Assembly (NCBI RefSeq): GCF_000215955.2
Contig: NZ_AFNV02000012.1
Location: forward strand, 1-64,000
Direction: 5' to 3'
Length of the DNA: 64,000 nucleotides
From: Salinisphaera shabanensis E1L3A
GTDB lineage: Bacteria; Pseudomonadota; Gammaproteobacteria; Nevskiales; Salinisphaeraceae
Of this stretch, positions 1-64,000 are shown in pieces. Positions within the stretch are counted from its first letter, which is position 1, and each line of letters opens with the position of its first letter. The translations under genes and the position numbers were made by a program. Below the pieces are notes generated by a model. It had not been told where the DNA came from. It worked only from the letters and a program-made list of their open reading frames with translations, and ran no database searches.

Positions 1-27
1 GATGAACAACCTACTGAAAGATCACAG

Positions 28-531
28 CTATGACGCGATGGCTTCGACGTCTTCGACGAGCGCGAGTTCGCGACTGCTCATCATTTGATCAATGTCCACC
101 AGAATGAGCATGCGGTCATCGACACTGCCCAGCCCCAGCACATGCTCGGTCGATGTCGCCACACCGAAATCCGGCGCCGGCTTGATCTGCTCGGGCGTAA
201 GCGTCAGCACATCGGATACGCTGTCCACGACCACGCCAACCACACGCTCACCGACGTTGAGCACGATCACCACGGTGTGCTGATCATAGGCGGCATTTTC
301 CAGGCCGAATTTGATACGCGCATCGATAATGGGAACGATGCTGCCGCGCAGGTTGGTCACACCCTTGACGAAATCCGGCACGTTGGCGATTCGGGTCACC
401 TGGTTATAGCCGCGAATCTCCTGAACCTTGAGAATATCGACCCCGTATTCCTCGCCGCCTAGAGCGAATACCAGCACTTCCATATCCGCGGTCGCATCAC
501 GCGGGGTTTCATTAGCAATGACTTCAGCCAT
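28..531 (-). CDS. cheW: Chemotaxis coupling protein CheW
   Basis: CheW is the cytoplasmic adaptor that joins chemoreceptors to the kinase CheA. The 167-residue product is one CheW-type SH3-like fold: [19 protein letters not shown] near the N-terminus, then [20 protein letters not shown], and a C-terminal LVDIDQMM segment. It is the usual length for the family. It lies 35 bp downstream of cheA on the same strand and is probably the last visible gene of a motA-motB-cheA-cheW unit. The gene may be followed by more chemotaxis genes beyond the window edge. Confidence 0.95.
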
Positions 532-566
532 GTCGTTTACTCCGTGTAACGTCCATGTATAAGGGA

Positions 567-2633
567 TCAGGCGGGCGCTACTTGCCGCACCTGGGTTTCG
601 CTCTGACGGCCTGCGCGGGAAAGCGCAACCACGTCGAGAATCAGCGCGACGCTACCGTCGCCAAGAATGGTGGCCGCCGAGATACCCACCACCTTGCGAT
701 AGTTGGTTTCCAGATTCTTGACCACCACCTGGCGCTGGCCGACGAGTTCGTCGACAAGCACCGCGAAATGGCGGCCTTCGCTTTCGATCACCATCACGAT
801 GCCGCGCAGCACATCCGTCTGGGCACCATCGATATCGAATACACGATGCATCTCGACGAGCGGCAGATATTCGCCGCGCACATACACGAGTTGCTTGTCC
901 TGCGACACACGCTTGAGCTGGTCGGCCTGAACCTGCATCGATTCCTTGATGGCGCCCAGCGGCATGATGAATACTTCTTCACCGACGCGGATCAGCATGC
1001 CGTCCATGATGGCCAGCGTCAGTGGCAGCACGATACGAATCGTCGTGCCCTGGCCGGCCGCGGACCGAATATCGACATGCCCGCCGAGCTCCTGGATGTT
1101 GCGTTTGACCACATCCATGCCCACACCGCGCCCGGAGACGTCGGTGACCGCTTCGGCGGTCGAGAAACCCGGCGCGAAAATCAGCTGCCAGACTTCATCG
1201 TCGCTCATCGTGTCAGTGACCGATAAACCGTTCTGACGCGCCTTCGACAGAATGCGCTCGCGATCAAGGCCGGCGCCGTCGTCGGAAATATCGATGAGAA
1301 TGCTGCCGCCCTGGTGCTGGGCAGCCAGCGTCAGCGTACCTGCAGCCGGCTTGCCGGCCGCCGTGCGCCGTTCCGGGGTTTCGATGCCGTGATCCAGGCT
1401 GTTGCGCACCAGGTGGGTCATCGGATCCATGATGCGCTCGATCAAACCCTTGTCGAGCTCGGTCGATTCGCCTTCCGTCACGAGATTGATTTCTTTACCC
1501 AGCTTGCGGCTGAGATCGCGCACCAGACGCGGGAAACGATTGAAGGCATAGTCCATGGGCATCATGCGCACGGACATCACCGCTTCCTGCAAATCGCGGG
1601 CGTTGCGCTGCAGCTGATTAAGGCCCTCGAGAAGCGCGCTATGCGCTTCGCTATCGAGCCCGCCGATGGTTTGCTCCAGCATCGACTGGGTGATCACCAG
1701 TTCGCCTACCAGGTTGATGATTTCATCGACCTTCTCGGTCGATACGCGCAGCGAACTGGATTCGCCGGCGGACTTCGCAGCGGCTTTCGGCTTGGCAGCC
1801 GGCGCCGCGGGCGTTGCGCTGGTCGGCGCCTTGGCCTCGTCTGAGGCAGCCGCGTCCTGCGCCCGGCTTGCGTGCTCTTCGGCAACGACCTCGCTCACGG
1901 CCTGGGCTACAACAGTCTCAGCTTGCGCAGCGGCATCCTCGGCCGCCGCGCCATTGAAATGCAGCTGGTCGGCATCGACAACGAAGCACAGCACCGATTC
2001 GATATCCTCGGCGCTGGCGTGCCCAGCTAGCGTCACTGTCAGCGTGTCGCCTTCGAATGTCTGACTTTCGATATCGCCGAACAGGCCAAGCTCTTCGACA
2101 AGTGCCGCGCATTTGCTTTCTTCGATTCCACTGATCGAAACCTGGCGTACCGCGCCTGCGGGCGGCGCAGACTCGGGTTGCGCAGCCTCGGCGGTTTCAC
2201 TCGCAGCAGCCGCCGCGCCTGAATCGGCCGCCAGTGCACCGCTACCTTGTTCGTCGAGCGTTCGCAGACGTTGTGCCATATCGTCGAACGCCTGCTTGTC
2301 CGGCTCGGCCGAGGCACGATAAGCATCGATCTGGCCCTTGAGTACATCGCGGCACTCGAGAAACAGATCGACCGCTGTACGATCCAGCACCAGCTCACCG
2401 TGACGCGCGCGGTCCAGCAGGTTTTCCAGCAGATGCGTGGTTTCCTGCAGATGCGTGAACCCGAACGTTCCGGCACCGCCCTTGATGGAGTGCGCTGCCC
2501 GGAAAATCGCGTTCAGATCTTCACTGTCCGGCGTCTCGATATCGAGATCGATAAGCAGACGTTCCATTTCGTCGAGCAGTTCGTCTGCTTCGTCGAAAAA
2601 GGTCTGGTAGAACTCGGCGATATCTAACGTCAT
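567..2633 (-). CDS. cheA: Chemotaxis histidine kinase CheA
   Basis: CheA autophosphorylates in response to receptor signals and passes phosphate to CheY and CheB. The 688-residue protein shows the family order. The HPt domain has the phospho-accepting His48 in [16 protein letters not shown] variable Ala/Glu-rich linker (about 135-290) contains a short P2-like segment. The dimerisation helices start at [18 protein letters not shown]. The HATPase domain has the N box [11 protein letters not shown], the G1 box [10 protein letters not shown] and the G2 box [12 protein letters not shown]-terminal CheW-like domain completes it. It sits between motB and cheW, as in enterobacterial mocha operons. All catalytic motifs look intact. 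Confidence 0.97.
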
Positions 2634-2750
2634 GCCTGGTTATTCCGCTGTCGCTCGTGGTCGAACCCGAAAACTGATGTCCTAGGACATATCGTTCGAT
2701 CGAGACATTGCTTTAGGTTTCGATCGGATATGAATCGCAATTACACGTGA

Positions 2751-3689
2751 TCAGCCGGATTTCGCGTCGGCCGGCGGCTCGTTCGCGTCCACCTTGACCA
2801 TGCGCTCGTTGGCCCCGCTGTGCGTGTCGGCATCAGCGGACAGCGCCTGCGGGGGCGCCGCGCTTTCATCCTCGATCCGCATTTGCGCGTGTTCGTTTAG
2901 CACCAGGATGCTGATACGGCGGTTGGCTGGCGCGGCCGACGATTCCACGCCCGGCCGACTCGCCGTTGCAGCCGCGCCGATCACGCGCAAGAGCTTGTCG
3001 GCTTGCATGCCGCCCTTGATGAGCGCACGCCGTGCTGAATTGGCACGATCGGCCGAGAGTTCCCAGTTGCTGTAGCGGTGATCGCCGGAAGCAAAACGCA
3101 GATCGTCCGTATGCCCGGTCAGCGTGATCGGGTTGGGAAACTCGTTCAGCTTGGGCGCGATCTTGTAGAGCAAGGCGCTGATATAAGGCGCAAGCTCGGA
3201 ACTGCCCAGCGCGAACATCGGCCGCTGCTTGGTATCGCTGATCTGTATCAGCAGACCGTCTTCGACCACCTTGAAGCTCAGCTGCGAGCTGACGTCGTCC
3301 AGCCTCGGATCGGACTTGATCATCGACTCCAGGCCGCTTTGCAGATCACGCAGGGGCCGATGGCTGGGACGGTAATTGGTAGCATTCGGCGTGGTCAACG
3401 AGACCTCCCCTTCCGAATGCATCGGATCGTCGCCGCCACCGGGAATGGCACTGTTGCTGGCGGAAGCCTTATCGCCGCCCATGATCGCCACCTTGAGCGG
3501 CGTACGAAAGTATTCGCTCATTTCCTTGAGCTCAGCCGAACTCAGCCCCGACAAGAGCCACATCACCAGAAAGAACGCCATCATCGCGGTCATGAAATCC
3601 GCATAAGCGATCTTCCATGCACCGTGGGTTGCGTGACTCGCCGCCTTCTTGCGGCGAATGACGATCGGCCGTCGATTCGGATCGCTCAC
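2751..3689 (-). CDS. motB: Flagellar stator protein MotB
   Basis: MotB forms the proton-conducting stator with MotA and anchors it to peptidoglycan. The 312-residue protein has a basic N-terminus, one membrane helix (WKIAYADFMTAMMAFFLVMW) with the proton-carrying Asp31, a linker, and an OmpA-like peptidoglycan-binding domain with the motif TLTGHTDD followed by NWELSADRANSARR. The long Ala/Asp-rich tail after about residue 260 is likely disordered. Its start overlaps the motA stop by 4 bp, so translation is probably coupled. Asp at position 31 suggests a proton-driven rather than clearly sodium-driven motor; that is an inference. Confidence 0.97.
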   Translation of the reverse strand: MSDPNRRPIVIRRKKAASHATHGAWKIAYADFMTAMMAFFLVMWLLSGLSSAELKEMSEYFRTPLKVAIMGGDKASASNSAIPGGGDDPMHSEGEVSLTTPNATNYRPSHRPLRDLQSGLESMIKSDPRLDDVSSQLSFKVVEDGLLIQISDTKQRPMFALGSSELAPYISALLYKIAPKLNEFPNPITLTGHTDDLRFASGDHRYSNWELSADRANSARRALIKGGMQADKLLRVIGAAATASRPGVESSAAPANRRISILVLNEHAQMRIEDESAAPPQALSADADTHSGANERMVKVDANEPPADAKSG

Positions 3690-4567
3690 GGCGCGGCCTG
3701 CGCTGTGCCGCCCGACTTGACGCTGCGCACATGCTCTTCAAGTTCGTTGAACGAGGGGCGCTCGCTGGAGAACAGCGCTTTGCGACCGAATTCGATCGAC
3801 AGCGGCGGCGCATAGCCGTTGAGATTCGCCAGAAGCGTGACCTTCACGCTCTGCATGATCTTGACGACTTCCTCGACCTGCGATCGCACACGCGCCGACA
3901 GCGGGCTCACGAAACCGTAAGCAAGCAGAATACCCAGGAACGTACCCACCATCGCGTGCGCAATCAGCGGGCCGATTTCCGATGGATCGAGCGCCGCCGA
4001 CCCGAGCGCATGGACCACACCCATGACCGCCGCAACGATACCGAAGGCCGGCAGTGAATCGCCCATGGCCGCCAGGCCGTGCGCTGGAATCTCGGCTTCG
4101 TGCTGGAAAGTTTCGATCTCGTGGTCCATCAACGCCTCGATTTCGAAGGCGTCCATGTTGCCGCTGATCATCAGGCGCAGGTAATCAGTCAGGAAATCCA
4201 TGATCAGCTTGTCTTCGACAAGCTTCGGGTACGCCGAGAACAGCGTGCTTTCACGCGGGTTCTCGATATCCTGCTCGAGCGACATCATGCCGGACTGTCG
4301 CGCCTTGGCGAGCAGCAGGTAAAGCAGGGTCATCAGATCGACGCAGATCTCTTTGGAATACTGCGAGCCACGCAGGAGTTTCGGCAGCACACGAACGGTC
4401 GCGCCGATGCCCTTGCCGTTGTTGGCGGCCACGAACGCGCCGATACCGGCGCCAAAAATGATGACGAGCTCTGCCGGCTGATACAGCGCCCCCATATGCC
4501 CGCCGACCATGGCATACCCACCGAGCACGGACCCGATGACGATGACGTAACCCAAGAGTATAAGCAC
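3686..4567 (-). CDS. motA: Flagellar stator protein MotA, GTG start
   Basis: MotA is the four-helix membrane partner of MotB and contacts the rotor protein FliG. I place the start at the GTG at 4567, not at the upstream in-frame ATG at 4612. Family members begin directly with the first membrane helix (here LILLGYVIVIGSVLGGYAM), a GGGAAGG-like Shine-Dalgarno sits just before this GTG, and the resulting 293 residues match the usual MotA length of about 295. The motif SLPAFGIVAAVMGVVHALG in the third helix region is typical. It overlaps motB by 4 bp. A sigma-28-like promoter candidate lies about 60 bp upstream. Confidence 0.95.
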   Translation of the reverse strand: MLILLGYVIVIGSVLGGYAMVGGHMGALYQPAELVIIFGAGIGAFVAANNGKGIGATVRVLPKLLRGSQYSKEICVDLMTLLYLLLAKARQSGMMSLEQDIENPRESTLFSAYPKLVEDKLIMDFLTDYLRLMISGNMDAFEIEALMDHEIETFQHEAEIPAHGLAAMGDSLPAFGIVAAVMGVVHALGSAALDPSEIGPLIAHAMVGTFLGILLAYGFVSPLSARVRSQVEEVVKIMQSVKVTLLANLNGYAPPLSIEFGRKALFSSERPSFNELEEHVRSVKSGGTAQAAP

Positions 4568-4625
4568 TGTCGCCTTCCCTGACTGGACATGGCCGTAAAT
4601 ACGGACCGGCAATCTCTAGGGAGTG

Positions 4626-4652
4626 TTAGCGGCCGACAGGCCAATAGCTTGA
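4626..4652 (-). promoter_or_regulatory. Candidate sigma-28 (FliA) promoter for motAB-cheAW
   Basis: Read on the minus strand, TCAA is followed by 15 bases and then GCCGCTAA. The FliA consensus is TAAA-N15-GCCGATAA, so spacing is exact and there are two mismatches. The element lies between flhC and motA, 59 bp before the GTG start, which is a plausible leader length. A sigma-28 promoter in front of motA is known in enterobacteria, where flhDC and motAB are also neighbours. This is a sequence match only. Confidence 0.55.
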
Positions 4653-4690
4653 ATGGGTCGATGCCGAGAACTGCGGTCGTTACCGCGCGC

Positions 4691-5245
4691 TTATTCCTTC
4701 GGCTTGCGACTTTTCGTCTTCTTGAGCGTTTTGCCCGCGCGGGATGGCGGCTGGCAAATACCGCAGACAAAATCCTGATCGAGACTGTAAGCGCGGTTCA
4801 CGAACTTGCCTTTGCAGCGATTACACACCGACAGCATCATCATGTCGCTTTCGAAGAAGCGCACCAGCATCCAGGCTCGAGTCAAGCTCAAAACCGGCTT
4901 GCCATCCTCCTGTAACGGCGTCTGTTCGTTGTAAAGCCGATAAGCATTGACCACGGCTTCCATGCGACTGCGCTCCTTGCGCCGACGCAGGTAGCAGTAG
5001 GTGTTGTAAAACAGCGACGAATGAATGTTCGGCAGCCAGGTCACATACCAATCGGTAGAAAACGGCAGCATGCCCTTAGGCGGCGAGACCCCGTGGATTT
5101 CCTTGTACAGATTGATCAGACGACGCCGGCTGATGTCGGTTTCGGTCTGCAGCACCTGAAGTCGGGCACCAAGTTCAATCAGCTCGATCGCCAAGCCGAT
5201 CTGCTTGGCTTCGTCGATGACGCTCTTGTTCGTCGTCGTATTCAT
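4691..5245 (-). CDS. flhC: Flagellar transcriptional activator FlhC
   Basis: FlhC joins FlhD in the FlhD4C2 complex that turns on class II flagellar operons. The 184-residue protein is of normal length and carries four cysteines in the expected metal-binding arrangement, CNRC (141 and 144) and CGIC (161 and 164). The N-terminal helical part contains LAIELIELGARLQVL, and the middle has the aromatic stretch around WYVTWLPNIHSSLFYNTY. It follows flhD by 12 bp and is almost certainly co-transcribed. A basic tail (KTLKKTKSRKPKE) closes the protein. The downstream gene is motA. Confidence 0.95.
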   Translation of the reverse strand: MNTTTNKSVIDEAKQIGLAIELIELGARLQVLQTETDISRRRLINLYKEIHGVSPPKGMLPFSTDWYVTWLPNIHSSLFYNTYCYLRRRKERSRMEAVVNAYRLYNEQTPLQEDGKPVLSLTRAWMLVRFFESDMMMLSVCNRCKGKFVNRAYSLDQDFVCGICQPPSRAGKTLKKTKSRKPKE

Positions 5246-5257
5246 GCGGCTCGTTAG

Positions 5258-5716
5258 CTACCCTTCACCACTGCCGCTTTTGCGTTCCGCTTCGCGGTCC
5301 GCCTCACGACGTGGCTGCTTGCGGCGAGCCGGCGCCTCCGTATCCCCACCACCGTCGCCTTCGCGGCGGTCGCCAGCGGACCGACGCTCGCCGCCGCGGC
5401 GATCGCTTTTACGCTTGTTCTGCGATGACAACAGAATGCCGGCGTGCAAGCGCCGCATATCGTCATCGCGCGGCGCATTGACCAGCGCAAACAGTTGTTC
5501 CGCGCTGTCGAGGGAGAAATGACATAGGAGTTGGTTGCACCGGGCGAGCTTGGCGAGATCTGCGACCGGGATCTGGCTCAGCAGATCCGCCATGTCTTCA
5601 TCAATCTTGAGACGGAACATCGCCAATTCGCGATCAGTATTGATCAACCGCTGCATCAGAATCAGATAGGACAGATTCAGATCGCGAACATCATCGAGTA
5701 GATGCTCAACACTCAT
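5258..5716 (-). CDS. flhD: Flagellar transcriptional activator FlhD with an extended charged tail
   Basis: The first about 105 residues align with classical FlhD: DLNLSYLILMQRLINTD, AMFRLKIDEDMADLL and LCHFSLDSAEQLFALV, then DDMRRLHAGILLSSQ. FlhD works with FlhC as the master regulator of flagellar synthesis. Typical FlhD is about 105-120 residues, but this product has 152. The surplus is a C-terminal tail of about 48 residues made almost only of Arg, Lys, Glu, Asp, Gly and Ser. The tail is in the same open frame, and flhC begins 12 bp after the stop. The core call is firm; the role of the tail is unknown. Confidence 0.93.
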   Translation of the reverse strand: MSVEHLLDDVRDLNLSYLILMQRLINTDRELAMFRLKIDEDMADLLSQIPVADLAKLARCNQLLCHFSLDSAEQLFALVNAPRDDDMRRLHAGILLSSQNKRKSDRRGGERRSAGDRREGDGGGDTEAPARRKQPRREADREAERKSGSGEG

Positions 5717-6062
5717 TGGTGCCTCCCCGAGAATACGCCGCGTTGTGCAAAGCGAACTCTTGAATTTCTGGCGATATCTCCCGCTCGAAAACTGTGGTTA
5801 TCCTTTGCATCGACGCGTTGCCCTTTCGCGCCGACCGATAACACGCTATCAGCAAGGAACCCCTATTAACTTTGCCTTTACAAAAATGTCGCGCCAATTG
5901 CTTATTCCGGAACGCTATATTGTCCAAAATGCTACACGGCGTAGTAAAAAGCAAAAGCGCGCAGCGACGAACTGTCGCCGATAGACGACAGCCTATTATT
6001 CTATAATGGATTGTGCGCTATTAACACGACCGAAAATCGATCGCGCCGAACAGGGTTTGCGC
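5717..6062. other. Intergenic region upstream of flhD
   Basis: About 346 bp without a credible gene; short open frames here lack family features and codon bias. The stretch is clearly AT-richer than its surroundings, as expected for the control region of the flagellar master operon. An imperfect hairpin with arms CTGTCG and CGACAG (about 5971-5990) lies downstream of the fliK/FlhB-like unit and could weakly terminate it. I cannot place the flhDC promoter or CRP/H-NS sites with confidence. Confidence 0.5.
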
Positions 6063-6365
6063 TTAATCAAGCGATTGCGCGTCGGCTGCCGTTTCGAGCC
6101 GGTAAACCCAGGCCAGTAATTCGGCCACAGCCGTATACAGCTCGGGCGGGATGCGCTCATCGAGATCGACACGCATGAGTAGACGCACCAGCTCAGGCGA
6201 GCGATGCACGTGGAGACCGTGTTTTTCCGCTCGATCCATGATCGCCTGCGCAATATCACCGTACCCCTTGGCCACGACCCGTGGGGCATCATCCTGTTCG
6301 GCATAGCGCAGGGCAACGACGCCTGCACGATCATCGCCAGGCCGAGAACGATCGACCGCGCTCAT
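6063..6365 (-). CDS. Free FlhB C-terminal-like domain protein (EscU/YscU/HrcU family)
   Basis: The 100-residue product resembles only the cytoplasmic C-terminal domain of FlhB: VVALRYAEQDDAPRVVAKG, then MDRAEKHGLHVHRSPELVRLL and IPPELYTAVAELLAWVYRLE. Full FlhB is a membrane protein of the flagellar export gate that switches substrate from hook to filament proteins. This gene lacks membrane helices and the NPTH autocleavage site. Small soluble FlhB-like proteins next to fliK are known in proteobacteria (sometimes called FhlB). The start overlaps the fliK stop by 4 bp, which supports a shared role in substrate switching. The exact function is not established here. Confidence 0.88.
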   Translation of the reverse strand: MSAVDRSRPGDDRAGVVALRYAEQDDAPRVVAKGYGDIAQAIMDRAEKHGLHVHRSPELVRLLMRVDLDERIPPELYTAVAELLAWVYRLETAADAQSLD

Positions 6366-7495
6366 AGGACATCAGCCTCGATCAGTTCGACATGCGCTCG
6401 GGTGAACCCGGCCTGTTCGAATCGCTCCTTCAATTCGCTTGTGGCGGGCGAAACCGCGGCCGCGCCCCGTGCGCTCGACGCGAAGGCATAGACCTCGATT
6501 CCACCGCTTGCGAGATTGAGTGCGACTTCAATCTTGCCCAGCTTGGGAAGGTCCAGATGCAGCCGCGTCGAAAACGACGCCTGCTCTTGCGAGGCCGTCT
6601 CGTCGCCTGAGTCTCCCTCATCGACGTTTTCGTGAATCTCCCAGTGCATGTCGACACCGGGCCAGGCCGCACCATGCCAGCGAAAGACCGGATTACTGAG
6701 TACATCGAGCTGCTGGCGTACGACAGAAAGCAGACGCTCGTCGACGACTTCGCCGCGCGCGCCATCACCGCGGGCGTTCGATGACGTGTCCTGGAATGTG
6801 CCGGGCGCGAGCAATGCGTTGGCGACCGAATTCGACAGCGTCTGTCGAGAGGTCGCCGGTACCGGTTGCCCCTGCGCCCTGGCCTCATTCGAGGCAGTCG
6901 TTTGCGGCTTTTGATTGTGCGGTTCTTCGAGCAGCTCCGCGAACGGGCGCTGCCCGTCGAACCACTTGCTCAGGTGCGATTCATAGAACAAACCGCTGTG
7001 CGCTACCTGCTGCCCGAGTATGGCCGCCAGAATAGGCGTTGCCGGTACGCGTGCTGCCCCGAAAAGCGCCGCGGCATGAGCCGGCGTCGTATGCGCAACC
7101 GGGGCATCCCGGCGCGCCAGAAGCGAGGCAATCAGCCCACCCTCGCGACTCAGCTGTGCACGCGCCGATTCACTGTGATTGCCGCCTTCACTGCGAGTGG
7201 CCGGCAGGTAACGCTGGCTGTGCGTGATCTCACGCATAGCCGGCTTGTCCGGGCCCTGGCGTGAAGCCGGGTTATTACCCGTTGCGATCTCACCATCCGC
7301 CGAGCCACGGCCACGCAAATTGTTTGCGCCCGTACCCGGCGTGGGCCGATCAAACCCATCGGTTCGCACGCGGGCCACGGGATCGACCGGACCGAGCGGC
7401 ACATTGACCCGTCCGCCGGTAAACCGCGCCATATCCGCACGGCGCCCGAGCACCTGCGGCAACAGCGTGTCGAGCATGGGCGTGATCGTGCTCAC
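6362..7495 (-). CDS. fliK: Flagellar hook-length control protein FliK
   Basis: FliK measures hook length and triggers the export switch through FlhB. The 377-residue protein has a long, poorly conserved, probably disordered N-terminal half and a compact C-terminal Flg_hook domain (about 290-370) with LHLDLPKLGKIEVALNLASGG and the final LKERFEQAGFTRAHVELIEADVL-type helix. Its position between fliT and the FlhB-like gene supports the call. The N-terminal half shows the low similarity normal for the family, so the identification rests on the C-terminus and the context. Confidence 0.85.
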   Translation of the reverse strand: MSTITPMLDTLLPQVLGRRADMARFTGGRVNVPLGPVDPVARVRTDGFDRPTPGTGANNLRGRGSADGEIATGNNPASRQGPDKPAMREITHSQRYLPATRSEGGNHSESARAQLSREGGLIASLLARRDAPVAHTTPAHAAALFGAARVPATPILAAILGQQVAHSGLFYESHLSKWFDGQRPFAELLEEPHNQKPQTTASNEARAQGQPVPATSRQTLSNSVANALLAPGTFQDTSSNARGDGARGEVVDERLLSVVRQQLDVLSNPVFRWHGAAWPGVDMHWEIHENVDEGDSGDETASQEQASFSTRLHLDLPKLGKIEVALNLASGGIEVYAFASSARGAAAVSPATSELKERFEQAGFTRAHVELIEADVL

Positions 7496-7538
7496 AATGG
7501 CATCTTTCGCTAGGGCCTATCTCGCAGTGCGCACGGCA

Positions 7539-7880
7539 CTAGCAAATGGCTGCCTTTTCGTAGGCCTTTTTGACACGACGCTGGGAGCGCGCCTGCGAAA
7601 TAGCACCGGAAAGTTCGTCCATACGCAGTTGTAGCCGATCTCGCAGTTCCTGCTCGGTCGCTGCGATCTGTATCAGTACCGCACGCTTGGCTTCGCGAAA
7701 CGCGTCGTTCACCGCGACGTCATATTCGATACTCATGAGCGTTTCCACCTGACACAGGTGTTCGCTCTTCATTTCCACGAGGTTTTCCCACTCGCCGGCG
7801 ACCGCGATCTCGATCATTTTCTTGTTGAGTTCAAGAAGCGCGGCGTAGCCAGCGACGATATCCTGCTGCTGCTCATTCAT
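7539..7880 (-). CDS. fliT: Flagellar chaperone FliT
   Basis: FliT-type proteins are small helical export chaperones for the filament cap FliD and, in enterobacteria, also bind FlhDC. The 113-residue product is all-helical, beginning YAALLELNKKMIEIAVAGEWENLVEM, a pattern typical of FliT, with a basic C-terminus. It follows fliS by 4 bp in a fliD-fliS-fliT order that matches known flagellar operons. Sequence conservation in this family is low, so gene order carries much of the weight. Confidence 0.85.
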   Translation of the reverse strand: MNEQQQDIVAGYAALLELNKKMIEIAVAGEWENLVEMKSEHLCQVETLMSIEYDVAVNDAFREAKRAVLIQIAATEQELRDRLQLRMDELSGAISQARSQRRVKKAYEKAAIC

Positions 7881-7884
7881 GATC

Positions 7885-8331
7885 TCAGGCCTGCTGTAGC
7901 GAGGAAACGGGCTGCGGCGCTGCCACCGAGGGCATGCTCGGCACGTTGCCTATTTGCTTCCATGCCGAACCGATATCGTCGAGAAGCGTATCCACCTGGG
8001 CGATCAGCGCCGTATCGCTCTTGATATTGGCACGAATCAATGTACGGGTCATATAGTCGTAGAGGGCATCCAGACGCTCGGCGATTTCGCCGCCACGTTC
8101 GATATCCAGCGCGGCACGCAGACCGAGCTCGATGATATCGATGGCTTTCGACAACGCCTGGCCCTTGCCGGCCTGGTCGCTCTGGGAAATAGCCCATTGA
8201 GCACGCCCGAGAGCGCTGCGTGCGCCGTCGAACAAAAGCACGATCAATTGATGCGGGCTGGCGCTCATCGCGGCGGTTTCGACGCCGAGTGTCTTGTATG
8301 CGCTTGCCGCCCGGTTTGCATAAGAGGCCAT
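7885..8331 (-). CDS. fliS: Flagellin export chaperone FliS
   Basis: FliS binds the C-terminus of flagellin and prevents premature polymerisation in the cytoplasm. The 148-residue protein has the family signature SPHQLIVLLFDGARSALGRA near the N-terminus and LYDYMTRTLIRANIKSD in the middle. The helical bundle is complete, followed by a Pro/Ser-rich tail of about 20 residues. It lies directly between fliD and fliT. No flagellin gene is in this window. Confidence 0.95.
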   Translation of the reverse strand: MASYANRAASAYKTLGVETAAMSASPHQLIVLLFDGARSALGRAQWAISQSDQAGKGQALSKAIDIIELGLRAALDIERGGEIAERLDALYDYMTRTLIRANIKSDTALIAQVDTLLDDIGSAWKQIGNVPSMPSVAAPQPVSSLQQA

Positions 8332-8353
8332 GAGCGTTCCTTGCTATGAATGC

Positions 8354-9763
8354 CTAATCGCTCGATTGGTTGAGCGATGCGAATTGCTGGGTGAGGTAGT
8401 TGCTGGTCGAGTTGATCGACGCCATGATCGAGTCGAGCTGCACGAACTGTTTCTGGTAGCGCGCGATGGTCGAATCGATCGATTCCTGCTCGCGTTCCAT
8501 GCTGTCGGTTAAATTATCAATACGGGTTTTCATCCCGTCGCTGGCCGATTGGAGCAGACCCTGCTCGCCGGCAACGGCCTCGAGCGTGGACACGAGCACC
8601 TTCGACAGACCGTCGTTATCGCCCGTGCCGCCCATTAGCTGGCCGATGTCGGCGAGGTTGTTTGCCAGAGCCGCGTCGAGCTTTTCGTCGTCGATCTCCA
8701 TGGTGCCGTCGCGCTGCAGGCTGATGCCGATTTCCGCCAAACTGGAAAAGGCACCGCCGCTGATCGGCGTATTCAGTGCGCTACGCACGCGCGTCTCGGC
8801 GGTGCGGGCAGTGGAATCGCCCAGCAGAACGCCGCTGACCTTTTCTTCCGCGTCGAAAGCCGTGAGCTTGTCGGAGAGCGAATTGACGCTGTTATAGGCC
8901 TTGACGAATCTCTGCAAGGCCGATTTAACCGAATCGGTATCGCGCGTGGCTGTCAGAGCCTGCGGCTCGGTCGTGGTCTTGCTGAGCGTAAGAGTCACGC
9001 CCGCAATGGCTTCCTCGACACGATTGGTCTGGCTGACGATCGCAATCCCGTTCACCGAAAGCTTGGCGTCACGCGCGGCGACGGTCTCGCTCATCGCGCT
9101 GCTGCCCGCGGCGCTGTCATAGCTCAGCAGATCGCCCAACGGCGTCGAGCCGTCACCATTTGTCTCTGCCACGCTTACAGAAATTTGTGACGCCGTACCC
9201 GTGGTATTGGACGAGAGCACGAGTCGGTACGGCGTACCGCTGCCGTCGTTGACGATCGAGGCATTGACGCCGATATCGGCCGCATTGATGGCATCGCGGA
9301 TACCGGACAGGCTGCTATCCGCGCTGTCGATATCAATATCGACGGTTTCGCTGACGTTACCGCCAGTATCCCCGAGAGACAGCGTAATCTTGCCGCCGTT
9401 ACCGATCTTGTCGTCTACGCTGGCCTCGCCGGCGCTGACCAGTGACTGGCTGCGCGCCAGCTGATCGACTTCGATGCTGTAGCTGCCCGGGTCGGCCTTT
9501 TCGCCGGCAACCGCGGTGAATGCATCGCTATCGGTGGTGGTCTTCACACCATCGTAGAGACTCGCCTTGCCCAGGGCTTCGGCCGAGGTCTGGAAATTGG
9601 CGAGCGAACTCTGCAGCGTGCCGTAGGCCGACAGCTTGGTGTTATAGCTGCTCGCCTGTTTCTGCAACGGCACCAGGCGCTGCTGTTCGGAGCTTCGAAG
9701 TCCGTCCAGCAACGAACTCAGGTCCAGACCCGAACCGATTCCAAGTGAAGATGTGACTGCCAT
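8354..9763 (-). CDS. fliD: Flagellar filament cap protein FliD
   Basis: FliD forms the cap at the filament tip under which flagellin assembles. I choose the ATG at 9763, 11 codons inside the longest frame. Family members start just before SSLGIGSGLDLSSLL, and an AGG-type ribosome site precedes this ATG. The 469-residue product has the conserved N-terminal D0 region, a variable Ser/Thr/Asp-rich middle, and a C-terminal coiled-coil region with RYQKQFVQLDSIMASINSTS and a final LTQQFASLNQ. A sigma-28-like promoter lies about 50 bp upstream, fitting a late flagellar gene. Confidence 0.95.
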   Translation of the reverse strand: MAVTSSLGIGSGLDLSSLLDGLRSSEQQRLVPLQKQASSYNTKLSAYGTLQSSLANFQTSAEALGKASLYDGVKTTTDSDAFTAVAGEKADPGSYSIEVDQLARSQSLVSAGEASVDDKIGNGGKITLSLGDTGGNVSETVDIDIDSADSSLSGIRDAINAADIGVNASIVNDGSGTPYRLVLSSNTTGTASQISVSVAETNGDGSTPLGDLLSYDSAAGSSAMSETVAARDAKLSVNGIAIVSQTNRVEEAIAGVTLTLSKTTTEPQALTATRDTDSVKSALQRFVKAYNSVNSLSDKLTAFDAEEKVSGVLLGDSTARTAETRVRSALNTPISGGAFSSLAEIGISLQRDGTMEIDDEKLDAALANNLADIGQLMGGTGDNDGLSKVLVSTLEAVAGEQGLLQSASDGMKTRIDNLTDSMEREQESIDSTIARYQKQFVQLDSIMASINSTSNYLTQQFASLNQSSD

Positions 9764-9814
9764 GGCGTACCTGCGAATAACACGTGCTCGATACAACGAG
9801 CTTGGTTGCAGAGC

Positions 9815-9842
9815 CTATCGGCGCCGGGGTGCGAATCCTTTA
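9815..9842 (-). promoter_or_regulatory. Candidate sigma-28 (FliA) promoter for fliDST-fliK
   Basis: On the minus strand TAAA (9842-9839) is followed after 16 bases by GCCGATAG (9822-9815). This is one base longer than the usual 15-base spacer and has one mismatch to the GCCGATAA -10 element. It lies 52 bp before the chosen fliD start, the position expected for a late flagellar promoter. Confidence 0.65.
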
Positions 9843-9906
9843 ACGTATTACGACAATGACGGAATTTTTTTTCCGGCATGGCTTCGTGGCGTATGCGCGC
9901 TACGTT

Positions 9907-10299
9907 TCAGGGCGATGTAGACCACGTCCGCGCAGGCTCGTCGGCCTGCTGCCCCGCCGGGCACTCGATCGTTCGCGTGGTGTAGGTTCGCCCGCTTTCC
10001 CCACGACATATCGTTGCTCGATCCGGCTCGCCGTCGTAGCCATCGAGCCGATAGTTGTCGGGCACATAATTCGATGGCCAGTGCTCGCTTTCCGGATCCA
10101 TATAGATCTGGATTTCCGGGCCCGAATGTCGATACCCCCCGCACGCATGGGGATCGTATCCACCGTGGCCGTGAACACTCGCCCGCGAACCGGCTGACGG
10201 TGCGCCTGCGGGCTGTGCCAAGAGAGGCGAGATACCGAGCGGCACAAGCGCGAGCATCAGCAGGCTGGCATACGCCGTCATGGAGTTTGACCGTTTCAT
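9907..10299 (-). CDS. Hypothetical secreted protein
   Basis: No family recognised. Starting at the ATG at 10299, the 130-residue product opens with a basic segment and a hydrophobic run (MTAYASLLMLALVPLGISPLLAQPAGA) that looks like a Sec signal peptide with cleavage near AQPA. The mature part is rich in Gly, Tyr, Asp and Pro and has four cysteines (HACGGY, TICRGE, IECPAG), which would suit a periplasmic protein with disulfides. No good ribosome site was seen, so the start is unsure. Opposite-strand frames overlap it; the signal peptide is the main reason for choosing this one. Confidence 0.5.
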   Translation of the reverse strand: MKRSNSMTAYASLLMLALVPLGISPLLAQPAGAPSAGSRASVHGHGGYDPHACGGYRHSGPEIQIYMDPESEHWPSNYVPDNYRLDGYDGEPDRATICRGESGRTYTTRTIECPAGQQADEPARTWSTSP

Positions 10300-10354
10300 C
10301 TTGGGATTAACGGCCCGATGCCTGCTTACTTGAGGCCACTCGCCGTTATCCGGA

Positions 10355-10777
10355 TCAGGGCTTGTCAGACGGGCCATTACGGCCATTGTTCGAACCCTGT
10401 TTTTCACGCCATTCGTCGAGGCTCTCGCTGTGTTTCTTCGGCCCCGGCGCGAACAGCCCGGAGACCGTGCGGCCTAGATTGCGGTTGAAGGCACGCACGT
10501 TGTCGTAGACGCCTTCGCCGGTATTCTGTTTTCCGAACCAGCCGGAAATGGTGCGATGCGCGGTCTGCAATCCTACCGTGCCGGTATCGACCACCTGTTC
10601 GACGCTTTCCTGGCGGCGGCGAAAACGCTTTCTTGCGTCGACCAGAAGGCCCGCATCGCCGTAGCCGGCCGCCAGTACCCGAAAACGCGCGCGGGTGTCG
10701 GCAACCGCCATATTCAACCGTATGGCGGCCACGATCAGGGCGACGAAGGCAATGGATACGGCGACAATGACCATCAT
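10355..10777 (-). CDS. Hypothetical single-pass membrane protein
   Basis: No known family recognised. The 140-residue product starts with one hydrophobic helix (MVIVAVSIAFVALIVAAIRL). A basic stretch with KRFRRRQESVEQVVD follows, then a segment TVGLQTAHRTISGWF and GVYDNVRAFNRNLGRTVSGLF, ending in a polar charged tail. Its start overlaps the stop of the upstream gene at 10774 by 4 bp, so the two are probably translated together. The tail probably faces the cytoplasm given the positive residues after the helix. Confidence 0.7.
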   Translation of the reverse strand: MMVIVAVSIAFVALIVAAIRLNMAVADTRARFRVLAAGYGDAGLLVDARKRFRRRQESVEQVVDTGTVGLQTAHRTISGWFGKQNTGEGVYDNVRAFNRNLGRTVSGLFAPGPKKHSESLDEWREKQGSNNGRNGPSDKP

Positions 10778-11148
10778 GAGCCGGTCGGATGGAAGATATC
10801 CAGATGCGCCTCGACCCCTTGAGATGCCAGCTGCTGTTTCATCTCCCGGGCAACAATTTCATACACCCGGCGTCGGATCATGCGCGGCGCCACGCCCACC
10901 AGGGCTGCTCCCCAGCGCGATCGCGCCCGGGCCAGGGTCATCGGATTGATGACCTCCACGATAATACGGCTGCCGCTGACCTCGGCCAGCACGCCGGCCA
11001 GCTCTTCGTTGGCATGTTCCAGATCGTGGGCGAGTTGGGAAATCTCGGCGTTAAGCGCGTCGAGACGACGGTACGCACGCCAGAGCAGATAGCCTACAAC
11101 CGCCAAGGCTAGCGCGAAAACAATACTGATACCGACTGCAAGCGTCAT
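10774..11148 (-). CDS. Hypothetical membrane-anchored coiled-coil protein
   Basis: No function recognised. The ATG at 11148 is preferred because a GGAAGA ribosome site lies about 6 bases before it. The 124-residue product has an N-terminal membrane helix (VGISIVFALALAVVGYLLW), then a coiled coil (LDALNAEISQLAHDLEHANEELAGVL) and a soluble end containing SRIIVEVINPMTLARARS. It overlaps the next gene by 4 bp, so the pair may form one envelope complex. It sits between the flagellar block and a divergent HemD-like gene. Confidence 0.7.
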   Translation of the reverse strand: MTLAVGISIVFALALAVVGYLLWRAYRRLDALNAEISQLAHDLEHANEELAGVLAEVSGSRIIVEVINPMTLARARSRWGAALVGVAPRMIRRRVYEIVAREMKQQLASQGVEAHLDIFHPTGS

Positions 11149-11279
11149 GGACTGTCTTCCGGACCGTGCCAATAGTCGATGTCAGTGTGACGTGATCCAT
11201 TGAGCGATGGCAACTGCCGTATGCGAGCGCGCTCGGTACACTCACGATATTGTCTTGATGCGCTGACTGGACCCGACAC

Positions 11280-12125
11280 ATGAGTAGCACGCGCGACGTA
11301 CGAGATCTCGAAGGCCGTCGTATCGGCGTTCCGGAATCCCGCCAACTCGATCTGTTTGCCGACATGATCGAGCGGCGTGGCGCACAAGCCGTGCGCTGCC
11401 CGTTGGTCGATATCCGCGATACGCCGGATGAAGCGCATGTCGGGCGCTGGCTCGACGAGGTCATCGAGCACGGCCTCGACGACATGATCTGGCTAACCGG
11501 CGAAGGCGTGCGCCGGCTGCGCAGCTTTGCCGAGCGCGACACACCGGAACGCCTGACCCGCCTCGTCGAGCGTCTCGATCAGGCGCGCGCTATCACACGC
11601 GGGCCGAAGCCCGGACGAGAGCTGCGCGCGCTCAAGCTGCGCAGCGATCTTGCCGCGACCCAGCCAACCACGGCCGGCGTAATCGAAGCGCTCGCCGATA
11701 TGGACCTTACCGGCCATCGGGTCGGTGTGCAGCTTTACGGTACCGACCCGAACCGACCGCTGATGGACTTCCTTGCCGATAAACAGGCCGAGATCCACGC
11801 GGTCGCACCCTATATCTATGCTGACGAAGCCGAAACGCCGCAGGTGCTGGATTTCATCGATACCATCGTGGCCGGCCAACTGGACGCCGTAGCCTTTACC
11901 AGCTCGCCGCAGATCAAGCGCCTTTACAAAGTGGCGCGCGCCAACGAACGCGCCGACGCGCTCACGCCGGCCCTGAACGGGCTTTGTGTGGCAGCGGTTG
12001 GCCCGCTCGTGGGCGAACGCCTCGAGGCCGAAGGCGTGCAGGTCACTCTCATGCCCGACAGTAACTATTTCATGAAGCCCCTGGTACGGGCGATGGTGGC
12101 GCACTTCAACGCGGCTTCCAGTTGA
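11280..12125 (+). CDS. HemD-like protein (uroporphyrinogen-III synthase fold)
   Basis: The 281-residue product has the two-lobed pattern of the HemD family: an N-terminal GRRIGVPESRQLDLFADMIERRGA, a middle LTGHRVGVQLYGTDPNRPLMDFL, and a C-terminal LDAVAFTSSPQIKRLYKVA followed by VAAVGPLVGERLEAEGVQVTL. True HemD cyclises hydroxymethylbilane during haem synthesis. No hemC, hemX or hemY gene is nearby, and the spacing (longer than the usual about 250 residues) leaves room for a paralogue with another role. It starts 131 bp from the divergent membrane-protein gene at 11148. Confidence 0.75.
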   Translation: MSSTRDVRDLEGRRIGVPESRQLDLFADMIERRGAQAVRCPLVDIRDTPDEAHVGRWLDEVIEHGLDDMIWLTGEGVRRLRSFAERDTPERLTRLVERLDQARAITRGPKPGRELRALKLRSDLAATQPTTAGVIEALADMDLTGHRVGVQLYGTDPNRPLMDFLADKQAEIHAVAPYIYADEAETPQVLDFIDTIVAGQLDAVAFTSSPQIKRLYKVARANERADALTPALNGLCVAAVGPLVGERLEAEGVQVTLMPDSNYFMKPLVRAMVAHFNAASS

Positions 12126-12163
12126 ACGCGTAAGATCGCGTCTTCGTTCAATACGTTCCAACC

Positions 12164-12610
12164 ATGGCCAAGAAACGATCCGCCCTGCCCGCTGCCTGCG
12201 CCCTCGGCCTGCTCGCACTGCTGCCCTTCGCGGCGGGGGTCTATTACGCCTACGATGGCTATTCGCTGAATGCGCGCACGGCGCTGCGCTGGCTGTTGCC
12301 CTATCTCGCCACAATCGTTGCCTTTATTGGCGGTGTGCAATGGGGGCGTATGCTCTCGGCCGGACGCGCCTCCGGGCTGGACATGACACTGGCCGTAGTC
12401 CCTGCCATCGTGGCTTGGGGCGCCTTGCTCACGGCGGCCCCGTGGCGTGCCGTCCTGCTGATCGTGGCCTTGCTCGCCGCCTGGCTCATCGACGAACACG
12501 GCGCCCGGCGCGGGTGGCAAAGCCGTGGCTTTCTACAACTGCGCCGACTGCTCACGTTGATCGTGACGCTATGCGTCGCCGCGATCGCCTGGCGGGTGAC
12601 CGGTGGCTAA
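12164..12610 (+). CDS. DUF3429 family membrane protein
   Basis: The 148-residue product has about five predicted membrane helices. They include CALGLLALLPFAAGVYYAY, WLLPYLATIVAFIGGVQWG and two further hydrophobic runs to the C-terminus. The motif FIGGVQWGRML is typical of DUF3429 proteins, a family of unknown function found in proteobacteria and mitochondria (TMEM69-like). The gene follows the HemD-like gene by 38 bp and overlaps the downstream hydrolase gene by 8 bp, suggesting one transcript. Confidence 0.8.
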   Translation: MAKKRSALPAACALGLLALLPFAAGVYYAYDGYSLNARTALRWLLPYLATIVAFIGGVQWGRMLSAGRASGLDMTLAVVPAIVAWGALLTAAPWRAVLLIVALLAAWLIDEHGARRGWQSRGFLQLRRLLTLIVTLCVAAIAWRVTGG

Positions 12611-13490
12611 ATCGCGCGATACCACGCCGCTGGGCATTACCGAGCATACGCTTGCAGCAGCCGATGACGGTTACTGCAAACTCACTGCGGTGCATGCACA
12701 AGGCGTTACAACAATCGCGCCCACGGTTTTGGTCTCAGGCATGTTCACCGGACGGCGATTCTGGCTATCGGACAAGCAGGTCGGCATGGCCGCGTATCTC
12801 GCGCGCCGCGGCTATCCGGCGTTCATCGTGCAACGCCGCGGGCTATCCGACTCGCCCCGGTGCGCCGCACGCGCGGGCCTCATCGACCACGTCAAATACG
12901 ACCTGCCAGCCGTCCAGCGACAGGTCAGCGAGCGCTACGCGCAGCCGGCTTTCTGGATTGGGCATTCATTCGGCGGTGTGATGAGTGCGATCGCTTGTGC
13001 GCGCTATCTCGAAACGCAGTCGATCGCGGGTCTTGTGCTGTTCGCCAGCCAATTCGAGGTCGGCAAGCGCATGCTCGACTGGCCCGCCAATCGAATAACA
13101 CGCGGACTGGCTTGGCTACTCGGTTATTTCCCGGCACGCGCGGCCGGTCTCGGCCCGGAGAACGAACCCACGGCAGCGCTGATGGATGCCACCCACTGGG
13201 TCGAAACCGGTCGGCGCCAGGCCTATCTGCGCGACATGCTGAGAGGCATCACGCAGCCGGCACTTGCCGTTTCCGGCGCGGCCGACCGTGTCGACCCGAG
13301 CGCGGGATGCGAGCGTTTCATTAGCCATTTTTCGAGTATCGACAAGCATTTCGAACGTGCCGGCACGGCCAACGGCTACAGCGTGGACTTCGACCATCCG
13401 GGGATCGTGGTGAGCAAGCCCGCACAGACCGAGGTGTGGCCGTTCGTTGCCGATTGGCTAGACAGCCGCGCAGCGGCGCGGCGGGCATAA
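12603..13490 (+). CDS. Alpha/beta hydrolase
   Basis: A 295-residue hydrolase starting at a GTG that overlaps the preceding gene by 8 bp. The nucleophile elbow is GHSFGG with Ser122. An N-terminal TVLVSGMFTGRRFW may form part of the oxyanion hole, and a late Asp in SGAADRVDPSAG and His in FDHPG are candidates for the rest of the triad. No signal peptide is visible, so it is probably cytoplasmic. The substrate is unknown; the lipid-metabolism genes that follow on the other strand hint at an ester or thioester. Confidence 0.85.
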   Translation: MAKSRDTTPLGITEHTLAAADDGYCKLTAVHAQGVTTIAPTVLVSGMFTGRRFWLSDKQVGMAAYLARRGYPAFIVQRRGLSDSPRCAARAGLIDHVKYDLPAVQRQVSERYAQPAFWIGHSFGGVMSAIACARYLETQSIAGLVLFASQFEVGKRMLDWPANRITRGLAWLLGYFPARAAGLGPENEPTAALMDATHWVETGRRQAYLRDMLRGITQPALAVSGAADRVDPSAGCERFISHFSSIDKHFERAGTANGYSVDFDHPGIVVSKPAQTEVWPFVADWLDSRAAARRA

Positions 13491-13493
13491 AAA

Positions 13494-13517
13494 AGCCGGC
13501 CTGAAAACAGGCCGGCT
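13494..13517 (-). terminator. Rho-independent terminator downstream of fabG-like gene
   Basis: A perfect 10-bp stem AGCCGGCCTG/CAGGCCGGCT with a 4-base loop. On the minus strand it is followed by six T residues, so it should end the fabG-like transcript. On the plus strand no T run follows, so it is weaker for the convergent hydrolase gene. Confidence 0.85.
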
Positions 13518-13546
13518 CGCCATCTTTCGAGACGCGTCGAAGACGC

Positions 13547-14911
13547 TTATGCGCCGATCAGACTCTGGCCACACACGCGCAGCACGTTGCCGGATATACC
13601 GCCCGCGCCCGGCGTGGACAAGAAGGTGATCGCTTCTGCCACATCGCGCGGGGTGCCACCCTGCGACAGCGATGACAGACGCCGACCGCCCTCGCGTACA
13701 CCGAACGGCATTTCGGCAGTCATCCGGGTTTCGATGAAGCCCGGTGCGACCGCATTCACGGTGACGCCGCGATCGCGATCGGTCTCGCCACGGCGTTCCA
13801 CGAAACCAATCAGGCCGGCCTTGGTGGCGCCGTAGTTGGTCTGACCGCGGTTACCGGCGATACCGCCGATCGAGCATAGACAGATCACGCGACCGTGTTC
13901 GTTGATGACATTTTCGGTCGACAACAACTCGTCGACCTTGATGATGGCCTGCAAGTTGATGCTCATCACCATGTCCCAGTAGTGATCGGGCATGTTGGCA
14001 AGCGTCTTGTCGCGGGTCACGCCGGCGTTGTGGACAACAATATCCACGCCACCGAATTTCTCCTGGAAGAAATCGGCGATCTGACGCGGCGCATCATCGG
14101 CGGTGATATCCAGCGGCAAGGCCGCGCCGCCGAAACCAGCGACCGTTTCTTCAAGCGTGTCCTGATCCTGCGGAATATCCAGACACACCACGGTGGCGCC
14201 CTCGCGCGCCAGACGCTCGGCGGTTGCCGCGCCGATACCGCGCGCGCCGCCGGTGACCAGCGCCACCTTGTCCTTCAACGGCTGCGTCGCCGGCAAGGCC
14301 TCCGGCATACGTCCGGTCTTGGTCACGGTCAGCGGCTGACCGTCGACAAACGTGCTGTAGTCGGACAGTAGAAAGCGCAGCGGCGTCGCGACGCGGTCCT
14401 CAGCCCCCGGCTCTACATAAAGCATGTTCGCAGTGGAGCCCAACTGGCCGATTTCCTTGGCCAGCGAACGCACGAAGCCTTCAACGGCACGCGCCGCTGC
14501 AGCGGCGGATACGCTTTCCATCGCCGAAGGCAGGCTCGACAGAACGACGATGCGCGCGTTGCGCGTGAGCTTACGCGCAATCGGATGAAAGAAGTCATAG
14601 AGTGCATTCAGCTCGCCAACATCCGTCATGTTCGTGGCGTCGAACACCAACGCATCGAACTTCTCGTCGTCTGCCGGCGTCGGCTTATCCGCGCGTTGCA
14701 CGTTCGCGCCGGCGGCCTCCAGCGTGGTGCCGATCGTTTCGATCACGCCCGCGTTAGCGGTCGCGCCGGTCAGAATCTTCTCGTTGTCGAGAAAGCGCTC
14801 CTGGTAAGCGCCTTCATCACGCGCAAGCTCGGTTGGCGTGGGCAGACCCAGCGTCTTGATGACGTTTCGAACCGTCGAGTTCGACGAGGCCCGGACTAGA
14901 TAATCACTCAT
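13547..14911 (-). CDS. 3-oxoacyl-[ACP] reductase, high-molecular-weight FabG type
   Basis: Reduces 3-ketoacyl thioesters with NAD(P)H. The start at 14911 follows a GGAG ribosome site and gives 454 residues. The first about 200 residues are a degenerate Rossmann-like domain (FDALVFDATNMTD, RIVVLSSLPSAME), followed by a complete short-chain dehydrogenase domain. That domain has the cofactor loop GGARGIG (221-227), NAG at 295-297, and catalytic Ser347, Tyr360 and Lys364 (YGATK). This two-part layout matches HMwFabG proteins of mycobacteria and several gammaproteobacteria. It stands as a single gene before a terminator, upstream of other acyl-CoA genes. Confidence 0.92.
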   Translation of the reverse strand: MSDYLVRASSNSTVRNVIKTLGLPTPTELARDEGAYQERFLDNEKILTGATANAGVIETIGTTLEAAGANVQRADKPTPADDEKFDALVFDATNMTDVGELNALYDFFHPIARKLTRNARIVVLSSLPSAMESVSAAAAARAVEGFVRSLAKEIGQLGSTANMLYVEPGAEDRVATPLRFLLSDYSTFVDGQPLTVTKTGRMPEALPATQPLKDKVALVTGGARGIGAATAERLAREGATVVCLDIPQDQDTLEETVAGFGGAALPLDITADDAPRQIADFFQEKFGGVDIVVHNAGVTRDKTLANMPDHYWDMVMSINLQAIIKVDELLSTENVINEHGRVICLCSIGGIAGNRGQTNYGATKAGLIGFVERRGETDRDRGVTVNAVAPGFIETRMTAEMPFGVREGGRRLSSLSQGGTPRDVAEAITFLSTPGAGGISGNVLRVCGQSLIGA

Positions 14912-15204
14912 TTCGACTCCTCGATTGTATGGCGCCGACTCGGCCTCACAGCCGGTCATCGTGCACCGCAACATGATTAAGTTTAGGGTACCCACTTGTC
15001 AAAACAAGCCTCGTAACGCCCTATTTTTGGCAAATATCTCTTCCCGCATCCGGACTTTCGCCCGCACGGCGCCGATACGGGGCCGTGTTCGCTGCGCCCT
15101 GCGTGCGCACGCGCCTTGATGTAGCATCGTCCCGACATGGGTTTTTCGAGCGGCATGGCCGCTCGCGCATCGCGCCGGCGAATGGCGCGCGAGGCCTGGA
15201 CGAC

Positions 15205-15420
15205 ATGACTCGTGACGACGATCGCCTGCCGCTGGATTCCCGCACTCAGGCCGTGATCGACGGCCTGCCGCCGGACGAACGTGAGCACCTGCAGATCTTG
15301 ATGAAAAAGGCGGCCCGCCATCAGCGTACGATGCTCGAAAAAGCACTCGACGAGGCTGTCGGCATGGTGCCCGCGCCGCTACGAAAACGCGTGCAGAAAC
15401 TATTCCTGGGCTCGTCATGA
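15205..15420 (+). CDS. Small hypothetical protein coupled to the next gene
   Basis: A 71-residue product, start chosen at the ATG at 15205; an upstream in-frame ATG (15085) would add an Arg-rich stretch without family character. The protein is helical and charged, with VIDGLPPDEREHLQILMKKA and PLRKRVQKLFLG. Its stop overlaps the ATG of the following gene in an ATGA arrangement, so translational coupling is likely. No family is recognised. Confidence 0.6.
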   Translation: MTRDDDRLPLDSRTQAVIDGLPPDEREHLQILMKKAARHQRTMLEKALDEAVGMVPAPLRKRVQKLFLGSS

Positions 15421-16541
15421 GAAATCCGGCCATACAGGCGGAGCTGGTCAAGCTCGCGCGCGTTCTGCAAACCGAAATCTCTGAACTCGAACATCTGGAC
15501 TACCTCGAAGCCGAGCGTTTGCGCACCTTGCGCGAAGGCATAACAGAAGCGCTTTTCGAAAAATTTCGGTCGACGTTCACCGGCTTTGCGCGGCTGTCCT
15601 CGATGTTGCCATTGGCCATCAGTGCGCGTATTTCAGAACGCGTTCTGGGGCCGACGCTGTCGGGGCGAATTGCTGGTGAAATGCCACCTGAAAAAGCGAT
15701 CGATCTGGCGGCGCGTCTTTCTGACAGTTTTCTGGCCGATACCTGCCTGCATATCGACCCGGTTCGGGCCAAGCCGATTATCGCCGGCTTCCCGGTGGAT
15801 CGCGCGATCGCGATCACACGCCTGCTGCTCGAACGCGGCGAAATGATCACGATGGGCCGCTTCGTGGATGTCCTGCCGCAGCAAACGCTGTTTGCAGCAA
15901 CCGACGCCATCGAGGATGAGAGCGATCTGCTGAAAATCGGCTTTTTCGTCGAAAACAGCGCCCAGCTCGATCGTGTCATCGAGCATCTGGATACGCGTCG
16001 ACGCGAGGCGATCGTCACAGCCGCAGCCGCCGAAGGATTGTGGCCCGAAGTGATCGCAACGCTGCTACGCATCGGCCAAACGTCGCGCCTGGCGATGGCC
16101 GAACTGGCCATGGCACAGGAGGCAGCGATACTGGATTCGCTCATTCGTGCAGCGACCGAAGATGATTTGTGGCCAGCGTTGTTACAGATTGCCGATGAAA
16201 TGCCGAGCAGCGTGATTGGCACGCTTGCCCATGAACCTGCCTTCGCGGAAGCGGCTGTGGTTCGCAGTGTGATCGACTCGGTCATAGCCAACGATCTCTG
16301 GACCCGGTTTCGCAACCAGACGCCCTCGATGGGTGCGACGCGTCTGGCCCGGGTGTTGGAGGTCGCAGCCGACGAGCGCAAACCGTTTCTGTGGGAACTG
16401 GACCGACGCCTGCACGAAGGGGACAGCGACCTCGCAGCACTGCGCGAAGCAAGCGCGCAACTCCCACCCGCAACGCGCGCTCGCGCGCACAACGCTTGTG
16501 CCAATGGACTCCTCGCCGCGACGCTCGCCGCCGACGCTTGA
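15417..16541 (+). CDS. Hypothetical all-helical protein
   Basis: No domain recognised with certainty. The 374-residue product is Ala/Leu-rich and appears built of repeated helical pairs, for example AKPIIAGFPVDRAIAITRLLLERGEMITMGRFVDVLP and later IVTAAAAEGLWPEVIATLL and LIRAATEDDLWPALLQIADEMP, with an echo of the phrase LWP. It lacks a signal peptide or membrane helices. The gene is coupled to the small gene before it and is convergent with the acyl-CoA-binding protein gene 10 bp away. A scaffold or binding role is possible but unproven. Confidence 0.65.
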   Translation: MRNPAIQAELVKLARVLQTEISELEHLDYLEAERLRTLREGITEALFEKFRSTFTGFARLSSMLPLAISARISERVLGPTLSGRIAGEMPPEKAIDLAARLSDSFLADTCLHIDPVRAKPIIAGFPVDRAIAITRLLLERGEMITMGRFVDVLPQQTLFAATDAIEDESDLLKIGFFVENSAQLDRVIEHLDTRRREAIVTAAAAEGLWPEVIATLLRIGQTSRLAMAELAMAQEAAILDSLIRAATEDDLWPALLQIADEMPSSVIGTLAHEPAFAEAAVVRSVIDSVIANDLWTRFRNQTPSMGATRLARVLEVAADERKPFLWELDRRLHEGDSDLAALREASAQLPPATRARAHNACANGLLAATLAADA

Positions 16542-16551
16542 AACGCGGAAC

Positions 16552-16830
16552 CTAGCCGTATTCGGCTTCGACTTTTTCCACCTCGGCAACGTACGCCTGC
16601 ATCGCGTCTTCGCTGCTCTTGCCTTTCATGTCCGCCCAGGCTTGCCATTTGTAGCGCGCGATCGGGTTGAGCATACCGGGCTTTTTGCCCTGTACGTCGC
16701 CGTCGACCGCTTGGCGATAGAGCGCATACATCTTCAACTTGTATTCGTTCGACGGCTTGAAACCGCCGTCTTCAGGGGCGCTACGGACTTTCTCGACCGC
16801 CTCTTGAAAGCGGCTTTCCAGATCGGACAT
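16552..16830 (-). CDS. Acyl-CoA-binding protein
   Basis: A 92-residue acyl-CoA-binding protein, a soluble four-helix carrier of long-chain acyl-CoA. The family pattern is complete: LESRFQEAVEKVRS, then KPSNEYKLKMYALYRQAVDGDV, then KPGMLNPIARYKWQAWADMKG, then EDAMQAYVAEVEKVEAEYG. The Tyr and Lys residues that touch the CoA group (YKLKMYALYRQA, YKWQAW) are present. Common in eukaryotes and patchily found in bacteria. It lies last in a fadE-esterase-lipase-ACBP run on the minus strand, which fits a role in acyl-CoA handling during lipid breakdown. Confidence 0.95.
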   Translation of the reverse strand: MSDLESRFQEAVEKVRSAPEDGGFKPSNEYKLKMYALYRQAVDGDVQGKKPGMLNPIARYKWQAWADMKGKSSEDAMQAYVAEVEKVEAEYG

Positions 16831-16855
16831 GTCAACAAGACTCCGTGGTAATGAG

Positions 16856-18157
16856 TTAATGCGTGGCCGACGTCAGACGCGGCGCGAGCCATTCGGCGAT
16901 CGCGGCGTAGACATCGTCGTGATGTACGAGCGCAAAATGGTTCATGCCATAGAAAATACGGCCATCCTGATCGCGTGCGGTAAAGCGCCGGCTCGGCACG
17001 TCGGCATGGCCGACCGCACTGGACACCGGCACGAGCAAATCGCCGAACCAGCGGCCTAGCGGATCGTCACCGCGCCGGCCCAGCGTGGCCGCAACCAGAA
17101 AATGACCGACATGATCGGGCGAGGCGAGCGCTTCCGGCGGCGTGGGCGCCGGATCGGTATCGCGCTGCCAGTCCTCGTCTCGCAGATGCCCGTGACTGAG
17201 ATCCTTGACGCCGGCACTGCGTATCTCGCCGATCGCCGAGAGCGGCTGTGTATAGGGCAGCCGGGTCAGCGTATGGGTAACCTGGCGGCCGAGTCTTTCA
17301 AGCGGGGCGCCGAGGTGCGGCGAACCCAGCAGAACCATATCGGTGAGCGCGTCGAGCCAATCGTGGCCAGCCTGCTTGCCGTAATGACAGGCGCTACGGG
17401 CCACCAGCCCGCCCATACTGTGGCCGACGATCGTCAGCCGTTCGATCGCTGCCGGATAAAAGGTATACAGCGCCTGCAACAAGGCGGCGAAATCGCGGCC
17501 GTTCTGTGAAATATGGCGACCGCTGTTGTAGCGCAGGCGCAACGCCGTATAGCCGAAATCGTGCGCCAGGCGCTGGCCGAAGTCGTCACGACCGGCCTGG
17601 CGCCATTGCTGGTCGTTCATGCCCAGACCATGCACCAGTATCACCACCCGCGATGTCGGCTCGTCAAGCGCAGCGCGCAGGCCCTGCGCCGACACCTCGA
17701 TATCACGGCCGGCGTCATCGACAAGCGTCATGGCCAGCGCAAGCTCGTTGTCGCTGCGTTCGAGATAGTCGCCGAACGCGCCGTTAAGGGCGCTGTGTAT
17801 ACCCAGCGCCAGACGCTGCGGCATATCGCGCTTGCGCCCCGGCACCAGCGTCTCGGCCAGACCGGACGCTTGTCGTACGCCAAAGAAACTCAAGCGGCCG
17901 ATATCGCGTACGCGACCGTAAACAAAGTCGCTGCCCCGGCCGATCGGCCGGGCAGGCGGGGCCAGACGACCCACGGCCTGGGTCACGGTCTGATGAATGC
18001 CGTTAACAATATTCACCGATCCGACGAAGGCATCCGACGCCATGGACAATCCGCCGCGCAACCATACGCCGCGATCGGCCACCGAGCGCCTGGCCAGCGG
18101 TTGATGAGTCGGTTCGGATGACTTGCGTTCGTGGGGCGGCGTTCTCGAATCAGACAT
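16856..18157 (-). CDS. Lipase-like alpha/beta hydrolase
   Basis: The 433-residue product has a lipase/PGAP1-like core from about 168. It begins with the oxyanion segment VVILVHGLGMNDQQW and has the nucleophile elbow GHSMGG with Ser247. A His near the end (MNHFALVHHDDVY) and an Asp before it could complete the triad. The N-terminal about 160 residues are amphipathic and lack a clear signal peptide, so it is probably cytoplasmic or peripheral. The gene is 6 bp after the esterase gene and 25 bp before the ACBP gene, in the fadE run. Confidence 0.85.
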   Translation of the reverse strand: MSDSRTPPHERKSSEPTHQPLARRSVADRGVWLRGGLSMASDAFVGSVNIVNGIHQTVTQAVGRLAPPARPIGRGSDFVYGRVRDIGRLSFFGVRQASGLAETLVPGRKRDMPQRLALGIHSALNGAFGDYLERSDNELALAMTLVDDAGRDIEVSAQGLRAALDEPTSRVVILVHGLGMNDQQWRQAGRDDFGQRLAHDFGYTALRLRYNSGRHISQNGRDFAALLQALYTFYPAAIERLTIVGHSMGGLVARSACHYGKQAGHDWLDALTDMVLLGSPHLGAPLERLGRQVTHTLTRLPYTQPLSAIGEIRSAGVKDLSHGHLRDEDWQRDTDPAPTPPEALASPDHVGHFLVAATLGRRGDDPLGRWFGDLLVPVSSAVGHADVPSRRFTARDQDGRIFYGMNHFALVHHDDVYAAIAEWLAPRLTSATH

Positions 18158-18163
18158 GAGGGT

Positions 18164-19426
18164 TCAACCTCGACATTGCCAGGACAACGTGCTCAAAAGC
18201 TGGCCGAGCGCGAGCAGGTGGCCGCCGAGAATCGCCTTTCCGGTCACCATCAACGACGCCGCGATATCGCGATCCGGATCGGCCCAGCCCAGAATATTCA
18301 TGAAACCCAGATGGCCGTATGCGTTGCCGGTCATTGGCCCGTACAAGCCGAACGGGTTCACGCCCAGCATCATCCCTTCGCTGTAGCGCATGGGGATCTT
18401 GAGAGTATGGTCGTAGCGCAGCCGTACCGCGGGCTTTATGGCACGTCGGATGGTGGCCGGCGCCATGATCTGGCGACCTTCGTAGACGCCACCGTCAAGC
18501 ATCATCTGATAGAAGCGCGATAGCTCCTCGGCCGTGGCATAGAGATTGCCGGCCGGCACCACCGCGTCCATGAAATAGTCGCGATTTGAGACATCGACGA
18601 CTTCGGCAAAATCGGCCGAAAGCGCTTGTTTGGCCAATAATGAAATGGGAAAGCGCACCGGCTGGCCGGCAATATAATTACGCGCTGCCCGCGCCCGCGA
18701 CGACGATTCCAGCCCGAAGGTGAAATAGCGCATGTTCAGCGGCTGGCGAAATCGCGTGTCCAGATAGTCGGTAAACGCCATACCGGTCACACGCTGAATC
18801 ACCTCGGCGAGAATGAAACCACCGGTAATCGCATGATAAGCCAGCCGCTTGCCACCCTTCTCGGCGGGTGCGGCACAGATCAACTCGATACAGCGATCCC
18901 AGTCGAGAAGCGTTTCCGGCCCCTTGTCAGCGGCGTTCACATGGAACATGGGAAAGCCGCCCTGATGCGAAAGCACCTGGGCAATGGTCGTGCGGTCCTT
19001 GCCACCCCCCGTAAATTCCGGCAAGTAGCGGGAGACGCGATCATCGAGATCGATACCGCCCTCTTCCGCCAGTTTGTGGACCAGCATGGCGGTGATCGCC
19101 TTGCTGGCCGAAAACAGACACACCGGCGTATCGGGCTCGGCCAGCCGTGCGTGCGGCCCGCGACTTTCACCCGGGCCGCCGCCCTGGGCATAACCGATCG
19201 ATCGATTAAGCACGATCTCGCCACGCCGGCGAAGACAGAACGTCACCGCCGGATAGGCGCCCGTACGATAGAGCGCTTCCACGCTCGACCAGATCGAGTC
19301 GACCGCGTGGGCGGTGAGCCCCGCGGCTTGCGGGGCCACCTCGGTGGCTGCGTCGACTGCGGTTATTCCAGCCAGACTGCCGTCGCCCACTTCGACCAGT
19401 CGCGAGCCAAGCAAACTCCGGGTCAT
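18164..19426 (-). CDS. Beta-lactamase-fold serine hydrolase (EstB-like)
   Basis: The 420-residue protein belongs to the class C beta-lactamase/penicillin-binding-like family that includes esterase EstB and LACTB. The SxxK motif is SASK with Ser106 and Lys109. A Tyr motif (YHAITGG) and a late GHLGFMN, in place of KTG, are typical of esterase members rather than true beta-lactamases. No signal peptide is seen, so antibiotic resistance is unlikely. It overlaps the fadE stop by 4 bp and precedes the lipase-like gene, so an ester or lipid substrate is more likely. Confidence 0.88.
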   Translation of the reverse strand: MTRSLLGSRLVEVGDGSLAGITAVDAATEVAPQAAGLTAHAVDSIWSSVEALYRTGAYPAVTFCLRRRGEIVLNRSIGYAQGGGPGESRGPHARLAEPDTPVCLFSASKAITAMLVHKLAEEGGIDLDDRVSRYLPEFTGGGKDRTTIAQVLSHQGGFPMFHVNAADKGPETLLDWDRCIELICAAPAEKGGKRLAYHAITGGFILAEVIQRVTGMAFTDYLDTRFRQPLNMRYFTFGLESSSRARAARNYIAGQPVRFPISLLAKQALSADFAEVVDVSNRDYFMDAVVPAGNLYATAEELSRFYQMMLDGGVYEGRQIMAPATIRRAIKPAVRLRYDHTLKIPMRYSEGMMLGVNPFGLYGPMTGNAYGHLGFMNILGWADPDRDIAASLMVTGKAILGGHLLALGQLLSTLSWQCRG

Positions 19427-21921
19427 GAGGCGATACGCAGATCCGCCGGCCGGCCTTCAGCGCGCCGCGCCTGTTCGGAGAGCGGATTCGCGAGATATTC
19501 CTTGCTGAAGTCATCGGTCAGCAGCACGTCGTAGCGCAGACGATCGTATTCGCGAATCTGATCGGCCTGATCGGCCGACAACAGTTGTTTGGAGACCGCG
19601 TCCTGCAACTGCGTTTCGACCGTTTCGCCTTCGATCTCGCCGTGCTTCACGCCACGCAGGAATTCGCTGTAGAAGCTGTCCACTTCCTGGAGTTTCTCGA
19701 AAGCGGTCATCAGACGACCGGTGGGATCGTTTTCGCCGCGACCGATATACAGGTCATAGCTCATGCGTTTGCCGAACGGCGTATCCAGCTTCATGTTCAG
19801 CATCATGTCGCAAAGCGCCGCGTTCTGGCTATCGGTCGGGCCCGAGAAGCGCCGGCCGCTGGGCAGTGCAATCAGCTTGAGCACCGGACGCACTGCCTTG
19901 ATCGGATAGTTGCGCACGAACTCGTGGAACGCATTTTCGATCTCGTGCAGGTGGTACTCCAGAGCCCAGGTCGCATGGACCTTGTCTTCGTCGGTACCGC
20001 CATTGACTTCGAAGCCCTTGAGTGTGGCGGACGCCATGTACAAGTGGCTGAGCACGTCGCCCAGACGCGCCGAAGTGGACTCCTTGAGCTTCAAGGCGCC
20101 ACCGAGCGTGCCCATGGACAGATCGGCGCAGAAAGCCAGCGCGGCAGAGAAACGTTCCAGATGACGATAGTAGTCGGACATCGCATTGTTGACAGGTGAT
20201 TTGGCCAACCGTGCGCCGGTGATACCCAGCGTAAAGCCGCGCACCGCCCGGTTGATCGAATATCCGATATGGGAAAACAATAGGCGATCGAACTCTTGCA
20301 GACCAGCGTTGAAATCCGGGTTATGCGCTGCTTCCATCTCGCTATAAACGTACGGATGGCAACGAATCGCACCCTGGCCGAACACCATGAGACTACGCGT
20401 CATGATATTCGCGCCTTCCACGGTGATCGCCACCGGCAGGGCCTGGTAAGCCGCCGCCAGATAGTTGCGCGGGCCCATGATGATGCCGCGCCCCGAGTGG
20501 ATATCCATCGAATGATTGATGATCGTGCGCATCATTTCGGTGGCGTGATACTTGATCATCGCCGTAACCACGCTCGGCGTGCAGTGATCCACGCCCGAGG
20601 CCGTCAGATTACGCACGTTTTCGAGGATATAGGCATAGCCGCCGATTACGCCCAGACCTTCCTGTACGCCTTCGAAGTTGCCGATCTCGGTGCCGAACTG
20701 GCGACGGATACGCGAATACGCCGCGGTGATGCCATACATCCCTTTGCCGGTGGCCGTAGAAAGCGCCGGCAGTGAAATACCACGCCCCGCCGACAGACAC
20801 TCGACGAGCATGCGCCAGCCCTTGCCAGCCTTGTCCGGACCGCCGATGATCGAATCGATCGGCACGAACACGTCCTCGCCCTGGATCGGGCCGTTCATGA
20901 ACGTCGCACCTGGGAAATGACGACGGCCGATCTTCACGCCGGGCGTATCGGTGGCCAGCAGTGCACAGGTAATACCGTAGTCGACGGTTTCCGGATCGCC
21001 CAGCAGGCCATCCGGGTCCTTGAGCTTGAAAGCCAGGCCCATCATCGTCGCGACCGGCGCCAAGGTGATATAGCGTTTGTTGAAGTTCAGGGACAGACCC
21101 AGCACTTCCTCGCCGTCGACGGTGCGCTTACACACGATGCCGGTATCGGGCATCTTCGTCGCATCCGAGCCGACCTCCACGCCCGTCAGCGCGAAACACG
21201 GCAGTTCCTTGCCGGACGCAAGACCGGGCAACCATTTTTCCTGCTGTTCCTTGGTGCCGTAATGGGTGAGCAGTTCGCCCGGGCCGAGCGAGTTCGGGAC
21301 CATCACTGTCACGGCTGCCGTAAGCGAACGTGTGGCGATCTTGGCCACCACGCAGGACTGGCCATAGGCCGAAAAACCGAGGCCGCCGTGCTCTTTGGGA
21401 ATGAGCATGGCAAAGAAGCCGTTGCTACGGATGTAGTCCCAGACGTCTTCGGGCAGGTCCTTGAGCTCGAAGTTGACCTGCCAGTCGTCGATCATCGCGC
21501 ACAGCTGCTCGGTCTCGTTGTCGAGAAACGACTGCTCTTCGGCGGTCAGCTTGGTCAGCTGAAAATCGTGCAGCTGCTTCCAGTCAGGACGGCCACGAAA
21601 CATCTCGGCTTCCCACCAGACATCGCCGGCTTCCAGCGCTTCCTTTTCGGTCGGGCCCATTTCCGGGAGAATTTTGCGGAACACGCCATACAGACGTTTG
21701 GTCATCAATGCGCGCCGCAGCGGCACGATATTGAAGATAGCCAGCGGCACGCCGATCAATACAGCAACGACAGCCACACCGATCGGCCCAAGTACGCCGA
21801 CAGCCCATAGCGCAGCCACGACAGCGACCGTTACGCCGGTAAATACCGGCAGCGATACACCGCGGTAGAGCAACGTCCAATACAGGCCAACCAGCACTAG
21901 TGCGACAATAACTGCTGTCAT
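19423..21921 (-). CDS. fadE: Acyl-CoA dehydrogenase FadE
   Basis: FadE performs the first step of fatty acid beta-oxidation, an FAD-dependent desaturation of acyl-CoA. The 832-residue length and layout match the enterobacterial FadE type. Two N-terminal membrane helices (VIVALVLVGLYWTLLYRG and VAVVAALWAVGVLGPIGVAVV) come first. The acyl-CoA dehydrogenase core follows, with AYGQSCVVAKIATRSLTAAVTVMVPNSLG-type segments, CFALTGVEVGSDA and FGTEIGNFEGVQEGLG, then a long FadE-specific C-terminal domain. It leads a unit with the esterase, lipase and ACBP genes and diverges from a TetR gene, a likely regulator. Confidence 0.96.
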   Translation of the reverse strand: MTAVIVALVLVGLYWTLLYRGVSLPVFTGVTVAVVAALWAVGVLGPIGVAVVAVLIGVPLAIFNIVPLRRALMTKRLYGVFRKILPEMGPTEKEALEAGDVWWEAEMFRGRPDWKQLHDFQLTKLTAEEQSFLDNETEQLCAMIDDWQVNFELKDLPEDVWDYIRSNGFFAMLIPKEHGGLGFSAYGQSCVVAKIATRSLTAAVTVMVPNSLGPGELLTHYGTKEQQEKWLPGLASGKELPCFALTGVEVGSDATKMPDTGIVCKRTVDGEEVLGLSLNFNKRYITLAPVATMMGLAFKLKDPDGLLGDPETVDYGITCALLATDTPGVKIGRRHFPGATFMNGPIQGEDVFVPIDSIIGGPDKAGKGWRMLVECLSAGRGISLPALSTATGKGMYGITAAYSRIRRQFGTEIGNFEGVQEGLGVIGGYAYILENVRNLTASGVDHCTPSVVTAMIKYHATEMMRTIINHSMDIHSGRGIIMGPRNYLAAAYQALPVAITVEGANIMTRSLMVFGQGAIRCHPYVYSEMEAAHNPDFNAGLQEFDRLLFSHIGYSINRAVRGFTLGITGARLAKSPVNNAMSDYYRHLERFSAALAFCADLSMGTLGGALKLKESTSARLGDVLSHLYMASATLKGFEVNGGTDEDKVHATWALEYHLHEIENAFHEFVRNYPIKAVRPVLKLIALPSGRRFSGPTDSQNAALCDMMLNMKLDTPFGKRMSYDLYIGRGENDPTGRLMTAFEKLQEVDSFYSEFLRGVKHGEIEGETVETQLQDAVSKQLLSADQADQIREYDRLRYDVLLTDDFSKEYLANPLSEQARRAEGRPADLRIAS

Positions 21922-22066
21922 GACTTTAAGCTTCCGTCTTTGAACGGGTTGTCATCGCCGCCGCCGCCCTCATCTCTAGATAGCGTGACGGTACAGCCCG
22001 TTTTCGAAAAAGAATGGTTTTCAGATAATAGCAAGACGACTCTGCTCGTCAAGCAGGCATAAGCAC
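21922..22066. promoter_or_regulatory. Divergent fadE/tetR control region
   Basis: This 145-bp gap between divergent starts should hold both promoters and the TetR operator. It contains a perfect 10-bp palindrome, TTTTCGAAAA, at 22001-22010, in an AT-rich stretch. I cannot tell whether this or another part is the real operator. Confidence 0.35.
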
Positions 22067-22777
22067 GTGAAAGAAACAGATCCGAAGTCATCCACTCGCA
22101 AGCCGCGCCGCCGCGGTTATCGCGGATTGAGCGCTGAACAGCTCAGAACGCAGCGCTATCAGCGGCTTATAGCCGCCGGCACGGACTTGTTCGGCGAACG
22201 CGGATATGCCGCCACCCCGATCGAGGCCGTGTGTTCGCATGCCAAGGTTTCGACGCGCCACTTCTATGAACAGTTCGAAGGCCGCGAATCGATTTTGCAT
22301 GCCGTGCACGCCGAGCTGGTGCAACGCATGGACCAGATCGTGCGCGCGTCGTTGACCGAAACGCGCACGCCGCTGACCCAGCGTGTCGCCGACACCATCG
22401 AAGCTGCGGTCTATTTTCTGCTCGACGACCCCAGGCGCGGACGCATTCTCTGTATCGAGGCAGTGGGCGTATCCGAAGTCATGGAGAAAAAACGCCGCGA
22501 AACCACGCATCAGCTGGCCGAAATCATTCGTCGTTACGCCGAACTGATGGCTGACAACGGCGTATTGCCCACGCGGGACTACCATCTGCCGTCGGTCGCG
22601 CTAGTCGGCATGTTCAACGAGCTGATCGCGGAATGGCTCACCGAAGATACCGGTCTCACAGCGACGGAAATGGCACGCGAAGCCAAGATCATGTTCCGGG
22701 CGATGATCTTTGGTGCCCAGCATTACGAAGCCACCGAATCCGGCGACGACGCGTTCGACGCCGCCGCCTCGGAATAA
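22067..22777 (+). CDS. TetR family transcriptional regulator
   Basis: A 236-residue regulator with GTG start and AGG-type ribosome site. The N-terminal TetR DNA-binding domain follows a basic leader: RYQRLIAAGTDLFGERGYAATPIEAVCSHAKVSTRHFYEQFEGRE-type helix-turn-helix order is clear, with HFYEQF as the signature end. The C-terminal ligand domain has no recognisable subtype. Its position divergent from fadE and before the acyl-CoA synthetase gene suggests it responds to acyl-CoA and controls the lipid genes on either side. That is an inference from position. Confidence 0.92.
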   Translation: MKETDPKSSTRKPRRRGYRGLSAEQLRTQRYQRLIAAGTDLFGERGYAATPIEAVCSHAKVSTRHFYEQFEGRESILHAVHAELVQRMDQIVRASLTETRTPLTQRVADTIEAAVYFLLDDPRRGRILCIEAVGVSEVMEKKRRETTHQLAEIIRRYAELMADNGVLPTRDYHLPSVALVGMFNELIAEWLTEDTGLTATEMAREAKIMFRAMIFGAQHYEATESGDDAFDAAASE

Positions 22778-22831
22778 AGCCGCAGGGCTTGAGCCCGGGC
22801 GGCAGACGAGCGCCGCCCGGGCACGCGGCGA

Positions 22832-24664
22832 CTACAGGTTGATATCGCCGTCAGCGAGCGCTTCGCGCGTGGTGTCGTCGATCGCTTCGTAGCGGTCGGC
22901 GCCGGACTTGAGCATATAGACCGGCTCATCGCCTTCCGGGCTATAGCTCTGCTTCTTCAGGTCGACCTTGCGATACTTCATCGTACCGGTGACTTCCTGT
23001 TCCGGACGCAGGCGGATGAATACCGGCACCGCGTAGTCCGGCAGTTCGTCACGCAGATGGCTCACCAGCGCCGCCCAGTCAATATCTTCCAGATCGCGTA
23101 CCGGCGTGATCGCGGCCATGCCGGCCCGGCCGTCGCTATGGGGCACTTCCACGCCGTAGACCACCGATTCCTCGATCTGGCTAAAGGCATTGAGCGCGTT
23201 CTCGACCTGCGTGGTCGCCACGTTCTCGCCTTTCCAGCGAAAGGTATCGCCCAGCCGGTCGACGAAGGCGATATGACGCATGCCCTGGCGACGCACGAGA
23301 TCGCCGGTATTGAAATAGCAGTCGTCCTTCTTGAACACGCCGCGAAAGAGCTTTTTCTCGCTCGCCTCGGGGTCGGTATAACCTTCGAAGGGCGCGAAAT
23401 CGGTTACCTTGTTGAGTAACAGACCGGTCTCGCCTTTCTTGACCTCTTTCATCCGGCCGTTGTCGTCGGTGACGGGCTCTTCGGTCTCCGGGTCGTATTC
23501 GACAACGGCAAACGGCAGCGGACAGAAACCGGCGGTACGATCCATGTTGAAGCCATTCACGAAGACCAGGTTGCCTTCGCTGGCGCCATAGAACTCGCAA
23601 ACGCGCTCGATGCCGAAACGGGCCTTGAACTCGTCCCAGATATCCGGGCGCAGGCCGTTGCCGATTACCGCGCGAATGGCATGGTTGCGGTCGTTTTCGT
23701 CCGGGTCTGCCTGCAGCAGGTAGCGGCACAACTCACCGATATAACAGAACACCGTGGCCTTGTGGCGCCGCACATCCGGCCAGAAGTTGCTCACACTGAA
23801 CTTCGGCGCCAGTGCAAACGTCGCCCCGGCACATAGCACCGACGACCACGACACCGTCAATGCGTTGTTGTGATACAGCGGTAGCGGGCAATAGAACCGA
23901 TCATCGGGCGTCAGGCGCAGCCCGGCCATACCCAGGCCTGCGCCGCCGCGCAGCCAGCGCACGTGGCTCATGCGCGACGCCTTGGGCATGCCGGTGGTGC
24001 CCGAGGTGAAAATATAGAAGCAGGTATCGCTGGAAGAAACGTCGGCGGCATCGTCGAGATTGCCGGTCGGCTGGTTGGCGGCCTCGGCAAGAAAATCCGT
24101 CCAGCCTTCGGGCGCGGGAGATGCAGCGGCACGGCTGCTGTCCGGCACCAGCCATAGCGGGCTCAGACCGGCGATGCCGGACTCGCCACGAATTTCCTCG
24201 AACGCATCGAACAACTCATCGCCAACCAACATCGCTTTGGGCTTGACCGTGCCCAGGCTATGCGCGAGCACATCGCCACGCTGTTTGGTATTGCACATCG
24301 CCGCCGCCGCGCCGAGTTTGGCCAGCGCGGCCACGATGAACAGCGTCTCCGGCCGGTTGCCGAGCAATACGCCCACCACATCGCCTTTTTCGATGCCGCC
24401 CGCCTTGAGCACGCGTGCGTAGCGATTGGCATTGGCATTGAGCTGGGCGTAGGTATAACGCTGGTTTTCGAACGTGATCGCGTCATGCTGCGGCCGACGC
24501 CCGGCATGGCCCTCGATCAAAGTCGCAATCGTGATGTTGTCCTGGAATTTGGACTTGAGCAGGATACCTGCGCCCATGAGCAGCCGGTCGACCCCGCTGA
24601 GCTTGTCAGCGGTGGGTTTAAGTACGTCCCAGACACTCAATGTGTCGCGCTCGGATTCACTCAT
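22832..24664 (-). CDS. Long-chain acyl-CoA synthetase, FATP type
   Basis: Activates long-chain fatty acids with ATP and CoA. The chosen ATG at 24664 has a GAGGAG ribosome site and gives 610 residues. The upstream 58 codons are Arg-rich and unlike the family. The AMP-binding signature is FTSGTTGMPKASRMSH, followed by FYGASEGN and the CoA-ligase motif with FNTGDLVRRQG and DRLGDTFRWKGENVAT, then a final PDYAVPVFIRL and TGTMKYRKVDLKKQ. These motifs match the FATP/very-long-chain synthetase branch (SLC27-like) more than FadD. It sits 54 bp after the convergent tetR gene. Confidence 0.93.
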   Translation of the reverse strand: MSESERDTLSVWDVLKPTADKLSGVDRLLMGAGILLKSKFQDNITIATLIEGHAGRRPQHDAITFENQRYTYAQLNANANRYARVLKAGGIEKGDVVGVLLGNRPETLFIVAALAKLGAAAAMCNTKQRGDVLAHSLGTVKPKAMLVGDELFDAFEEIRGESGIAGLSPLWLVPDSSRAAASPAPEGWTDFLAEAANQPTGNLDDAADVSSSDTCFYIFTSGTTGMPKASRMSHVRWLRGGAGLGMAGLRLTPDDRFYCPLPLYHNNALTVSWSSVLCAGATFALAPKFSVSNFWPDVRRHKATVFCYIGELCRYLLQADPDENDRNHAIRAVIGNGLRPDIWDEFKARFGIERVCEFYGASEGNLVFVNGFNMDRTAGFCPLPFAVVEYDPETEEPVTDDNGRMKEVKKGETGLLLNKVTDFAPFEGYTDPEASEKKLFRGVFKKDDCYFNTGDLVRRQGMRHIAFVDRLGDTFRWKGENVATTQVENALNAFSQIEESVVYGVEVPHSDGRAGMAAITPVRDLEDIDWAALVSHLRDELPDYAVPVFIRLRPEQEVTGTMKYRKVDLKKQSYSPEGDEPVYMLKSGADRYEAIDDTTREALADGDINL

Positions 24665-24767
24665 CGGCCGGTCTCCTCGTGGCGGTATGAATTCTGTATA
24701 GCGAAACGATCCCTTTTCAGCTTTACAGCTTAACAGCCCGGTGCGCGTGCGGGCAGCAGCGTGCGCT

Positions 24768-25508
24768 CTAAGCGCCCTGGGTCGGCGCGCTCGATACGAC
24801 CTCCGCCGGGCGGCAGTCCTGCCAGAGCGCCTTGCCATAGTCGCTCATATGTACGCTAAAGCGCTGAAGCCGCGGGTAAAGCTTCATTTCACGCCGAACC
24901 CGGTCCATGGTCTTGCGCAGCTGCGTGTCGGCGAGCAGCAATTCATACTGATCCGCCAGGCGATCATCTTCGGGGCCGGCTTCGAATACGCCCAGCGCCA
25001 GCATTTCACTCATGTACTGGGGCACATAGTCGCGCAGCAACACGCCGGCATCACGCCCCAGCGAACTGGCATTGGCGAGCACCACCACACTCACCGGCCC
25101 GGCCGGCAGGCGGCCGGCGGCGACATTACACAACGGCGCGATTTCCCGATCGGCGAGCAATGCCATCATCGCGACCTGGTCGGGCACCAGCCGCGACAAC
25201 GTCTGGCGATACATCCAGACGCGCGCGGCTTCCGGATCGACCCCGCGCGACTGCGTGATCAAGCGCGCCATCATGTCCCGCGGTGCAGGGCCTTCGACCG
25301 CCGGGCCACGCGTACGCGCTCGCTCCTGCGGCGCGTCGGACATCGCATCCAGACGCTGCTTGAGTTCGGCCATGGCCCAGGTCTCGGCGTCCTGAAAACG
25401 GCGTACCGCAGAGCCTGCCACCGGCCATTCCTCGGCGGCACGCGCGGCCTGGCGCAGGAACTGGAACGCTCGCGGGGTACGCACAGTCAGATTCTTCTTG
25501 CCGGCCAT
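24768..25508 (-). CDS. Hypothetical helical protein
   Basis: No family recognised. The ATG at 25508 is preferred for its GGAG ribosome site; it gives 246 residues. The product is rich in Ala, Arg and Leu and almost entirely helical, with FQFLRQAARAAEEWP, AETWAMAELKQRLDAM, and later LRKTMDRVRREMKLYPRLQRF and a closing MSDYGKALWQDCRPAEVVSS. No signal peptide or membrane helix. It begins 53 bp after the stop of the DUF445 gene, so the two may share a transcript, and lies upstream of the acyl-CoA synthetase gene. Confidence 0.7.
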   Translation of the reverse strand: MAGKKNLTVRTPRAFQFLRQAARAAEEWPVAGSAVRRFQDAETWAMAELKQRLDAMSDAPQERARTRGPAVEGPAPRDMMARLITQSRGVDPEAARVWMYRQTLSRLVPDQVAMMALLADREIAPLCNVAAGRLPAGPVSVVVLANASSLGRDAGVLLRDYVPQYMSEMLALGVFEAGPEDDRLADQYELLLADTQLRKTMDRVRREMKLYPRLQRFSVHMSDYGKALWQDCRPAEVVSSAPTQGA

Positions 25509-25560
25509 CGTTTTATCTCCAAATCGAATCGCCCGCCTGCTTGGCGAGCCGTCATCAGCT

Positions 25561-26829
25561 TCAACCCAAGCCGGGAATACCACCAAAACGTTCCATGAAA
25601 ACGCTCGAGAACAGCGCGATCAGCTGGAACCAGCCAACGGCCAGTCCGAGTGCGGCGCCGACCGCGATCAATATCCACTCGTCTTCCTCGAATGCCGGCC
25701 GAAGCATGCCCTCGAACTGAAGCGGGGTGAGATTCTGCAAGCGCGTGATCAATGTTTCCTGAATCGCCATCGCATCTTCGGCATAGCCCGTCATATGCGA
25801 AAGCGTTTCCGGCATACGAGCGACGACTTCGGCCACAGCCTCCGCCTTGATTCGCTCGTAATCCTCGTTGCCCAGCGTCCAACTCACGAACGGACGCGCC
25901 ACGCTGGCGCTGGAATCGATCGCACGCTGCACCTCGGTCTGTACCAGCGCGAACAGTTTATCGGCATACGGGCCGGTGAGAATCTCTTCGAGAATATTGG
26001 CCGGGGTGAGAATCTGCGTGGCCACGAGGCTGCCATAGTCCGCGGCCACCTCTTGCTGACGCTTGAAGAACAGGCCCTGGATCGTGAAGCCCGCGATCCG
26101 AAACGGCTTCTTCGGGTTGAAGATCATCTTCAGCGCCAGCCAGTTGGTCGCCCAGCCCACCAGCAACCCGAACAACGGCAACAACCACCAGGCCTGGAAG
26201 AACACCCAGATCAGCATCTGGATCAAACCGAACGCAAACCCGAAGTAGGCGCCGGAACGGCCGATGAAAATGAATTCGTTGCGACCGGTCTCCAGAAAGA
26301 TGCGGTTGAGCAGATTCTTTTCGCGCACCAGCACACGCGTGATCATGCCCTTGAGATCGAACATGTAGCGCACGTTGGTGCGCACTTCGTTCATCAGCTC
26401 GCGGATGATCGTCGGCGCCTGGGCGCGCACGCGGCGCTTGATCTGGCTGCGCACGACCAGCGGCAGCGCCTCCCACAGCGTGGGGTGGTGGCGATGCATC
26501 ACCGTATCGGTAATCTCGTCGGTCAGCTCGATCATCGGACCTTCGAGTTCATCGGCGACACGATCGGGATCGAGCCGGCCAAAGATCTCGGCTTCGGTAA
26601 TCAGCGACTCGGTGATGGTATCCACCGAAATACCGGTCATCTTCGAGGCCTTGCGCGGCACGATGCCCTGCCAGCCGAGCCAGGGTTTATACAGCCCCCA
26701 GAACTCGATCGGATGAAACATCATCTTGATCGCCACGACGTTGGTCACATAGCCGACCACCGCGCTGATCACCGGCATGGAAATATATTTCCAGGTCTCG
26801 ACACTCAGATAGAGAAAACTGCCGTCCAT
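25561..26829 (-). CDS. DUF445 family membrane protein
   Basis: The 422-residue product belongs to DUF445, a widespread family of unknown function. The N-terminal helix carries the hallmark VVGYVTNVVAIKMMFHPIEF. This is echoed later by WATNWLALKMIFNPKKPF, an internal duplication typical of the family. A C-terminal helix (ILIAVGAALGLAVGWFQLIALF) anchors the end. The amphipathic middle, with many acidic and hydrophobic helices, resembles a membrane-associated scaffold. The 176 bp upstream show no gene. Confidence 0.9.
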   Translation of the reverse strand: MDGSFLYLSVETWKYISMPVISAVVGYVTNVVAIKMMFHPIEFWGLYKPWLGWQGIVPRKASKMTGISVDTITESLITEAEIFGRLDPDRVADELEGPMIELTDEITDTVMHRHHPTLWEALPLVVRSQIKRRVRAQAPTIIRELMNEVRTNVRYMFDLKGMITRVLVREKNLLNRIFLETGRNEFIFIGRSGAYFGFAFGLIQMLIWVFFQAWWLLPLFGLLVGWATNWLALKMIFNPKKPFRIAGFTIQGLFFKRQQEVAADYGSLVATQILTPANILEEILTGPYADKLFALVQTEVQRAIDSSASVARPFVSWTLGNEDYERIKAEAVAEVVARMPETLSHMTGYAEDAMAIQETLITRLQNLTPLQFEGMLRPAFEEDEWILIAVGAALGLAVGWFQLIALFSSVFMERFGGIPGLG

Positions 26830-27005
26830 GCATCGGTGTGGCGCCTATCGCTGCACGGGCGCCATGCTCCTCGAACTTGTCGTCGTTATTATGATGCGCA
26901 CATCGCGAGCGGCGTATCGTCGCCGCTGACATCAAGCGATGTCGATCATAACAGCCGCACACCTTCGCGCCGGCAACGACGCCAGACAAATCGCAAAGCG
27001 GCGTC

Positions 27006-28442
27006 TCAACCGGTGGTGCCGGCCTCGGGCGCCCCGCGCAGCCGAGCATTAATGCGGGCCAGCTCGTTGAAATCGAGCACACCGGCGGCTTCGCGTAGCC
27101 GCAGCCGCGCCAGCGCATGGTCGTACCAGGCCTGCTTGCGATCGGCCCGGCGTTGCACCAGCGTGATCTGTGCATCGATCACATCGAGAATAGTGCGATT
27201 GCCCAGCCGATAGCCCGCCTGCGCAGCCTCGAGCGCCGTCTGCCCGGATGCGATCGCCCGATCGAGCGCTGCCAGACGGCGCTCGGTGGTCTGTACGTTG
27301 CGATAGGCCTCGTTGATATCGATAAGCAATTGGCGACGCGCGGAAATCACATCCAGACGCGCCTGCTCCGCGTTGTATTCGGCCTCTGAGACCGCCGCTC
27401 GTGTTGCACCACCGGAAAAAAGCGGCATCTGCAGTTCGACGCCGATAGAGCGGGTTTCATCGACGAGATTCGCCTGCCCGCCTGCGCCGAGTGGAAACAA
27501 CTGCTCCTGGCGACCGACGCGTCCGACCAGATTGACCGTCGGCAAGTGCCCGCCCCGCTCGGCGCCGATATCCTCGCGCGCCGCCCGCCAGGCTGCTTCC
27601 GATGCCGCCACCTGGGGCGAGCGTTGCAGTGCGACCGCAAGCCACGCATCGCGGTCTCGGCCTGCACCGTCGACGGCCATATCCGGCATGGTTTCGGTCA
27701 CATCGATACCGGACAACGCATTCGGCGTCCGCCCAGTCAGCGTGATCAATGCATCGCGCGCGCTGGCGAGCTGGTTCTCCGCGTCGATCGCATCGACCAT
27801 GGCGCTGTCGAGACTGGACTGTGCTTCCTGCTGGTCGGTGATCGGATCGAGGCCGGCCTCGAATGCGGCCTCGGCGCGATCGAGCTGGCTCTGGATCGAA
27901 CGCTGCTGTTCACGGGCCGAGTTCAATGCATCGCGCGCGGCCAGCACATCGAAATACGCCTCGGCCACACGCACGATCAGCGCCTGTTCGGCATTGGAAA
28001 GCGATAGCACGGCCTGATCGCGACGCGCGTCGGCGGCATCCTTGGCCTGCCAGGCGGTCCAGTTGAACAGTGGCTGAGTCAGATCGAGCGAATAGGATTG
28101 CTGATCGGACGTCGTCGGGCCGTCGTTGCCACCGAAGAAACTCAGCCCGCCGCCGGCGCCGGCATCGCCGCCCTCCGGCGACTCGAAGGTCTGCTCCTGT
28201 TCGACACGCGTATAGCTCGCGCTGGCCGACAGCGAGGGCAACAGCTGCCCGCGCGCCTGGCGATAACGCGCATCCGCCGCGCCGGACTCGGCCTGGGCGG
28301 TGAGCAGTTCGGTATCGTTACGCAGCGCCTGGTCGTAGGTATCGAGCAGGTTCTGACCGGCCTGGGCCGGCAAGGCAACGGCGAGCGCCAGCAGAGCCGC
28401 ACCCATGGTTGGCCGGCGGTATCGGCATACGGATCGTGTCAT
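27006..28442 (-). CDS. TolC-like outer membrane efflux channel
   Basis: Outer membrane factor of the RND pump. The ATG at 28442 overlaps the pump stop by 4 bp and has a GGAGAT ribosome site; the longer upstream frame lies inside the pump gene. The 478-residue product starts with a signal peptide (MGAALLALAVALPAQAGQ). Two OEP repeats follow: LLDTYDQALRNDTELLTAQAE with SLDLTQPLFNW, and later GVELQMPLFSGGATRAAVSEAEY with long helices such as YRNVQTTERRLAALDRAI. Last gene of the regulator-adaptor-pump-channel operon. Confidence 0.93.
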   Translation of the reverse strand: MTRSVCRYRRPTMGAALLALAVALPAQAGQNLLDTYDQALRNDTELLTAQAESGAADARYRQARGQLLPSLSASASYTRVEQEQTFESPEGGDAGAGGGLSFFGGNDGPTTSDQQSYSLDLTQPLFNWTAWQAKDAADARRDQAVLSLSNAEQALIVRVAEAYFDVLAARDALNSAREQQRSIQSQLDRAEAAFEAGLDPITDQQEAQSSLDSAMVDAIDAENQLASARDALITLTGRTPNALSGIDVTETMPDMAVDGAGRDRDAWLAVALQRSPQVAASEAAWRAAREDIGAERGGHLPTVNLVGRVGRQEQLFPLGAGGQANLVDETRSIGVELQMPLFSGGATRAAVSEAEYNAEQARLDVISARRQLLIDINEAYRNVQTTERRLAALDRAIASGQTALEAAQAGYRLGNRTILDVIDAQITLVQRRADRKQAWYDHALARLRLREAAGVLDFNELARINARLRGAPEAGTTG

Positions 28443-31400
28443 GCAGGATCTCCGCGACGTTTCGACCAGCGCTCGCCCACGCGTGCGCCGAGCACCAGCA
28501 AACAGGGTGTAAGCACCAGCGTGAGCAGCGTCGAGAACATAAGGCCGCCGACGATGGCCGTGGCCAACTGTGTCCACCACTGGGTCGAGGGCGCCCCGAA
28601 GGTAATCGAACGACCGATGATGTCGACGTTCATCTGCAACACCATCGGCAGCAGGCCGAGAATCGTGGTTACAGTGGTCAGCACCACCGGGCGCAAGCGT
28701 TCCGCGCCGGTTTGAATGACCGCGTTCCACGCGTTGAGACCGGCCGCACGATTCACGTTATAGGTATCGATGAGCACGATGTTGTTGTTGACCACGATAC
28801 CGGCGAGTGCGATGACGCCGATACCACTCATCACCACACCGAACGGCTGGCCTGCGATCAACAGCCCCAACAGCACACCAACGGTGGAAAAGACCACGGC
28901 CGAGAGAATCAGAAACGACTGATAGAAGCTATTGAACTGGGTCAGCAGAATCACGCCGATCAGCGCGACGGCTACCCCGAACGCCTTGGACAGAAACGCT
29001 TCGGCGTCGCGCAGATCCTCGTCCTCGCCTTTGAACGCGATATCTACACGCGGATTGAGATTGGCGGACTCGACGTTCGCGCCGATCCACTCGCGTAGTG
29101 CTGTGAGCTGATCGGCAACGAGCTTGCCTTCGGCCACGCCGGATTCGACCGTTACTGTTCGCTGACTGCCGGTACGTTCGATATTCTCCACCTTGGGCGC
29201 AGCCACACGCGTCACGAAATTGGACACCGGCACCTGACCGTCGTCCGTTTTCAGGCGCAGGTTATCCAGTGATTCCAGATTGCGCGCGTCTTCGGGAAAG
29301 CGCACGCGGATATCGATTTCGTCGGTGGCATCGTCCGGACGATATTCGCCCACCTTGATGCCCTGGGTGACCAACTGAATCGCCTGACCTATCGAGGCCA
29401 CATTCGCGCCGTAGCGGCTGGCTTCGGCGCGATCGACATCGATACGCCACTCAAGGCCCTGGCTCGAACGCGTGTCCTGGATATCGGTGAAGCCGCCGAC
29501 CGAGGCCATGCCGCGGCGCACGAAATCGGCGGCGTCATCCAGTGCCGGCATATCCGGCCCGGAGATCTGCAGTTCGACCGGCTTTGCCTGGGTCGGGCCC
29601 TGGGCCTGTTCCTGGACCTCGGTACGAATACCCGGAATGCCGGCAATACGGTCCCGCACGTCGGCCATGATTTCACCCGCCGGCCGGCGTACCCCCCACG
29701 GCTCGAACTCGAGCTGGATCTGGCCGATCACATCGTCGGCCGTGCCCTGGCGAAACGACTCCTGGCCGGCGCCGGTACGGGTGTAGACCGATTCGAAACC
29801 GGACATCGTCAGCACGCGGTCCTCGACCTGACGCACGAGTCGGTCGGCTTCCGAGACGGATTGCTGACCGCGGGCATGAATCTGGATGACTGCGTTGTCG
29901 GGGGCGATATCGGGAAAGAATTCGACGCCCTTGCCCAGACTCGCGTAGGCGAAAATTGCAGCGAAGAACAACAACACTGCGCCGAATGCGGTCTTGCCGG
30001 CGTGACGCGCGAAAAACGACAGGGTGGCGACATAGGCCCCGGTCGCGCCGCGCAGCTTCTGGCCGGGCTGCCAGACGGTTTCGGCACCGCCCGGCGCGGA
30101 ACCACCGATGACGGCACCGAGGGTGGGTACGAAGATCAACGCCATCAGCAGCGATGCACTCAACACCGCGATCAGCGTGATCGGCATGTAGCGCATGAAC
30201 TCGCCGACCACCCCCGGCCAGAACAGCAGCGGCGCGAACGCGGCCAGCGTGGTCGCCGTCGAGGAAATGATCGGCCACGCCATGCGTTGGGCGGCGTGCA
30301 TATAGGCTGAGATCTTGCTTTCGCCCTCGGCAAGAAACCGGTCGGCGAGTTCGACCACCACGATCGCGCCGTCCACCAGCAGCCCGAGCGCCAGAATGAG
30401 GGCAAACAGCACGACGATGTTCACCGACAGACCGAGCGCGGCCAGGGTGAGAATGCCCAGCAAAAATGAGCCGGGAATGGATACGCCCACAAGCGTACCC
30501 GCACGCAGGCCAAGAATACCCACGATCACGATCATCACCAGCAGAATGCCGCTGACCACATTGTTCTGAAGATCGCCCAGCAGTCGGGTAACGTCTTCGG
30601 ATTCGTCCTGCGAGTAATTGACCTGGATCGCGTCGGGCCAGGCCTGCTGCAGACGCGCGACCGCATCGCGCACCGCCTGATTGGTATCAATGATATTCGC
30701 GCCGATGCGCTTGGTGACTTCCAGCGCGAGCGTGGGTTGCCCGTTCAGCCGTGCAAAACTCTCGCGATCGGCAAAGGCCCGTCGTACGGTCGCCACGTCG
30801 GCGACAGTGACAACCTGATCCTCGGCGCGCTTGATCGCGGTATTGCGCAGCGCGTCGAGATTGTCAATCACGCCCGGCACCTTGATCGAAAACCGCCCCG
30901 TGCCGGATTCGAGCGCGCCTGCCGGCACAAGCTGATTGTTCTGCTGAACCGAGTCGAACACCTCCTGGAGCGACAAGCCGTAGCTTTCCAGCTTGAGCGG
31001 ATCGATATTGATCTCGATCTGTTCTTCGCGATCGCCTGCGATATCGGCCTCGAGCACGCCGGGTATGGACTCGAGTTCGTCCTGGACATCCTCGGCGAGT
31101 GCGACCAGCACGCGCTCGGACACATCGCCGTAGAGATTGACCACGAGCACGGGGAACAGGGCCACGTTCACTTCATTGACCGTGGGCTCCTCGGTTTCAT
31201 CGGGTAGATCCGCCTTGGCGATATCGACCTGATTACGTACATCGTCGAGCGCGGTATCGGGATCGAAACCGGCCTCGAATTCGAGAATCACGCTGGCATG
31301 GCCTTCCGAGGCCGTCGCGCTCATCTCCTTCAGGCCTTCGATCGAGCGCAGCTCCTGCTCCATCGGCTTGACCAGCAAACGCTCGGCGTCCTCGGGCGAA

Positions 31401-31564
31401 ATGCCCTGATGCGTCATCGACACATAAATCGTGGGAATCGTGATATCCGGCGACGATTCCTTGGGAATATCGCGATAAGCGACACCGCCCGCAAGCAGAA
31501 TCACGATCAGGCCCAGCACGACGGTGCGCGGCCGCGAGAAGGCCGCAGCGATCAGCGCATTCAT
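28439..31564 (-). CDS. RND efflux pump inner membrane permease
   Basis: A 1041-residue resistance-nodulation-division transporter of the AcrB/MdtB type, driving export by proton antiport. It shows the duplicated layout: an N-terminal helix (RTVVLGLIVILLAGGVAYR), a periplasmic porter loop (SMTHQGISPEDAERLLVKPMEQEL), the helix block with FALILALGLLVDGAIVVVELADRF (the paired acidic residues of helix 4), and a C-terminal block ending in LVLTPCLLVLGARVGERW. It overlaps both adaptor and channel genes by 4 bp. The subtype (hydrophobe or heavy metal) cannot be fixed; it looks closer to the hydrophobe/amphiphile pumps of marine bacteria. Confidence 0.93.
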   Translation of the reverse strand: MNALIAAAFSRPRTVVLGLIVILLAGGVAYRDIPKESSPDITIPTIYVSMTHQGISPEDAERLLVKPMEQELRSIEGLKEMSATASEGHASVILEFEAGFDPDTALDDVRNQVDIAKADLPDETEEPTVNEVNVALFPVLVVNLYGDVSERVLVALAEDVQDELESIPGVLEADIAGDREEQIEINIDPLKLESYGLSLQEVFDSVQQNNQLVPAGALESGTGRFSIKVPGVIDNLDALRNTAIKRAEDQVVTVADVATVRRAFADRESFARLNGQPTLALEVTKRIGANIIDTNQAVRDAVARLQQAWPDAIQVNYSQDESEDVTRLLGDLQNNVVSGILLVMIVIVGILGLRAGTLVGVSIPGSFLLGILTLAALGLSVNIVVLFALILALGLLVDGAIVVVELADRFLAEGESKISAYMHAAQRMAWPIISSTATTLAAFAPLLFWPGVVGEFMRYMPITLIAVLSASLLMALIFVPTLGAVIGGSAPGGAETVWQPGQKLRGATGAYVATLSFFARHAGKTAFGAVLLFFAAIFAYASLGKGVEFFPDIAPDNAVIQIHARGQQSVSEADRLVRQVEDRVLTMSGFESVYTRTGAGQESFRQGTADDVIGQIQLEFEPWGVRRPAGEIMADVRDRIAGIPGIRTEVQEQAQGPTQAKPVELQISGPDMPALDDAADFVRRGMASVGGFTDIQDTRSSQGLEWRIDVDRAEASRYGANVASIGQAIQLVTQGIKVGEYRPDDATDEIDIRVRFPEDARNLESLDNLRLKTDDGQVPVSNFVTRVAAPKVENIERTGSQRTVTVESGVAEGKLVADQLTALREWIGANVESANLNPRVDIAFKGEDEDLRDAEAFLSKAFGVAVALIGVILLTQFNSFYQSFLILSAVVFSTVGVLLGLLIAGQPFGVVMSGIGVIALAGIVVNNNIVLIDTYNVNRAAGLNAWNAVIQTGAERLRPVVLTTVTTILGLLPMVLQMNVDIIGRSITFGAPSTQWWTQLATAIVGGLMFSTLLTLVLTPCLLVLGARVGERWSKRRGDPA

Positions 31565-32718
31565 GAGTCCGAGTCGGCGCCATTCGCAGCCGGCCGTGCA
31601 TCATCCTGGGTTGGCGCGGCCACGGCTCCACCGGCCGCCGCATCCGCATCGTCCGCGATGCGGACCGGGTCACCCGCGCGCACGAACCCCTGGCCGGTGG
31701 TGATCAGACGTACCGTCTCGGGCAGCCCGCCCAGCCATAGCCGCTCGTCATTGCTCTTGACGATATCGGCGGTATGAAAGGCCACGCGCCCGTCTTCGCC
31801 GATCGTCTTGATCCCCATGTCGCCGGCTTCGTTGAGCGTGAGCAGATCGGCGGCCACGTCGTGGGCCTCGACCTCTTCCAGCGGCAGGATCAGCTTGGCC
31901 GAGGCGCCGGAGACGAGCCGCCCGCTCGGGTTGTCGACTTCCAGCTCGACCGGGTAGGTACGCGTGGCTTCATCCGCTTCAGTGGCGACATAGCGCACCG
32001 TACCGTCGACCGTTCGGCCGTCGATCAGACGCGCATGCCCGCTCTGGCCCGGCTCGACAAAAGCGACATCCTTTTCTGCCAGATCACCCCGAACCACGAA
32101 CGGATCCTGCTGAATGACACGGGCAATTTCATCACCCACCCCGACGTAGTCACCGATTTCGACCGGCCGGGTTTCCAGTACACCGGCAAACGGCGCGCGG
32201 ATGACGGTGTTGTCGATATCCTGCTGGATCTCGGCGAGCTGAGCCTGCGCGGCTTCCAGATCGGATTTGGCCTGGGCGAGATCGGTCCGGGTCTGATACC
32301 CCTTCTCCGACATCTTGCGTACGGCTTCGTATTGCAATCGGCGCTGCTCGACCACGGCGCGCGCCTCGTTGCGCGATGCGCTGCGGTCGTCGACGGCGAT
32401 ACGGGCCAGCACATCGTTCGCGTTCACGCGGGCGCCGCGTCGGGCCTGAACCGACTCAATACGCCCCGCGGTCTGGGCGCGCAGGGTCACGGCGCGATCG
32501 GGGGCGGTACGGCCGTTGAGTTCGACCTCTCGCCATACGGACTCGGCGGTCGAGGTGCGCACCGCCACACTTACCGGCTCGGCCTTATCGGCTTTCGGCG
32601 CCGCCTCGGCGGCGGATTGGTCTGTATTACCGACCATGCCGGACGCCAGCCAGGCCGCGAGCACGACCACGATAACCAGAACGATCCAGATCGGACGGAT
32701 ATGCGGCATGCGGCTCAT
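31561..32718 (-). CDS. RND efflux periplasmic adaptor protein
   Basis: The 385-residue membrane-fusion protein bridges pump and outer-membrane channel. It starts with a signal anchor (IWIVLVIVVVLAAWLASGMVG). The barrel-sandwich motif follows (VTLRAQTAGRIESVQARRGARVNANDVLARI), then a coiled-coil hairpin with QAKSDLEAAQAQLAEIQQDI, and the return strand TVIRAPFAGVLETRPVEIGDYVGVGDEI. The start overlaps the regulator stop and the stop overlaps the pump start, both by 4 bp. Its tail is Ala/Asp-rich and probably disordered. Confidence 0.93.
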   Translation of the reverse strand: MSRMPHIRPIWIVLVIVVVLAAWLASGMVGNTDQSAAEAAPKADKAEPVSVAVRTSTAESVWREVELNGRTAPDRAVTLRAQTAGRIESVQARRGARVNANDVLARIAVDDRSASRNEARAVVEQRRLQYEAVRKMSEKGYQTRTDLAQAKSDLEAAQAQLAEIQQDIDNTVIRAPFAGVLETRPVEIGDYVGVGDEIARVIQQDPFVVRGDLAEKDVAFVEPGQSGHARLIDGRTVDGTVRYVATEADEATRTYPVELEVDNPSGRLVSGASAKLILPLEEVEAHDVAADLLTLNEAGDMGIKTIGEDGRVAFHTADIVKSNDERLWLGGLPETVRLITTGQGFVRAGDPVRIADDADAAAGGAVAAPTQDDARPAANGADSDS

Positions 32719-33200
32719 GATCGGCCCTGGGGCGGCTTTTCGTCCGCCCTCTGGGCCAGACGCTCGATCAACTCACGGATATTGTCGCGCGCGTTGTCGA
32801 TAAAGTGGTGCATATCCGCAAGGCGGGCCTGCGCATCGTCCCAGTCGGCCGGCAGTTCGCGTTCTGCCTGAGCCAGCGATGTGCTCATCGTTCCCATGCG
32901 TTCGACATAGCCTTCGAGCAGTCGCAGGTAGTGGCGTTCGGCAAGCTGATAATAGTCTTGGCGATCGCCGGGTACGGCGGTGGCTTCGAGCACGCCCAGA
33001 TTACGAAGAATACGCGCATTCGTGCTCACGCTCGCGCGCGAAACCTGCAGCGAATCGGCCAGGGCCGCCAGGCTTGCAGGTCCGCCATGAATAATGAAAT
33101 ACCCCAGCATTCGGCCGGCGATGCGCGGCATGCCATCACTTTGGGCAGCCAGCCCCATGCGTTCGATGAAGGCGCTGACGGCCTGGTTTGATTCGCTCAT
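32715..33200 (-). CDS. GbsR/MarR-type transcriptional regulator
   Basis: A 161-residue regulator with a winged helix. The segment MPRIAGRMLGYFIIHGGPASL precedes the helix-turn-helix LAALADSLQVSRASVSTNARIL, and a wing RQDYYQLAERHY follows. The pattern (GRMLGYFI plus SRASVSTNAR) is typical of the GbsR branch of MarR-like regulators. The start at 33200 is chosen over the ATG at 33233 because it leads straight into the domain. It is first in the efflux operon, so autoregulation of the pump is likely; a palindrome lies just upstream. Confidence 0.85.
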   Translation of the reverse strand: MSESNQAVSAFIERMGLAAQSDGMPRIAGRMLGYFIIHGGPASLAALADSLQVSRASVSTNARILRNLGVLEATAVPGDRQDYYQLAERHYLRLLEGYVERMGTMSTSLAQAERELPADWDDAQARLADMHHFIDNARDNIRELIERLAQRADEKPPQGRS

Positions 33201-33223
33201 GGCGCAAGAGCCTATAGCGTCCG

Positions 33224-33254
33224 ATTCGTTCAATCAATACTGAATGAACCGAAT
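33224..33254. promoter_or_regulatory. Candidate operator of the GbsR/MarR-type regulator
   Basis: An imperfect palindrome of 22 bp at 33228-33249 with arms GTTCA...TGAAC pairs at 9 of 11 positions. It is flanked by ATTC and GAAT with a one-base offset. It sits 28 bp before the regulator start, between that operon and the divergent permease gene. The size and place are right for a winged-helix dimer that represses the efflux operon. Confidence 0.5.
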
Positions 33255-33358
33255 TTTATATTCGAGTTTGCATCCGTACCCAACTACAGGTCTATTTTTT
33301 GGGCATTCATTCGCGGCCTCGCTCTACGGCTCGAACATCGCAGAACAAGGGATGAATT

Positions 33359-34459
33359 ATGAACTGGCTATCGATGCTGGGAGAAACGCTTTACACCATC
33401 GCCGGCATGGGCTGGAAAATGCTCTGGGCGCTGGTGGTGGGTTTCGCGATCTCCGGTGCCGTACAAGCGTTCGTCCCCAAACGTCGCATGGCCCAGGTCA
33501 TGGGCGATGATGGCCCGGCGTCGCTGGCACGTGCCGGCTTTTTCGGCGCGATCAGTTCGTCGTGTTCGTACGCAGCGGCGGCAATGAGCCGTAGCGTGTT
33601 TCTGCGCGGCGCCCACATCACCGCCGCTATCGCTTTCATGATCGCCGCCACCAATCTAGTGATTGAACTGGGTTTCGTGCTCTGGTCGCTGATGGGCTGG
33701 CAGTTCGTGGTTGCCGAGTTCGCGGGCGGTATCGTGCTGATCGCGATCATGGCGCTGCTCATGAAGAGCTTTGGGCCGGCCCGGGCTTTCGAGCGCCTAC
33801 GCGAAGCCGCATCCGATAACGACGACGTCAGTAATGATGACGTGCCCAGTTTGTTCAGCCTCGACGGCTGGCGCATGGCAGCCGCGCGCTTCGCCATGGA
33901 CTGGTCGATGATCTGGAAGGATATCGTCATCGGTATCGTCGTCGCCGGCGCCGTGGTTGTCTGGGTGCCCCAAAGCTTCTGGCAGGCGCTGTTTCTCTCG
34001 TCGGGCGACCAGGTCAGCTGGCTACAGATGATCGAAAACGCTTTGGTGGGGCCGCTGGTCGCGGTGTTCAGCTTCGTCTGTTCGGTGGGCAACGTGCCCA
34101 TGGCCGCAGCCCTGTTCAATGGCGGCATATCCTTCGGCGGGGCCTTGGCTTTCATCTATGGCGATCTGATCGTGATTCCGATGTTGCTGGTCTATCGCCA
34201 GTACTACGGCACCAAGCTCGCCGTTCAACTCGGGGCGATCCTTTATATCGCCATGGCGCTGACCGGCTTTCTGATCGACGTCGTCTTCACCCTCGGCGGC
34301 TGGGCCCCAGAAGCAACAGCCGTGAGCGTCGGCTCGATGGAATTCTTCAAAATCGACTACACGTTCTGGCTGAATCTGGTTTTCACCGTAATCGGCCTTG
34401 GCCTGTGGCGGCTGTCGAAACAAGCATCGCAGCCGGCGCACGGTTGCCATCACCACTAG
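33359..34459 (+). CDS. DUF318 family permease
   Basis: The 366-residue product has about eight membrane helices in two halves and matches the permease family PF03773 (DUF318, ArsP-like). The hallmark is the paired motif: SSSCSYAAAAMSRSVFLRGA in the first half and SFVCSVGNVPMAAALFNGGISFGG in the second. Each carries a Cys and a proline or glycine break inside the membrane. ArsP-type members export organoarsenicals, but most have unknown cargo. The protein ends in CHHH, a possible metal ligand. It diverges from the efflux regulator, so a link to that regulator is possible. Confidence 0.88.
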   Translation: MNWLSMLGETLYTIAGMGWKMLWALVVGFAISGAVQAFVPKRRMAQVMGDDGPASLARAGFFGAISSSCSYAAAAMSRSVFLRGAHITAAIAFMIAATNLVIELGFVLWSLMGWQFVVAEFAGGIVLIAIMALLMKSFGPARAFERLREAASDNDDVSNDDVPSLFSLDGWRMAAARFAMDWSMIWKDIVIGIVVAGAVVVWVPQSFWQALFLSSGDQVSWLQMIENALVGPLVAVFSFVCSVGNVPMAAALFNGGISFGGALAFIYGDLIVIPMLLVYRQYYGTKLAVQLGAILYIAMALTGFLIDVVFTLGGWAPEATAVSVGSMEFFKIDYTFWLNLVFTVIGLGLWRLSKQASQPAHGCHHH

Positions 34460-34580
34460 TCCGGCACGTATCTGCCCGGCCTGGAGAGGGTGTGTTCAGG
34501 CCGGCTGACGACGAGTGCCTTGCGTAAACACCGGTTAGCGCCGAGTATTTCGATCACAAGATCGCAGATCGGACGAGGCG

Positions 34581-35654
34581 GTGAGCAACGATACGAGCGG
34601 CATAGAAAAACCGACGCCGAACGACTGGTTCAGCATTCCCGAACACGGCGAGAACAGTAATGCCGAAACGCGGCTCGCCGAGCTCGAAGGCTACATCACG
34701 CCCAGCAGCCGATTTTTTGTACGCAGCCATAATCCAACGCCGACGATCGATGCAGCCAGCTGGCACCTGCGCTTGTACGGCGACGGCTTGGCCGAGCCTA
34801 TGGAACTCGACTATGCGGCACTACAAGCCATGCGGCAGACCGAGATAACCCGCGCGATCGAATGCGCCGGCAACGCACGCGCCTTCTTCGCCGAACACTA
34901 CGGCCAACAGGCCGGCGGCGCCCAGTGGCATACCGGCGCCATCGGCGTGGCACGATGGGCCGGCGTGCGTCTGCGCGACGTACTCGAAAACGCGGGCGTG
35001 ACCGCCCACGCCTGCGACGTATTACCGGTTGGCCTAGACCACAAGGCATTCGCCCGTCCGCTGCCGATCACCAAAGCCATGGCCGACGATACGCTCATCG
35101 CGTTGCGCATGAACGGCGAGCGGCTGCCGGCAGACCACGGCTTTCCCGCCCGGCTGGTCGTTTCGGGCTGGCTGGGCGCAGCCAGCATCAAATGGCTGGG
35201 CGAAATCCAGGTGTCGACACAACCTCTGCACACGCACTGGAACACGCGTGACTACACACTCGCCGGGCCGGCCTATCCGCCCCAACCGCCTGCCGACGGC
35301 ATTCCTATTACGGTCATGCCGGTTATGAGTGTGATCGAACTCGATTGGAACGCCGAACTGAGCGCCGGCACCCGGACCATACGGGGGCGTGCCTTTTCCG
35401 GCGAGGGACGGGTAGCCCGCGTCGAGTATGCAGTCAACGACGACCCGTGGCGCAACGCAACGCTCGAAGAACCCAATATCGCCGCGGCCGGCGTGCGCTG
35501 GGTGTTTTCCTGGACGGCCGACCCCGGCGAACATGTCGTTCGTATCCGTGCGACCGATGAAAACGGGCACGTCCAGCCGGAAACCGTTCCATGGAACGAT
35601 CATGGCTGCCTCTACAATGCGATCATCGCCCATACCGTACGTGTGACCGGCTGA
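34581..35654 (+). CDS. Sulfite oxidase-like molybdopterin oxidoreductase
   Basis: The 357-residue protein has the sulfite oxidase fold. An N-terminal molybdopterin domain carries the Mo-ligating Cys95 in IECAGNARAFF, then LRMNGERLPADHGFPARLVVSGWLGAASIKWLGEI. A C-terminal dimerisation domain (about 250-350) contains RAFSGEGRVARVEYAVNDDPW. No haem domain and no Tat or Sec signal is visible, so it is probably cytoplasmic, or its export partner is elsewhere. The start is a GTG whose ribosome site is poorly spaced, so the true start may differ by a few codons. Activity on sulfite is inferred from the family. Confidence 0.88.
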   Translation: MSNDTSGIEKPTPNDWFSIPEHGENSNAETRLAELEGYITPSSRFFVRSHNPTPTIDAASWHLRLYGDGLAEPMELDYAALQAMRQTEITRAIECAGNARAFFAEHYGQQAGGAQWHTGAIGVARWAGVRLRDVLENAGVTAHACDVLPVGLDHKAFARPLPITKAMADDTLIALRMNGERLPADHGFPARLVVSGWLGAASIKWLGEIQVSTQPLHTHWNTRDYTLAGPAYPPQPPADGIPITVMPVMSVIELDWNAELSAGTRTIRGRAFSGEGRVARVEYAVNDDPWRNATLEEPNIAAAGVRWVFSWTADPGEHVVRIRATDENGHVQPETVPWNDHGCLYNAIIAHTVRVTG

Positions 35655-35657
35655 CCC

Positions 35658-35972
35658 ATGCGTCGACACGAACCCTACGACGACATCGATCCAGATACGC
35701 TCATCGCCCGCGACTGGCTGGCGCTGTCTCGTTCGCGGCTGGCCAACGAGCGCACGCTGCTGGCTTATATTCGTACGAGTCTGTCGATGATCGGCCTTGG
35801 CGCCATACTCGCAAAATGGATCGAACACCCGAGCGCGCTCGTCGGCGGTATCGTTCTTGGCGGTACCGGCGTGTTCGTCCTGATTATAGGCGGCGTGCGG
35901 TTCGTTCAGGAAAACCGGCGCTACCGGCGTTTGACCAATCAGCCGAATGGATTGGGCACAGACGGGTTTTAG
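35658..35972 (+). CDS. DUF202 (YidH-like) membrane protein
   Basis: A 104-residue protein with the DUF202 pattern LARDWLALSRSRLANERTLLAYIRTSLSMIGLGAIL-type start (here RDWLALSRSRLANERTLLAY), followed by two membrane helices, one at SLSMIGLGAILAKW and one at IVLGGTGVFVLIIGGVRF. The family is small and of unknown function. The gene begins 3 bp after the molybdoenzyme stop, so they are probably one transcript, although no functional link is known. Confidence 0.88.
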   Translation: MRRHEPYDDIDPDTLIARDWLALSRSRLANERTLLAYIRTSLSMIGLGAILAKWIEHPSALVGGIVLGGTGVFVLIIGGVRFVQENRRYRRLTNQPNGLGTDGF

Positions 35973-36044
35973 CGGCTGACTTCGCCCCCATGATCGGGAA
36001 CCCGTCTGCCGCAACCGCGGCCGATACCTGTTCGAGATTTGTCG

Positions 36045-36740
36045 ATGACCTACGCCTCCCCCACCGCGCCGTCGCGAGTCGACGCCGTTATCTTCGATTG
36101 CGACGGCACGCTCGTCGATAGCGAGCTGCTCAACGCCCAAGGCGTGGCCGAAATGTTCGAAGCCGATTACGGCGTCGTACTCGACGCACGGGCTATCGAG
36201 TCGGAATTTCGTGGCGGCCAGTTCGAACAGATGATCGATACGCTGGCCGAGCGCCACGGCGTGACTATCCCCGCCGACTTCACACCGCGTTATCGCCAGC
36301 AGATGATCGACCTGTTCTATCGCGAACTGCAGCCGATGCCGGGCGTGCGCGCAGCAATCGAGGCGATCGATCTACCCAAGTGCGTCGCATCGAGCGGCCC
36401 CGAGAAAAAGCTGGCTGCTGCCCTCGATGCAACCGATCTGGCCCGCTATTTCGGCGACTTCGTTTTCAGCGCCTATACCATCGGCGTATGGAAGCCCGAG
36501 CCCGATCTGTTTCTCACCGCAGCGGCCGCGCTCGATGTCGCCCCCGAGCGCTGCGTGGTTATCGAAGACAGCGATGCCGGTGTTCTGGCCGGTCATCGCG
36601 CCGGTATGCACGTGCTGGGCTACGACCCGCACGGTGCGATCGGCTCGCATCCGGAGATCGCTCTGACTCGCTTCACGCATTTCGACGAGCTGCCCGGGTT
36701 GATCGCTCGATTGCACCAGGGCGGCGAGCACGCCGGCTGA
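36045..36740 (+). CDS. HAD-family phosphatase, YieH-like
   Basis: A 231-residue sugar-phosphate phosphatase of HAD subfamily IA. The nucleophile motif is VIFDCDGTLVDSE, motif II is CVASSGPEKKL, and motif III/IV is VWKPEPDLF followed by CVVIEDSDAGVLAG. The layout and phrasing match E. coli YieH, which dephosphorylates 6-phosphogluconate in vitro; the true substrate here is unknown. I prefer the ATG at 36045 to the TTG at 36039 because a GAGAT ribosome site precedes it. Convergent with the DUF190 gene 52 bp away. Confidence 0.88.
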   Translation: MTYASPTAPSRVDAVIFDCDGTLVDSELLNAQGVAEMFEADYGVVLDARAIESEFRGGQFEQMIDTLAERHGVTIPADFTPRYRQQMIDLFYRELQPMPGVRAAIEAIDLPKCVASSGPEKKLAAALDATDLARYFGDFVFSAYTIGVWKPEPDLFLTAAAALDVAPERCVVIEDSDAGVLAGHRAGMHVLGYDPHGAIGSHPEIALTRFTHFDELPGLIARLHQGGEHAG

Positions 36741-36792
36741 GAGGCAGGCGCAGGCGCCGGCTCCGGTTGTAGCTTAAGGGTCGCAGCCGCAG

Positions 36793-37110
36793 TCACTCTT
36801 CGCCAAAGTGCCAGTACTCGATCGCGCGGCGTACGCAAAACACCGGCACCGCGTGTTCGTCCACACTTCGAATGAGTGTGTCGGCCTGGCCACCGTCGAG
36901 TACGAACATCAGCTCTTCCGGCTCATCGGCCTGCTCGAAGAAATGCGCGGAGTGGGTATGACCGCTCATACCCGTTCCTTCGGCGTCCACCCGGCGAGTG
37001 CTGCGCTCGATACCCTGGTCGCGTGCAAGCTCCGCCACCGTGTCCAGTGCCGGCTTACCGTGATGACGGCGCGAGCGCGGCGCCATGAAGATCAGTTCGA
37101 AGCCTTTCAT
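36793..37110 (-). CDS. DUF190 protein, partner of CrcB
   Basis: A 105-residue cytoplasmic protein of the DUF190 family, beginning MKGFELIFMAPRSRRHHGKP and carrying RSTRRVDAEGTGMSGHTHSAHFFEQADEPEELMFVLDG-type segments. DUF190 genes commonly sit beside crcB, and this one follows crcB by 16 bp on the same strand. The family resembles PII-like small regulators and may modulate the channel, but its role is not established. Confidence 0.85.
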   Translation of the reverse strand: MKGFELIFMAPRSRRHHGKPALDTVAELARDQGIERSTRRVDAEGTGMSGHTHSAHFFEQADEPEELMFVLDGGQADTLIRSVDEHAVPVFCVRRAIEYWHFGEE

Positions 37111-37126
37111 AATCTGTTGCTCCCGT

Positions 37127-37522
37127 TCATCGTCCGATCTGGCGCAACAACGCCACCGCGCCCATGCCCAGACCGGTCATCACGAGCGAGCCGGCCACGT
37201 GCGCGGCGATGCCCACAAAGGCCCAGCCCAGACGCCCGCTCTGGATCTGGGTGAATATCTCGGCCGAGAACGTTGAAAACGTGGTCAGTGCGCCGAGGAA
37301 GCCGGTAACAATCGCCAGTTTCCAGAACGGCGAAAGCTCCGGCATGGCCGCAAACGTGGCAATGGCCATGCCGATCAGCCCGGCGCCGAGCAGGTTTGCT
37401 ACGAGCGTGCCGGGCGGCAACGCCGGGAACAGCGCGTTGAGTGCAAGACCCAGCGCCCAGCGCAGATTGGCACCGCAGGCCGCACCGAGCGCGATGGCCA
37501 GAATGGAAGCGGGTATGGACAT
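37127..37522 (-). CDS. crcB: Fluoride channel CrcB (Fluc)
   Basis: A 131-residue dual-topology fluoride export channel. It has four membrane helices and the family motifs [17 protein letters not shown] near the start, [18 protein letters not shown], and [17 protein letters not shown], which holds the pore phenylalanines and Thr/Ser pairs. Dimers of this protein pass fluoride out of the cell. No fluoride riboswitch was recognised in the 170 bp upstream. It is followed by the DUF190 gene. Confidence 0.95.
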
Positions 37523-37696
37523 TCGCTTACAGCACCATAAACCAAAGTCGCAAGGTTACAAGCATGAGCTATGGCTGTCCTGCATGCATTCGACGAAGAC
37601 GACCGGCGCCCGTTCACCGCGGATTCAGGCCGCCAAAGTAACCGTGAATACCGAAGGCGCACGGTCGCCTGGATCTACAAACGACGAGGAGAACTC

Positions 37697-38104
37697 ATGT
37701 ACAAGCAATTTGCCATCGCCACGGCTACCGCTCTGGCGCTGACCGGCGGCGTCGCAATGGCCGATACGGCCACCGATGCGGATACCGCCACGGGTACGAA
37801 CGCGGGCGTGAACGCCGATGTCGGCGTCGATACCGGAGCCAACACCCAATCCGGCTCGGCCGGCGGCATGAATGGCACCGACGGCACGGTAGGCGGCCAG
37901 GCCGGCGGCAGCACGTCGATCGGCGTCGATACGGATACCGATGTCGATACGTCGACCTCATCCGGGGCCGAACCCGCTATGAACGGCGATATGGACAACG
38001 ATACGGGCGTGTCGTCGGATACGTCGGCGGCGGCCAAGGCCAACGCCGGTGCCGATACCGATACCGATACCGATACCGATACCGATACCGATACCGACGA
38101 TTAA
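37697..38104 (+). CDS. Secreted low-complexity Asp/Thr-repeat protein
   Basis: The ATG at 37697 has a strong AGGAG ribosome site. The 135-residue product starts with a signal peptide (KQFAIATATALALTGGVAMA, cut before DTATD). The mature part is built of Asp, Thr, Ala, Gly and Val with repeated motifs: TDADTATGTNAG, GVDTGANT, and a closing run of alternating Asp-Thr. It is very acidic and probably disordered, perhaps a periplasmic or surface polyanion. Its own terminator lies 20 bp beyond the stop. Such proteins suit a salt-adapted cell, but function is unknown. Confidence 0.75.
   Translation: MYKQFAIATATALALTGGVAMADTATDADTATGTNAGVNADVGVDTGANTQSGSAGGMNGTDGTVGGQAGGSTSIGVDTDTDVDTSTSSGAEPAMNGDMDNDTGVSSDTSAAAKANAGADTDTDTDTDTDTDTDD
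38054..38095 (+). repeat. Seven tandem copies of GATACC in the coding region
   Basis: A perfect hexanucleotide array of seven units at the 3' end of the repeat-protein gene, encoding alternating Asp-Thr. Because the unit is two codons long, slippage changes length without shifting frame. The same unit recurs in degenerate form earlier in the gene. Confidence 0.95.
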
Positions 38105-38123
38105 CTCTCGGTCGGCACGAAAG

Positions 38124-38157
38124 AAAAAGCCCGTGTCGCATGCGACACGGGCTTTTT
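38124..38157. terminator. Bidirectional rho-independent terminator
   Basis: A 24-bp perfect palindrome (GCCCGTGTCGCA and its complement) is flanked by A5 on the left and T6 on the right. It can stop transcription of both the repeat-protein gene (plus) and the cyo operon (minus), which converge here. Confidence 0.9.
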
Positions 38158-38191
38158 TACGCGAGCGCTGGGCGGCCTGGGCCTGCAGCGG

Positions 38192-38527
38192 TCAGTAGCC
38201 CACCATCATATGCCGTGCATACAAGCTGTAGAACAGCCACAGCGTACCGCCCACCATCACGAAGATGGTAAACACCGAGAACAGCACCGATATCGTATTC
38301 CAACGCTGTTCCTGCGACATATCGAGATGCAGGAACAAACGCAGGTGCACGCCTAGCTGCAGGACGGCCGTCACCGCAATGACGAGCAGCATCACACCAG
38401 GCGAGAACGCCTCGTAATACACCGCGCCGAAGGGAATCAGCGTGAGTACGAGAGCGAGCAGATAACCCGTGATATAGGCGCCCGCGGTCGGCGCGTGGCC
38501 GGGGGTGGCGTCGTCGGAATGGCTCAT
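38192..38527 (-). CDS. cyoD: Cytochrome o ubiquinol oxidase subunit IV (CyoD)
   Basis: CyoD is the small three-helix subunit that stabilises the bo3 quinol oxidase. The 111-residue product has helices YITGYLLALVLTLIPFGAVY, GVMLLVIAVTAVLQLGVHLRLFLHLD and TIFVMVGGTLWLFYSLY. The family motif QLGVHLRLFLHLD is intact. It overlaps cyoC by 4 bp and ends the cyoABCD operon before the bidirectional terminator. Confidence 0.95.
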   Translation of the reverse strand: MSHSDDATPGHAPTAGAYITGYLLALVLTLIPFGAVYYEAFSPGVMLLVIAVTAVLQLGVHLRLFLHLDMSQEQRWNTISVLFSVFTIFVMVGGTLWLFYSLYARHMMVGY

Positions 38528-39144
38528 GCGCTGCCTCCTTGAATCAGTCCGGGCAGGTAGACGGTCGAGAACACGCAGATCCAGACCAGATCGAGAAAGT
38601 GCCAGAACAGGCTCAGCCGTGCCAGACGCGAACCGATGGCCGGCGTAAGCCCGCGCAGCGCGATCTGCGCCACCATGGTCAATAGCCAGATCATGCCAAA
38701 GAACACGTGCGCGCCATGGGTGCCCACCAGCCCGAAATAGGCCGACAGGAAACCGCTGCGATCGAACGAGGCGCCTTCGTGGATGATATGCACGAACTCG
38801 CTGACTTCGTGCCAGAGGAAGAAAGCGCCCAGCACGAAGGTGGCCAGCAGCCAGCCGATGATGTGGTTCTTCTTACCCTGGTGCAGGCTGACCATGGCCA
38901 AGCCGAAGGTGAGACTGGATGCCAGCAGGGCCATGGTTTCGAGAAACACGCCATGCAACGAGAAGATCTCGCCGGGAGTCGGTCCGCCGGCATATCGCTG
39001 TGACAGGTTCACGTATGCCAGAAACAGCATCGAGAACAGAACCACGTCGCTCATCAGATAGGCCCAGAAACCGAAGTTGACTTCAGTATCCGCCCGAGCT
39101 GCGGCGCGAACGCGGTTTAGATCGTGGGATGGGCTTGACGCCAT
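38524..39144 (-). CDS. cyoC: Cytochrome o ubiquinol oxidase subunit III (CyoC)
   Basis: CyoC is the five-helix subunit III of the bo3 oxidase. The 206-residue protein has VLFSMLFLAYVNLSQRYAGG, LETMALLASSLTFGLAMV, the conserved HEVSEFVHIIHEG, and a final HFLDLVWICVFSTVYLPGL. The motif HFLDLVW near the end is diagnostic. It lies 28 bp after cyoB and overlaps cyoD. Confidence 0.96.
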   Translation of the reverse strand: MASSPSHDLNRVRAAARADTEVNFGFWAYLMSDVVLFSMLFLAYVNLSQRYAGGPTPGEIFSLHGVFLETMALLASSLTFGLAMVSLHQGKKNHIIGWLLATFVLGAFFLWHEVSEFVHIIHEGASFDRSGFLSAYFGLVGTHGAHVFFGMIWLLTMVAQIALRGLTPAIGSRLARLSLFWHFLDLVWICVFSTVYLPGLIQGGSA

Positions 39145-39172
39145 GAACTATGCCTCTCGAATACCTTTCGTG

Positions 39173-41251
39173 TCAGCCCGGCACGCCGGACGTGGCCCGG
39201 GTTGTCGGTTCGATGAACTCGCCGTTGGGCGTGCGCTCATCGCCATACTCTTTGATGTCCTTCATATGCTCAAAGACATCAGCGTCCTGAAGCCGGCGAT
39301 GGAAGGCATCTTCATCGGCCTCTACCTCGGCGGCAGGAATCACGAACTCGGTCTCGTCGTTAAAGCTGCGCACGATCACCGCGGCTACAGTGCCCAGCAC
39401 ACACAACCCGGCAAGCCACCAGATATGCCAGACGTAGGCGAAGCCGAAGACGAACGATAGCGCTGCGATCACGATGGCCAACGGTGTCGACTTCGGCATA
39501 TGAATATCCTCGTACGCCGACGGCCGCTGATAGGCCCAGTCGTTAACCTTCATTTCCATGAACGCATCGCGATCACGCACTTCAGGCACCACCGCGAAGT
39601 TGTATTCCGGCGGCGGCGACGGGATCGACCATTCGAGGGTACGCCCGCCCCAGGGATCACCGGTCAGGTCGGCATTCTTCTCGCGATCGCGCCAGCTCAC
39701 ATAGATCTGCATGAACATGGCGAAGATGCCATAGGCCACGATGATGGCCCCGATGGCCGCGATCACCAGCCAGAAATGCCAGGCCGGGTTGTCATAGGTG
39801 ACCATGCGCCGCGGCATACCCATGATACCGAGCATGTACAACGGCACGAACGCCACATAGAAGCCCACGAGCCAGCCCCAGAAGGAATGGCGGCCCCATT
39901 TCTCGTCGAGACGGAAACCGAACACCTTCGGGAACCAGTAATAGAAGCCGGCCAGCAGCCCGAACATCGTGCCCGGGATCAGCACGTTGTGGAAATGCGC
40001 AACCAGAAACAGGCTGTTGTGCATCTTGTAGTCGGCACCCGGAATGGCCAGCAGCACGCCGGACATGCCGCCCATGACGAAGGTGATCAGAAAGCCCAGG
40101 GTCCACAGCATCGGCAGCTTGTACTCGATACGACCGCGGAACATGGTCCAGATCCAGTCGTAGATCTTCACGCCGGTCGGGATCGCGATGACCATGGTGG
40201 CGATACCAAAGATCGAGTTGCGCAGCGGATCCTGACCCATGGTGTAGAAGTGATGCACCCATACGCCGAACGACAGGAAGGCGATCGCCATGGTCGCCCA
40301 CACCATCGAGGTGTAGCCGAACAGACGCTTGTTGCAGTAGGTGGTCACCACCTCGGAAAAGATGCCGAAGGCCGGCAGCACCAGAATGTAGACCTCCGGA
40401 TGGCCCCACAGCCAGAACATGTTGATGTAGAGCATCTGGTCGCCACCCATGATGCTGGTGAAGAAGTGCGTGCCCACCGAGCGATCGAGCGCGAGCAGGG
40501 CCAGGGCCGCGGTCAGCGCCGGGAACGACACCACGATCAGAATGCTCGTGCACAGCACCGTCCAGGTAAACATCGGCATGCGCATGAGCGTCATGCCCGG
40601 CGCGCGCTTCTTGAGTATGGTGGTCACGAAATTGACGCCGGTCAGCGTGGTACTGATACCGGATATCTGCAACGCCCAGATCCAGTAATCCACACCCGGG
40701 CCCGGGCTATGAGCCAGCCCGGAAAACGGCGTATAGCCCGACCAGCCCGCTTCCGAGAAGCTGCCCACCAGCAGCGAGATCATCACCAGCGCACCAGCGG
40801 CTGCGGTCAGCCACACGCTGATCGCGTTGAGCAGCGGAAAAGACACGTCGCGCGCGCCGATCTGCAGCGGAATCGCGATATTCATCAGTCCGACCAGAAA
40901 CGGCATTGCCATGAAGAAAATCATCATGGTGCCGTGGCCGGTGAACAGCTCCGCGAAATGGGCGGCCTCGAGATAACCGTCCATGCCCGGGCCGGCGCTC
41001 GCCTGCTGGGCACGTACCATGGCCGCGTCGATAAAGCCGCGCAGCAAAAAGATCAAGGCGATCACGATATAGATCACGCCGATCTTCTTGTGGTCTACCG
41101 TCGTGAACCACTCGCGGTAAAGATAGCCCCACTTGCGGTAATAGGTCAGCGCGGCGACCACGGCCAGCCCGGTGCCGATCATGATCACATTCGCGAACAC
41201 GATGATCATGCTCGAATGGTGGAAGGCGTCTAGGGTGAGTTTTCCAAACAT
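39173..41251 (-). CDS. cyoB: Cytochrome o ubiquinol oxidase subunit I (CyoB)
   Basis: CyoB is the haem-copper catalytic subunit that reduces oxygen with electrons from quinol and pumps protons. The 692-residue protein matches the E. coli length (663) with a slightly longer tail. The Cu_B and active-site residues sit in WGHPEVYILVLPAFGIFSEVV (His and cross-linked Tyr), and the haem ligands in FLVAHFHNVLIPG and the N-terminal FTGHGTMMIFF. No break or missing ligand is seen. It is preceded by cyoA at 23 bp. Confidence 0.97.
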   Translation of the reverse strand: MFGKLTLDAFHHSSMIIVFANVIMIGTGLAVVAALTYYRKWGYLYREWFTTVDHKKIGVIYIVIALIFLLRGFIDAAMVRAQQASAGPGMDGYLEAAHFAELFTGHGTMMIFFMAMPFLVGLMNIAIPLQIGARDVSFPLLNAISVWLTAAAGALVMISLLVGSFSEAGWSGYTPFSGLAHSPGPGVDYWIWALQISGISTTLTGVNFVTTILKKRAPGMTLMRMPMFTWTVLCTSILIVVSFPALTAALALLALDRSVGTHFFTSIMGGDQMLYINMFWLWGHPEVYILVLPAFGIFSEVVTTYCNKRLFGYTSMVWATMAIAFLSFGVWVHHFYTMGQDPLRNSIFGIATMVIAIPTGVKIYDWIWTMFRGRIEYKLPMLWTLGFLITFVMGGMSGVLLAIPGADYKMHNSLFLVAHFHNVLIPGTMFGLLAGFYYWFPKVFGFRLDEKWGRHSFWGWLVGFYVAFVPLYMLGIMGMPRRMVTYDNPAWHFWLVIAAIGAIIVAYGIFAMFMQIYVSWRDREKNADLTGDPWGGRTLEWSIPSPPPEYNFAVVPEVRDRDAFMEMKVNDWAYQRPSAYEDIHMPKSTPLAIVIAALSFVFGFAYVWHIWWLAGLCVLGTVAAVIVRSFNDETEFVIPAAEVEADEDAFHRRLQDADVFEHMKDIKEYGDERTPNGEFIEPTTRATSGVPG

Positions 41252-41274
41252 GTCTTCTCCCGGCTCGCGGCGGG

Positions 41275-42252
41275 CTAGTGGGCATGCCCGTGCTGGGCAA
41301 TGTCGTCGGCGGTCAGATCGCTTGGCACTGCATCAAGCGGAATTTTTCCATCGCCGACCTGGAAGCGGTGCATGACATAGCCGAACAACCCGTCCGGTAC
41401 CGACGAATATAGAATCGGGTCGACATTGCGGCTGGGCTCGACCAGGCTGCGATAGGCACTCAGATCGAGCGGCTGCCCCGAGCTGCGCGCCTTGTCGATC
41501 CAGCCATCGAAATCGGCCTGGGACAGTGACTCTGCTGTAAAGCGTTGATCGGCGAACCCGTCGCCGCTGTACTGGTAGTTCTTCCCGAAGAACTCACCTT
41601 TCTCGTCCGCCATGAGGTGCAAGCGCGTACGCATACCCGACATGGCCATGACCTGGCTGCCCAGCCGCGGAATCATGAAGCCGTTCATGACACTCGCCGA
41701 GGTCAGATCGATCTGCAGCGGCGTATCCACCGGCATGGCCATCTCATTGACCGAAGCCACGCCGTAGTCGGGGTAGATGAACAACCACTTCCAGTCCATG
41801 GCGATGGCTTGCACGCGTATCGGGTCGTTCTCGGCTTCGATCGGTTTATAGGGATCGAGATCGTAGGTAGAGACGACGGTCACCAGCGCCAGAACAAGGA
41901 TGATCGCGATCGGCCCGCCCCATAGAAAAGCTTCGAGCAGGTTCGAGTGGTGCCAATTCGGTGTGTAGGTATTCTTTTTGTTGTTGGCACGATAATGCCA
42001 GGCAAACCAAAGCGTGAATCCGACAACCGGCACCAGCACGAACAGCATCACCATGAAGGTGAACAACATGACGTTGCGCTGGTAGGCCGCGACCGGCCCG
42101 GCGGTGAAGAACGTCACCAGCTCGTTGAGATAGAAGGTGTCGATAAACCATTGCGCGCTACAGCCGCCAAGCAACAAGGGCAGCGCGACGATCAGCGGCA
42201 CCCGCAGGCGACGCATCGTTCTTCCAAACGTTTCGATAGACATTACATGCAT
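41275..42252 (-). CDS. cyoA: Cytochrome o ubiquinol oxidase subunit II (CyoA)
   Basis: Subunit II of the bo3 oxidase. The 325-residue protein has a lipoprotein signal with lipobox LLGGC, then two membrane helices (MLFTFMVMLFVLVPVVGFTLWFAWHY and LWGGPIAIILVLALVTVV) and a cupredoxin-like periplasmic domain (WKWLFIYPDYG, NGFMIPRLGSQVMAMSGM). As in quinol oxidases, the Cu_A cysteines are absent. The start may be at 42252 or at the ATG three codons in. First gene of cyoABCD; cyoE is not in the operon. Confidence 0.96.
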   Translation of the reverse strand: MHVMSIETFGRTMRRLRVPLIVALPLLLGGCSAQWFIDTFYLNELVTFFTAGPVAAYQRNVMLFTFMVMLFVLVPVVGFTLWFAWHYRANNKKNTYTPNWHHSNLLEAFLWGGPIAIILVLALVTVVSTYDLDPYKPIEAENDPIRVQAIAMDWKWLFIYPDYGVASVNEMAMPVDTPLQIDLTSASVMNGFMIPRLGSQVMAMSGMRTRLHLMADEKGEFFGKNYQYSGDGFADQRFTAESLSQADFDGWIDKARSSGQPLDLSAYRSLVEPSRNVDPILYSSVPDGLFGYVMHRFQVGDGKIPLDAVPSDLTADDIAQHGHAH

Positions 42253-42675
42253 TCCAACGGGTGACCGCGCTCAACGTATCGAGCCGTAGCCCACGCTACG
42301 ATCTTTCCTACGTCAGTTCCACCAGATCTGTTGCAGGCTATTTCCTGTGTAACGATCATTGTGCAGTGCAACCAATGGTACCCATTTCGCCAACAAAACG
42401 ACAGCGAACGGTTTCGCTTTTTTACACTGGCCATCGCGCCCTGAGCGGGTGGCGGGCAGACCCGCCAAGCCTGCGCGCCGTGCGCAAATGATGCTGGCGT
42501 ACATGTCCTGCATGTCTGGCGCGGGCTGATGGCGCCACTTCGATCACAGTGCCGTTGGTTTCACTGCCTTGCTGAGCCGTGTCCGCGACCCGCTACGGGG
42601 AGACCGAAAATCAGCTCGTCATCGTATCGTCTGGATTCATTCTGAAAGACGCACGCGGGCGCCCCGGCAAACGAA
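42253..42675. other. Intergenic region upstream of cyoA
   Basis: About 423 bp between the cyo start and the end of the YeiH-like gene. No credible gene is seen on either strand, although short frames exist. It should carry the cyo promoter near 42260-42420, where the sequence is AT-richer than average. I could not assign ArcA, FNR or other sites. Confidence 0.5.
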
Positions 42676-43728
42676 TCAACCGATGAGAACGGCACCGATC
42701 AGGGCCACCACACTGATCCAGATCGCGACCGCCAGGCCCAGAGCGAGCGGACGCCAACCCAGGCCGATCACCGAAGACAAGCGGGTCTGCAACCCCATCG
42801 CGACCATGGCCGCAGCCAGCAGTGCGGCATCGAAACGCAGCAGCCCCGTGTGCAGCGGCGCTGGCATGCTCGCCAGGGAATTGATGCCGACCACGATCAC
42901 GAACAACACCACGAACAACGGGAATGGCGCTGCGCGATCGCTTTCGCCGCTGGCCGCTGCACGCTGGCGCCACCATAGGGCCAGCACTGCACAAACCGGT
43001 ACCAGCAGCGCCACCCGTGACAGTTTGTAAAGGCTCGCGTGCACGCCCGCAGTCTCGTCGAACGCGAACCCGGCAGCCACCGCCTGGGCGACTTCGTGAA
43101 TGGAACTGCCTGCCCAGGCTGAATACATCGGTTCACTCAAGCCGATAAGCGGCGCGATCGCCGGATAGACGAACATCGCTATGGTGCCGAAGACCGTGAC
43201 CATCGCTATCGCGCAGGCAACATCCTGTTCACGCGCGCGAATCACGCCGTCGACCGCGACGACCGCCGAGGCGCCACAGATGCCCGTACCGCAGCCGACC
43301 AGCACACTCAGCGTGTCGGGCAATTCGAGCACACGGCCGAGCGCAACGGCTAACACGATGGTGCTGCCCACCGCGACTGCCACCAGCGTCAGCCCACCGA
43401 TACCAACCGACAACATATCCTGGGCCACGACCCGAAAGCCCAGCAAGACGATCCCGGCTCGTAGGAGGTAGTGCAGCGTCCAGCGAATACCGGGCTCCAC
43501 TTGCGCCGGCAACGCCACGCACAGCCGCAGCACGACGCCAACCAGGATGCCGACCGTCAATGCGCTCAATGGCACGACACGGTTGAGCACGGGCCAGGCC
43601 GCGATCACATAGGACAAGCCTGCCAAGGCCAGACAGAGCGACAGACCAGGCAATATCTGCGCAAATCGATTCGTCGCCTGACGAACCGGAAAAGCTAGCG
43701 CCCATGTATCGGACAATGACATACGCAT
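42676..43728 (-). CDS. YeiH-family putative sulfate exporter (UPF0324)
   Basis: A 350-residue polytopic membrane protein with about ten helices, matching the YeiH/UPF0324 family. Typical phrases are LLRAGIVLLGFRV, CGTGICGASAVVAVDGVI, AWAGSSIHEVAQAVAAGFAF, and a final GLQTRLSSVIGLGWRPLALG. The family is annotated as putative sulfate or sulfite-linked export without firm proof. It diverges from a LysR gene, the same arrangement as yeiH and yeiE in E. coli. Confidence 0.88.
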   Translation of the reverse strand: MRMSLSDTWALAFPVRQATNRFAQILPGLSLCLALAGLSYVIAAWPVLNRVVPLSALTVGILVGVVLRLCVALPAQVEPGIRWTLHYLLRAGIVLLGFRVVAQDMLSVGIGGLTLVAVAVGSTIVLAVALGRVLELPDTLSVLVGCGTGICGASAVVAVDGVIRAREQDVACAIAMVTVFGTIAMFVYPAIAPLIGLSEPMYSAWAGSSIHEVAQAVAAGFAFDETAGVHASLYKLSRVALLVPVCAVLALWWRQRAAASGESDRAAPFPLFVVLFVIVVGINSLASMPAPLHTGLLRFDAALLAAAMVAMGLQTRLSSVIGLGWRPLALGLAVAIWISVVALIGAVLIG

Positions 43729-43778
43729 TACAAGGCTTTTGCGTGGTTGTATAAAGCTCTACGCGCTCGGTATTAATT

Positions 43779-43808
43779 TAAATCGATTTATATCAAACTA
43801 ATAGTTTG
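43779..43808. promoter_or_regulatory. Paired palindromes between YeiH-like and LysR genes
   Basis: Two perfect inverted repeats lie in the 83-bp divergent gap: TAAATCGATTTA at 43779-43790 and CAAACTAATAGTTTG at 43794-43808. The second ends 3 bp before the likely LysR ATG. Both are AT-rich and well placed for LysR-type autoregulation and control of the transporter. Confidence 0.45.
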
Positions 43809-43811
43809 GCT

Positions 43812-44759
43812 ATGCCGAACAATAAACCCGTGGCTGAGCGTTTGCGCTTCACATTGCGACAACTCGAGATATTCGCTGCGGTGGCACGAACCGGCCAGGT
43901 ACGCCGCGCCGCCGATGTCTTGCATCTGAGCCAGGCGGCCGTCAGTCAGGCAATCGCAGAGCTGGCCGACGCGCTGGGCGTCGCGCTGTTCGAACGCCAC
44001 GGCCGCGAGATTCAGCCCACGGTCGCCGCGCGCCAGCTGCTCGCACTCGCGATCGAGCCCATGGACGCCCTGGCACAACTACCGGAGCGTCTCGCGCCAT
44101 CACCGGGCGGCTCCGCCGTGCTCAGCGGCACGATCCGTCTGGCCGCTTCGAGCACCATCGCCCGCTACGTACTGCCTGCCGGCCTGGCTCGAGTACGGCA
44201 AAGGCATCCGCAGCTGAACATACGCGTGTTTTCCGGCAACAGCGCCCAGGCCGAAGCGCGTGTCGCGAATCTGGACGCCGATATCGGCCTGATCGAAGGT
44301 CCGCCCCAGCGCGACGATCTCGATATCGCCCACTGGCATACCGACACGCTGCAGGTGATCGCCCCGCCCGGCTATGACATTGAGGCGATCGAGCTTGCCC
44401 ATCTGGATCGTCATGCCTGGGTGGCACGCGAGCCGGGCTCGGGCACCCGGGCGGTCTTCGAACAAAATCTGGCGCTTGCCGGCTATACGGCGCCGCCCGC
44501 ACATCTGATCATCGATGACAGCGGCGCAATCGTGCGTGCGGTCGCCCATGGGGCCGGGCTCGCCTGCGTTAGCGGCCTCGCAGCCGAGCAGGCCAGCGCC
44601 TCCAACCCGATACAGTTTGTCGCGCTTGCCGGGCTTTCACTGGCCCGCCCGCTCTGGCGCCTGCATCGCGCCTCGACCGCCAGCAGCACATCGCTGCTGA
44701 AACGATTCGAGGCCGAACTGGACGCAACGCTGGATCGACCCACCAAACTGAAATCGTGA
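43812..44759 (+). CDS. LysR-type regulator, YeiE-like
   Basis: A 315-residue LysR-family regulator. The N-terminal winged helix reads FTLRQLEIFAAVARTGQVRRAADVLHLSQAAVSQAIAELADALG-type, with LSQAAVSQAIAEL as recognition helix, then LFERHGREIQPT. The C-terminal effector domain begins SGTIRLAASSTIARYVLP. The ATG at 43812 is favoured over TTG at 43806 because it opens the normal family N-terminus. Divergent from the YeiH-like transporter; E. coli YeiE controls sulfite-related genes, so the pair may respond to sulfur compounds. Confidence 0.9.
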   Translation: MPNNKPVAERLRFTLRQLEIFAAVARTGQVRRAADVLHLSQAAVSQAIAELADALGVALFERHGREIQPTVAARQLLALAIEPMDALAQLPERLAPSPGGSAVLSGTIRLAASSTIARYVLPAGLARVRQRHPQLNIRVFSGNSAQAEARVANLDADIGLIEGPPQRDDLDIAHWHTDTLQVIAPPGYDIEAIELAHLDRHAWVAREPGSGTRAVFEQNLALAGYTAPPAHLIIDDSGAIVRAVAHGAGLACVSGLAAEQASASNPIQFVALAGLSLARPLWRLHRASTASSTSLLKRFEAELDATLDRPTKLKS

Positions 44760-44771
44760 TTTTCAGTTTTT
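44745..44771 (+). terminator. Rho-independent terminator overlapping the LysR stop
   Basis: A perfect 9-bp stem AAACTGAAA/TTTCAGTTT with a 7-base loop containing the LysR stop codon, followed by further T residues. It should end the LysR transcript. Confidence 0.75.
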
Positions 44772-44829
44772 GTTCAGCCTTGGCGCCTACCATCCGCTCC
44801 AGTATTTCCAAGTAACCGAGGACATCACC

Positions 44830-45417
44830 ATGGCAGTACGTAAGACGAGTGCCATTGCTTTGACCGGTATCACGCTGGCTGCAACCAGCACCTTCGCGCT
44901 GGCGCAGCAGAAGCCGGACGGCCTTTATTCCGCGGATCAGCTGCTGGACGCCGAGGTCTACGCCCAGGGCTCGGACAAGCAGGTCGGCGAGATCGACGAC
45001 GTTATCCTCGACAACAACATGACGATCAAGTCGTTCGTGGTCGAGACGGAAAACAACTTCGGAATGGATGGCAAATCCTATGTCGTATCGCCTGACCAGC
45101 TCAGTGTCGAAACGATGCAGGGAGAAAAGGCCACCGAACCGCAGTACCGCATTACCTTGATGGCCGACGGCCAGGCCTTGAGCAGCTATCCGGTCTACAA
45201 CGACTCCTGGTGGAACAACACGCAGAGTCAGGCAGCCGATGCCTGGGACCAGACCAAGCAGTCTGCAAACAGCGCGTGGACGCGCATCAAGGACGGCACA
45301 ACGGAACTCATCGACGATACGCGTGACGCCATCGGCGGCGCAGCCGACGAGACCGGCGATGCCACCGACAATGCCGCAGACGAAACACAGGACGCGGCCG
45401 AAGACGCCAGCAACTGA
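44830..45417 (+). CDS. Secreted PRC-barrel-like protein with acidic tail
   Basis: The ATG at 44830 has a GAGGA ribosome site. The 195-residue product has a signal peptide (IALTGITLAATSTFALA, cut before QQKPDG). A PRC-barrel-like segment follows: LYSADQLLDAEVYAQGSDKQVGEIDDVILDNN and IKSFVVET. An aromatic stretch YNDSWWNNTQS and a long Ala/Asp/Thr-rich helical tail (about 140-195) complete it. PRC-barrel proteins with signal peptides occur in the envelopes of many proteobacteria; the function here is unknown. Its own terminator follows. Confidence 0.8.
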   Translation: MAVRKTSAIALTGITLAATSTFALAQQKPDGLYSADQLLDAEVYAQGSDKQVGEIDDVILDNNMTIKSFVVETENNFGMDGKSYVVSPDQLSVETMQGEKATEPQYRITLMADGQALSSYPVYNDSWWNNTQSQAADAWDQTKQSANSAWTRIKDGTTELIDDTRDAIGGAADETGDATDNAADETQDAAEDASN

Positions 45418-45443
45418 TCATTGCCGGCGATCATCGTGTGTCG

Positions 45444-45473
45444 AGGAGGGGCTATTCGCCCCTCCTTTTTTTT
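45444..45473 (+). terminator. Rho-independent terminator
   Basis: Stem GGAGGGGC/GCCCCTCC with a 5-base loop, followed by eight T residues. It lies 27 bp after the stop of the PRC-barrel-like gene. Confidence 0.92.
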
Positions 45474-45585
45474 GTGCGCGCTCTATACAACTCGGTCGAA
45501 CACTGGGCGCCCGGCCTGACCTGCGACAGCACACACGGTATGATCCGGACCTGTCGCCCACCCTGTCGGCCCGAGGAGTCGTCGT

Positions 45586-46308
45586 ATGAGCCCACAGAAC
45601 ACCGGCCGCTCCAGCCTGTTTGGCGCCCTGTTCGTTCCCGCCCTGATTCTAGGCGTTCTGATCATTCTGGCGATTCTGGTCATCAGCTTTCGCGGTGGCG
45701 ACGATCGCGCGTCCTCCGGCGGCGACAACAAAGCACGCACGCTCTCGGCCGACACCATGAGCGCATTCGACAATGAATACGATGCGATCGGCGAGTCGGT
45801 CGGCAGCCCGGACGCACCGGTCACCATTCGCGAGTTCGCCGATTACCAGTGCCCCGCCTGCGGCGCATTCGCCCCGACGGCTCAGCGCATTCGCGACGAA
45901 CTCGTCGAATCGGGACAGGCGCGTTTCGTGTTCTTCGATTTCCCGCTGCCCATGCATGCGCACGCACAGGAAGCCGCGGTCGCCGCGCGTTGCGCAGCAC
46001 GTCAAGACAAATTCTGGTCGTATCACGATCGTCTGTTCGAAACCCAGCGCGACTGGTCGCAGCGCGACGACCCGACCTCGATGTTTCTGGACATGGCCGT
46101 CGAATCCGGCGTGAATGCCCGGCGCCTGGAAGCCTGCATGACCCAGGGCGGACCCGACGACGTGATCGCGCGCAATCAGGATGCCGGCAAGGCCATCAGC
46201 CTGCGTGCCACGCCGACCGTGATCGTAGGCGACCAGATGTTTTCCGGTGTGGTCGGTTACGACAAGATTCGTCAGGTCGTCGAGCAGCAGGCCAGCGCCA
46301 GCGACTGA
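45586..46308 (+). CDS. DsbA-family thioredoxin-fold protein
   Basis: The 240-residue protein has an N-terminal membrane anchor (LFVPALILGVLIILAILVISF) and a periplasmic DsbA-like domain. The active-site motif is CPAC (Cys89 and Cys92) in REFADYQCPACGAFA. The helical insert continues through YHDRLFETQRDWSQRDD, and the cis-Pro loop is in LRATPTVIVGDQMFSG. Members of this BdbD/Com1-like branch oxidise or isomerise disulfides in exported proteins. Gene stands alone after a terminator. Confidence 0.92.
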   Translation: MSPQNTGRSSLFGALFVPALILGVLIILAILVISFRGGDDRASSGGDNKARTLSADTMSAFDNEYDAIGESVGSPDAPVTIREFADYQCPACGAFAPTAQRIRDELVESGQARFVFFDFPLPMHAHAQEAAVAARCAARQDKFWSYHDRLFETQRDWSQRDDPTSMFLDMAVESGVNARRLEACMTQGGPDDVIARNQDAGKAISLRATPTVIVGDQMFSGVVGYDKIRQVVEQQASASD

Positions 46309-46332
46309 TTGGCCCCGAGGAGAGCGCTCGCC

Positions 46333-46611
46333 TCAGACGCTCTCCTCGACTTGGTCGGCAACGCGCCGGGTCAGTGCCTTGCGGTCCAATTTTCCTACCG
46401 CGTTTTCAGGCAGCCGATCGACCACCATCACCGCCTCCGGCCGATGGATACGCGATAACCGCGTGACGACCGCGTCGCGGAGGCGTTCGGCATCGACATC
46501 AGCGCCGGCACGAGCCACCACGAACACCACTGGCACCTCGCCCAGATCGGCACCCGGGCGCCCGACCTCCAACTCCAACCCGCTAGCGTAAGCGCTTGCG
46601 CTATAGCTCAT
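46333..46611 (-). pseudogene. Remnant of an acyl-CoA synthetase C-terminal domain
   Basis: The frame carries a recognisable piece of the AMP-binding enzyme C-terminal domain: GADLGEVPVVFVVARAGADV, then LRDAVVTRLSRIHRPEAVMVV and VDRLPENAVGKLDRKALTRRV, which includes the catalytic Lys near the end. The N-terminal about 430 residues of such an enzyme are missing; upstream lies the end of the GTPase gene, which overlaps it in another frame. An ATG at 46611 could allow translation of about 92 residues, so a free domain is not excluded. A decayed or truncated copy is more likely. Confidence 0.75.
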
Positions 46612-48082
46612 CTTCAATGGCAGCCAGGGTATCCAAGAGCGCACGCCAAGCGGCCTGGGCGCGTTCGTCGTTGTCGTCCGATTTGGCGAGGCTGCGAAAC
46701 CAGCGGGCGAGCGCCTTCTGGCGCTCTCCGGGCAGCGCACGCGCGATACTCGCCGAAGGCTCGTCATCGCTTGCCAGCGCATCGCCGCGCCTTGCATGTG
46801 CCCGCGACAGAATCTGGCGATAGCGGATCAGGAGCGAATCCAGCAGTACCCACGCGAAATTCGGATTGCGTGGTGGACCGACGGTAATGCGCTGGCCACC
46901 GAGCGGGCCGATACGGGCTAGATCGAGCCTTAGCGTGGGGATGGCGTCGCCCTTGAAAAAGGCGAGTGCGCCACCACCCAGCCCGCCGAGCAACGCACCG
47001 ATGCCCAGCGAATGCCCGAACGTGGCCGCATCGACACCGATACCGGCACTCGCGCCCACGGCTGCGCCAACGAATGTCAGCTGTTGGCGTGTGAGCCCCA
47101 GCCGGCGCCAGGTTTCGTCGCTGGCCAAATCCAGATCTTCACTGAAGCCGGTCATCGCTTCGGCCTGGATCGCGGTATGGCGATACAACGCGAGCAGATC
47201 GTTCGCGGCCTCTCGCTCGAGCGCGGCGATGCGATCGAAGTAGCGGCGGCTGGCCTGCTTTATTGCCGCGCGCTTGGCGGCCTCGGCGGCCGGCGCATCT
47301 TCGCCGTAGTGCCCCCGTTCGCGCAGTTTGAGCGCGCTCCGAAGAAAGTTCTGAATACGTTCGGCGGCCTCTTCGCGACGCTGCTGCCACTCGGCGTCGA
47401 GTAGCGCCGTGGTGGTTTCCAGATGGGCGCGGTCGCGCTCGTCGATCTGGTTGAGCGCGGCAAGCAGATCGCGTCGTGTGGCAAAGCGCGCGCGATGCGC
47501 ATCGAATACGCGCACCAGATTGAAAGCCTTGCCGAGATGCTCACGCCATTCGGCTTCGCGCGCACCGCCATCTTCGCCGCGCTGATTGAGCAGCGCCAGG
47601 CGCGCGCGCCCGGAAAACCGCAGGATCTCGATCTCGGCAAGAAAGCTGTCGTAGACCGGCACGCCCGGATCGATCACATACAGAATGCCGGCGCCCTGGA
47701 GCAGTGGTTCCAACAGCCGGCATTCGTCCTCGAACGCGCCGGTGTCTTGATATTCGTCGACGAACGCCTGCAACGTGGCCAGGCCCGGCGTGCCGGTTTG
47801 ACCACCGTGCAGCGCCCGGATCGCGCGTAGCGCCTCGATCGGTTGCTGAAAACCGGGCGTATCGATGAAACGCAGCCGCTCGGCGCCATCGAGCACCAGC
47901 GACAGACGCTGACAACGGGTCGTTTCGCCCGGCTCGGGGGAAATGCGGATGATGCGGTCGTCGTCTTCTTCCAGCAGGGTCGCAAGCACCGCGGACTTGC
48001 CCATGTTCACCTTGCCCACCACGGCAAAACAGGGAATGTCGGCGACTACCCACTCGGCGGGTTGGGTCGTACGCATCGCCAT
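46601..48082 (-). CDS. GTPase with DUF3482 domain
   Basis: The 493-residue protein has an Era-like GTPase domain at the N-terminus. Its P-loop is GKVNMGKS (23-30), a switch region with PGETTRCQ follows, and DTPG is at 74-77. A long charged helical region comes next. Late in the protein are Gly-rich hydrophobic helices (GAAVGASAGIGVDAATFGHSLGIGALLGGLGGGALAFF), a membrane-inserting hairpin typical of DUF3482. It is 1 bp from the DUF2868 gene; the two families are usually found together in proteobacteria. Cellular role unknown, but membrane remodelling or transport regulation has been considered for relatives. Confidence 0.9.
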   Translation of the reverse strand: MAMRTTQPAEWVVADIPCFAVVGKVNMGKSAVLATLLEEDDDRIIRISPEPGETTRCQRLSLVLDGAERLRFIDTPGFQQPIEALRAIRALHGGQTGTPGLATLQAFVDEYQDTGAFEDECRLLEPLLQGAGILYVIDPGVPVYDSFLAEIEILRFSGRARLALLNQRGEDGGAREAEWREHLGKAFNLVRVFDAHRARFATRRDLLAALNQIDERDRAHLETTTALLDAEWQQRREEAAERIQNFLRSALKLRERGHYGEDAPAAEAAKRAAIKQASRRYFDRIAALEREAANDLLALYRHTAIQAEAMTGFSEDLDLASDETWRRLGLTRQQLTFVGAAVGASAGIGVDAATFGHSLGIGALLGGLGGGALAFFKGDAIPTLRLDLARIGPLGGQRITVGPPRNPNFAWVLLDSLLIRYRQILSRAHARRGDALASDDEPSASIARALPGERQKALARWFRSLAKSDDNDERAQAAWRALLDTLAAIEDEL

Positions 48083-48083
48083 A

Positions 48084-49511
48084 TCAAAGACCCGGGTCGT
48101 AGGCGACGATTTCGGCCGCGGGATCGCGCAGGCCGTCGATAAAACGGGTCCAGCGCTGCAAATGGTCTGAATCCGGTGCGCCGGGGCCGCGCTCGGCGCG
48201 GGTGAAGATCAGCCACGTTACCGGCGTCTGCGAACCGACCGCCTTGCGCACGCGCGCATGCAACGCGCCGACCTGACGCGGCGACAAACCCCAGTCCTCC
48301 GCAGCGAGTACAACGTGGTCGGGCTGCGCCGCCAGCGCCGTATCAGCCGCAGCTTCGGCAGCCTCGTCGAGCACGCCGATCCGCTGCTCTTCGTGCGGAT
48401 TCACCCGCAGCGAGCGCAACAGAAAACCACGAATCGAGGCGGCCGATATACCGCTACCACCGACATCGAGCACCAGCGCACTGTCGGCCACGGGTGCCGC
48501 CACTGCGCCGCGTTCGATGCGCGTCAGTGCTCGCCAGAGACTTCGATGACGCGGCGATTGAAAATCCAGTGCGGCGAGCGCGCGCCGTTCGATCCCGGCG
48601 TAGCACAACACCAGCAGCACACGCGCCAGTAGTCCCCATACCAGTAACGACATGAGTAAAAACCGCCACCACACGGCCGTACTCGCCGGCGTTGCCGGCA
48701 CGCGTCGGCTACCATCGACATAGCGTGCACGACTGGCTTCGATCTCCGCGGCCGTCGGCGCTGCCGCTGGCCAGACACCGCGCCAGGGCGCCGCAACGAC
48801 GCCGGTCGCCGACGCCACCAGCCCGCTCGTCTGCGGGGTAGCTTCCCAGTAGAAGCGCACATCAAACACCAACAACGAACCCACGAACGCCAATACCAAT
48901 CCGATATTGAAACCGACCGCGCCGATCTGCAGCGTGCGCGCGAGCGCGGCCTGCAATGCACGACGCGGCACAGCGGCATCGGTTAGACGCTCACGTAGCA
49001 ATCGAAGCCGTTGCCGGCTGTCTTCGCCGCGCGAAGGCGCCGCCAACGACATCACCCGGCCCGCGCAGCGAGCGAGCAGCGTCGATGAACCACTGCCTAG
49101 AAAGCGGGCGAACATGAACAGCGCGAACACCAGCCAGGGCAGCACCAACGTTACCCCGAAAAACAGAATGACGTGCACGCCGGGATTCGCGCCCGCACAC
49201 AGGCCAGCCACCAACGCGAAGCCGATCGAGGCCATGCCAACCAACAAAGCGACCTGGACCAGGCGCAGCCCTTGTTGCCAGAACGATCCGGTTTCGATCG
49301 CTCCGGCCTCACGCCGATACACCAACCACGCACGCAAACCCGCACGCCGGCGAGCGCGCTCATCGCCATGGGGCAAGTCGGGCCGGATATCGCGGTTGAA
49401 TATCAGCCGATCATGTTCGAGCGCCGTCTCGTCGACGCCGGCCAACAGGGTCTCGAAATCGATGAGATCGGCCAGCGTCCAGCGCTGGCCCGCAGCATGG
49501 GCAGCATTCAT
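48084..49511 (-). CDS. DUF2868 membrane protein
   Basis: The 475-residue protein has an N-terminal charged domain (LADLIDFETLLAGVDE, AWLVYRREAG). Several membrane helices follow (LRLVQVALLVGMASIGFALVAGLCAGANPGV, ILFFGVTLVLPWLVFALFMFARF, FNIGLVLAFVGSLLVFDVRFYWE, WWRFLLMSLLVWGLLARVLLVLCYAG). It then has a soluble C-terminal part with LVLDVGGSG and a DHVVLAAEDWGLSPRQV segment. It matches DUF2868, the usual partner of DUF3482 GTPases, and the two genes are almost contiguous. Function unknown. Confidence 0.88.
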   Translation of the reverse strand: MNAAHAAGQRWTLADLIDFETLLAGVDETALEHDRLIFNRDIRPDLPHGDERARRRAGLRAWLVYRREAGAIETGSFWQQGLRLVQVALLVGMASIGFALVAGLCAGANPGVHVILFFGVTLVLPWLVFALFMFARFLGSGSSTLLARCAGRVMSLAAPSRGEDSRQRLRLLRERLTDAAVPRRALQAALARTLQIGAVGFNIGLVLAFVGSLLVFDVRFYWEATPQTSGLVASATGVVAAPWRGVWPAAAPTAAEIEASRARYVDGSRRVPATPASTAVWWRFLLMSLLVWGLLARVLLVLCYAGIERRALAALDFQSPRHRSLWRALTRIERGAVAAPVADSALVLDVGGSGISAASIRGFLLRSLRVNPHEEQRIGVLDEAAEAAADTALAAQPDHVVLAAEDWGLSPRQVGALHARVRKAVGSQTPVTWLIFTRAERGPGAPDSDHLQRWTRFIDGLRDPAAEIVAYDPGL

Positions 49512-49573
49512 GCACGTATTAGAACATCGCGCGCGGCCGAAGCGCGCGTCAATCGTACGCTCGCGTAAGCCAG

Positions 49574-49693
49574 CTAATGCTCAAGCACGAAAAAGATGAC
49601 TTCTCGAAACAGGAACGCCGCAGCGCCCCAGGCCAGAAGACTGACGGCACCCAACCCGACGAACCAAAGAAGACGACGCGGCGTTTCACGCAT
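49574..49693 (-). CDS. 39-residue membrane protein downstream of cydB (DUF2474-like)
   Basis: An ATG at 49693 with an AAGGAG ribosome site opens a 39-codon frame encoding MRETPRRLLWFVGLGAVSLL and then a second half of the helix, AWGAAAFLFREVIFFVLEH. It has basic residues in front of one membrane helix, the pattern of DUF2474 proteins, which follow cydAB-type genes of cyanide-insensitive oxidases. It begins 23 bp after the cydB stop. It probably stabilises the oxidase, as CydX does in E. coli, but it lacks the CydX sequence pattern. Confidence 0.75.
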   Translation of the reverse strand: MRETPRRLLWFVGLGAVSLLAWGAAAFLFREVIFFVLEH

Positions 49694-49716
49694 GGCGGCT
49701 CCTTGCGAGACCCAGG

Positions 49717-50727
49717 CTAGTGATAGCCCATATCACGACCGGCCTTGCCGCGAAAAATCCAGTACGACCAGGCCGTGTAGAACAGTATGAATGGCAACAG
49801 AATCACCAGACCAACGATCAGAAAGCTCTGCGTCTCCGGCGGCGACGCGGCGTTCCAGATAGTCAGATGCGGCGGAATGATATGCGGCCAGAAGCTGGCT
49901 GCCAGCCCGCCATAGCCCACCGCGAACATGCCCAGCGACAGCAGAAACGGCCAGTACTCACGGCGCTCGGCCACGCTGCGGTATAGGAAATACGAAACCA
50001 CGACACCCAACAGCGGAAACGGCACGAGCAACAGCGCGTGCGGGAAACCGAACCAGCGTTCGGCATAGTCGCCGTCGAGAAATGGCACGTACACGCTGAC
50101 CAGCGCCATGAACACGATCACCGCGGTCAGCAACGCCCGCGACCAGCCATAGGCTCGATCCTGCAAAAGACCGGTGGTTTTCATCACCACCCAGGTCGCG
50201 CCCAGCAGTGCATAGCCGGCGATCAATGCAACGCCGGTCAGCATGGTGAAACCGGAGAACCAGTCGAACGCGCCCCCCACATACTGTGCGCCATTGGCTT
50301 CTATACCTTGCACGATCGCGCCGAGCGTCACCCCCTGGAAGAACGTCGCAACCAGCGACCCCAGCGTGAAGGCGAGATTCCAGCCCAGCTTGCGGCGCGC
50401 CTTGAAGCGGAACTCGAATGCCACGCCGCGAAAGATCAGCGCGATGAGCATGCCGGTCAGCGGCAGATACAGCGCCGGCAGCAATACCGTATAGGCCGGC
50501 GGAAATGCGGCCAGCAGCGCTACGCCACCCAGCACCAGCCAGGTTTCATTGCCGTCCCAGATAGGCGCGACCGAGTTCATCATGATGTCGCGCTCGGCTT
50601 CGCCATAGGCCACGCCGCACAGAATGCCGATGCCCAGCACGAAACCGTCCAGCAGCACGTACATGAATACGCCGAAGGCGATGACGGCAAACCAGATCAG
50701 CGGCAGAATTTCGATGCTCTCCATCAT
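49717..50727 (-). CDS. cydB: Cytochrome bd-type quinol oxidase subunit II
   Basis: Subunit II of the bd-type quinol oxidase. The 336-residue product has the signature PLIWFAVIAFGVFMYVLLDGFVLGIG near the start, NSVAPIWDGNETWLVLGGVALLAAFPPAY, and LIALIFRGVAFEFR. These motifs are typical of both CydB and CioB; the companion subunit I points to the cyanide-insensitive (CioAB) branch. It overlaps cydA by 4 bp. Confidence 0.96.
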   Translation of the reverse strand: MMESIEILPLIWFAVIAFGVFMYVLLDGFVLGIGILCGVAYGEAERDIMMNSVAPIWDGNETWLVLGGVALLAAFPPAYTVLLPALYLPLTGMLIALIFRGVAFEFRFKARRKLGWNLAFTLGSLVATFFQGVTLGAIVQGIEANGAQYVGGAFDWFSGFTMLTGVALIAGYALLGATWVVMKTTGLLQDRAYGWSRALLTAVIVFMALVSVYVPFLDGDYAERWFGFPHALLLVPFPLLGVVVSYFLYRSVAERREYWPFLLSLGMFAVGYGGLAASFWPHIIPPHLTIWNAASPPETQSFLIVGLVILLPFILFYTAWSYWIFRGKAGRDMGYH

Positions 50728-52115
50728 TCTTCTCCGACCGGTTCATTCGGGTACGACAGCGGCCGTGCCGGCGTGGCGTACGGATCGGGCACGGGCTGTG
50801 TCGGGACCTTCTCGGGCCCGGTCCGAATCACGCGCATGATGTAGTACAACCCCGCCCCAAATACGATGCCGTAAACAATCACGAAGGTGATCAGCGTGGC
50901 CGCCACGCTGGGTGCAGCAACCGGCGACAGCGAGTCGGCGGTCCGTAACAGACCGTAAACCGTATAGGGCTGGCGCCCGATTTCCGTAGTGAACCAACCG
51001 GCCAGCACCGCCAGAAAGCCCGACGGCGCCATCGCCACCAGATAGCGATGGTAGCCACGCGCATCGAACAGGCGGCCCCGCAGTGCCAGCCACAGCCCCG
51101 CCACGCCGGCGATGAGCATGAGAATGCCCAAGCCGACCATGAGCCGGAACGAAAAGAAGATGGGCGCCACCGGCGGGCGTTCGTCCCTGGCGAAATCCTT
51201 CAGCCCGACCAGCTCGCCATTCCATTCGTGCATGAGAATGAGGCTCGCCATATTCGGCACGGATATCTCGTAATGGTTGGTCTCTGCGGCTTCATCCGGC
51301 CAGGCGAACAACGCCAGCGCCGCGCCCTGTTCGGTTTCCCAGTGCGCCTCGAGCGCGGCGATCTTGGCCGGTTGATGCTCGAGCGTATTCAGGCCATGAA
51401 AATCGCCGGCGACGATCTGCAGCGGCGTGACGATCGATACGAATGCCACCCCCATGACCAGCATCACCCGCGCGGCTTCATGCGCGGTGCCTTTCAATCG
51501 ATACCACGCACCGACGCCCAGAATCACGAACGCCGTGGTCAGATACGCCGCCAGCACCATGTGCACGAGTCGATAAGGGAACGACGGATTGAACACGATT
51601 GCCCACCAGTCGGTGGGATAGAACACGCCGTTGCGCAACTCGTAACCGGCCGGCGTATGCATCCAGGAGTTGGCCGATAGAATCCAGAACGCCGACAACA
51701 TGGTGCCGAAGGCGACCATGGCGGTAGCAAAGAAATGCAGCTTCGGACCGACCTTGTTCCAGCCAAACAGCATGATGCCGAGGAAGGTCGCCTCCAGGAA
51801 AAAGGCAGTCAGCACCTCATAGGACAGCAGTGGCCCGAGCACCGGTGCCGTGGCTTCGGCGAATACCGACCAGTTCGTGCCGAACTGGAAGCTCATCACG
51901 ATGCCGGACACCACACCCATGCCGAACGATACGGCGAAAATCTTCACCCAGAATTGATACAGGCGGCGAAACACGTCGCGCCCGGTGAACAGATGCATGC
52001 CTTCGCACATCGCCAGCCAGCTCGCCAGGCCGATGGTGAAAGCCGGGAACAGGATGTGGAACGAAACCACGAACGCGAACTGAATCCGCGACAGGATTTC
52101 TGCATCGAGCGCCAT
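50724..52115 (-). CDS. cydA: Cytochrome bd-type quinol oxidase subunit I (CioA-like)
   Basis: Subunit I carries the b and d haems and oxidises quinol without pumping protons. The ATG at 52115 follows a CAGGAG ribosome site and opens with the family start [29 protein letters not shown], which contains the haem-ligating His. Other marks are [13 protein letters not shown] and the [13 protein letters not shown] loop near the C-terminus. The length of 463 residues is shorter than E. coli CydA because the Q-loop is short, the feature of cyanide-insensitive oxidases. Together with cyoABCD this gives the cell two quinol oxidases. Confidence 0.95.
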
Positions 52116-52350
52116 GGAAAACTCCTGCAGGGGCACGTCGGGCGCGATCGCGAGCATCGCGCGCACACCATACTACGAAAGGATGAGGCCGGCGGTTGCA
52201 CGCTCCAACGGTCCGGGCCGCTACCGAATGATATTCGCATTCCCATCCCCGGCACGCGAATACACAAGTTGCACGATCAACCGGCCAAGCCCGAACACTT
52301 CGTTATGGCCCGCGCTTGAGACTGGCGCGCGTAACCCTGATTATGACGTC

Positions 52351-53412
52351 ATGGCCAGCCAGAACCACCCACCCGATCAAACCACGCCCGGCGTCACCGA
52401 CCGGTATGCGCGGCCGCTGCAGGATCTGCGCATCTCGCTGACCGACCGCTGCAACTTTCGCTGCACCTACTGCATGCCGCGCGAGCTGTTCGGCAGCGAG
52501 CATCTGTTCTTGCCGCGCCGCGAGCTGCTGGATTTCGAAGAAATCGAACGCCTGGCGCGTATTGCAGCCGGCCTGGGCGTCACCAAACTGCGCCTGACCG
52601 GCGGCGAACCACTGCTGCGCCGCGATATCGACGTGCTGATTGCACGGCTGGCGGCGATCGACGGCATCGACGATATCTGCCTGACCACCAACGGCTCGCT
52701 GCTCACCGAACAGCGCGCCCGTGAATTGAAAGCCGCCGGCGTAAACCGCGTCACCCTCAGCCTCGACGCCATCGACGACGACGTCTTCAAGGCCATCAAC
52801 GATGTGGGCTATCCCGCCTCGAAAGTGCTCACCGCCATCGACAACGCCAAGGCCGCCGGCTTGACGCCGGTGAAGGTCAACTGCGTGATTCAGCGCGGCG
52901 TCAACGAAGACCAGATCCTGCCGATGGCCGAATACTTCCGACACTCGGACGTGGTGCTGCGCTTCATCGAATTCATGGACGTGGGCACCTCCAACGGCTG
53001 GCGCATGGAAGAAGTCGTCCCCGCCCGCGAGATCGTCGAAACGATCCGTACGCGTCACGCCATCAGCCGCCTACCCGCGAACGTGCCCGGCGAAACCGCC
53101 AACCGCTGGGTCTACGACGACGGCGCCGGCGAGATCGGCATTATTGCCTCGGTATCGCAGCCGTTCTGCGGTGGCTGCACCCGCGCACGCCTGTCCGCCA
53201 TCGGCGAACTCTATACCTGCCTGTTCGGCGTACACGGGCGCGACCTGCGTACCCCGCTGCGCTCGGGCGCAAGTGATGACGAGCTGCGCGCGCTACTCTC
53301 CGGCATCTGGGCCGCCCGCGACGACCGCTATTCGGAGCAGCGCGGCGAAGAAACCGCCAACCGGCGTGGCGATGCCGATGGCAAGGTGGAGATGTCGTAT
53401 ATCGGGGGGTGA
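52351..53412 (+). CDS. moaA: GTP 3',8-cyclase MoaA
   Basis: MoaA is the radical SAM enzyme that starts molybdenum cofactor synthesis from GTP. The 353-residue form beginning at the ATG at 52351 has the CX3CX2C motif (Cys34, Cys38, Cys41 in DRCNFRCTYCMP) and LRLTGGEPLLRRD. The C-terminal cluster has FCGGCTRARLSAIGELYTC, and the conserved Gly-Gly end is present. No strong ribosome site precedes this ATG, so the start is moderately sure. No other moa gene is adjacent. Its product would be needed by the sulfite-oxidase-like enzyme at 34581. Confidence 0.95.
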   Translation: MASQNHPPDQTTPGVTDRYARPLQDLRISLTDRCNFRCTYCMPRELFGSEHLFLPRRELLDFEEIERLARIAAGLGVTKLRLTGGEPLLRRDIDVLIARLAAIDGIDDICLTTNGSLLTEQRARELKAAGVNRVTLSLDAIDDDVFKAINDVGYPASKVLTAIDNAKAAGLTPVKVNCVIQRGVNEDQILPMAEYFRHSDVVLRFIEFMDVGTSNGWRMEEVVPAREIVETIRTRHAISRLPANVPGETANRWVYDDGAGEIGIIASVSQPFCGGCTRARLSAIGELYTCLFGVHGRDLRTPLRSGASDDELRALLSGIWAARDDRYSEQRGEETANRRGDADGKVEMSYIGG

Positions 53413-53546
53413 GCTTCGGCGCGTATGCGCGGTTTATACGACATGCTTTATCCTTGAACAGGTCGCGCGTTTGCCTCAGCGACGATCGCAAACGGCACGC
53501 AGACGAGTAGCTCACGACTCGAAACTATCGTCCCCAGGAGGCCACG

Positions 53547-53771
53547 ATGAATTCGCTCGATGATCTCGAACGTCAGGCCAGGGCCTTAAGCACGGCCGAG
53601 CGTGCTCGCCTGGCCGAATTACTGCTGGAGTCGATCCAGCCTCCCGTTTCGACCGTGGAAGCCGACTGGAATCGGGAGATCGAAGCGCGGGTTGCGGCGT
53701 TCGACCGCGGCGAAGTATCAAGCCAGCCTGCCGCCGATGTGTTTGCCGAAGCGCGCCGCCTCGTGCGGTGA
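53547..53771 (+). CDS. Putative antitoxin, addiction-module family
   Basis: A 74-residue protein with an AGGAGG ribosome site. It opens LDDLERQARALSTAERARLAELLLESI, then EADWNREIEARVAAFDRGEV, the pattern of the small addiction-module antitoxins that pair with ParE/RelE toxins. Its stop overlaps the GTG start of the toxin gene, typical of such operons. The antitoxin should bind the toxin and repress the shared promoter. Confidence 0.88.
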   Translation: MNSLDDLERQARALSTAERARLAELLLESIQPPVSTVEADWNREIEARVAAFDRGEVSSQPAADVFAEARRLVR

Positions 53772-54070
53772 AACCCACACGGTTTATAGCTGCGGCGCGG
53801 GACGAGTTCCTCGCGGCGTTGGCCTACTATCGAGACATTGACCCGGAGCTGGCACGGCGCTTTAGCCGGGAGGTCGAAGAGGTACTGCAGCGAGCGGTCG
53901 CCTTCCCCGAGTCGGGAAGCCCGAGCGCTGCAAATACGCGTCGCATGTATTTACGAGATTTCCCCTTTGCCCTGGTGTATCGGGCGACAGACAGCGCAAT
54001 CGTTGTTTTCGCTCTGGCCCATCATTCCCGACGCCCCGGCTATTGGCGCGACCGCGGAACACCACCGTAA
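53768..54070 (+). CDS. RelE/ParE-family toxin
   Basis: A 100-residue toxin-like protein with GTG start that overlaps the antitoxin stop by 4 bp. It has the family pattern RFIAAARDEFLAALAYYRDIDPELARRFSREVEEVL-type helices followed by MYLRDFPFALVYRATDSAIVVFALAHHSRRPGYW. The last segment, AHHSRRPGYW, is typical of ParE-type toxins. It forms a type II system with the gene before it, located between moaA and ybaK. Confidence 0.9.
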   Translation: MKPTRFIAAARDEFLAALAYYRDIDPELARRFSREVEEVLQRAVAFPESGSPSAANTRRMYLRDFPFALVYRATDSAIVVFALAHHSRRPGYWRDRGTPP

Positions 54071-54100
54071 ACATCCGATGAAACCTAATTCACGGTACGC

Positions 54101-54574
54101 ATGACACCCGCGACTCAACTTCTGGACGAACAGAACGTCCCCTACCAGCTGCATCAGTACGAGCACACCACCGCCCATAGCGATTACGGCATCGACGCCT
54201 CGCAACAGCTCGGCGTCGCGCCCGAGCAGGTGTTCAAGACGCTGGTCGCCGAACTCGACAACCACGCACTCGTGGTGGCCATCGTGCCCGTCTCCGGGCG
54301 GCTGCACATGAAAAGCCTCGCGGCTGCCGCGCATGCCAAGAAAGCCTTCATGGCCGACCGCGCGAAGGTCGAAAAGACCACGGGCTACGTGCTTGGCGGC
54401 GTCAGCCCGCTGGGCCAGAAGAAGGCGCTGGCCAGCTTCATCGACGAGTCCGCGATTGCATTCGACACGATCTTCATCAGCGGTGGCCGGCGCGGACTGG
54501 AAATCGAGATCGCGCCGTTCGCCCTGGCCGAGGCGATCGACGCGGGCTTTGTCGCCATCGCCGATACTGCGTAG
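54101..54574 (+). CDS. ybaK: Cys-tRNA(Pro) deacylase YbaK/EbsC
   Basis: A 157-residue YbaK-family editing protein that removes cysteine from mischarged tRNA(Pro). It begins with TPATQLLDEQNVPYQLHQYEH, then LGVAPEQVFKTLVAEL, MKSLAAAAHAKKAFMAD with the conserved Lys, TGYVLGGVSPLGQKKALASFID, and ISGGRRGLEIEIAP. These match the YbaK/EbsC pattern closely. The gene stands alone between the toxin and ligD; no proS is nearby. Confidence 0.93.
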   Translation: MTPATQLLDEQNVPYQLHQYEHTTAHSDYGIDASQQLGVAPEQVFKTLVAELDNHALVVAIVPVSGRLHMKSLAAAAHAKKAFMADRAKVEKTTGYVLGGVSPLGQKKALASFIDESAIAFDTIFISGGRRGLEIEIAPFALAEAIDAGFVAIADTA

Positions 54575-54583
54575 TCCGCCGCA

Positions 54584-54599
54584 TGGCAGCTAGCTGCCA
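54584..54599. promoter_or_regulatory. 16-bp perfect palindrome before ligD
   Basis: TGGCAGCTAGCTGCCA is a perfect palindrome between the ybaK stop and the ligD start. No T run follows, so a terminator is unlikely to be strong; an operator for the end-joining genes is possible. Confidence 0.4.
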
Positions 54600-54679
54600 G
54601 CCTGCTATGGTCGACCCCAGAATTTTCGGCCACGACGCCTGCTCATGCGTTGTCGTTTGACCTGTCCTGCGAGCTTGGC

Positions 54680-57220
54680 GTGAGCCGGCTCGACGACTAC
54701 CGCAACAAGCGCGATTTCACCCGCAGCCGCGAACCCGCGGGCGACGATCACAGTCCCGCCAGCGAGTGGCCGCGCTTTGTCGTGCACAAGCACGCCGCCT
54801 CGCATCTGCATTTCGACCTGCGCCTGGAAGAAGACGGTGTGCTGCGCAGCTGGGCGCTGCCCAAGGGCCCGAGCCTGAAACCGGGCGAAAAACGCCTTGC
54901 CGTTGCAGTCGAGGATCACCCGCTCGACTACGGCGATTTCGAAGGCACGATCCCGAAAAAACAGTACGGCGGCGGCACGGTCATGATCTGGGACGCCGGC
55001 CTGTGGCGCGAAACCAGCCAACGCAAGAAAGACCGCATCGATTTCGAACTCGCCGGCGAAAAACTGGCCGGGCATTGGACGCTTGCCCAGATGGGTGGCA
55101 AGGCCGGGGACGGCGGCAAGAACTGGCTGCTCATCAAGCGCCGCGACAAGCACCAACCCATCGACGAACCCGACGAGGCCGATACGAGTGTGGCCACCGG
55201 CCGCACGATGGCCGAAATCGCCGACGGCGCGGCCGCCAACCACGAACCACAAACGCCTGCCCCCACGCTCGATCTCGACCCCGGCGCGCTCCACGGCGCC
55301 CGTAAACGCGCGCTGGCCCGCACGCCCAAGCCGCGGCTGGCTACCTTGTCGGACAAAGCCCCCGCCGGCGACGACTGGCTGCACGAAATCAAGTTCGACG
55401 GCTATCGCATCCTCGCGCGCCTGGAGAACGGGCGCGCAACGCTGCTCACCCGCAACGGCAAGGACTGGACCGAGCGCTTCGGGGCCACGCGCCGCGCCGT
55501 CGAAGCCCTGCCCATCGATCACGCCCTACTCGACGGCGAAATCGTCGCCCTCGATCGCGACGGCATCAGCCGCTTCGGCCCACTCCAGGATGCCATCGCC
55601 AACCGTCGTACCGACCGGCTCGTCTACCAGGTGTTCGACCTGCTCCACGCCGGCGAGCACGACCTAAAAAAGGTCGCGCTGGTCGAACGCAAACGCCTGC
55701 TCCAAAAGCTCTGCGACGCGGCCGAGGCCAACCGGGCGCTGCGCTATACCGACCATATCCAGGGCCAGGGCCCGGCGTTTTTCGAACAGGCCAGCGCGAG
55801 CGGGCTGGAAGGCATCATCAGCAAACGCGCCGACGGCGCCTACAGCGGCGGGCGCAGCAAACAGTGGCGCAAGATCAAGACCAGCCATGACGACAGCTTC
55901 GTGGTCGGCGGCTATACCGAACCTTCGGGCTCGCGTGCCGGCTTCGGCTCGCTGCTGCTCGGCACGTACGACGAGCAGGGCCGCTTCGCCTATGCCGGGC
56001 GGGTCGGCACCGGCTTTTCGGACCTCCAGATCGAAGATATTTCCTCGCGGCTCGACCAACTCGGCGTGTCCAAACGCCCCTTCGTCGAGCCCGTTCCGGA
56101 CGCCGACACCGCCCACTGGGTCCGCCCCGAACTGGTGGTCGACGTCACGTTTACCGAACGCACGGCCAGCGGCGTACTCCGCCACCCCAGCTTTCGCGGC
56201 CTGCGCGAGGATCGCGATGCCGATTCAATCGGCGCCGGCCCGCACGCCGCGCCAGAGCACAACGGCGAATCGACCGGCCCAAAGAAACTGCCCCGCAGCG
56301 AGAACGCCAACCGAAAACGCCGCGCCGTCAAACTCGAAGGCATCCGCCTGACCCACCCGGATCGCGTGGTCTACCCGGAAACCGGGCTCACCAAGATCGA
56401 ACTCGCCCGCTACTTCGTCGCCATCGCGGACTGGATTCTCCCGCATATCGCCGAGCGCCCGCTGTCGCTGCTGCGCTGCCCCGACGGCCAGCACGGTGAA
56501 TGCTTTTTCCAGAAGCACCCGCGGACGGCCTTCCCGGACAGCCTGCCGACCGTCGCCATTGCGGATAAAAAAGCGTCCGACGACACGCAGGATTATGTCT
56601 ATGTACGCGACGCGGCCGACCTGGTCGCCCTCGTTCAAGCCGGCGTGCTGGAAATCCACCCCTGGGGCGCGCGTATCGACAACGTCGAACGCCCCGATCA
56701 GCTCGTCTTCGACCTGGACCCGCATACCGACGTCGAATGGGCGGAAACCTGCCGTATCGCCCGCGACCTGCGTGCCTATCTCGAAGAACTAGAGCTGACC
56801 GCTTTCCTGCGCACCACCGGCGGCAAGGGCCTGCACCTGGTCGTCCCCATCGAACGCCGCACGAACTGGGACGACGCCAAAGCCTTCGCCCGCGCCGTCT
56901 GCCAAACCTTCGCCGCCCGCGAACCCAAACGCCTGACCACGAACATGGCCAAACACAAACGCCGCGGCAAGATATTCCTCGACTACCTGCGTAACGGCCG
57001 CGGCGCGACCGCCATCGCCAGCTACTCGCCCCGCGCCCACGCCACGCCGACCATTGCCGTGCCGATTCGTTGGGACGAGCTGGCCGACCTAAACAGCCCG
57101 GATCACTACGATATTCAGCGCGTACTGCAGCGGCTGCAGAACCTGGAGAAAGATCCCTGGCTTCACCTCGGCGAGGCTAGCAAGCGGATCACCAAAGCGA
57201 TGCAGGATGCGGTCAGTTAA
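54680..57220 (+). CDS. ligD: Three-domain DNA ligase D (phosphoesterase-ligase-polymerase)
   Basis: LigD is the main end-processing and sealing enzyme of bacterial non-homologous end joining. The GTG at 54680 gives MSRLDDYRNKRDF, the usual family start; a TTG at 54650 would add ten atypical residues. In the 846-residue protein, the 3'-phosphoesterase domain has the His/Asp/Arg set in HKHAASHLHFDLRLEEDG (His36, His42, Asp46). The ligase domain has its nucleophile in HEIKFDGYRI (Lys238). The polymerase domain has the Asp678/Asp680 pair in VFDLDPH and TTGGKGLHLVVP. All motifs appear intact. Domain order is that of Pseudomonas LigD. Confidence 0.95.
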   Translation: MSRLDDYRNKRDFTRSREPAGDDHSPASEWPRFVVHKHAASHLHFDLRLEEDGVLRSWALPKGPSLKPGEKRLAVAVEDHPLDYGDFEGTIPKKQYGGGTVMIWDAGLWRETSQRKKDRIDFELAGEKLAGHWTLAQMGGKAGDGGKNWLLIKRRDKHQPIDEPDEADTSVATGRTMAEIADGAAANHEPQTPAPTLDLDPGALHGARKRALARTPKPRLATLSDKAPAGDDWLHEIKFDGYRILARLENGRATLLTRNGKDWTERFGATRRAVEALPIDHALLDGEIVALDRDGISRFGPLQDAIANRRTDRLVYQVFDLLHAGEHDLKKVALVERKRLLQKLCDAAEANRALRYTDHIQGQGPAFFEQASASGLEGIISKRADGAYSGGRSKQWRKIKTSHDDSFVVGGYTEPSGSRAGFGSLLLGTYDEQGRFAYAGRVGTGFSDLQIEDISSRLDQLGVSKRPFVEPVPDADTAHWVRPELVVDVTFTERTASGVLRHPSFRGLREDRDADSIGAGPHAAPEHNGESTGPKKLPRSENANRKRRAVKLEGIRLTHPDRVVYPETGLTKIELARYFVAIADWILPHIAERPLSLLRCPDGQHGECFFQKHPRTAFPDSLPTVAIADKKASDDTQDYVYVRDAADLVALVQAGVLEIHPWGARIDNVERPDQLVFDLDPHTDVEWAETCRIARDLRAYLEELELTAFLRTTGGKGLHLVVPIERRTNWDDAKAFARAVCQTFAAREPKRLTTNMAKHKRRGKIFLDYLRNGRGATAIASYSPRAHATPTIAVPIRWDELADLNSPDHYDIQRVLQRLQNLEKDPWLHLGEASKRITKAMQDAVS

Positions 57221-57265
57221 AGAGGCTAACGACGGCTTCGGCGGCCAGTCCTTGCTGGAAATTAT

Positions 57266-57305
57266 CCGCAAATGAACGCGAATTAACGCGAATTAACGCG
57301 AATTG
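57266..57305 (+). repeat. Short repeat with three tandem AACGCGAATT units (left copy)
   Basis: TCCGCAAATG is followed by three exact head-to-tail copies of AACGCGAATT. A related copy lies inverted at 59134-59164. The two share the first 15 bases exactly and bracket the toxin-antitoxin and membrane-protein genes. This looks like a dispersed intergenic repeat family that I have met in several bacteria. Confidence 0.8.
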
Positions 57306-57488
57306 GTTCCAGCGTTCGGAAGGGCTCCGTAGCAAGGTTCGAACTCTGAGGCTGTATCTGTATCGCGACGATCGGACGGTGCCAAACGCACCGTCGACGT
57401 CGAGACAGATAAATCGAGCCACCGAACACGGATGACCAGACCGTTACCGGACTTCCCAGCGCCTTGTCTACCGCACCACCCGGGATTA

Positions 57489-57506
57489 AACTAACTTAAC
57501 TTAGTT
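57489..57506 (+). promoter_or_regulatory. Candidate operator of the VapBC-type module
   Basis: The inverted repeat AACTAACTTAACTTAGTT has perfect 6-bp arms around a 6-bp spacer, and the flanks extend the symmetry. It ends 15 bp before the antitoxin ATG, the place where antitoxins of this type bind to repress their own operon. Confidence 0.55.
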
Positions 57507-57521
57507 CAACCGGAGCACGGC

Positions 57522-57767
57522 ATGAACACCTTCAATATCCACGAAGCCAAAACCCATCTCTCACGCCTTATCGAAGACGCTGCAAACGGTGAGCCCTTCA
57601 TTATTGCCAAGGCCGGCAAGCCGCTGGTGAAAGTCAGCGCCCTAACAGCCTTCGACGATAAAACGCCTTCGCGCATCGGCTTCATGGCCGGCGAGTTCGA
57701 CGTGCCCGATGACTTCAACGAGCTGGGTAAGGAAGCTATCGAAGACACGTTCTACGACCAATCGTGA
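57522..57767 (+). CDS. Phd/YefM-family antitoxin (VapB-like)
   Basis: An 81-residue antitoxin. The N-terminal DNA-binding half reads MNTFNIHEAKTHLSRLIEDA and GEPFIIAKAGKPLVKVSAL, the Phd/YefM signature. The C-terminal half (MAGEFDVPDDFNELGKEAIEDTFYD) is the acidic toxin-binding tail common in Phd antitoxins paired with PIN toxins. The stop overlaps the toxin GTG start. It is the first gene in the segment between ligD and the Ku genes. Confidence 0.93.
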   Translation: MNTFNIHEAKTHLSRLIEDAANGEPFIIAKAGKPLVKVSALTAFDDKTPSRIGFMAGEFDVPDDFNELGKEAIEDTFYDQS

Positions 57768-58150
57768 TCTTCCTGCTGGATACACACCTGCTGCTCTGGG
57801 CCGCCGCCGGTTCTAACCGGCTACCGCCAAGAGCGGCCGACCTCATTCAGGATGAAGCAAACCAGCTGCTATTCAGCGCTGCCAGCATATGGGAAGTAGC
57901 GATCAAGGCCGGACTCAATCGGCCCGACTTCAAGGTTTCCGCTGGACGGCTCCGCCGCGCCCTGTTCGAGAACGGCTACGACGAACTGCCAATCAGCGGC
58001 CGCCATGCCGCCGCCATCGCTAATCTGCCCGATATTCACAAAGATCCGTTCGATCGAATCCTGGTGGCACAGGCGCAGGTCGAAGACCTGACGCTGTGTA
58101 CCAGTGATAGTGTCTTGACGAGCTATCCGGGCAGTATCGAGCTGTTTTAG
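57764..58150 (+). CDS. PIN-domain toxin (VapC-like)
   Basis: A 128-residue PIN-domain ribonuclease toxin with GTG start. The catalytic acidic residues are in LLDTHLLLW (Asp6), SIWEVAIKAG (Glu), DPFDRILVAQA and LCTSDSVL (Asp), the usual order for VapC proteins that cut tRNA or rRNA. Partner of the Phd-type antitoxin that it overlaps by 4 bp. All expected acidic positions are there, so it is probably active. Confidence 0.93.
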   Translation: MIFLLDTHLLLWAAAGSNRLPPRAADLIQDEANQLLFSAASIWEVAIKAGLNRPDFKVSAGRLRRALFENGYDELPISGRHAAAIANLPDIHKDPFDRILVAQAQVEDLTLCTSDSVLTSYPGSIELF

Positions 58151-58225
58151 CCATACCTATTAGAGAATTGCTCAATTGCTCGAGGGAAGGGAGAAGTGTC
58201 TGTCCCCTTTAGGTCCCAAGAAAAG

Positions 58226-58903
58226 TCACAGGCTTGACGCTAAATCGCTAACGAGTTGACTAGCAAGCAAGATAAGACCTAGAGAACCGGGTATCACTGC
58301 GGCTATCCAAAAGCCGAATCGTGTGTTGGCGATCGCACGTGAATTGGTGAATCTTTCAAACCACCCGCTCTTCCGGGAGTCGACGAACTCTTCTACTGTC
58401 GAAAAACTCATTTTCGCATGCTTTCTCAATGCGAACGACAATGCAGTTGCACGCGCAGACTCCCATGTGATGAACGCCACCGCTGAGATAAGCATAGATA
58501 GTGCAGCAAGCGTGGCTAGTACATGATGAGCCGAGGTCGTCAAGTTCCAAAGACCAAAGAATGCGGCGTAGCCCGCAAGCTGAACACCGCGGAAATAGTG
58601 GTCTGCATTCTTGAACGTCTGTTCAACAAATTTCTTGTGTGCATCTAGGTTGCGCTGTTCTGTTTCGCGCTCCTTCGCTTGGTCGGCACGTTCACGCTCT
58701 ATTGCTTTTATACGAGATTGCTCTTGAGCTGCGGCGACGAACAAGTTCGGTTTTGCTAGCGCGCCAGCGATGAAGTTGTAACTATCCTCGAGAATGTTCG
58801 AGAGTCGGCGTTTCTCGCTCGAGGTTAACTCGGCTCCATCGTTGAGGGCCTGGAGAAAAGGATAGATCGCGCGTTGTAGTTCTTCGCCGGAAAGCTCGCT
58901 CAT
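58226..58903 (-). CDS. Hypothetical coiled-coil membrane protein in an AT-richer segment
   Basis: No family recognised. With the ATG at 58903 the product has 225 residues: an N-terminal soluble part (LSGEELQRAIYPFLQAL), a strongly charged coiled coil (AIERERADQAKERETEQRNLDAHKK), and three or four membrane helices (GVQLAGYAAFFGLWNL, LATLAALSMLISAVAFITW, FWIAAVIPGSLGLILLASQLV). The gene is visibly AT-richer than the neighbouring ligD and Ku genes and uses AT-ending codons, a sign of recent acquisition. It is opposite in strand to the toxin-antitoxin pair beside it. An upstream ATG (58996) is less convincing. Confidence 0.75.
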   Translation of the reverse strand: MSELSGEELQRAIYPFLQALNDGAELTSSEKRRLSNILEDSYNFIAGALAKPNLFVAAAQEQSRIKAIERERADQAKERETEQRNLDAHKKFVEQTFKNADHYFRGVQLAGYAAFFGLWNLTTSAHHVLATLAALSMLISAVAFITWESARATALSFALRKHAKMSFSTVEEFVDSRKSGWFERFTNSRAIANTRFGFWIAAVIPGSLGLILLASQLVSDLASSL

Positions 58904-59133
58904 GAACTGGCCCCAAAAAAGTTTGCCACCTATCGTAGGTGCAATCGACTCTCCAAGAGTCCGCAATATGGAGAAAATCCAAGTCTCGCATAGCATGCGA
59001 CGCCATAGCTGACCCCGGTTACAAATAATACTAACGTGCAGATACAGCCCAACAAACGCGAGTTCCGCATCTCATGGGCGCCACCGCCCCCTCCCCCACA
59101 ACGTCCCTTCAGCACCCCAACCTAGTCTCAAAT

Positions 59134-59164
59134 AAATTCGCGTCCATCTGCGTTCATTTGCGGA
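59134..59164 (-). repeat. Short repeat, right copy, inverted relative to 57266-57305
   Basis: On the minus strand this starts with the same 15 bases, TCCGCAAATGAACGC, as the left copy and ends in ACGCGAATTT. It lies 67 bp before the first Ku gene. The pair forms an inverted repeat around the 1.9-kb segment. Confidence 0.8.
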
Positions 59165-59231
59165 CTGTGTCTTCCCCGGTTTTCCGTCATAGTCAGTTGA
59201 AAGCCTTCCCGGCCAACAGCGAGACGAGCCC

Positions 59232-60008
59232 ATGACCGCCCGAGCGATGTGGAAAGGTGCGATTCATTTCGGCGGCATGCGCGTGCCGGTGAAGTTCTAT
59301 GCGGCGGTGGCCGACAAGAGCGTGCATTTCCGGCTGCTGCATGAGAAAGACCAGGTGCCGGTGAAGCAGGCGATGGTGAATCCGGAAACGGATGACGTGG
59401 TCGCCCAGTCCGAGGCGCAGTATGCGTATGTGACCGAGGATCATGACTGGGTGGTGCTCGACGAAGAGGACTTCGACGCGATCGAGCCGGAGGCCTCTCG
59501 CGAGATCGATATCCTGCATTTTCTGCCGGCGGGGGTGATCGACCATCGTTGGTATCTGCGCCCCTACTATCTCGGCCCGGACGGGGACGAGGCGAGCTAT
59601 GGCGCGCTCATCAAAGCGCTCGAACAGACCGGCCGCGAAGGCGTGGCCCGCTGGGTGATGCGCAAGAAGACCTACGTGGGCGCACTGCGGCTGTACCACG
59701 GCTATCCGGTGATGGTGTCGTTGCGCCATGACGGCGAAGTCGTGTCCATCGACGAGTTGAAGGCGCCGAGCGGGCGCAAGCTCGATGACAAGGAACAGGA
59801 CATGGCGGCGCAGCTCATCGACATGCTCGCCGAGGATTTCGACCCGGCGGACTACGAGAACAGCCACCGCGAACGCATTCTCGATCTCATCGAGACCAAA
59901 CGACGCGGCGAGAGCGTCAAGCTCACGCCGATCAAGCAGCGCGAGCCGTCGGACAACGTGGCCGAGGCCCTGGAAGCCAGCCTGAAGCGCGAGCGCAAGA
60001 GTGCCTAA
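59232..60008 (+). CDS. ku: Ku homodimer DNA-end-binding protein, first copy
   Basis: Bacterial Ku binds double-strand ends and recruits LigD. This 258-residue copy has the family start RAMWKGAIHFGGMRVPVKFYAA, the core WVVLDEEDFDAIEPEASREIDI, YYLGPDGDEASYGALIKAL and a helical end with HRERILDLIETKRRG. A GAGACGAG ribosome site precedes it. It is the shorter of two Ku proteins and overlaps the second gene by 8 bp. The basic C-terminal tail typical of many Ku proteins is short here. Confidence 0.95.
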   Translation: MTARAMWKGAIHFGGMRVPVKFYAAVADKSVHFRLLHEKDQVPVKQAMVNPETDDVVAQSEAQYAYVTEDHDWVVLDEEDFDAIEPEASREIDILHFLPAGVIDHRWYLRPYYLGPDGDEASYGALIKALEQTGREGVARWVMRKKTYVGALRLYHGYPVMVSLRHDGEVVSIDELKAPSGRKLDDKEQDMAAQLIDMLAEDFDPADYENSHRERILDLIETKRRGESVKLTPIKQREPSDNVAEALEASLKRERKSA

Positions 60009-61068
60009 GCAAAAGCAGGACGACAAAGACGACAAGGACTACCACGAGGCCGAGCACCACGGCCCGCGCCCGTTCTGGTCCGGCACGATCACCTTCGGGC
60101 TGGTGAGCCTGCCGGTGAGCCTGTACGTGGCCACGCGCTCCAAGCGCGTGAAGCTGCGTATGGTTGATCACGACGGCGAGCCGCTGGCCAAGCGCTATTT
60201 CTGCCCGGCCGAGGAGATCGCGCTGGAATCCGACGAGATCGTGCGCGGCTACGAGGTCGAGAAAGACCAGTTCGTGGTGGTGGAAAACGAGGAGCTCGAC
60301 GCCATTGCCCCGGAGAAATCGCAGGAGATCGACCTGCGCCGTTTCGTGCCGGTGGACCAGATCGATCCGATGTTCTTCCAGCGCGCCTACTTCCTGGCGC
60401 CGAACCAGGGCGCGATCAAGCCCTACCGGCTTCTGGCCCAGAGCATGGAAGACAGCGAGCGGGCGGGCATTGCCACCTGCGTGATCCGCGGCAAGGAATA
60501 CCTGCTGGCGATTTTGTCGCACCAGGGCATTCTGCGGGCCGAGATTCTGCGGTTTGCCGAGGAGCTGCGCACCCCGGCCGATATCGGCCTGCCCGAGTCG
60601 ATCGATGCCGATAACGACCTCACGAAGAAGATGGTCAAGTCGATCGAGGCGAACGGGCGCAAGACTCTGGATCGCGACGCACTCACCGATGTGCGCTCGG
60701 AACGTATTCGCGAGCGCGTGGACGACAAGCTCGAAGCCGACGAGGACGTGATCCACGAGGCCGAAGACGACGATATCGAGGATGCCGACAGCGACGAAGA
60801 GCCGGTCGATCTCATGGCCGTGCTCAAGCAGAGCCTGGAACAAAAGAGCGGCGACTCGGGCAGCGACAAGCACAAGAAAAATAACGGGAAGAAGCGCAAG
60901 AGCAAGCCGCGGAAATCGAAGAAGAAAGCGCAGAAAAAGAGCGGCGGCGACCAACCAAGCACCGATATGACGCGCGATGAGCTCTACGATCGCGCCCAGC
61001 AGCTGGATATCCCGGGACGTAGCCGTATGACTAAAGAAGAACTCGCTGCCGCGATCAACGACGCCTGA
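60001..61068 (+). CDS. ku: Ku DNA-end-binding protein, second copy, with Lys-rich and SAP/Rho_N-like tail
   Basis: A second, divergent Ku of 355 residues with GTG start. The core has PFWSGTITFGLVSLPVSLYVAT, FVVVENEELDAIAPEKSQEIDLRRFV, and YFLAPNQGAIKPYRLLAQ. After about residue 255 the protein turns acidic, then strongly Lys-rich (DKHKKNNGKKRKSKPRKSKK). It ends in a small helical domain, TRDELYDRAQQLDIPGRSRMTKEELAAAI, resembling SAP or Rho N-terminal DNA-binding motifs. This tail is likely an extra DNA contact. The 8-bp overlap suggests fixed co-expression with the first Ku. Confidence 0.95.
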   Translation: MPKQKQDDKDDKDYHEAEHHGPRPFWSGTITFGLVSLPVSLYVATRSKRVKLRMVDHDGEPLAKRYFCPAEEIALESDEIVRGYEVEKDQFVVVENEELDAIAPEKSQEIDLRRFVPVDQIDPMFFQRAYFLAPNQGAIKPYRLLAQSMEDSERAGIATCVIRGKEYLLAILSHQGILRAEILRFAEELRTPADIGLPESIDADNDLTKKMVKSIEANGRKTLDRDALTDVRSERIRERVDDKLEADEDVIHEAEDDDIEDADSDEEPVDLMAVLKQSLEQKSGDSGSDKHKKNNGKKRKSKPRKSKKKAQKKSGGDQPSTDMTRDELYDRAQQLDIPGRSRMTKEELAAAINDA

Positions 61069-61312
61069 AAAAGCAAGAAGAAAACCCTTGTATTTTTATC
61101 GAGTTACGGACGCATAAAATCGGCGCCCATAGTCACCCAGTATCAATCGGCCCCATCGGCACGAAAACTGCGTTTGCCTGCGCCCTGGAACGGACTACGC
61201 TGGTAGCCAGGGGGCGCCCGCACCGACGACGGCTTGCGGGCCGAGCCGTTGGCAGGCCGGATTCCAACGCAATCAAGACAACAACAAGTACATCGATAAA
61301 ACAGGGGGCTTC

Positions 61313-62743
61313 ATGACGGCCGATCAGATTGGTTTTTCCTTACTCATGCTGGCGATTTTGCTATACGCCGGCAAATGGGTACGTATGCACTGGGGGCCGG
61401 CCCAGAAGCTGTTTCTGCCGGCCTCGATTCTGGCCGGCGCCATCGGGCTGATTCTCGGGCCCGGCGTACTCGGCGCCATCGCGGCTGCGGTAGGCGGCGA
61501 AGACGCGGCCATGGCACAGGGCGTGATTCCCGAATCAATGCTCTCGATCTGGAGTGACCTGCCGGGACTTTTGATCAACGTGGTGTTCGCCACGCTGCTG
61601 CTCGGCGTGCCGCTCCCCAACTTCAACCGGGTGTGGAGCCTGGCGGGGCCGCAGCTCGCGTTCGGCATTACGCTTGGCGCGGGTCAATACGTGATCGGCA
61701 TTCTCATCGCCGCGCTCGTTCTGGCTCCGTTTTTCGGCGTGCCGATCATGGCCGGCGCGCTCATCGAAATCGGCTTCGAAGGCGGCCACGGTACGGCGGC
61801 CGGCCTGCAAGGCACGTTCGCAGAACTCGGTTTCGCCGACGGCGCCGACCTGGCCGTTGGCATGGCGACGGTCGGCGTGGTCTCGGGCATCGTGTTCGGC
61901 ATCATCCTGATCAACTGGGGCGTACGTAGCGGCAAGAGCGCGGTGCTCGACAAAAGCGTCGACAGCATTCCGCACGACCAGCGCCGCGGTCTGGTCGCCC
62001 ATGATGATCGCCCGGTATCGGCCGGCAACATGACGGTGCGCTCGGAGTCGATCGAACCGCTGACGCTGCATTTCAGCTTCGTCGCCATGGCCATTCTGGT
62101 GGGCCTGGGCATTCTCGAGGCCATGAGCTGGGTCGAAAGCGTGACCTGGGGTGCGGGTGAAAACGGCGTCGAACTATTGAGCGCGGTGCCGCTGTTCCCC
62201 TTGGCCATGATCGGTGGCCTGGTCGTACAGCAATTGCTCACCCGCTTCGACAAGCACAACCTGCTCGATCGCGACCTGATGGTGCGTATCCAGGGGTTCG
62301 CGCTGGATCTGCTCATTGCGGCGGCCATCGCCAGCCTGTCGCTGACCGTGATCGCCGATCATTGGGCGGCTTTCCTGATGCTCGGCCTGGCCGGCATCGC
62401 CTGGAACGTGGGCATGTTCCTGTGGCTCGCACCGCGGGTCATCCCGAAGTACTGGTTCGAGCGCGGCATTGGCGATATCGGCCAGTCCATGGGTGTGACC
62501 GCCACCGGCCTGATCCTCATGAAGATCGCCGATCCGGACAACAAAACGCCCGCCTACGAGGCCTTCGGCTACAAGCAGATGGTGTTCGAGCCGTTCTTCG
62601 GCGGCGGCCTCGTCACCGGCCTGGCCTTGCCCATCATCTACAACTTCGGCCCCTGGCCGTTCTTTGGGGTGATGCTGGCGCTGGTGGTGTTGGGCATCGG
62701 CTCCGGGCTGCTCTACTTCGGGCGCTTGAAGCAGGACTACTAG
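61313..62743 (+). CDS. Sodium/glutamate symporter family protein (GltS-like)
   Basis: A 476-residue transporter with about ten to twelve helices and a long internal loop. It matches the ESS (GltS) family by the duplicated pore motifs: IEIGFEGGHGTAAGLQGTFAELGF in the first half and FERGIGDIGQSMGVTATGLILMKI in the second. E. coli GltS takes up glutamate with sodium; this protein is longer, so the true substrate is not certain. It follows the second Ku gene by 244 bp with no visible gene between, and has no evident link to repair. Confidence 0.85.
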   Translation: MTADQIGFSLLMLAILLYAGKWVRMHWGPAQKLFLPASILAGAIGLILGPGVLGAIAAAVGGEDAAMAQGVIPESMLSIWSDLPGLLINVVFATLLLGVPLPNFNRVWSLAGPQLAFGITLGAGQYVIGILIAALVLAPFFGVPIMAGALIEIGFEGGHGTAAGLQGTFAELGFADGADLAVGMATVGVVSGIVFGIILINWGVRSGKSAVLDKSVDSIPHDQRRGLVAHDDRPVSAGNMTVRSESIEPLTLHFSFVAMAILVGLGILEAMSWVESVTWGAGENGVELLSAVPLFPLAMIGGLVVQQLLTRFDKHNLLDRDLMVRIQGFALDLLIAAAIASLSLTVIADHWAAFLMLGLAGIAWNVGMFLWLAPRVIPKYWFERGIGDIGQSMGVTATGLILMKIADPDNKTPAYEAFGYKQMVFEPFFGGGLVTGLALPIIYNFGPWPFFGVMLALVVLGIGSGLLYFGRLKQDY

Positions 62744-62965
62744 CTCAGCGCTCTATGGCGCGATATTCGGCCAAGACGGCTGGATATCGCGCTTTTGTTC
62801 TCGGTCGCCGAGCAAGTTGTCGTCAAGACTCGCAGCTCACACTGTTTGTTTCCTAAACCAACCATAAAGGTGAATTTGGCCTTCGGGTTTCGCACTGCAG
62901 CGCGAAACAAAAGGTCCAACAAACTCGTGAGTACCGACACCCTCGTGAACCGTTCGAGTTCTTGC

Positions 62966-63838
62966 TCAGTCGTCGAACTGACGAATAGCCGCCGACAAAC
63001 TCTGCCGATGCCGGTCGATCTCCGCCCAGGGACAATCCCGCTGGCCAAGTCGACGAAAGATATTCCCCAGATGAAACCGCTGTGGCCCGATTTCGGCGTC
63101 GCTCAGCTCGTCCCAGTCCAGCGGCGTGGCGATCGGCGCGCCGGGTTTGGCGCGTAGCGAATACGGCGCGATGCCGGTCTGGGCATAGGCATTGCGCCGA
63201 ATATCAAGATACAGCCGCCCGTGACGTTTGTCCTTGCGGTGGGCGGTGGTGAAATTATCCGGGTGTTCGTCGGCAAGTTGCTCAGCCACACGCTCAGCGA
63301 AATCCCGCACCGTGTCGAAATCGGCGCTGCGATCCAGCGGGACCACGACATGCAGGCCAGAGGAACCGGTCGTCATCACGAACGCCTGTAGCCCGAGCCC
63401 GTCGAGACGCTCGCGCACGCAACGCGCCGCCTTCACCACGAGATCGAAGTCGTCGCCCGGCGGATCCAGATCGAAGATCAGCCGGTCCGGATAGTGCGGC
63501 TTGTCGGCGCGGGACAGCCAGACATGGAATGCGATCGTGCCCTGATCGACCAACCAGGCTAGCGTGTCGGCATCGCCCGCAAGGGCGTGGGTGATCTCGC
63601 CGTCTTCCTTGTCGACGGTCACCCGCTTTATCCAGTCCGGATAGTGATCCTGAACGCTTTTCTGGATGAAATTCACCCCCGCGATACCGTCTGGGAAACG
63701 ATGCAGCGTCAACGGCCGGTTCTCGATATGGCGCAACATCTCGGCCGAGATACGCTGGTAGTAATCGGCGAGATCGCCTTTCGTGTAACCCGCATCGGGG
63801 AAAAACACCTTGTCGGCGTTATCGATTTCGATACTCAT
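62966..63838 (-). CDS. Stand-alone LigD-type polymerase/primase
   Basis: A 290-residue protein equal to the polymerase domain of LigD, an archaeo-eukaryotic primase-type enzyme that fills and extends broken ends, often with ribonucleotides. It starts IEIDNADKVFFPDAGYTKGDLADYY. The metal-binding pair is in LIFDLDPPGDDF, followed by FVMTTGSSGLHVVVPLD and GRLYLDIRRNAYAQTGIAPYSLRA. It overlaps the stop of an upstream ligase gene by 4 bp. It is only about 37% the length of full LigD and is not a fragment of the copy at 54680, since its motifs differ. Confidence 0.93.
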   Translation of the reverse strand: MSIEIDNADKVFFPDAGYTKGDLADYYQRISAEMLRHIENRPLTLHRFPDGIAGVNFIQKSVQDHYPDWIKRVTVDKEDGEITHALAGDADTLAWLVDQGTIAFHVWLSRADKPHYPDRLIFDLDPPGDDFDLVVKAARCVRERLDGLGLQAFVMTTGSSGLHVVVPLDRSADFDTVRDFAERVAEQLADEHPDNFTTAHRKDKRHGRLYLDIRRNAYAQTGIAPYSLRAKPGAPIATPLDWDELSDAEIGPQRFHLGNIFRRLGQRDCPWAEIDRHRQSLSAAIRQFDD

Positions 63839-64000
63839 GGCGCATTTTCGGGTTGTTCGCGCACGACTTCGCGTGCGTCCTTGTCGTCACGCTCGCCGAG
63901 ATAGCTGGGATGACGCAAGCGGCCGTCGTCGGTCCATTCGGTGAAGGCGAATTCCGCGACGCGCTCGGGCGTAACCCAGTGCACGCCGGCCTGATCGGCA
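63835..64000 (-). CDS. Second ATP-dependent DNA ligase, C-terminal part only
   Basis: Only the last 54 codons are inside the window. They read VHWVTPERVAEFAFTEWTDD, then GRLRHPSYLGERDDKDAREV and a short Glu/Pro-rich end. This matches the C-terminal OB-fold end of LigD/LigC-type ATP-dependent ligases, where FTEWTDDGRLRHP is a common signature. The stop overlaps the ATG of the stand-alone polymerase gene, so both form an operon. The remainder lies beyond 64000, so I cannot tell whether a phosphoesterase domain is also present. Confidence 0.82.
   Translation of the reverse strand, partial: ADQAGVHWVTPERVAEFAFTEWTDDGRLRHPSYLGERDDKDAREVVREQPENAP

What the first reader, a model, noticed from the sequence alone, without database searches (positions are those of the whole stretch)
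54680..64000. Redundant end-joining locus: full LigD, two Ku proteins, separate polymerase and second ligase
The sequence shows a complete three-domain LigD, two different overlapping Ku genes, and a convergent operon of a free LigD-type polymerase plus another ATP-dependent ligase, all within 9.3 kb. Most end-joining bacteria carry one Ku and one LigD. Multiple Ku and LigD sets are known in some rhizobia and actinobacteria, but this compact mixture of fused and split ligase/polymerase is unusual for a gammaproteobacterium. It may give specialised pathways or a heteromeric Ku.
Basis: partly seen in the sequence, partly recalled or inferred. Interest (0 to 1): 0.8.

Follow-up and report, generated by a model that had tools for sequence, protein, structure and literature searches.

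The report
Paired-Ku module beside Ku-independent split LigD
A salt-loving marine bacterium carries an older three-gene DNA-end repair kit that most of its relatives keep without the usual partner protein Ku, and next to it a newer, transferable end-joining module with two different Ku proteins that probably work as a pair.

Summary
The genes are real, but the reading changes. The window lies in a Salinisphaera-type gammaproteobacterium. Beyond base 64000 the 'free polymerase plus ligase' proves to be a complete LigD cut into three overlapping genes (PE, Lig, Pol). Two systems of different history sit side by side. (1) The split operon is the genus norm: Pol occurs in 11 of the 14 genus genomes searched; all three genes are whole in 9, seven of them without detectable Ku. 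It is under purifying selection, diverges at about background rate, and its Pol belongs to a widespread stand-alone clade. (2) Fused LigD-Ku1-Ku2 is accessory: 2 of 14, inserted between ybaK and gltS, with low divergence that suggests recent exchange. Six further genomes, all in the order of Alcanivorax, hold both Ku whole; most share the 8-bp gene overlap. Ku1 is minimal; Ku2 has a Rho_N/SAP-like tail. No genome examined kept one whole partner and lost the other. Neither partner groups with rhizobial Ku pairs (AU p up to 0.003). Best reading: an asymmetric heteromeric Ku module beside a Ku-independent end-healing and gap-sealing set. Heteromer formation and Ku-independence are inferred, not shown. 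New variant of a known kind.

The parts
54650..57220 (+). fused LigD (PE-Lig-Pol), 856 aa; possible start also at 54680
   Evidence: Pfam LigD_N, DNA_ligase_A_M, DNA_ligase_A_C, LigD_Prim-Pol; NCBIfam PRK05972 964 bits; relatives directly upstream of Ku1-Ku2 in three Alcanivoracaceae genomes
57221..59231 (.). variable cargo slot between ligD and ku1: Phd antitoxin 57522-57767, PIN toxin 57764-58150 (+), 256-aa ORF with hydrophobic stretches 58226-58996 (-); a retron fills this slot in the close relative G003
   Evidence: no alignment to G003 between 57214 and 59218
59232..60008 (+). Ku1, minimal Ku (258 aa), no extended tail
   Evidence: Ku domain; own clade 100/100; Ku fold
60001..61068 (+). 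Ku2 (355 aa), overlaps ku1 by 8 bp (GTGCCTAA)
   Evidence: Ku domain 140.6 bits and Rho_N; own clade 100/100; junction; Ku fold
60961..61065 (+). Rho_N/SAP-like tail of Ku2, after a lysine-rich linker
   Evidence: Pfam Rho_N 28 bits; conserved in 7 of 8 Ku2; modelled with pLDDT about 90
61313..62743 (+). sodium/glutamate-symporter-like gene (gltS; name recalled, no Pfam or NCBIfam match at E 0.001); not part of the system, marks the insertion boundary
   Evidence: beside ybaK, with no Ku or fused LigD between, in G008, G011 and G012
62966..63838 (-). split set, third gene: stand-alone Prim-Pol (290 aa)
   Evidence: LigD_Prim-Pol 307 bits; closest solved structure 5dmu, 'NHEJ Polymerase'; stand-alone Pol clade
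63835..64000 (-). split set, second gene: stand-alone NHEJ-type ligase (338 aa); runs on to contig position 64851; the first gene, the phosphoesterase (207 aa), lies at 64844-65467 outside the window

Best explanation
Two DNA-end repair systems of different history lie side by side. The older, vertically inherited one is a trisected LigD (PE, Lig, Pol in one overlapping operon). In most Salinisphaera it works without Ku: I infer that PE cleans 3' ends, Pol fills short gaps, probably with ribonucleotides, and Lig seals the nick, as a single-strand or gap repair set. The younger one is an exchangeable end-joining module, fused LigD-Ku1-Ku2. Its two Ku proteins are made in step from overlapping genes and most likely assemble as an asymmetric heteromer: Ku1 is a bare ring half, while Ku2 is a ring half with a basic linker and a Rho_N/SAP-like tail that probably binds DNA. 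This Ku threads onto broken ends and recruits the fused LigD. Shown: genes, domains, conservation, order, selection, phylogeny, and a divergence pattern that points to lateral exchange. Inferred: heteromer formation, Ku-independence of the split set, and which LigD each Ku serves.
For: Split set: Pol in 11 of the 14 genus genomes, three whole ORFs in 9, Ku in only 2 of 14; dN/dS 0.085-0.363 in six comparisons per gene between Ku-less genomes of the genus; dS between this genome and G003 0.77-0.91 against a median of 0.75 for 18 ORF pairs from three other regions; Pol in a 43-row stand-alone clade (98/96), apart from a clade of 27 fused and one separate Pol. Module: present in 2 of 14; ybaK and gltS next to each other without it in G008, G011 and G012; dS 0.15-0.23, below every one of the 18 pairs (lowest 0.39). 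Pair: 8 genomes with both Ku whole (Ku2 of G003 without its tail), 3 with remnants only; 8-bp overlap in 6 of 8; Ku2 tail in 7 of 8 and none on any Ku1; each Ku its own clade at 100/100 with a long stem (1.36-1.49; rhizobial pair clades 0.49-0.64); both models find solved Ku structures first.
Against: No binding or activity data. Two of 8 pairs lack the overlap. A tree cannot tell a heterodimer from two coexpressed homodimers. The trees of Ku1, Ku2 and LigD of the 8 carriers do not agree fully, and in G1232 LigD lies on another contig than the Ku pair. Genes flanking the module also have lowish dS between this genome and G003 (0.35, 0.44, 0.46), so the exchanged stretch may be wider than the module. 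Stand-alone Pol accompanies the module in 5 of 8 carriers but 2 of 20 single-Ku genomes (Fisher p 0.009, relatedness not corrected), so the two halves may cooperate where both exist. The split set is itself decayed in G001 (Pol broken) and G004 (Lig not found) and its Pol was not found in three genus genomes. About half of the complete split sets looked at outside the genus sit in genomes with Ku (5 of 11). Both AlphaFold models are of middling confidence (pLDDT 71).
Confidence: 0.6

Rival explanations
1. Ku1 and Ku2 form separate homodimers used under different conditions, as proposed for rhizobial and Streptomyces Ku copies; no heteromer forms.
For: Multiple Ku genes with separate roles are one reading in Streptomyces and S. 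meliloti (passages of PMC5124664). The Ku fold is predicted for both.
Against: Overlapping genes in 6 of 8 and joint retention or joint loss in 11 of 11 genomes with a trace fit co-assembly better than separate deployment; no other Ku fell in either clade in the trees, and of 156 loci with any Ku match those at 42% identity or more to Ku1 or Ku2 are all from pair carriers or remnants. Most single-Ku genomes were not placed on a tree (four were).
Confidence: 0.27
2. One integrated system: the split PE-Lig-Pol set is a helper of the Ku pair and fused LigD, giving extra processing capacity at Ku-bound ends.
For: Physical neighbourhood; in the family of G594 all 3 module carriers also hold a PE-Pol pair, against 3 of the other 43 genomes; in G594 and G631 the LigD of the module has no PE domain.
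Against: The split set has all three genes whole in 7 genus genomes without detectable Ku; three module carriers (G1128, G1183, G1232) have only the fused Pol; the two halves show very different divergence between this genome and G003.
Confidence: 0.2
3. Passive accumulation: neighbouring DNA-repair genes gathered by chance at a recombination-prone site, with no special division of labour.
For: The slot between ligD and ku1 carries unrelated cargo that differs between strains; only a Ku2 remnant is left in G006.
Against: dN/dS well below 1 for all the genes tested, and preservation of the Ku pair at about 50% identity across families.
Confidence: 0.1
4. The split set arose by fission of the fused LigD next door.
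For: Same domain order PE-Lig-Pol.
Against: Its Pol lies in a stand-alone clade apart from the clade that holds the fused LigD of the window; its Pol is far closer to 5dmu (326 bits) than to the P. aeruginosa-type structure 2fao (152 bits), the PE only slightly closer to 5dmp (176 bits) than to 2lj6 (167 bits); 37-45% identity to the fused LigD of G003. No Lig or PE tree was made.
Confidence: 0.03

Closest known systems
Conventional bacterial NHEJ (one Ku homodimer plus fused LigD; Pseudomonas, Mycobacterium)
   Same: Ku core, three-domain LigD, genes close together
   Different: Two diverged, overlapping Ku genes instead of one, plus a second complete LigD in pieces
Two Ku genes in one operon, suggested to give heterodimers (PMC1378119 citing an earlier paper, passage; rhizobial Ku copies)
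   Same: Tandem Ku genes, possible heteromer
   Different: Ku1/Ku2 are a separate lineage: joining either to a rhizobial pair clade is rejected (AU p 0.00023-0.0029; two of the four groupings repeated with more rows, 0.00044 and 0.00185); one partner always minimal, the other with a Rho_N/SAP-like tail
Streptomyces KuB with SAP domain
   Same: C-terminal SAP-type domain on a bacterial Ku (passage of PMC5124664)
   Different: Here the tailed Ku is fixed in a pair with a tail-less Ku, usually with overlapping genes
Eukaryotic Ku70/Ku80
   Same: Works like: two unequal Ku subunits, one carrying a SAP-type tail (passages of PMC11936186 on Ku70)
   Different: No other domain found in Ku1 or Ku2 by Pfam; homology of the tail to the Ku70 SAP is not shown (no sequence match in the PDB); independent origin likely
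Methanocella paludicola split NHEJ set (PE, Pol, Lig in one operon; passages of PMC4797286)
   Same: Separate PE, Lig and Pol encoded together; 5dmu and 5dmp, which I take to be its Pol and PE, are the closest solved structures
   Different: Widespread in a gammaproteobacterial genus and mostly without Ku
Mycobacterial LigC/Prim-PolC complex
   Same: Stand-alone ligase and Prim-Pol from one operon, acting in excision repair (passages of PMC5663958)
   Different: The split Pol is far closer to 5dmu (326 bits) than to 5op0 (167 bits; Prim-PolC as I recall); PE is present

Membership tests
Bacterial Ku | Ku beta-barrel core over family cut-off | tested here: met
   Ku1 106.7 bits and Ku2 140.6 bits against cut-off 25; TIGR02772 227.9 and 234.5 against 150
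Bacterial Ku | Ku fold in a predicted model | tested here: met
   Best PDB matches are B. subtilis and M. tuberculosis Ku, best E 2.9e-20 and 1.7e-19; models only pLDDT 71
Bacterial Ku | Binds DNA ends as a dimer | not testable with these tools
   needs purified proteins
LigD (fused) | PE, ligase and Prim-Pol domains in one protein | tested here: met
Split LigD set (archaeal type) | PE, Lig and Pol as separate ORFs in one operon | tested here: met
   overlapping ORFs here; three separate neighbouring ORFs in 9 of 14 genus genomes
Split LigD set (archaeal type) | Works with Ku | tested here: inconclusive
   No Ku found in 12 of 14 genus genomes; Ku found in 5 of 11 genomes outside the genus with a complete split set
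Heterodimeric Ku | Two distinct Ku genes co-inherited | tested here: met
   8 intact pairs, 3 remnants, no lone Ku1 or Ku2 among the loci and trees examined
Heterodimeric Ku | Physical heteromer | not testable with these tools
   only single-chain models were possible
Rhizobial Ku-pair lineage | Ku1 or Ku2 groups with either rhizobial clade | tested here: not met
   AU p 0.00023, 0.00032, 0.0029, 0.00068 for the four groupings
LigC/Prim-PolC complex | Pol closest to Prim-PolC | tested here: not met
   326 bits to 5dmu against 167 bits to 5op0; identity of 5op0 as Prim-PolC is recalled

The most novel reading that the evidence does not exclude
Bacteria evolved, independently of the rhizobial Ku pairs, an obligate asymmetric Ku heterodimer built like Ku70/Ku80 (one bare subunit, one with a SAP-type tail), carried on an exchangeable LigD-Ku1-Ku2 module that here landed beside a genus-wide, Ku-independent trisected LigD that repairs gaps.
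Probability: 0.45. Interest if true: 0.7.

Novelty: new variant of a known kind. Interest (0 to 1): 0.52.

Why it matters
Bacterial Ku is described as predominantly homodimeric (passage of PMC1378119); a fixed, unequal Ku pair outside rhizobia would give a small, tractable model for why eukaryotes use two different Ku subunits. A complete PE-Lig-Pol set kept under selection in genomes without Ku offers a direct test of what LigD chemistry does apart from double-strand break joining. In the survey by Sharda et al. 2020 (passages of PMC7719229), 90% of the genomes with LigD but no Ku lacked POL and PE, so a mostly Ku-less genus holding all three parts falls in the rare remainder.

Tried and rejected
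Fission of the fused LigD as origin of the split set: disfavoured by the Pol tree (its bootstrap had not settled, and its rows were picked by hand from the loci). Kinship with rhizobial Ku pairs: rejected. A decayed Ku or split set in this genome: not seen. A strict dependence of the Ku module on a stand-alone Pol looked likely from the family of G594 (3 of 3 carriers) but failed when three more carriers proved to have only the fused Pol. A conserved extra gene replacing Ku beside split sets: an all-against-all comparison of 23 loci returned, among the 40 top rows shown, mostly reverse-strand ORFs that overlap PE/Lig/Pol by coordinates, and a few ORFs shared by Alcanivorax, Halomonas and two MAGs, with no clear candidate; ORF functions were not looked up. 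An Ile in the Pol base-stacking pair (Phe-Phe in most fused LigD rows) occurs in all nine Salinisphaera rows of the tree but also in three other stand-alone Pols; I did not test it against Ku and draw nothing from it. A plasmid search with Ku1 found only distant Ku (659 records, all under 60%; at most 34% in the 30 rows listed). Literature: a search for Salinisphaera with end joining gave one paper, on pesticide bioremediation by its title; the Ku3/Ku4 and ligD4 searches listed no primary paper on rhizobial Ku pairs.
Full report
What is there. The window is the first 64 kb of a 129-kb contig of a 3.76-Mb draft genome. Five of the seven closest named loci to its split Pol carry Salinisphaera names, and several are the same contigs as genomes the tool puts in the window's genus. 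At its right end lie a fused LigD (54650-57220), a Phd/PIN toxin-antitoxin pair, a 256-aa ORF of unknown kind, two overlapping Ku genes (59232-60008 and 60001-61068), a gltS-like gene, and on the other strand a stand-alone Prim-Pol (62966-63838). Reading on along the contig shows that this Pol is the last of three overlapping genes in the order PE (207 aa), Lig (338 aa), Pol (290 aa) (families). Both sets keep the ligase KxDG lysine, the Pol aspartates and the PE residues in alignments to solved structures (residue roles recalled).

The split set is the genus norm and mostly without Ku. In the 14 genomes of the genus (this one included), the Pol family is found in 11 and Ku in 2. Nine have all three ORFs whole; in G004 no Lig was found and the Pol of G001 is broken. 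Seven of the nine have no detectable Ku. Three of the 14 assemblies are only 81-87% complete, but in one of them, G006 (85%), a single contig spans the locus. Between Ku-less genomes dN/dS is 0.085-0.363 over six comparisons for each gene (the G005 reading frames for PE and Lig were trimmed to the aligned part). Between this genome and G003 the three genes have dS 0.77-0.91. For comparison, 18 reciprocal-best ORF pairs from three other regions have a median of 0.75 (0.39-1.48); the regions were those of helicase paralogues, not drawn at random, and two of the 18 are ORFs nested antisense in others (without them, by hand recount, 16 pairs, median 0.785, lowest 0.41). In a 77-row tree the Pol sits with 42 other stand-alone Pols from many phyla (98/96), apart from a clade of 28 (27 fused, one separate) that holds the window's fused LigD; five more fused Pols and one separate one branch off beside the stand-alone clade.

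Beyond the genus. From the 80 best loci of a genome scan I asked 27 genomes for Ku: 8 of 27 have it; five of the 27 are Salinisphaera-genus genomes again, leaving 8 of 22. Ten loci outside the genus have all three split genes (L119 confirmed); their genomes have Ku in five cases. With G138 (no Ku; operon) that is Ku in 5 of 11.

The Ku module is accessory and probably exchanged. In G008, G011 and G012 ybaK and gltS lie 270-360 bp apart with neither Ku nor fused LigD between; in this genome and G003 the fused LigD and the two Ku genes lie there, and G006 keeps only a piece of the Ku2 tail. Module dS between this genome and G003 is 0.15-0.23, lower than any of the 18 comparison pairs; the nearby gltS, helicase and aminotransferase genes are lowish too (0.46, 0.44, 0.35). 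DNA identity is 92-93% in the ybaK-ligD and Ku1-gltS blocks against 85% in the block that holds the split set. Between ligD and ku1 the two genomes share nothing: a toxin-antitoxin pair and an unknown ORF here, a type II-A retron in G003.

The Ku pair is a conserved unit. A class-wide sample (369 genomes) gave Ku1 relatives over 45% identity only in these two genomes; the family of the Alcanivorax MAG G594 gave 3 of 46; its order gave five full-length and two partial among 390, two of the five already known. In all there are 8 genomes with both Ku whole (Ku2 of G003 is a 322-aa ORF whose tail lies in another frame) and 3 with remnants only, G006, G918 and G1026. LigD lies upstream in 7 of 8 (here and in G003 with cargo between); in G1232 it is on another contig. 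Ku1 and Ku2 overlap by 8 bp in 6 of 8 if the GTG or ATG read as start is right (here, G003, G633, G1128, G1183, G1232). Ku1 is 255-258 aa in all, with the start set at the conserved methionine. Ku2 is 347-417 aa as called (351 or 365 in G1128), with a Rho_N/SAP-like tail in 7 of 8; Pfam names it Rho_N, over the cut-off here and in G1183 and G1232, under it in G633 and G1128, and not at all in G631. Among 169 Ku ORFs (many copies of the same gene) the only other matches to this tail were weak ones in Actinopolyspora Ku.

Origin of the pair. In Ku trees of 106 and 45 rows each partner is its own clade (100/100) with a long stem; rhizobial pairs form two other clades inside the alphaproteobacterial part. 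With G1128, G1183, G1232 and four more single Ku added (53 rows), both clades hold six rows at 100/100. Joining either partner to either rhizobial clade is rejected (AU p 0.00023-0.0029; 0.00044 and 0.00185 for the two groupings repeated), while Ku1 and Ku2 as sisters is not (0.467 and 0.221). Among 156 loci with any Ku match, those at 42% identity or more to Ku1 or Ku2 all come from pair carriers or the G918 remnant. So the pair is a separate instance of Ku pairing, perhaps from one duplication. Ku2 was not used as a query in the genome searches, and most single-Ku genomes were not placed on a tree, so a lone Ku2 elsewhere is not excluded.

Mechanism. Shown: gene structure, domains, conservation, selection, divergence pattern. 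Inferred: because the pair is kept or lost together and usually made from overlapping genes, the likeliest product is a Ku1-Ku2 heteromer in which only Ku2 brings a basic linker and a probable DNA-binding tail; it would recruit the fused LigD. Both end their core in a similar short motif with a conserved leucine and serine, which in other Ku proteins belongs to the minimal C-terminal region (recalled). The split set, living without Ku in most of the genus, most likely heals 3' ends, fills gaps and seals them on its own, as the mycobacterial LigC/Prim-PolC complex does in excision repair (passages of PMC5663958). Its Pol is closest to 5dmu and its PE, by a small margin, to 5dmp, which I take to be the archaeal enzymes of PMC4797286 (passages), so likeness to LigC is functional only.

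Do the two halves cooperate? Five of 8 module carriers also have a stand-alone Pol, against 2 of 20 single-Ku genomes of the order of G594 (Fisher p 0.009, not corrected for relatedness; frame length alone was used to call a Pol stand-alone in those controls). Three carriers lack it, so it is not needed.

Known and new. Two Ku genes in one operon and possible heterodimers were noted long ago (PMC1378119, passages); a SAP tail on a Streptomyces Ku is known (PMC5124664, passages); separate PE, Lig and Pol are known (PMC4797286), as are LigD-only genomes, of which 90% lacked POL and PE (PMC7719229, passages). New here, as far as the searches reach (open-licence papers, listings and passages only), are the asymmetric Ku1/Ku2 lineage with its LigD module, and the genus-wide, mostly Ku-less, complete split set. 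Hence 'new variant of a known kind'.

Noticed in passing
window 57221-59218; L037:14607-16474: A cargo slot between ligD and ku1 holds a Phd/PIN pair and a 256-aa ORF here (50-57% GC against 61.6% for the window) and a type II-A retron (RT plus NDT effector) in G003; a 12-bp repeat lies inverted at 57268 and 59150 (two matches with up to one mismatch occur in 22 of 100 shuffles).
   Followed up: partly
L003:6073-8187 (own contig 66072-68186): A UvrD/PcrA-like helicase paralogue lies 2-5 kb from the split Pol in most genus genomes (15 kb in G007, 49 kb in G004); near full-length matches in 10 of 14, all of which also have the split Pol or its remains.
   Followed up: partly
L220, L274, L113, L279 (G594, G631): In two genomes of the Alcanivorax family the LigD of the Ku module has no PE domain (707-708 aa) while a PE-Pol gene pair lies elsewhere in the genome.
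   Followed up: partly
   Followed up: no
L131 (Bacteroidales MAG): Another neighbourhood with a stand-alone Pol about 2.4 kb from a fused LigD plus a single Ku.
   Followed up: no
L314 (G1026), L313 (G918): Decaying modules: whole LigD with Ku1 fragments only, and pieces of LigD, Ku1 and Ku2.
   Followed up: no
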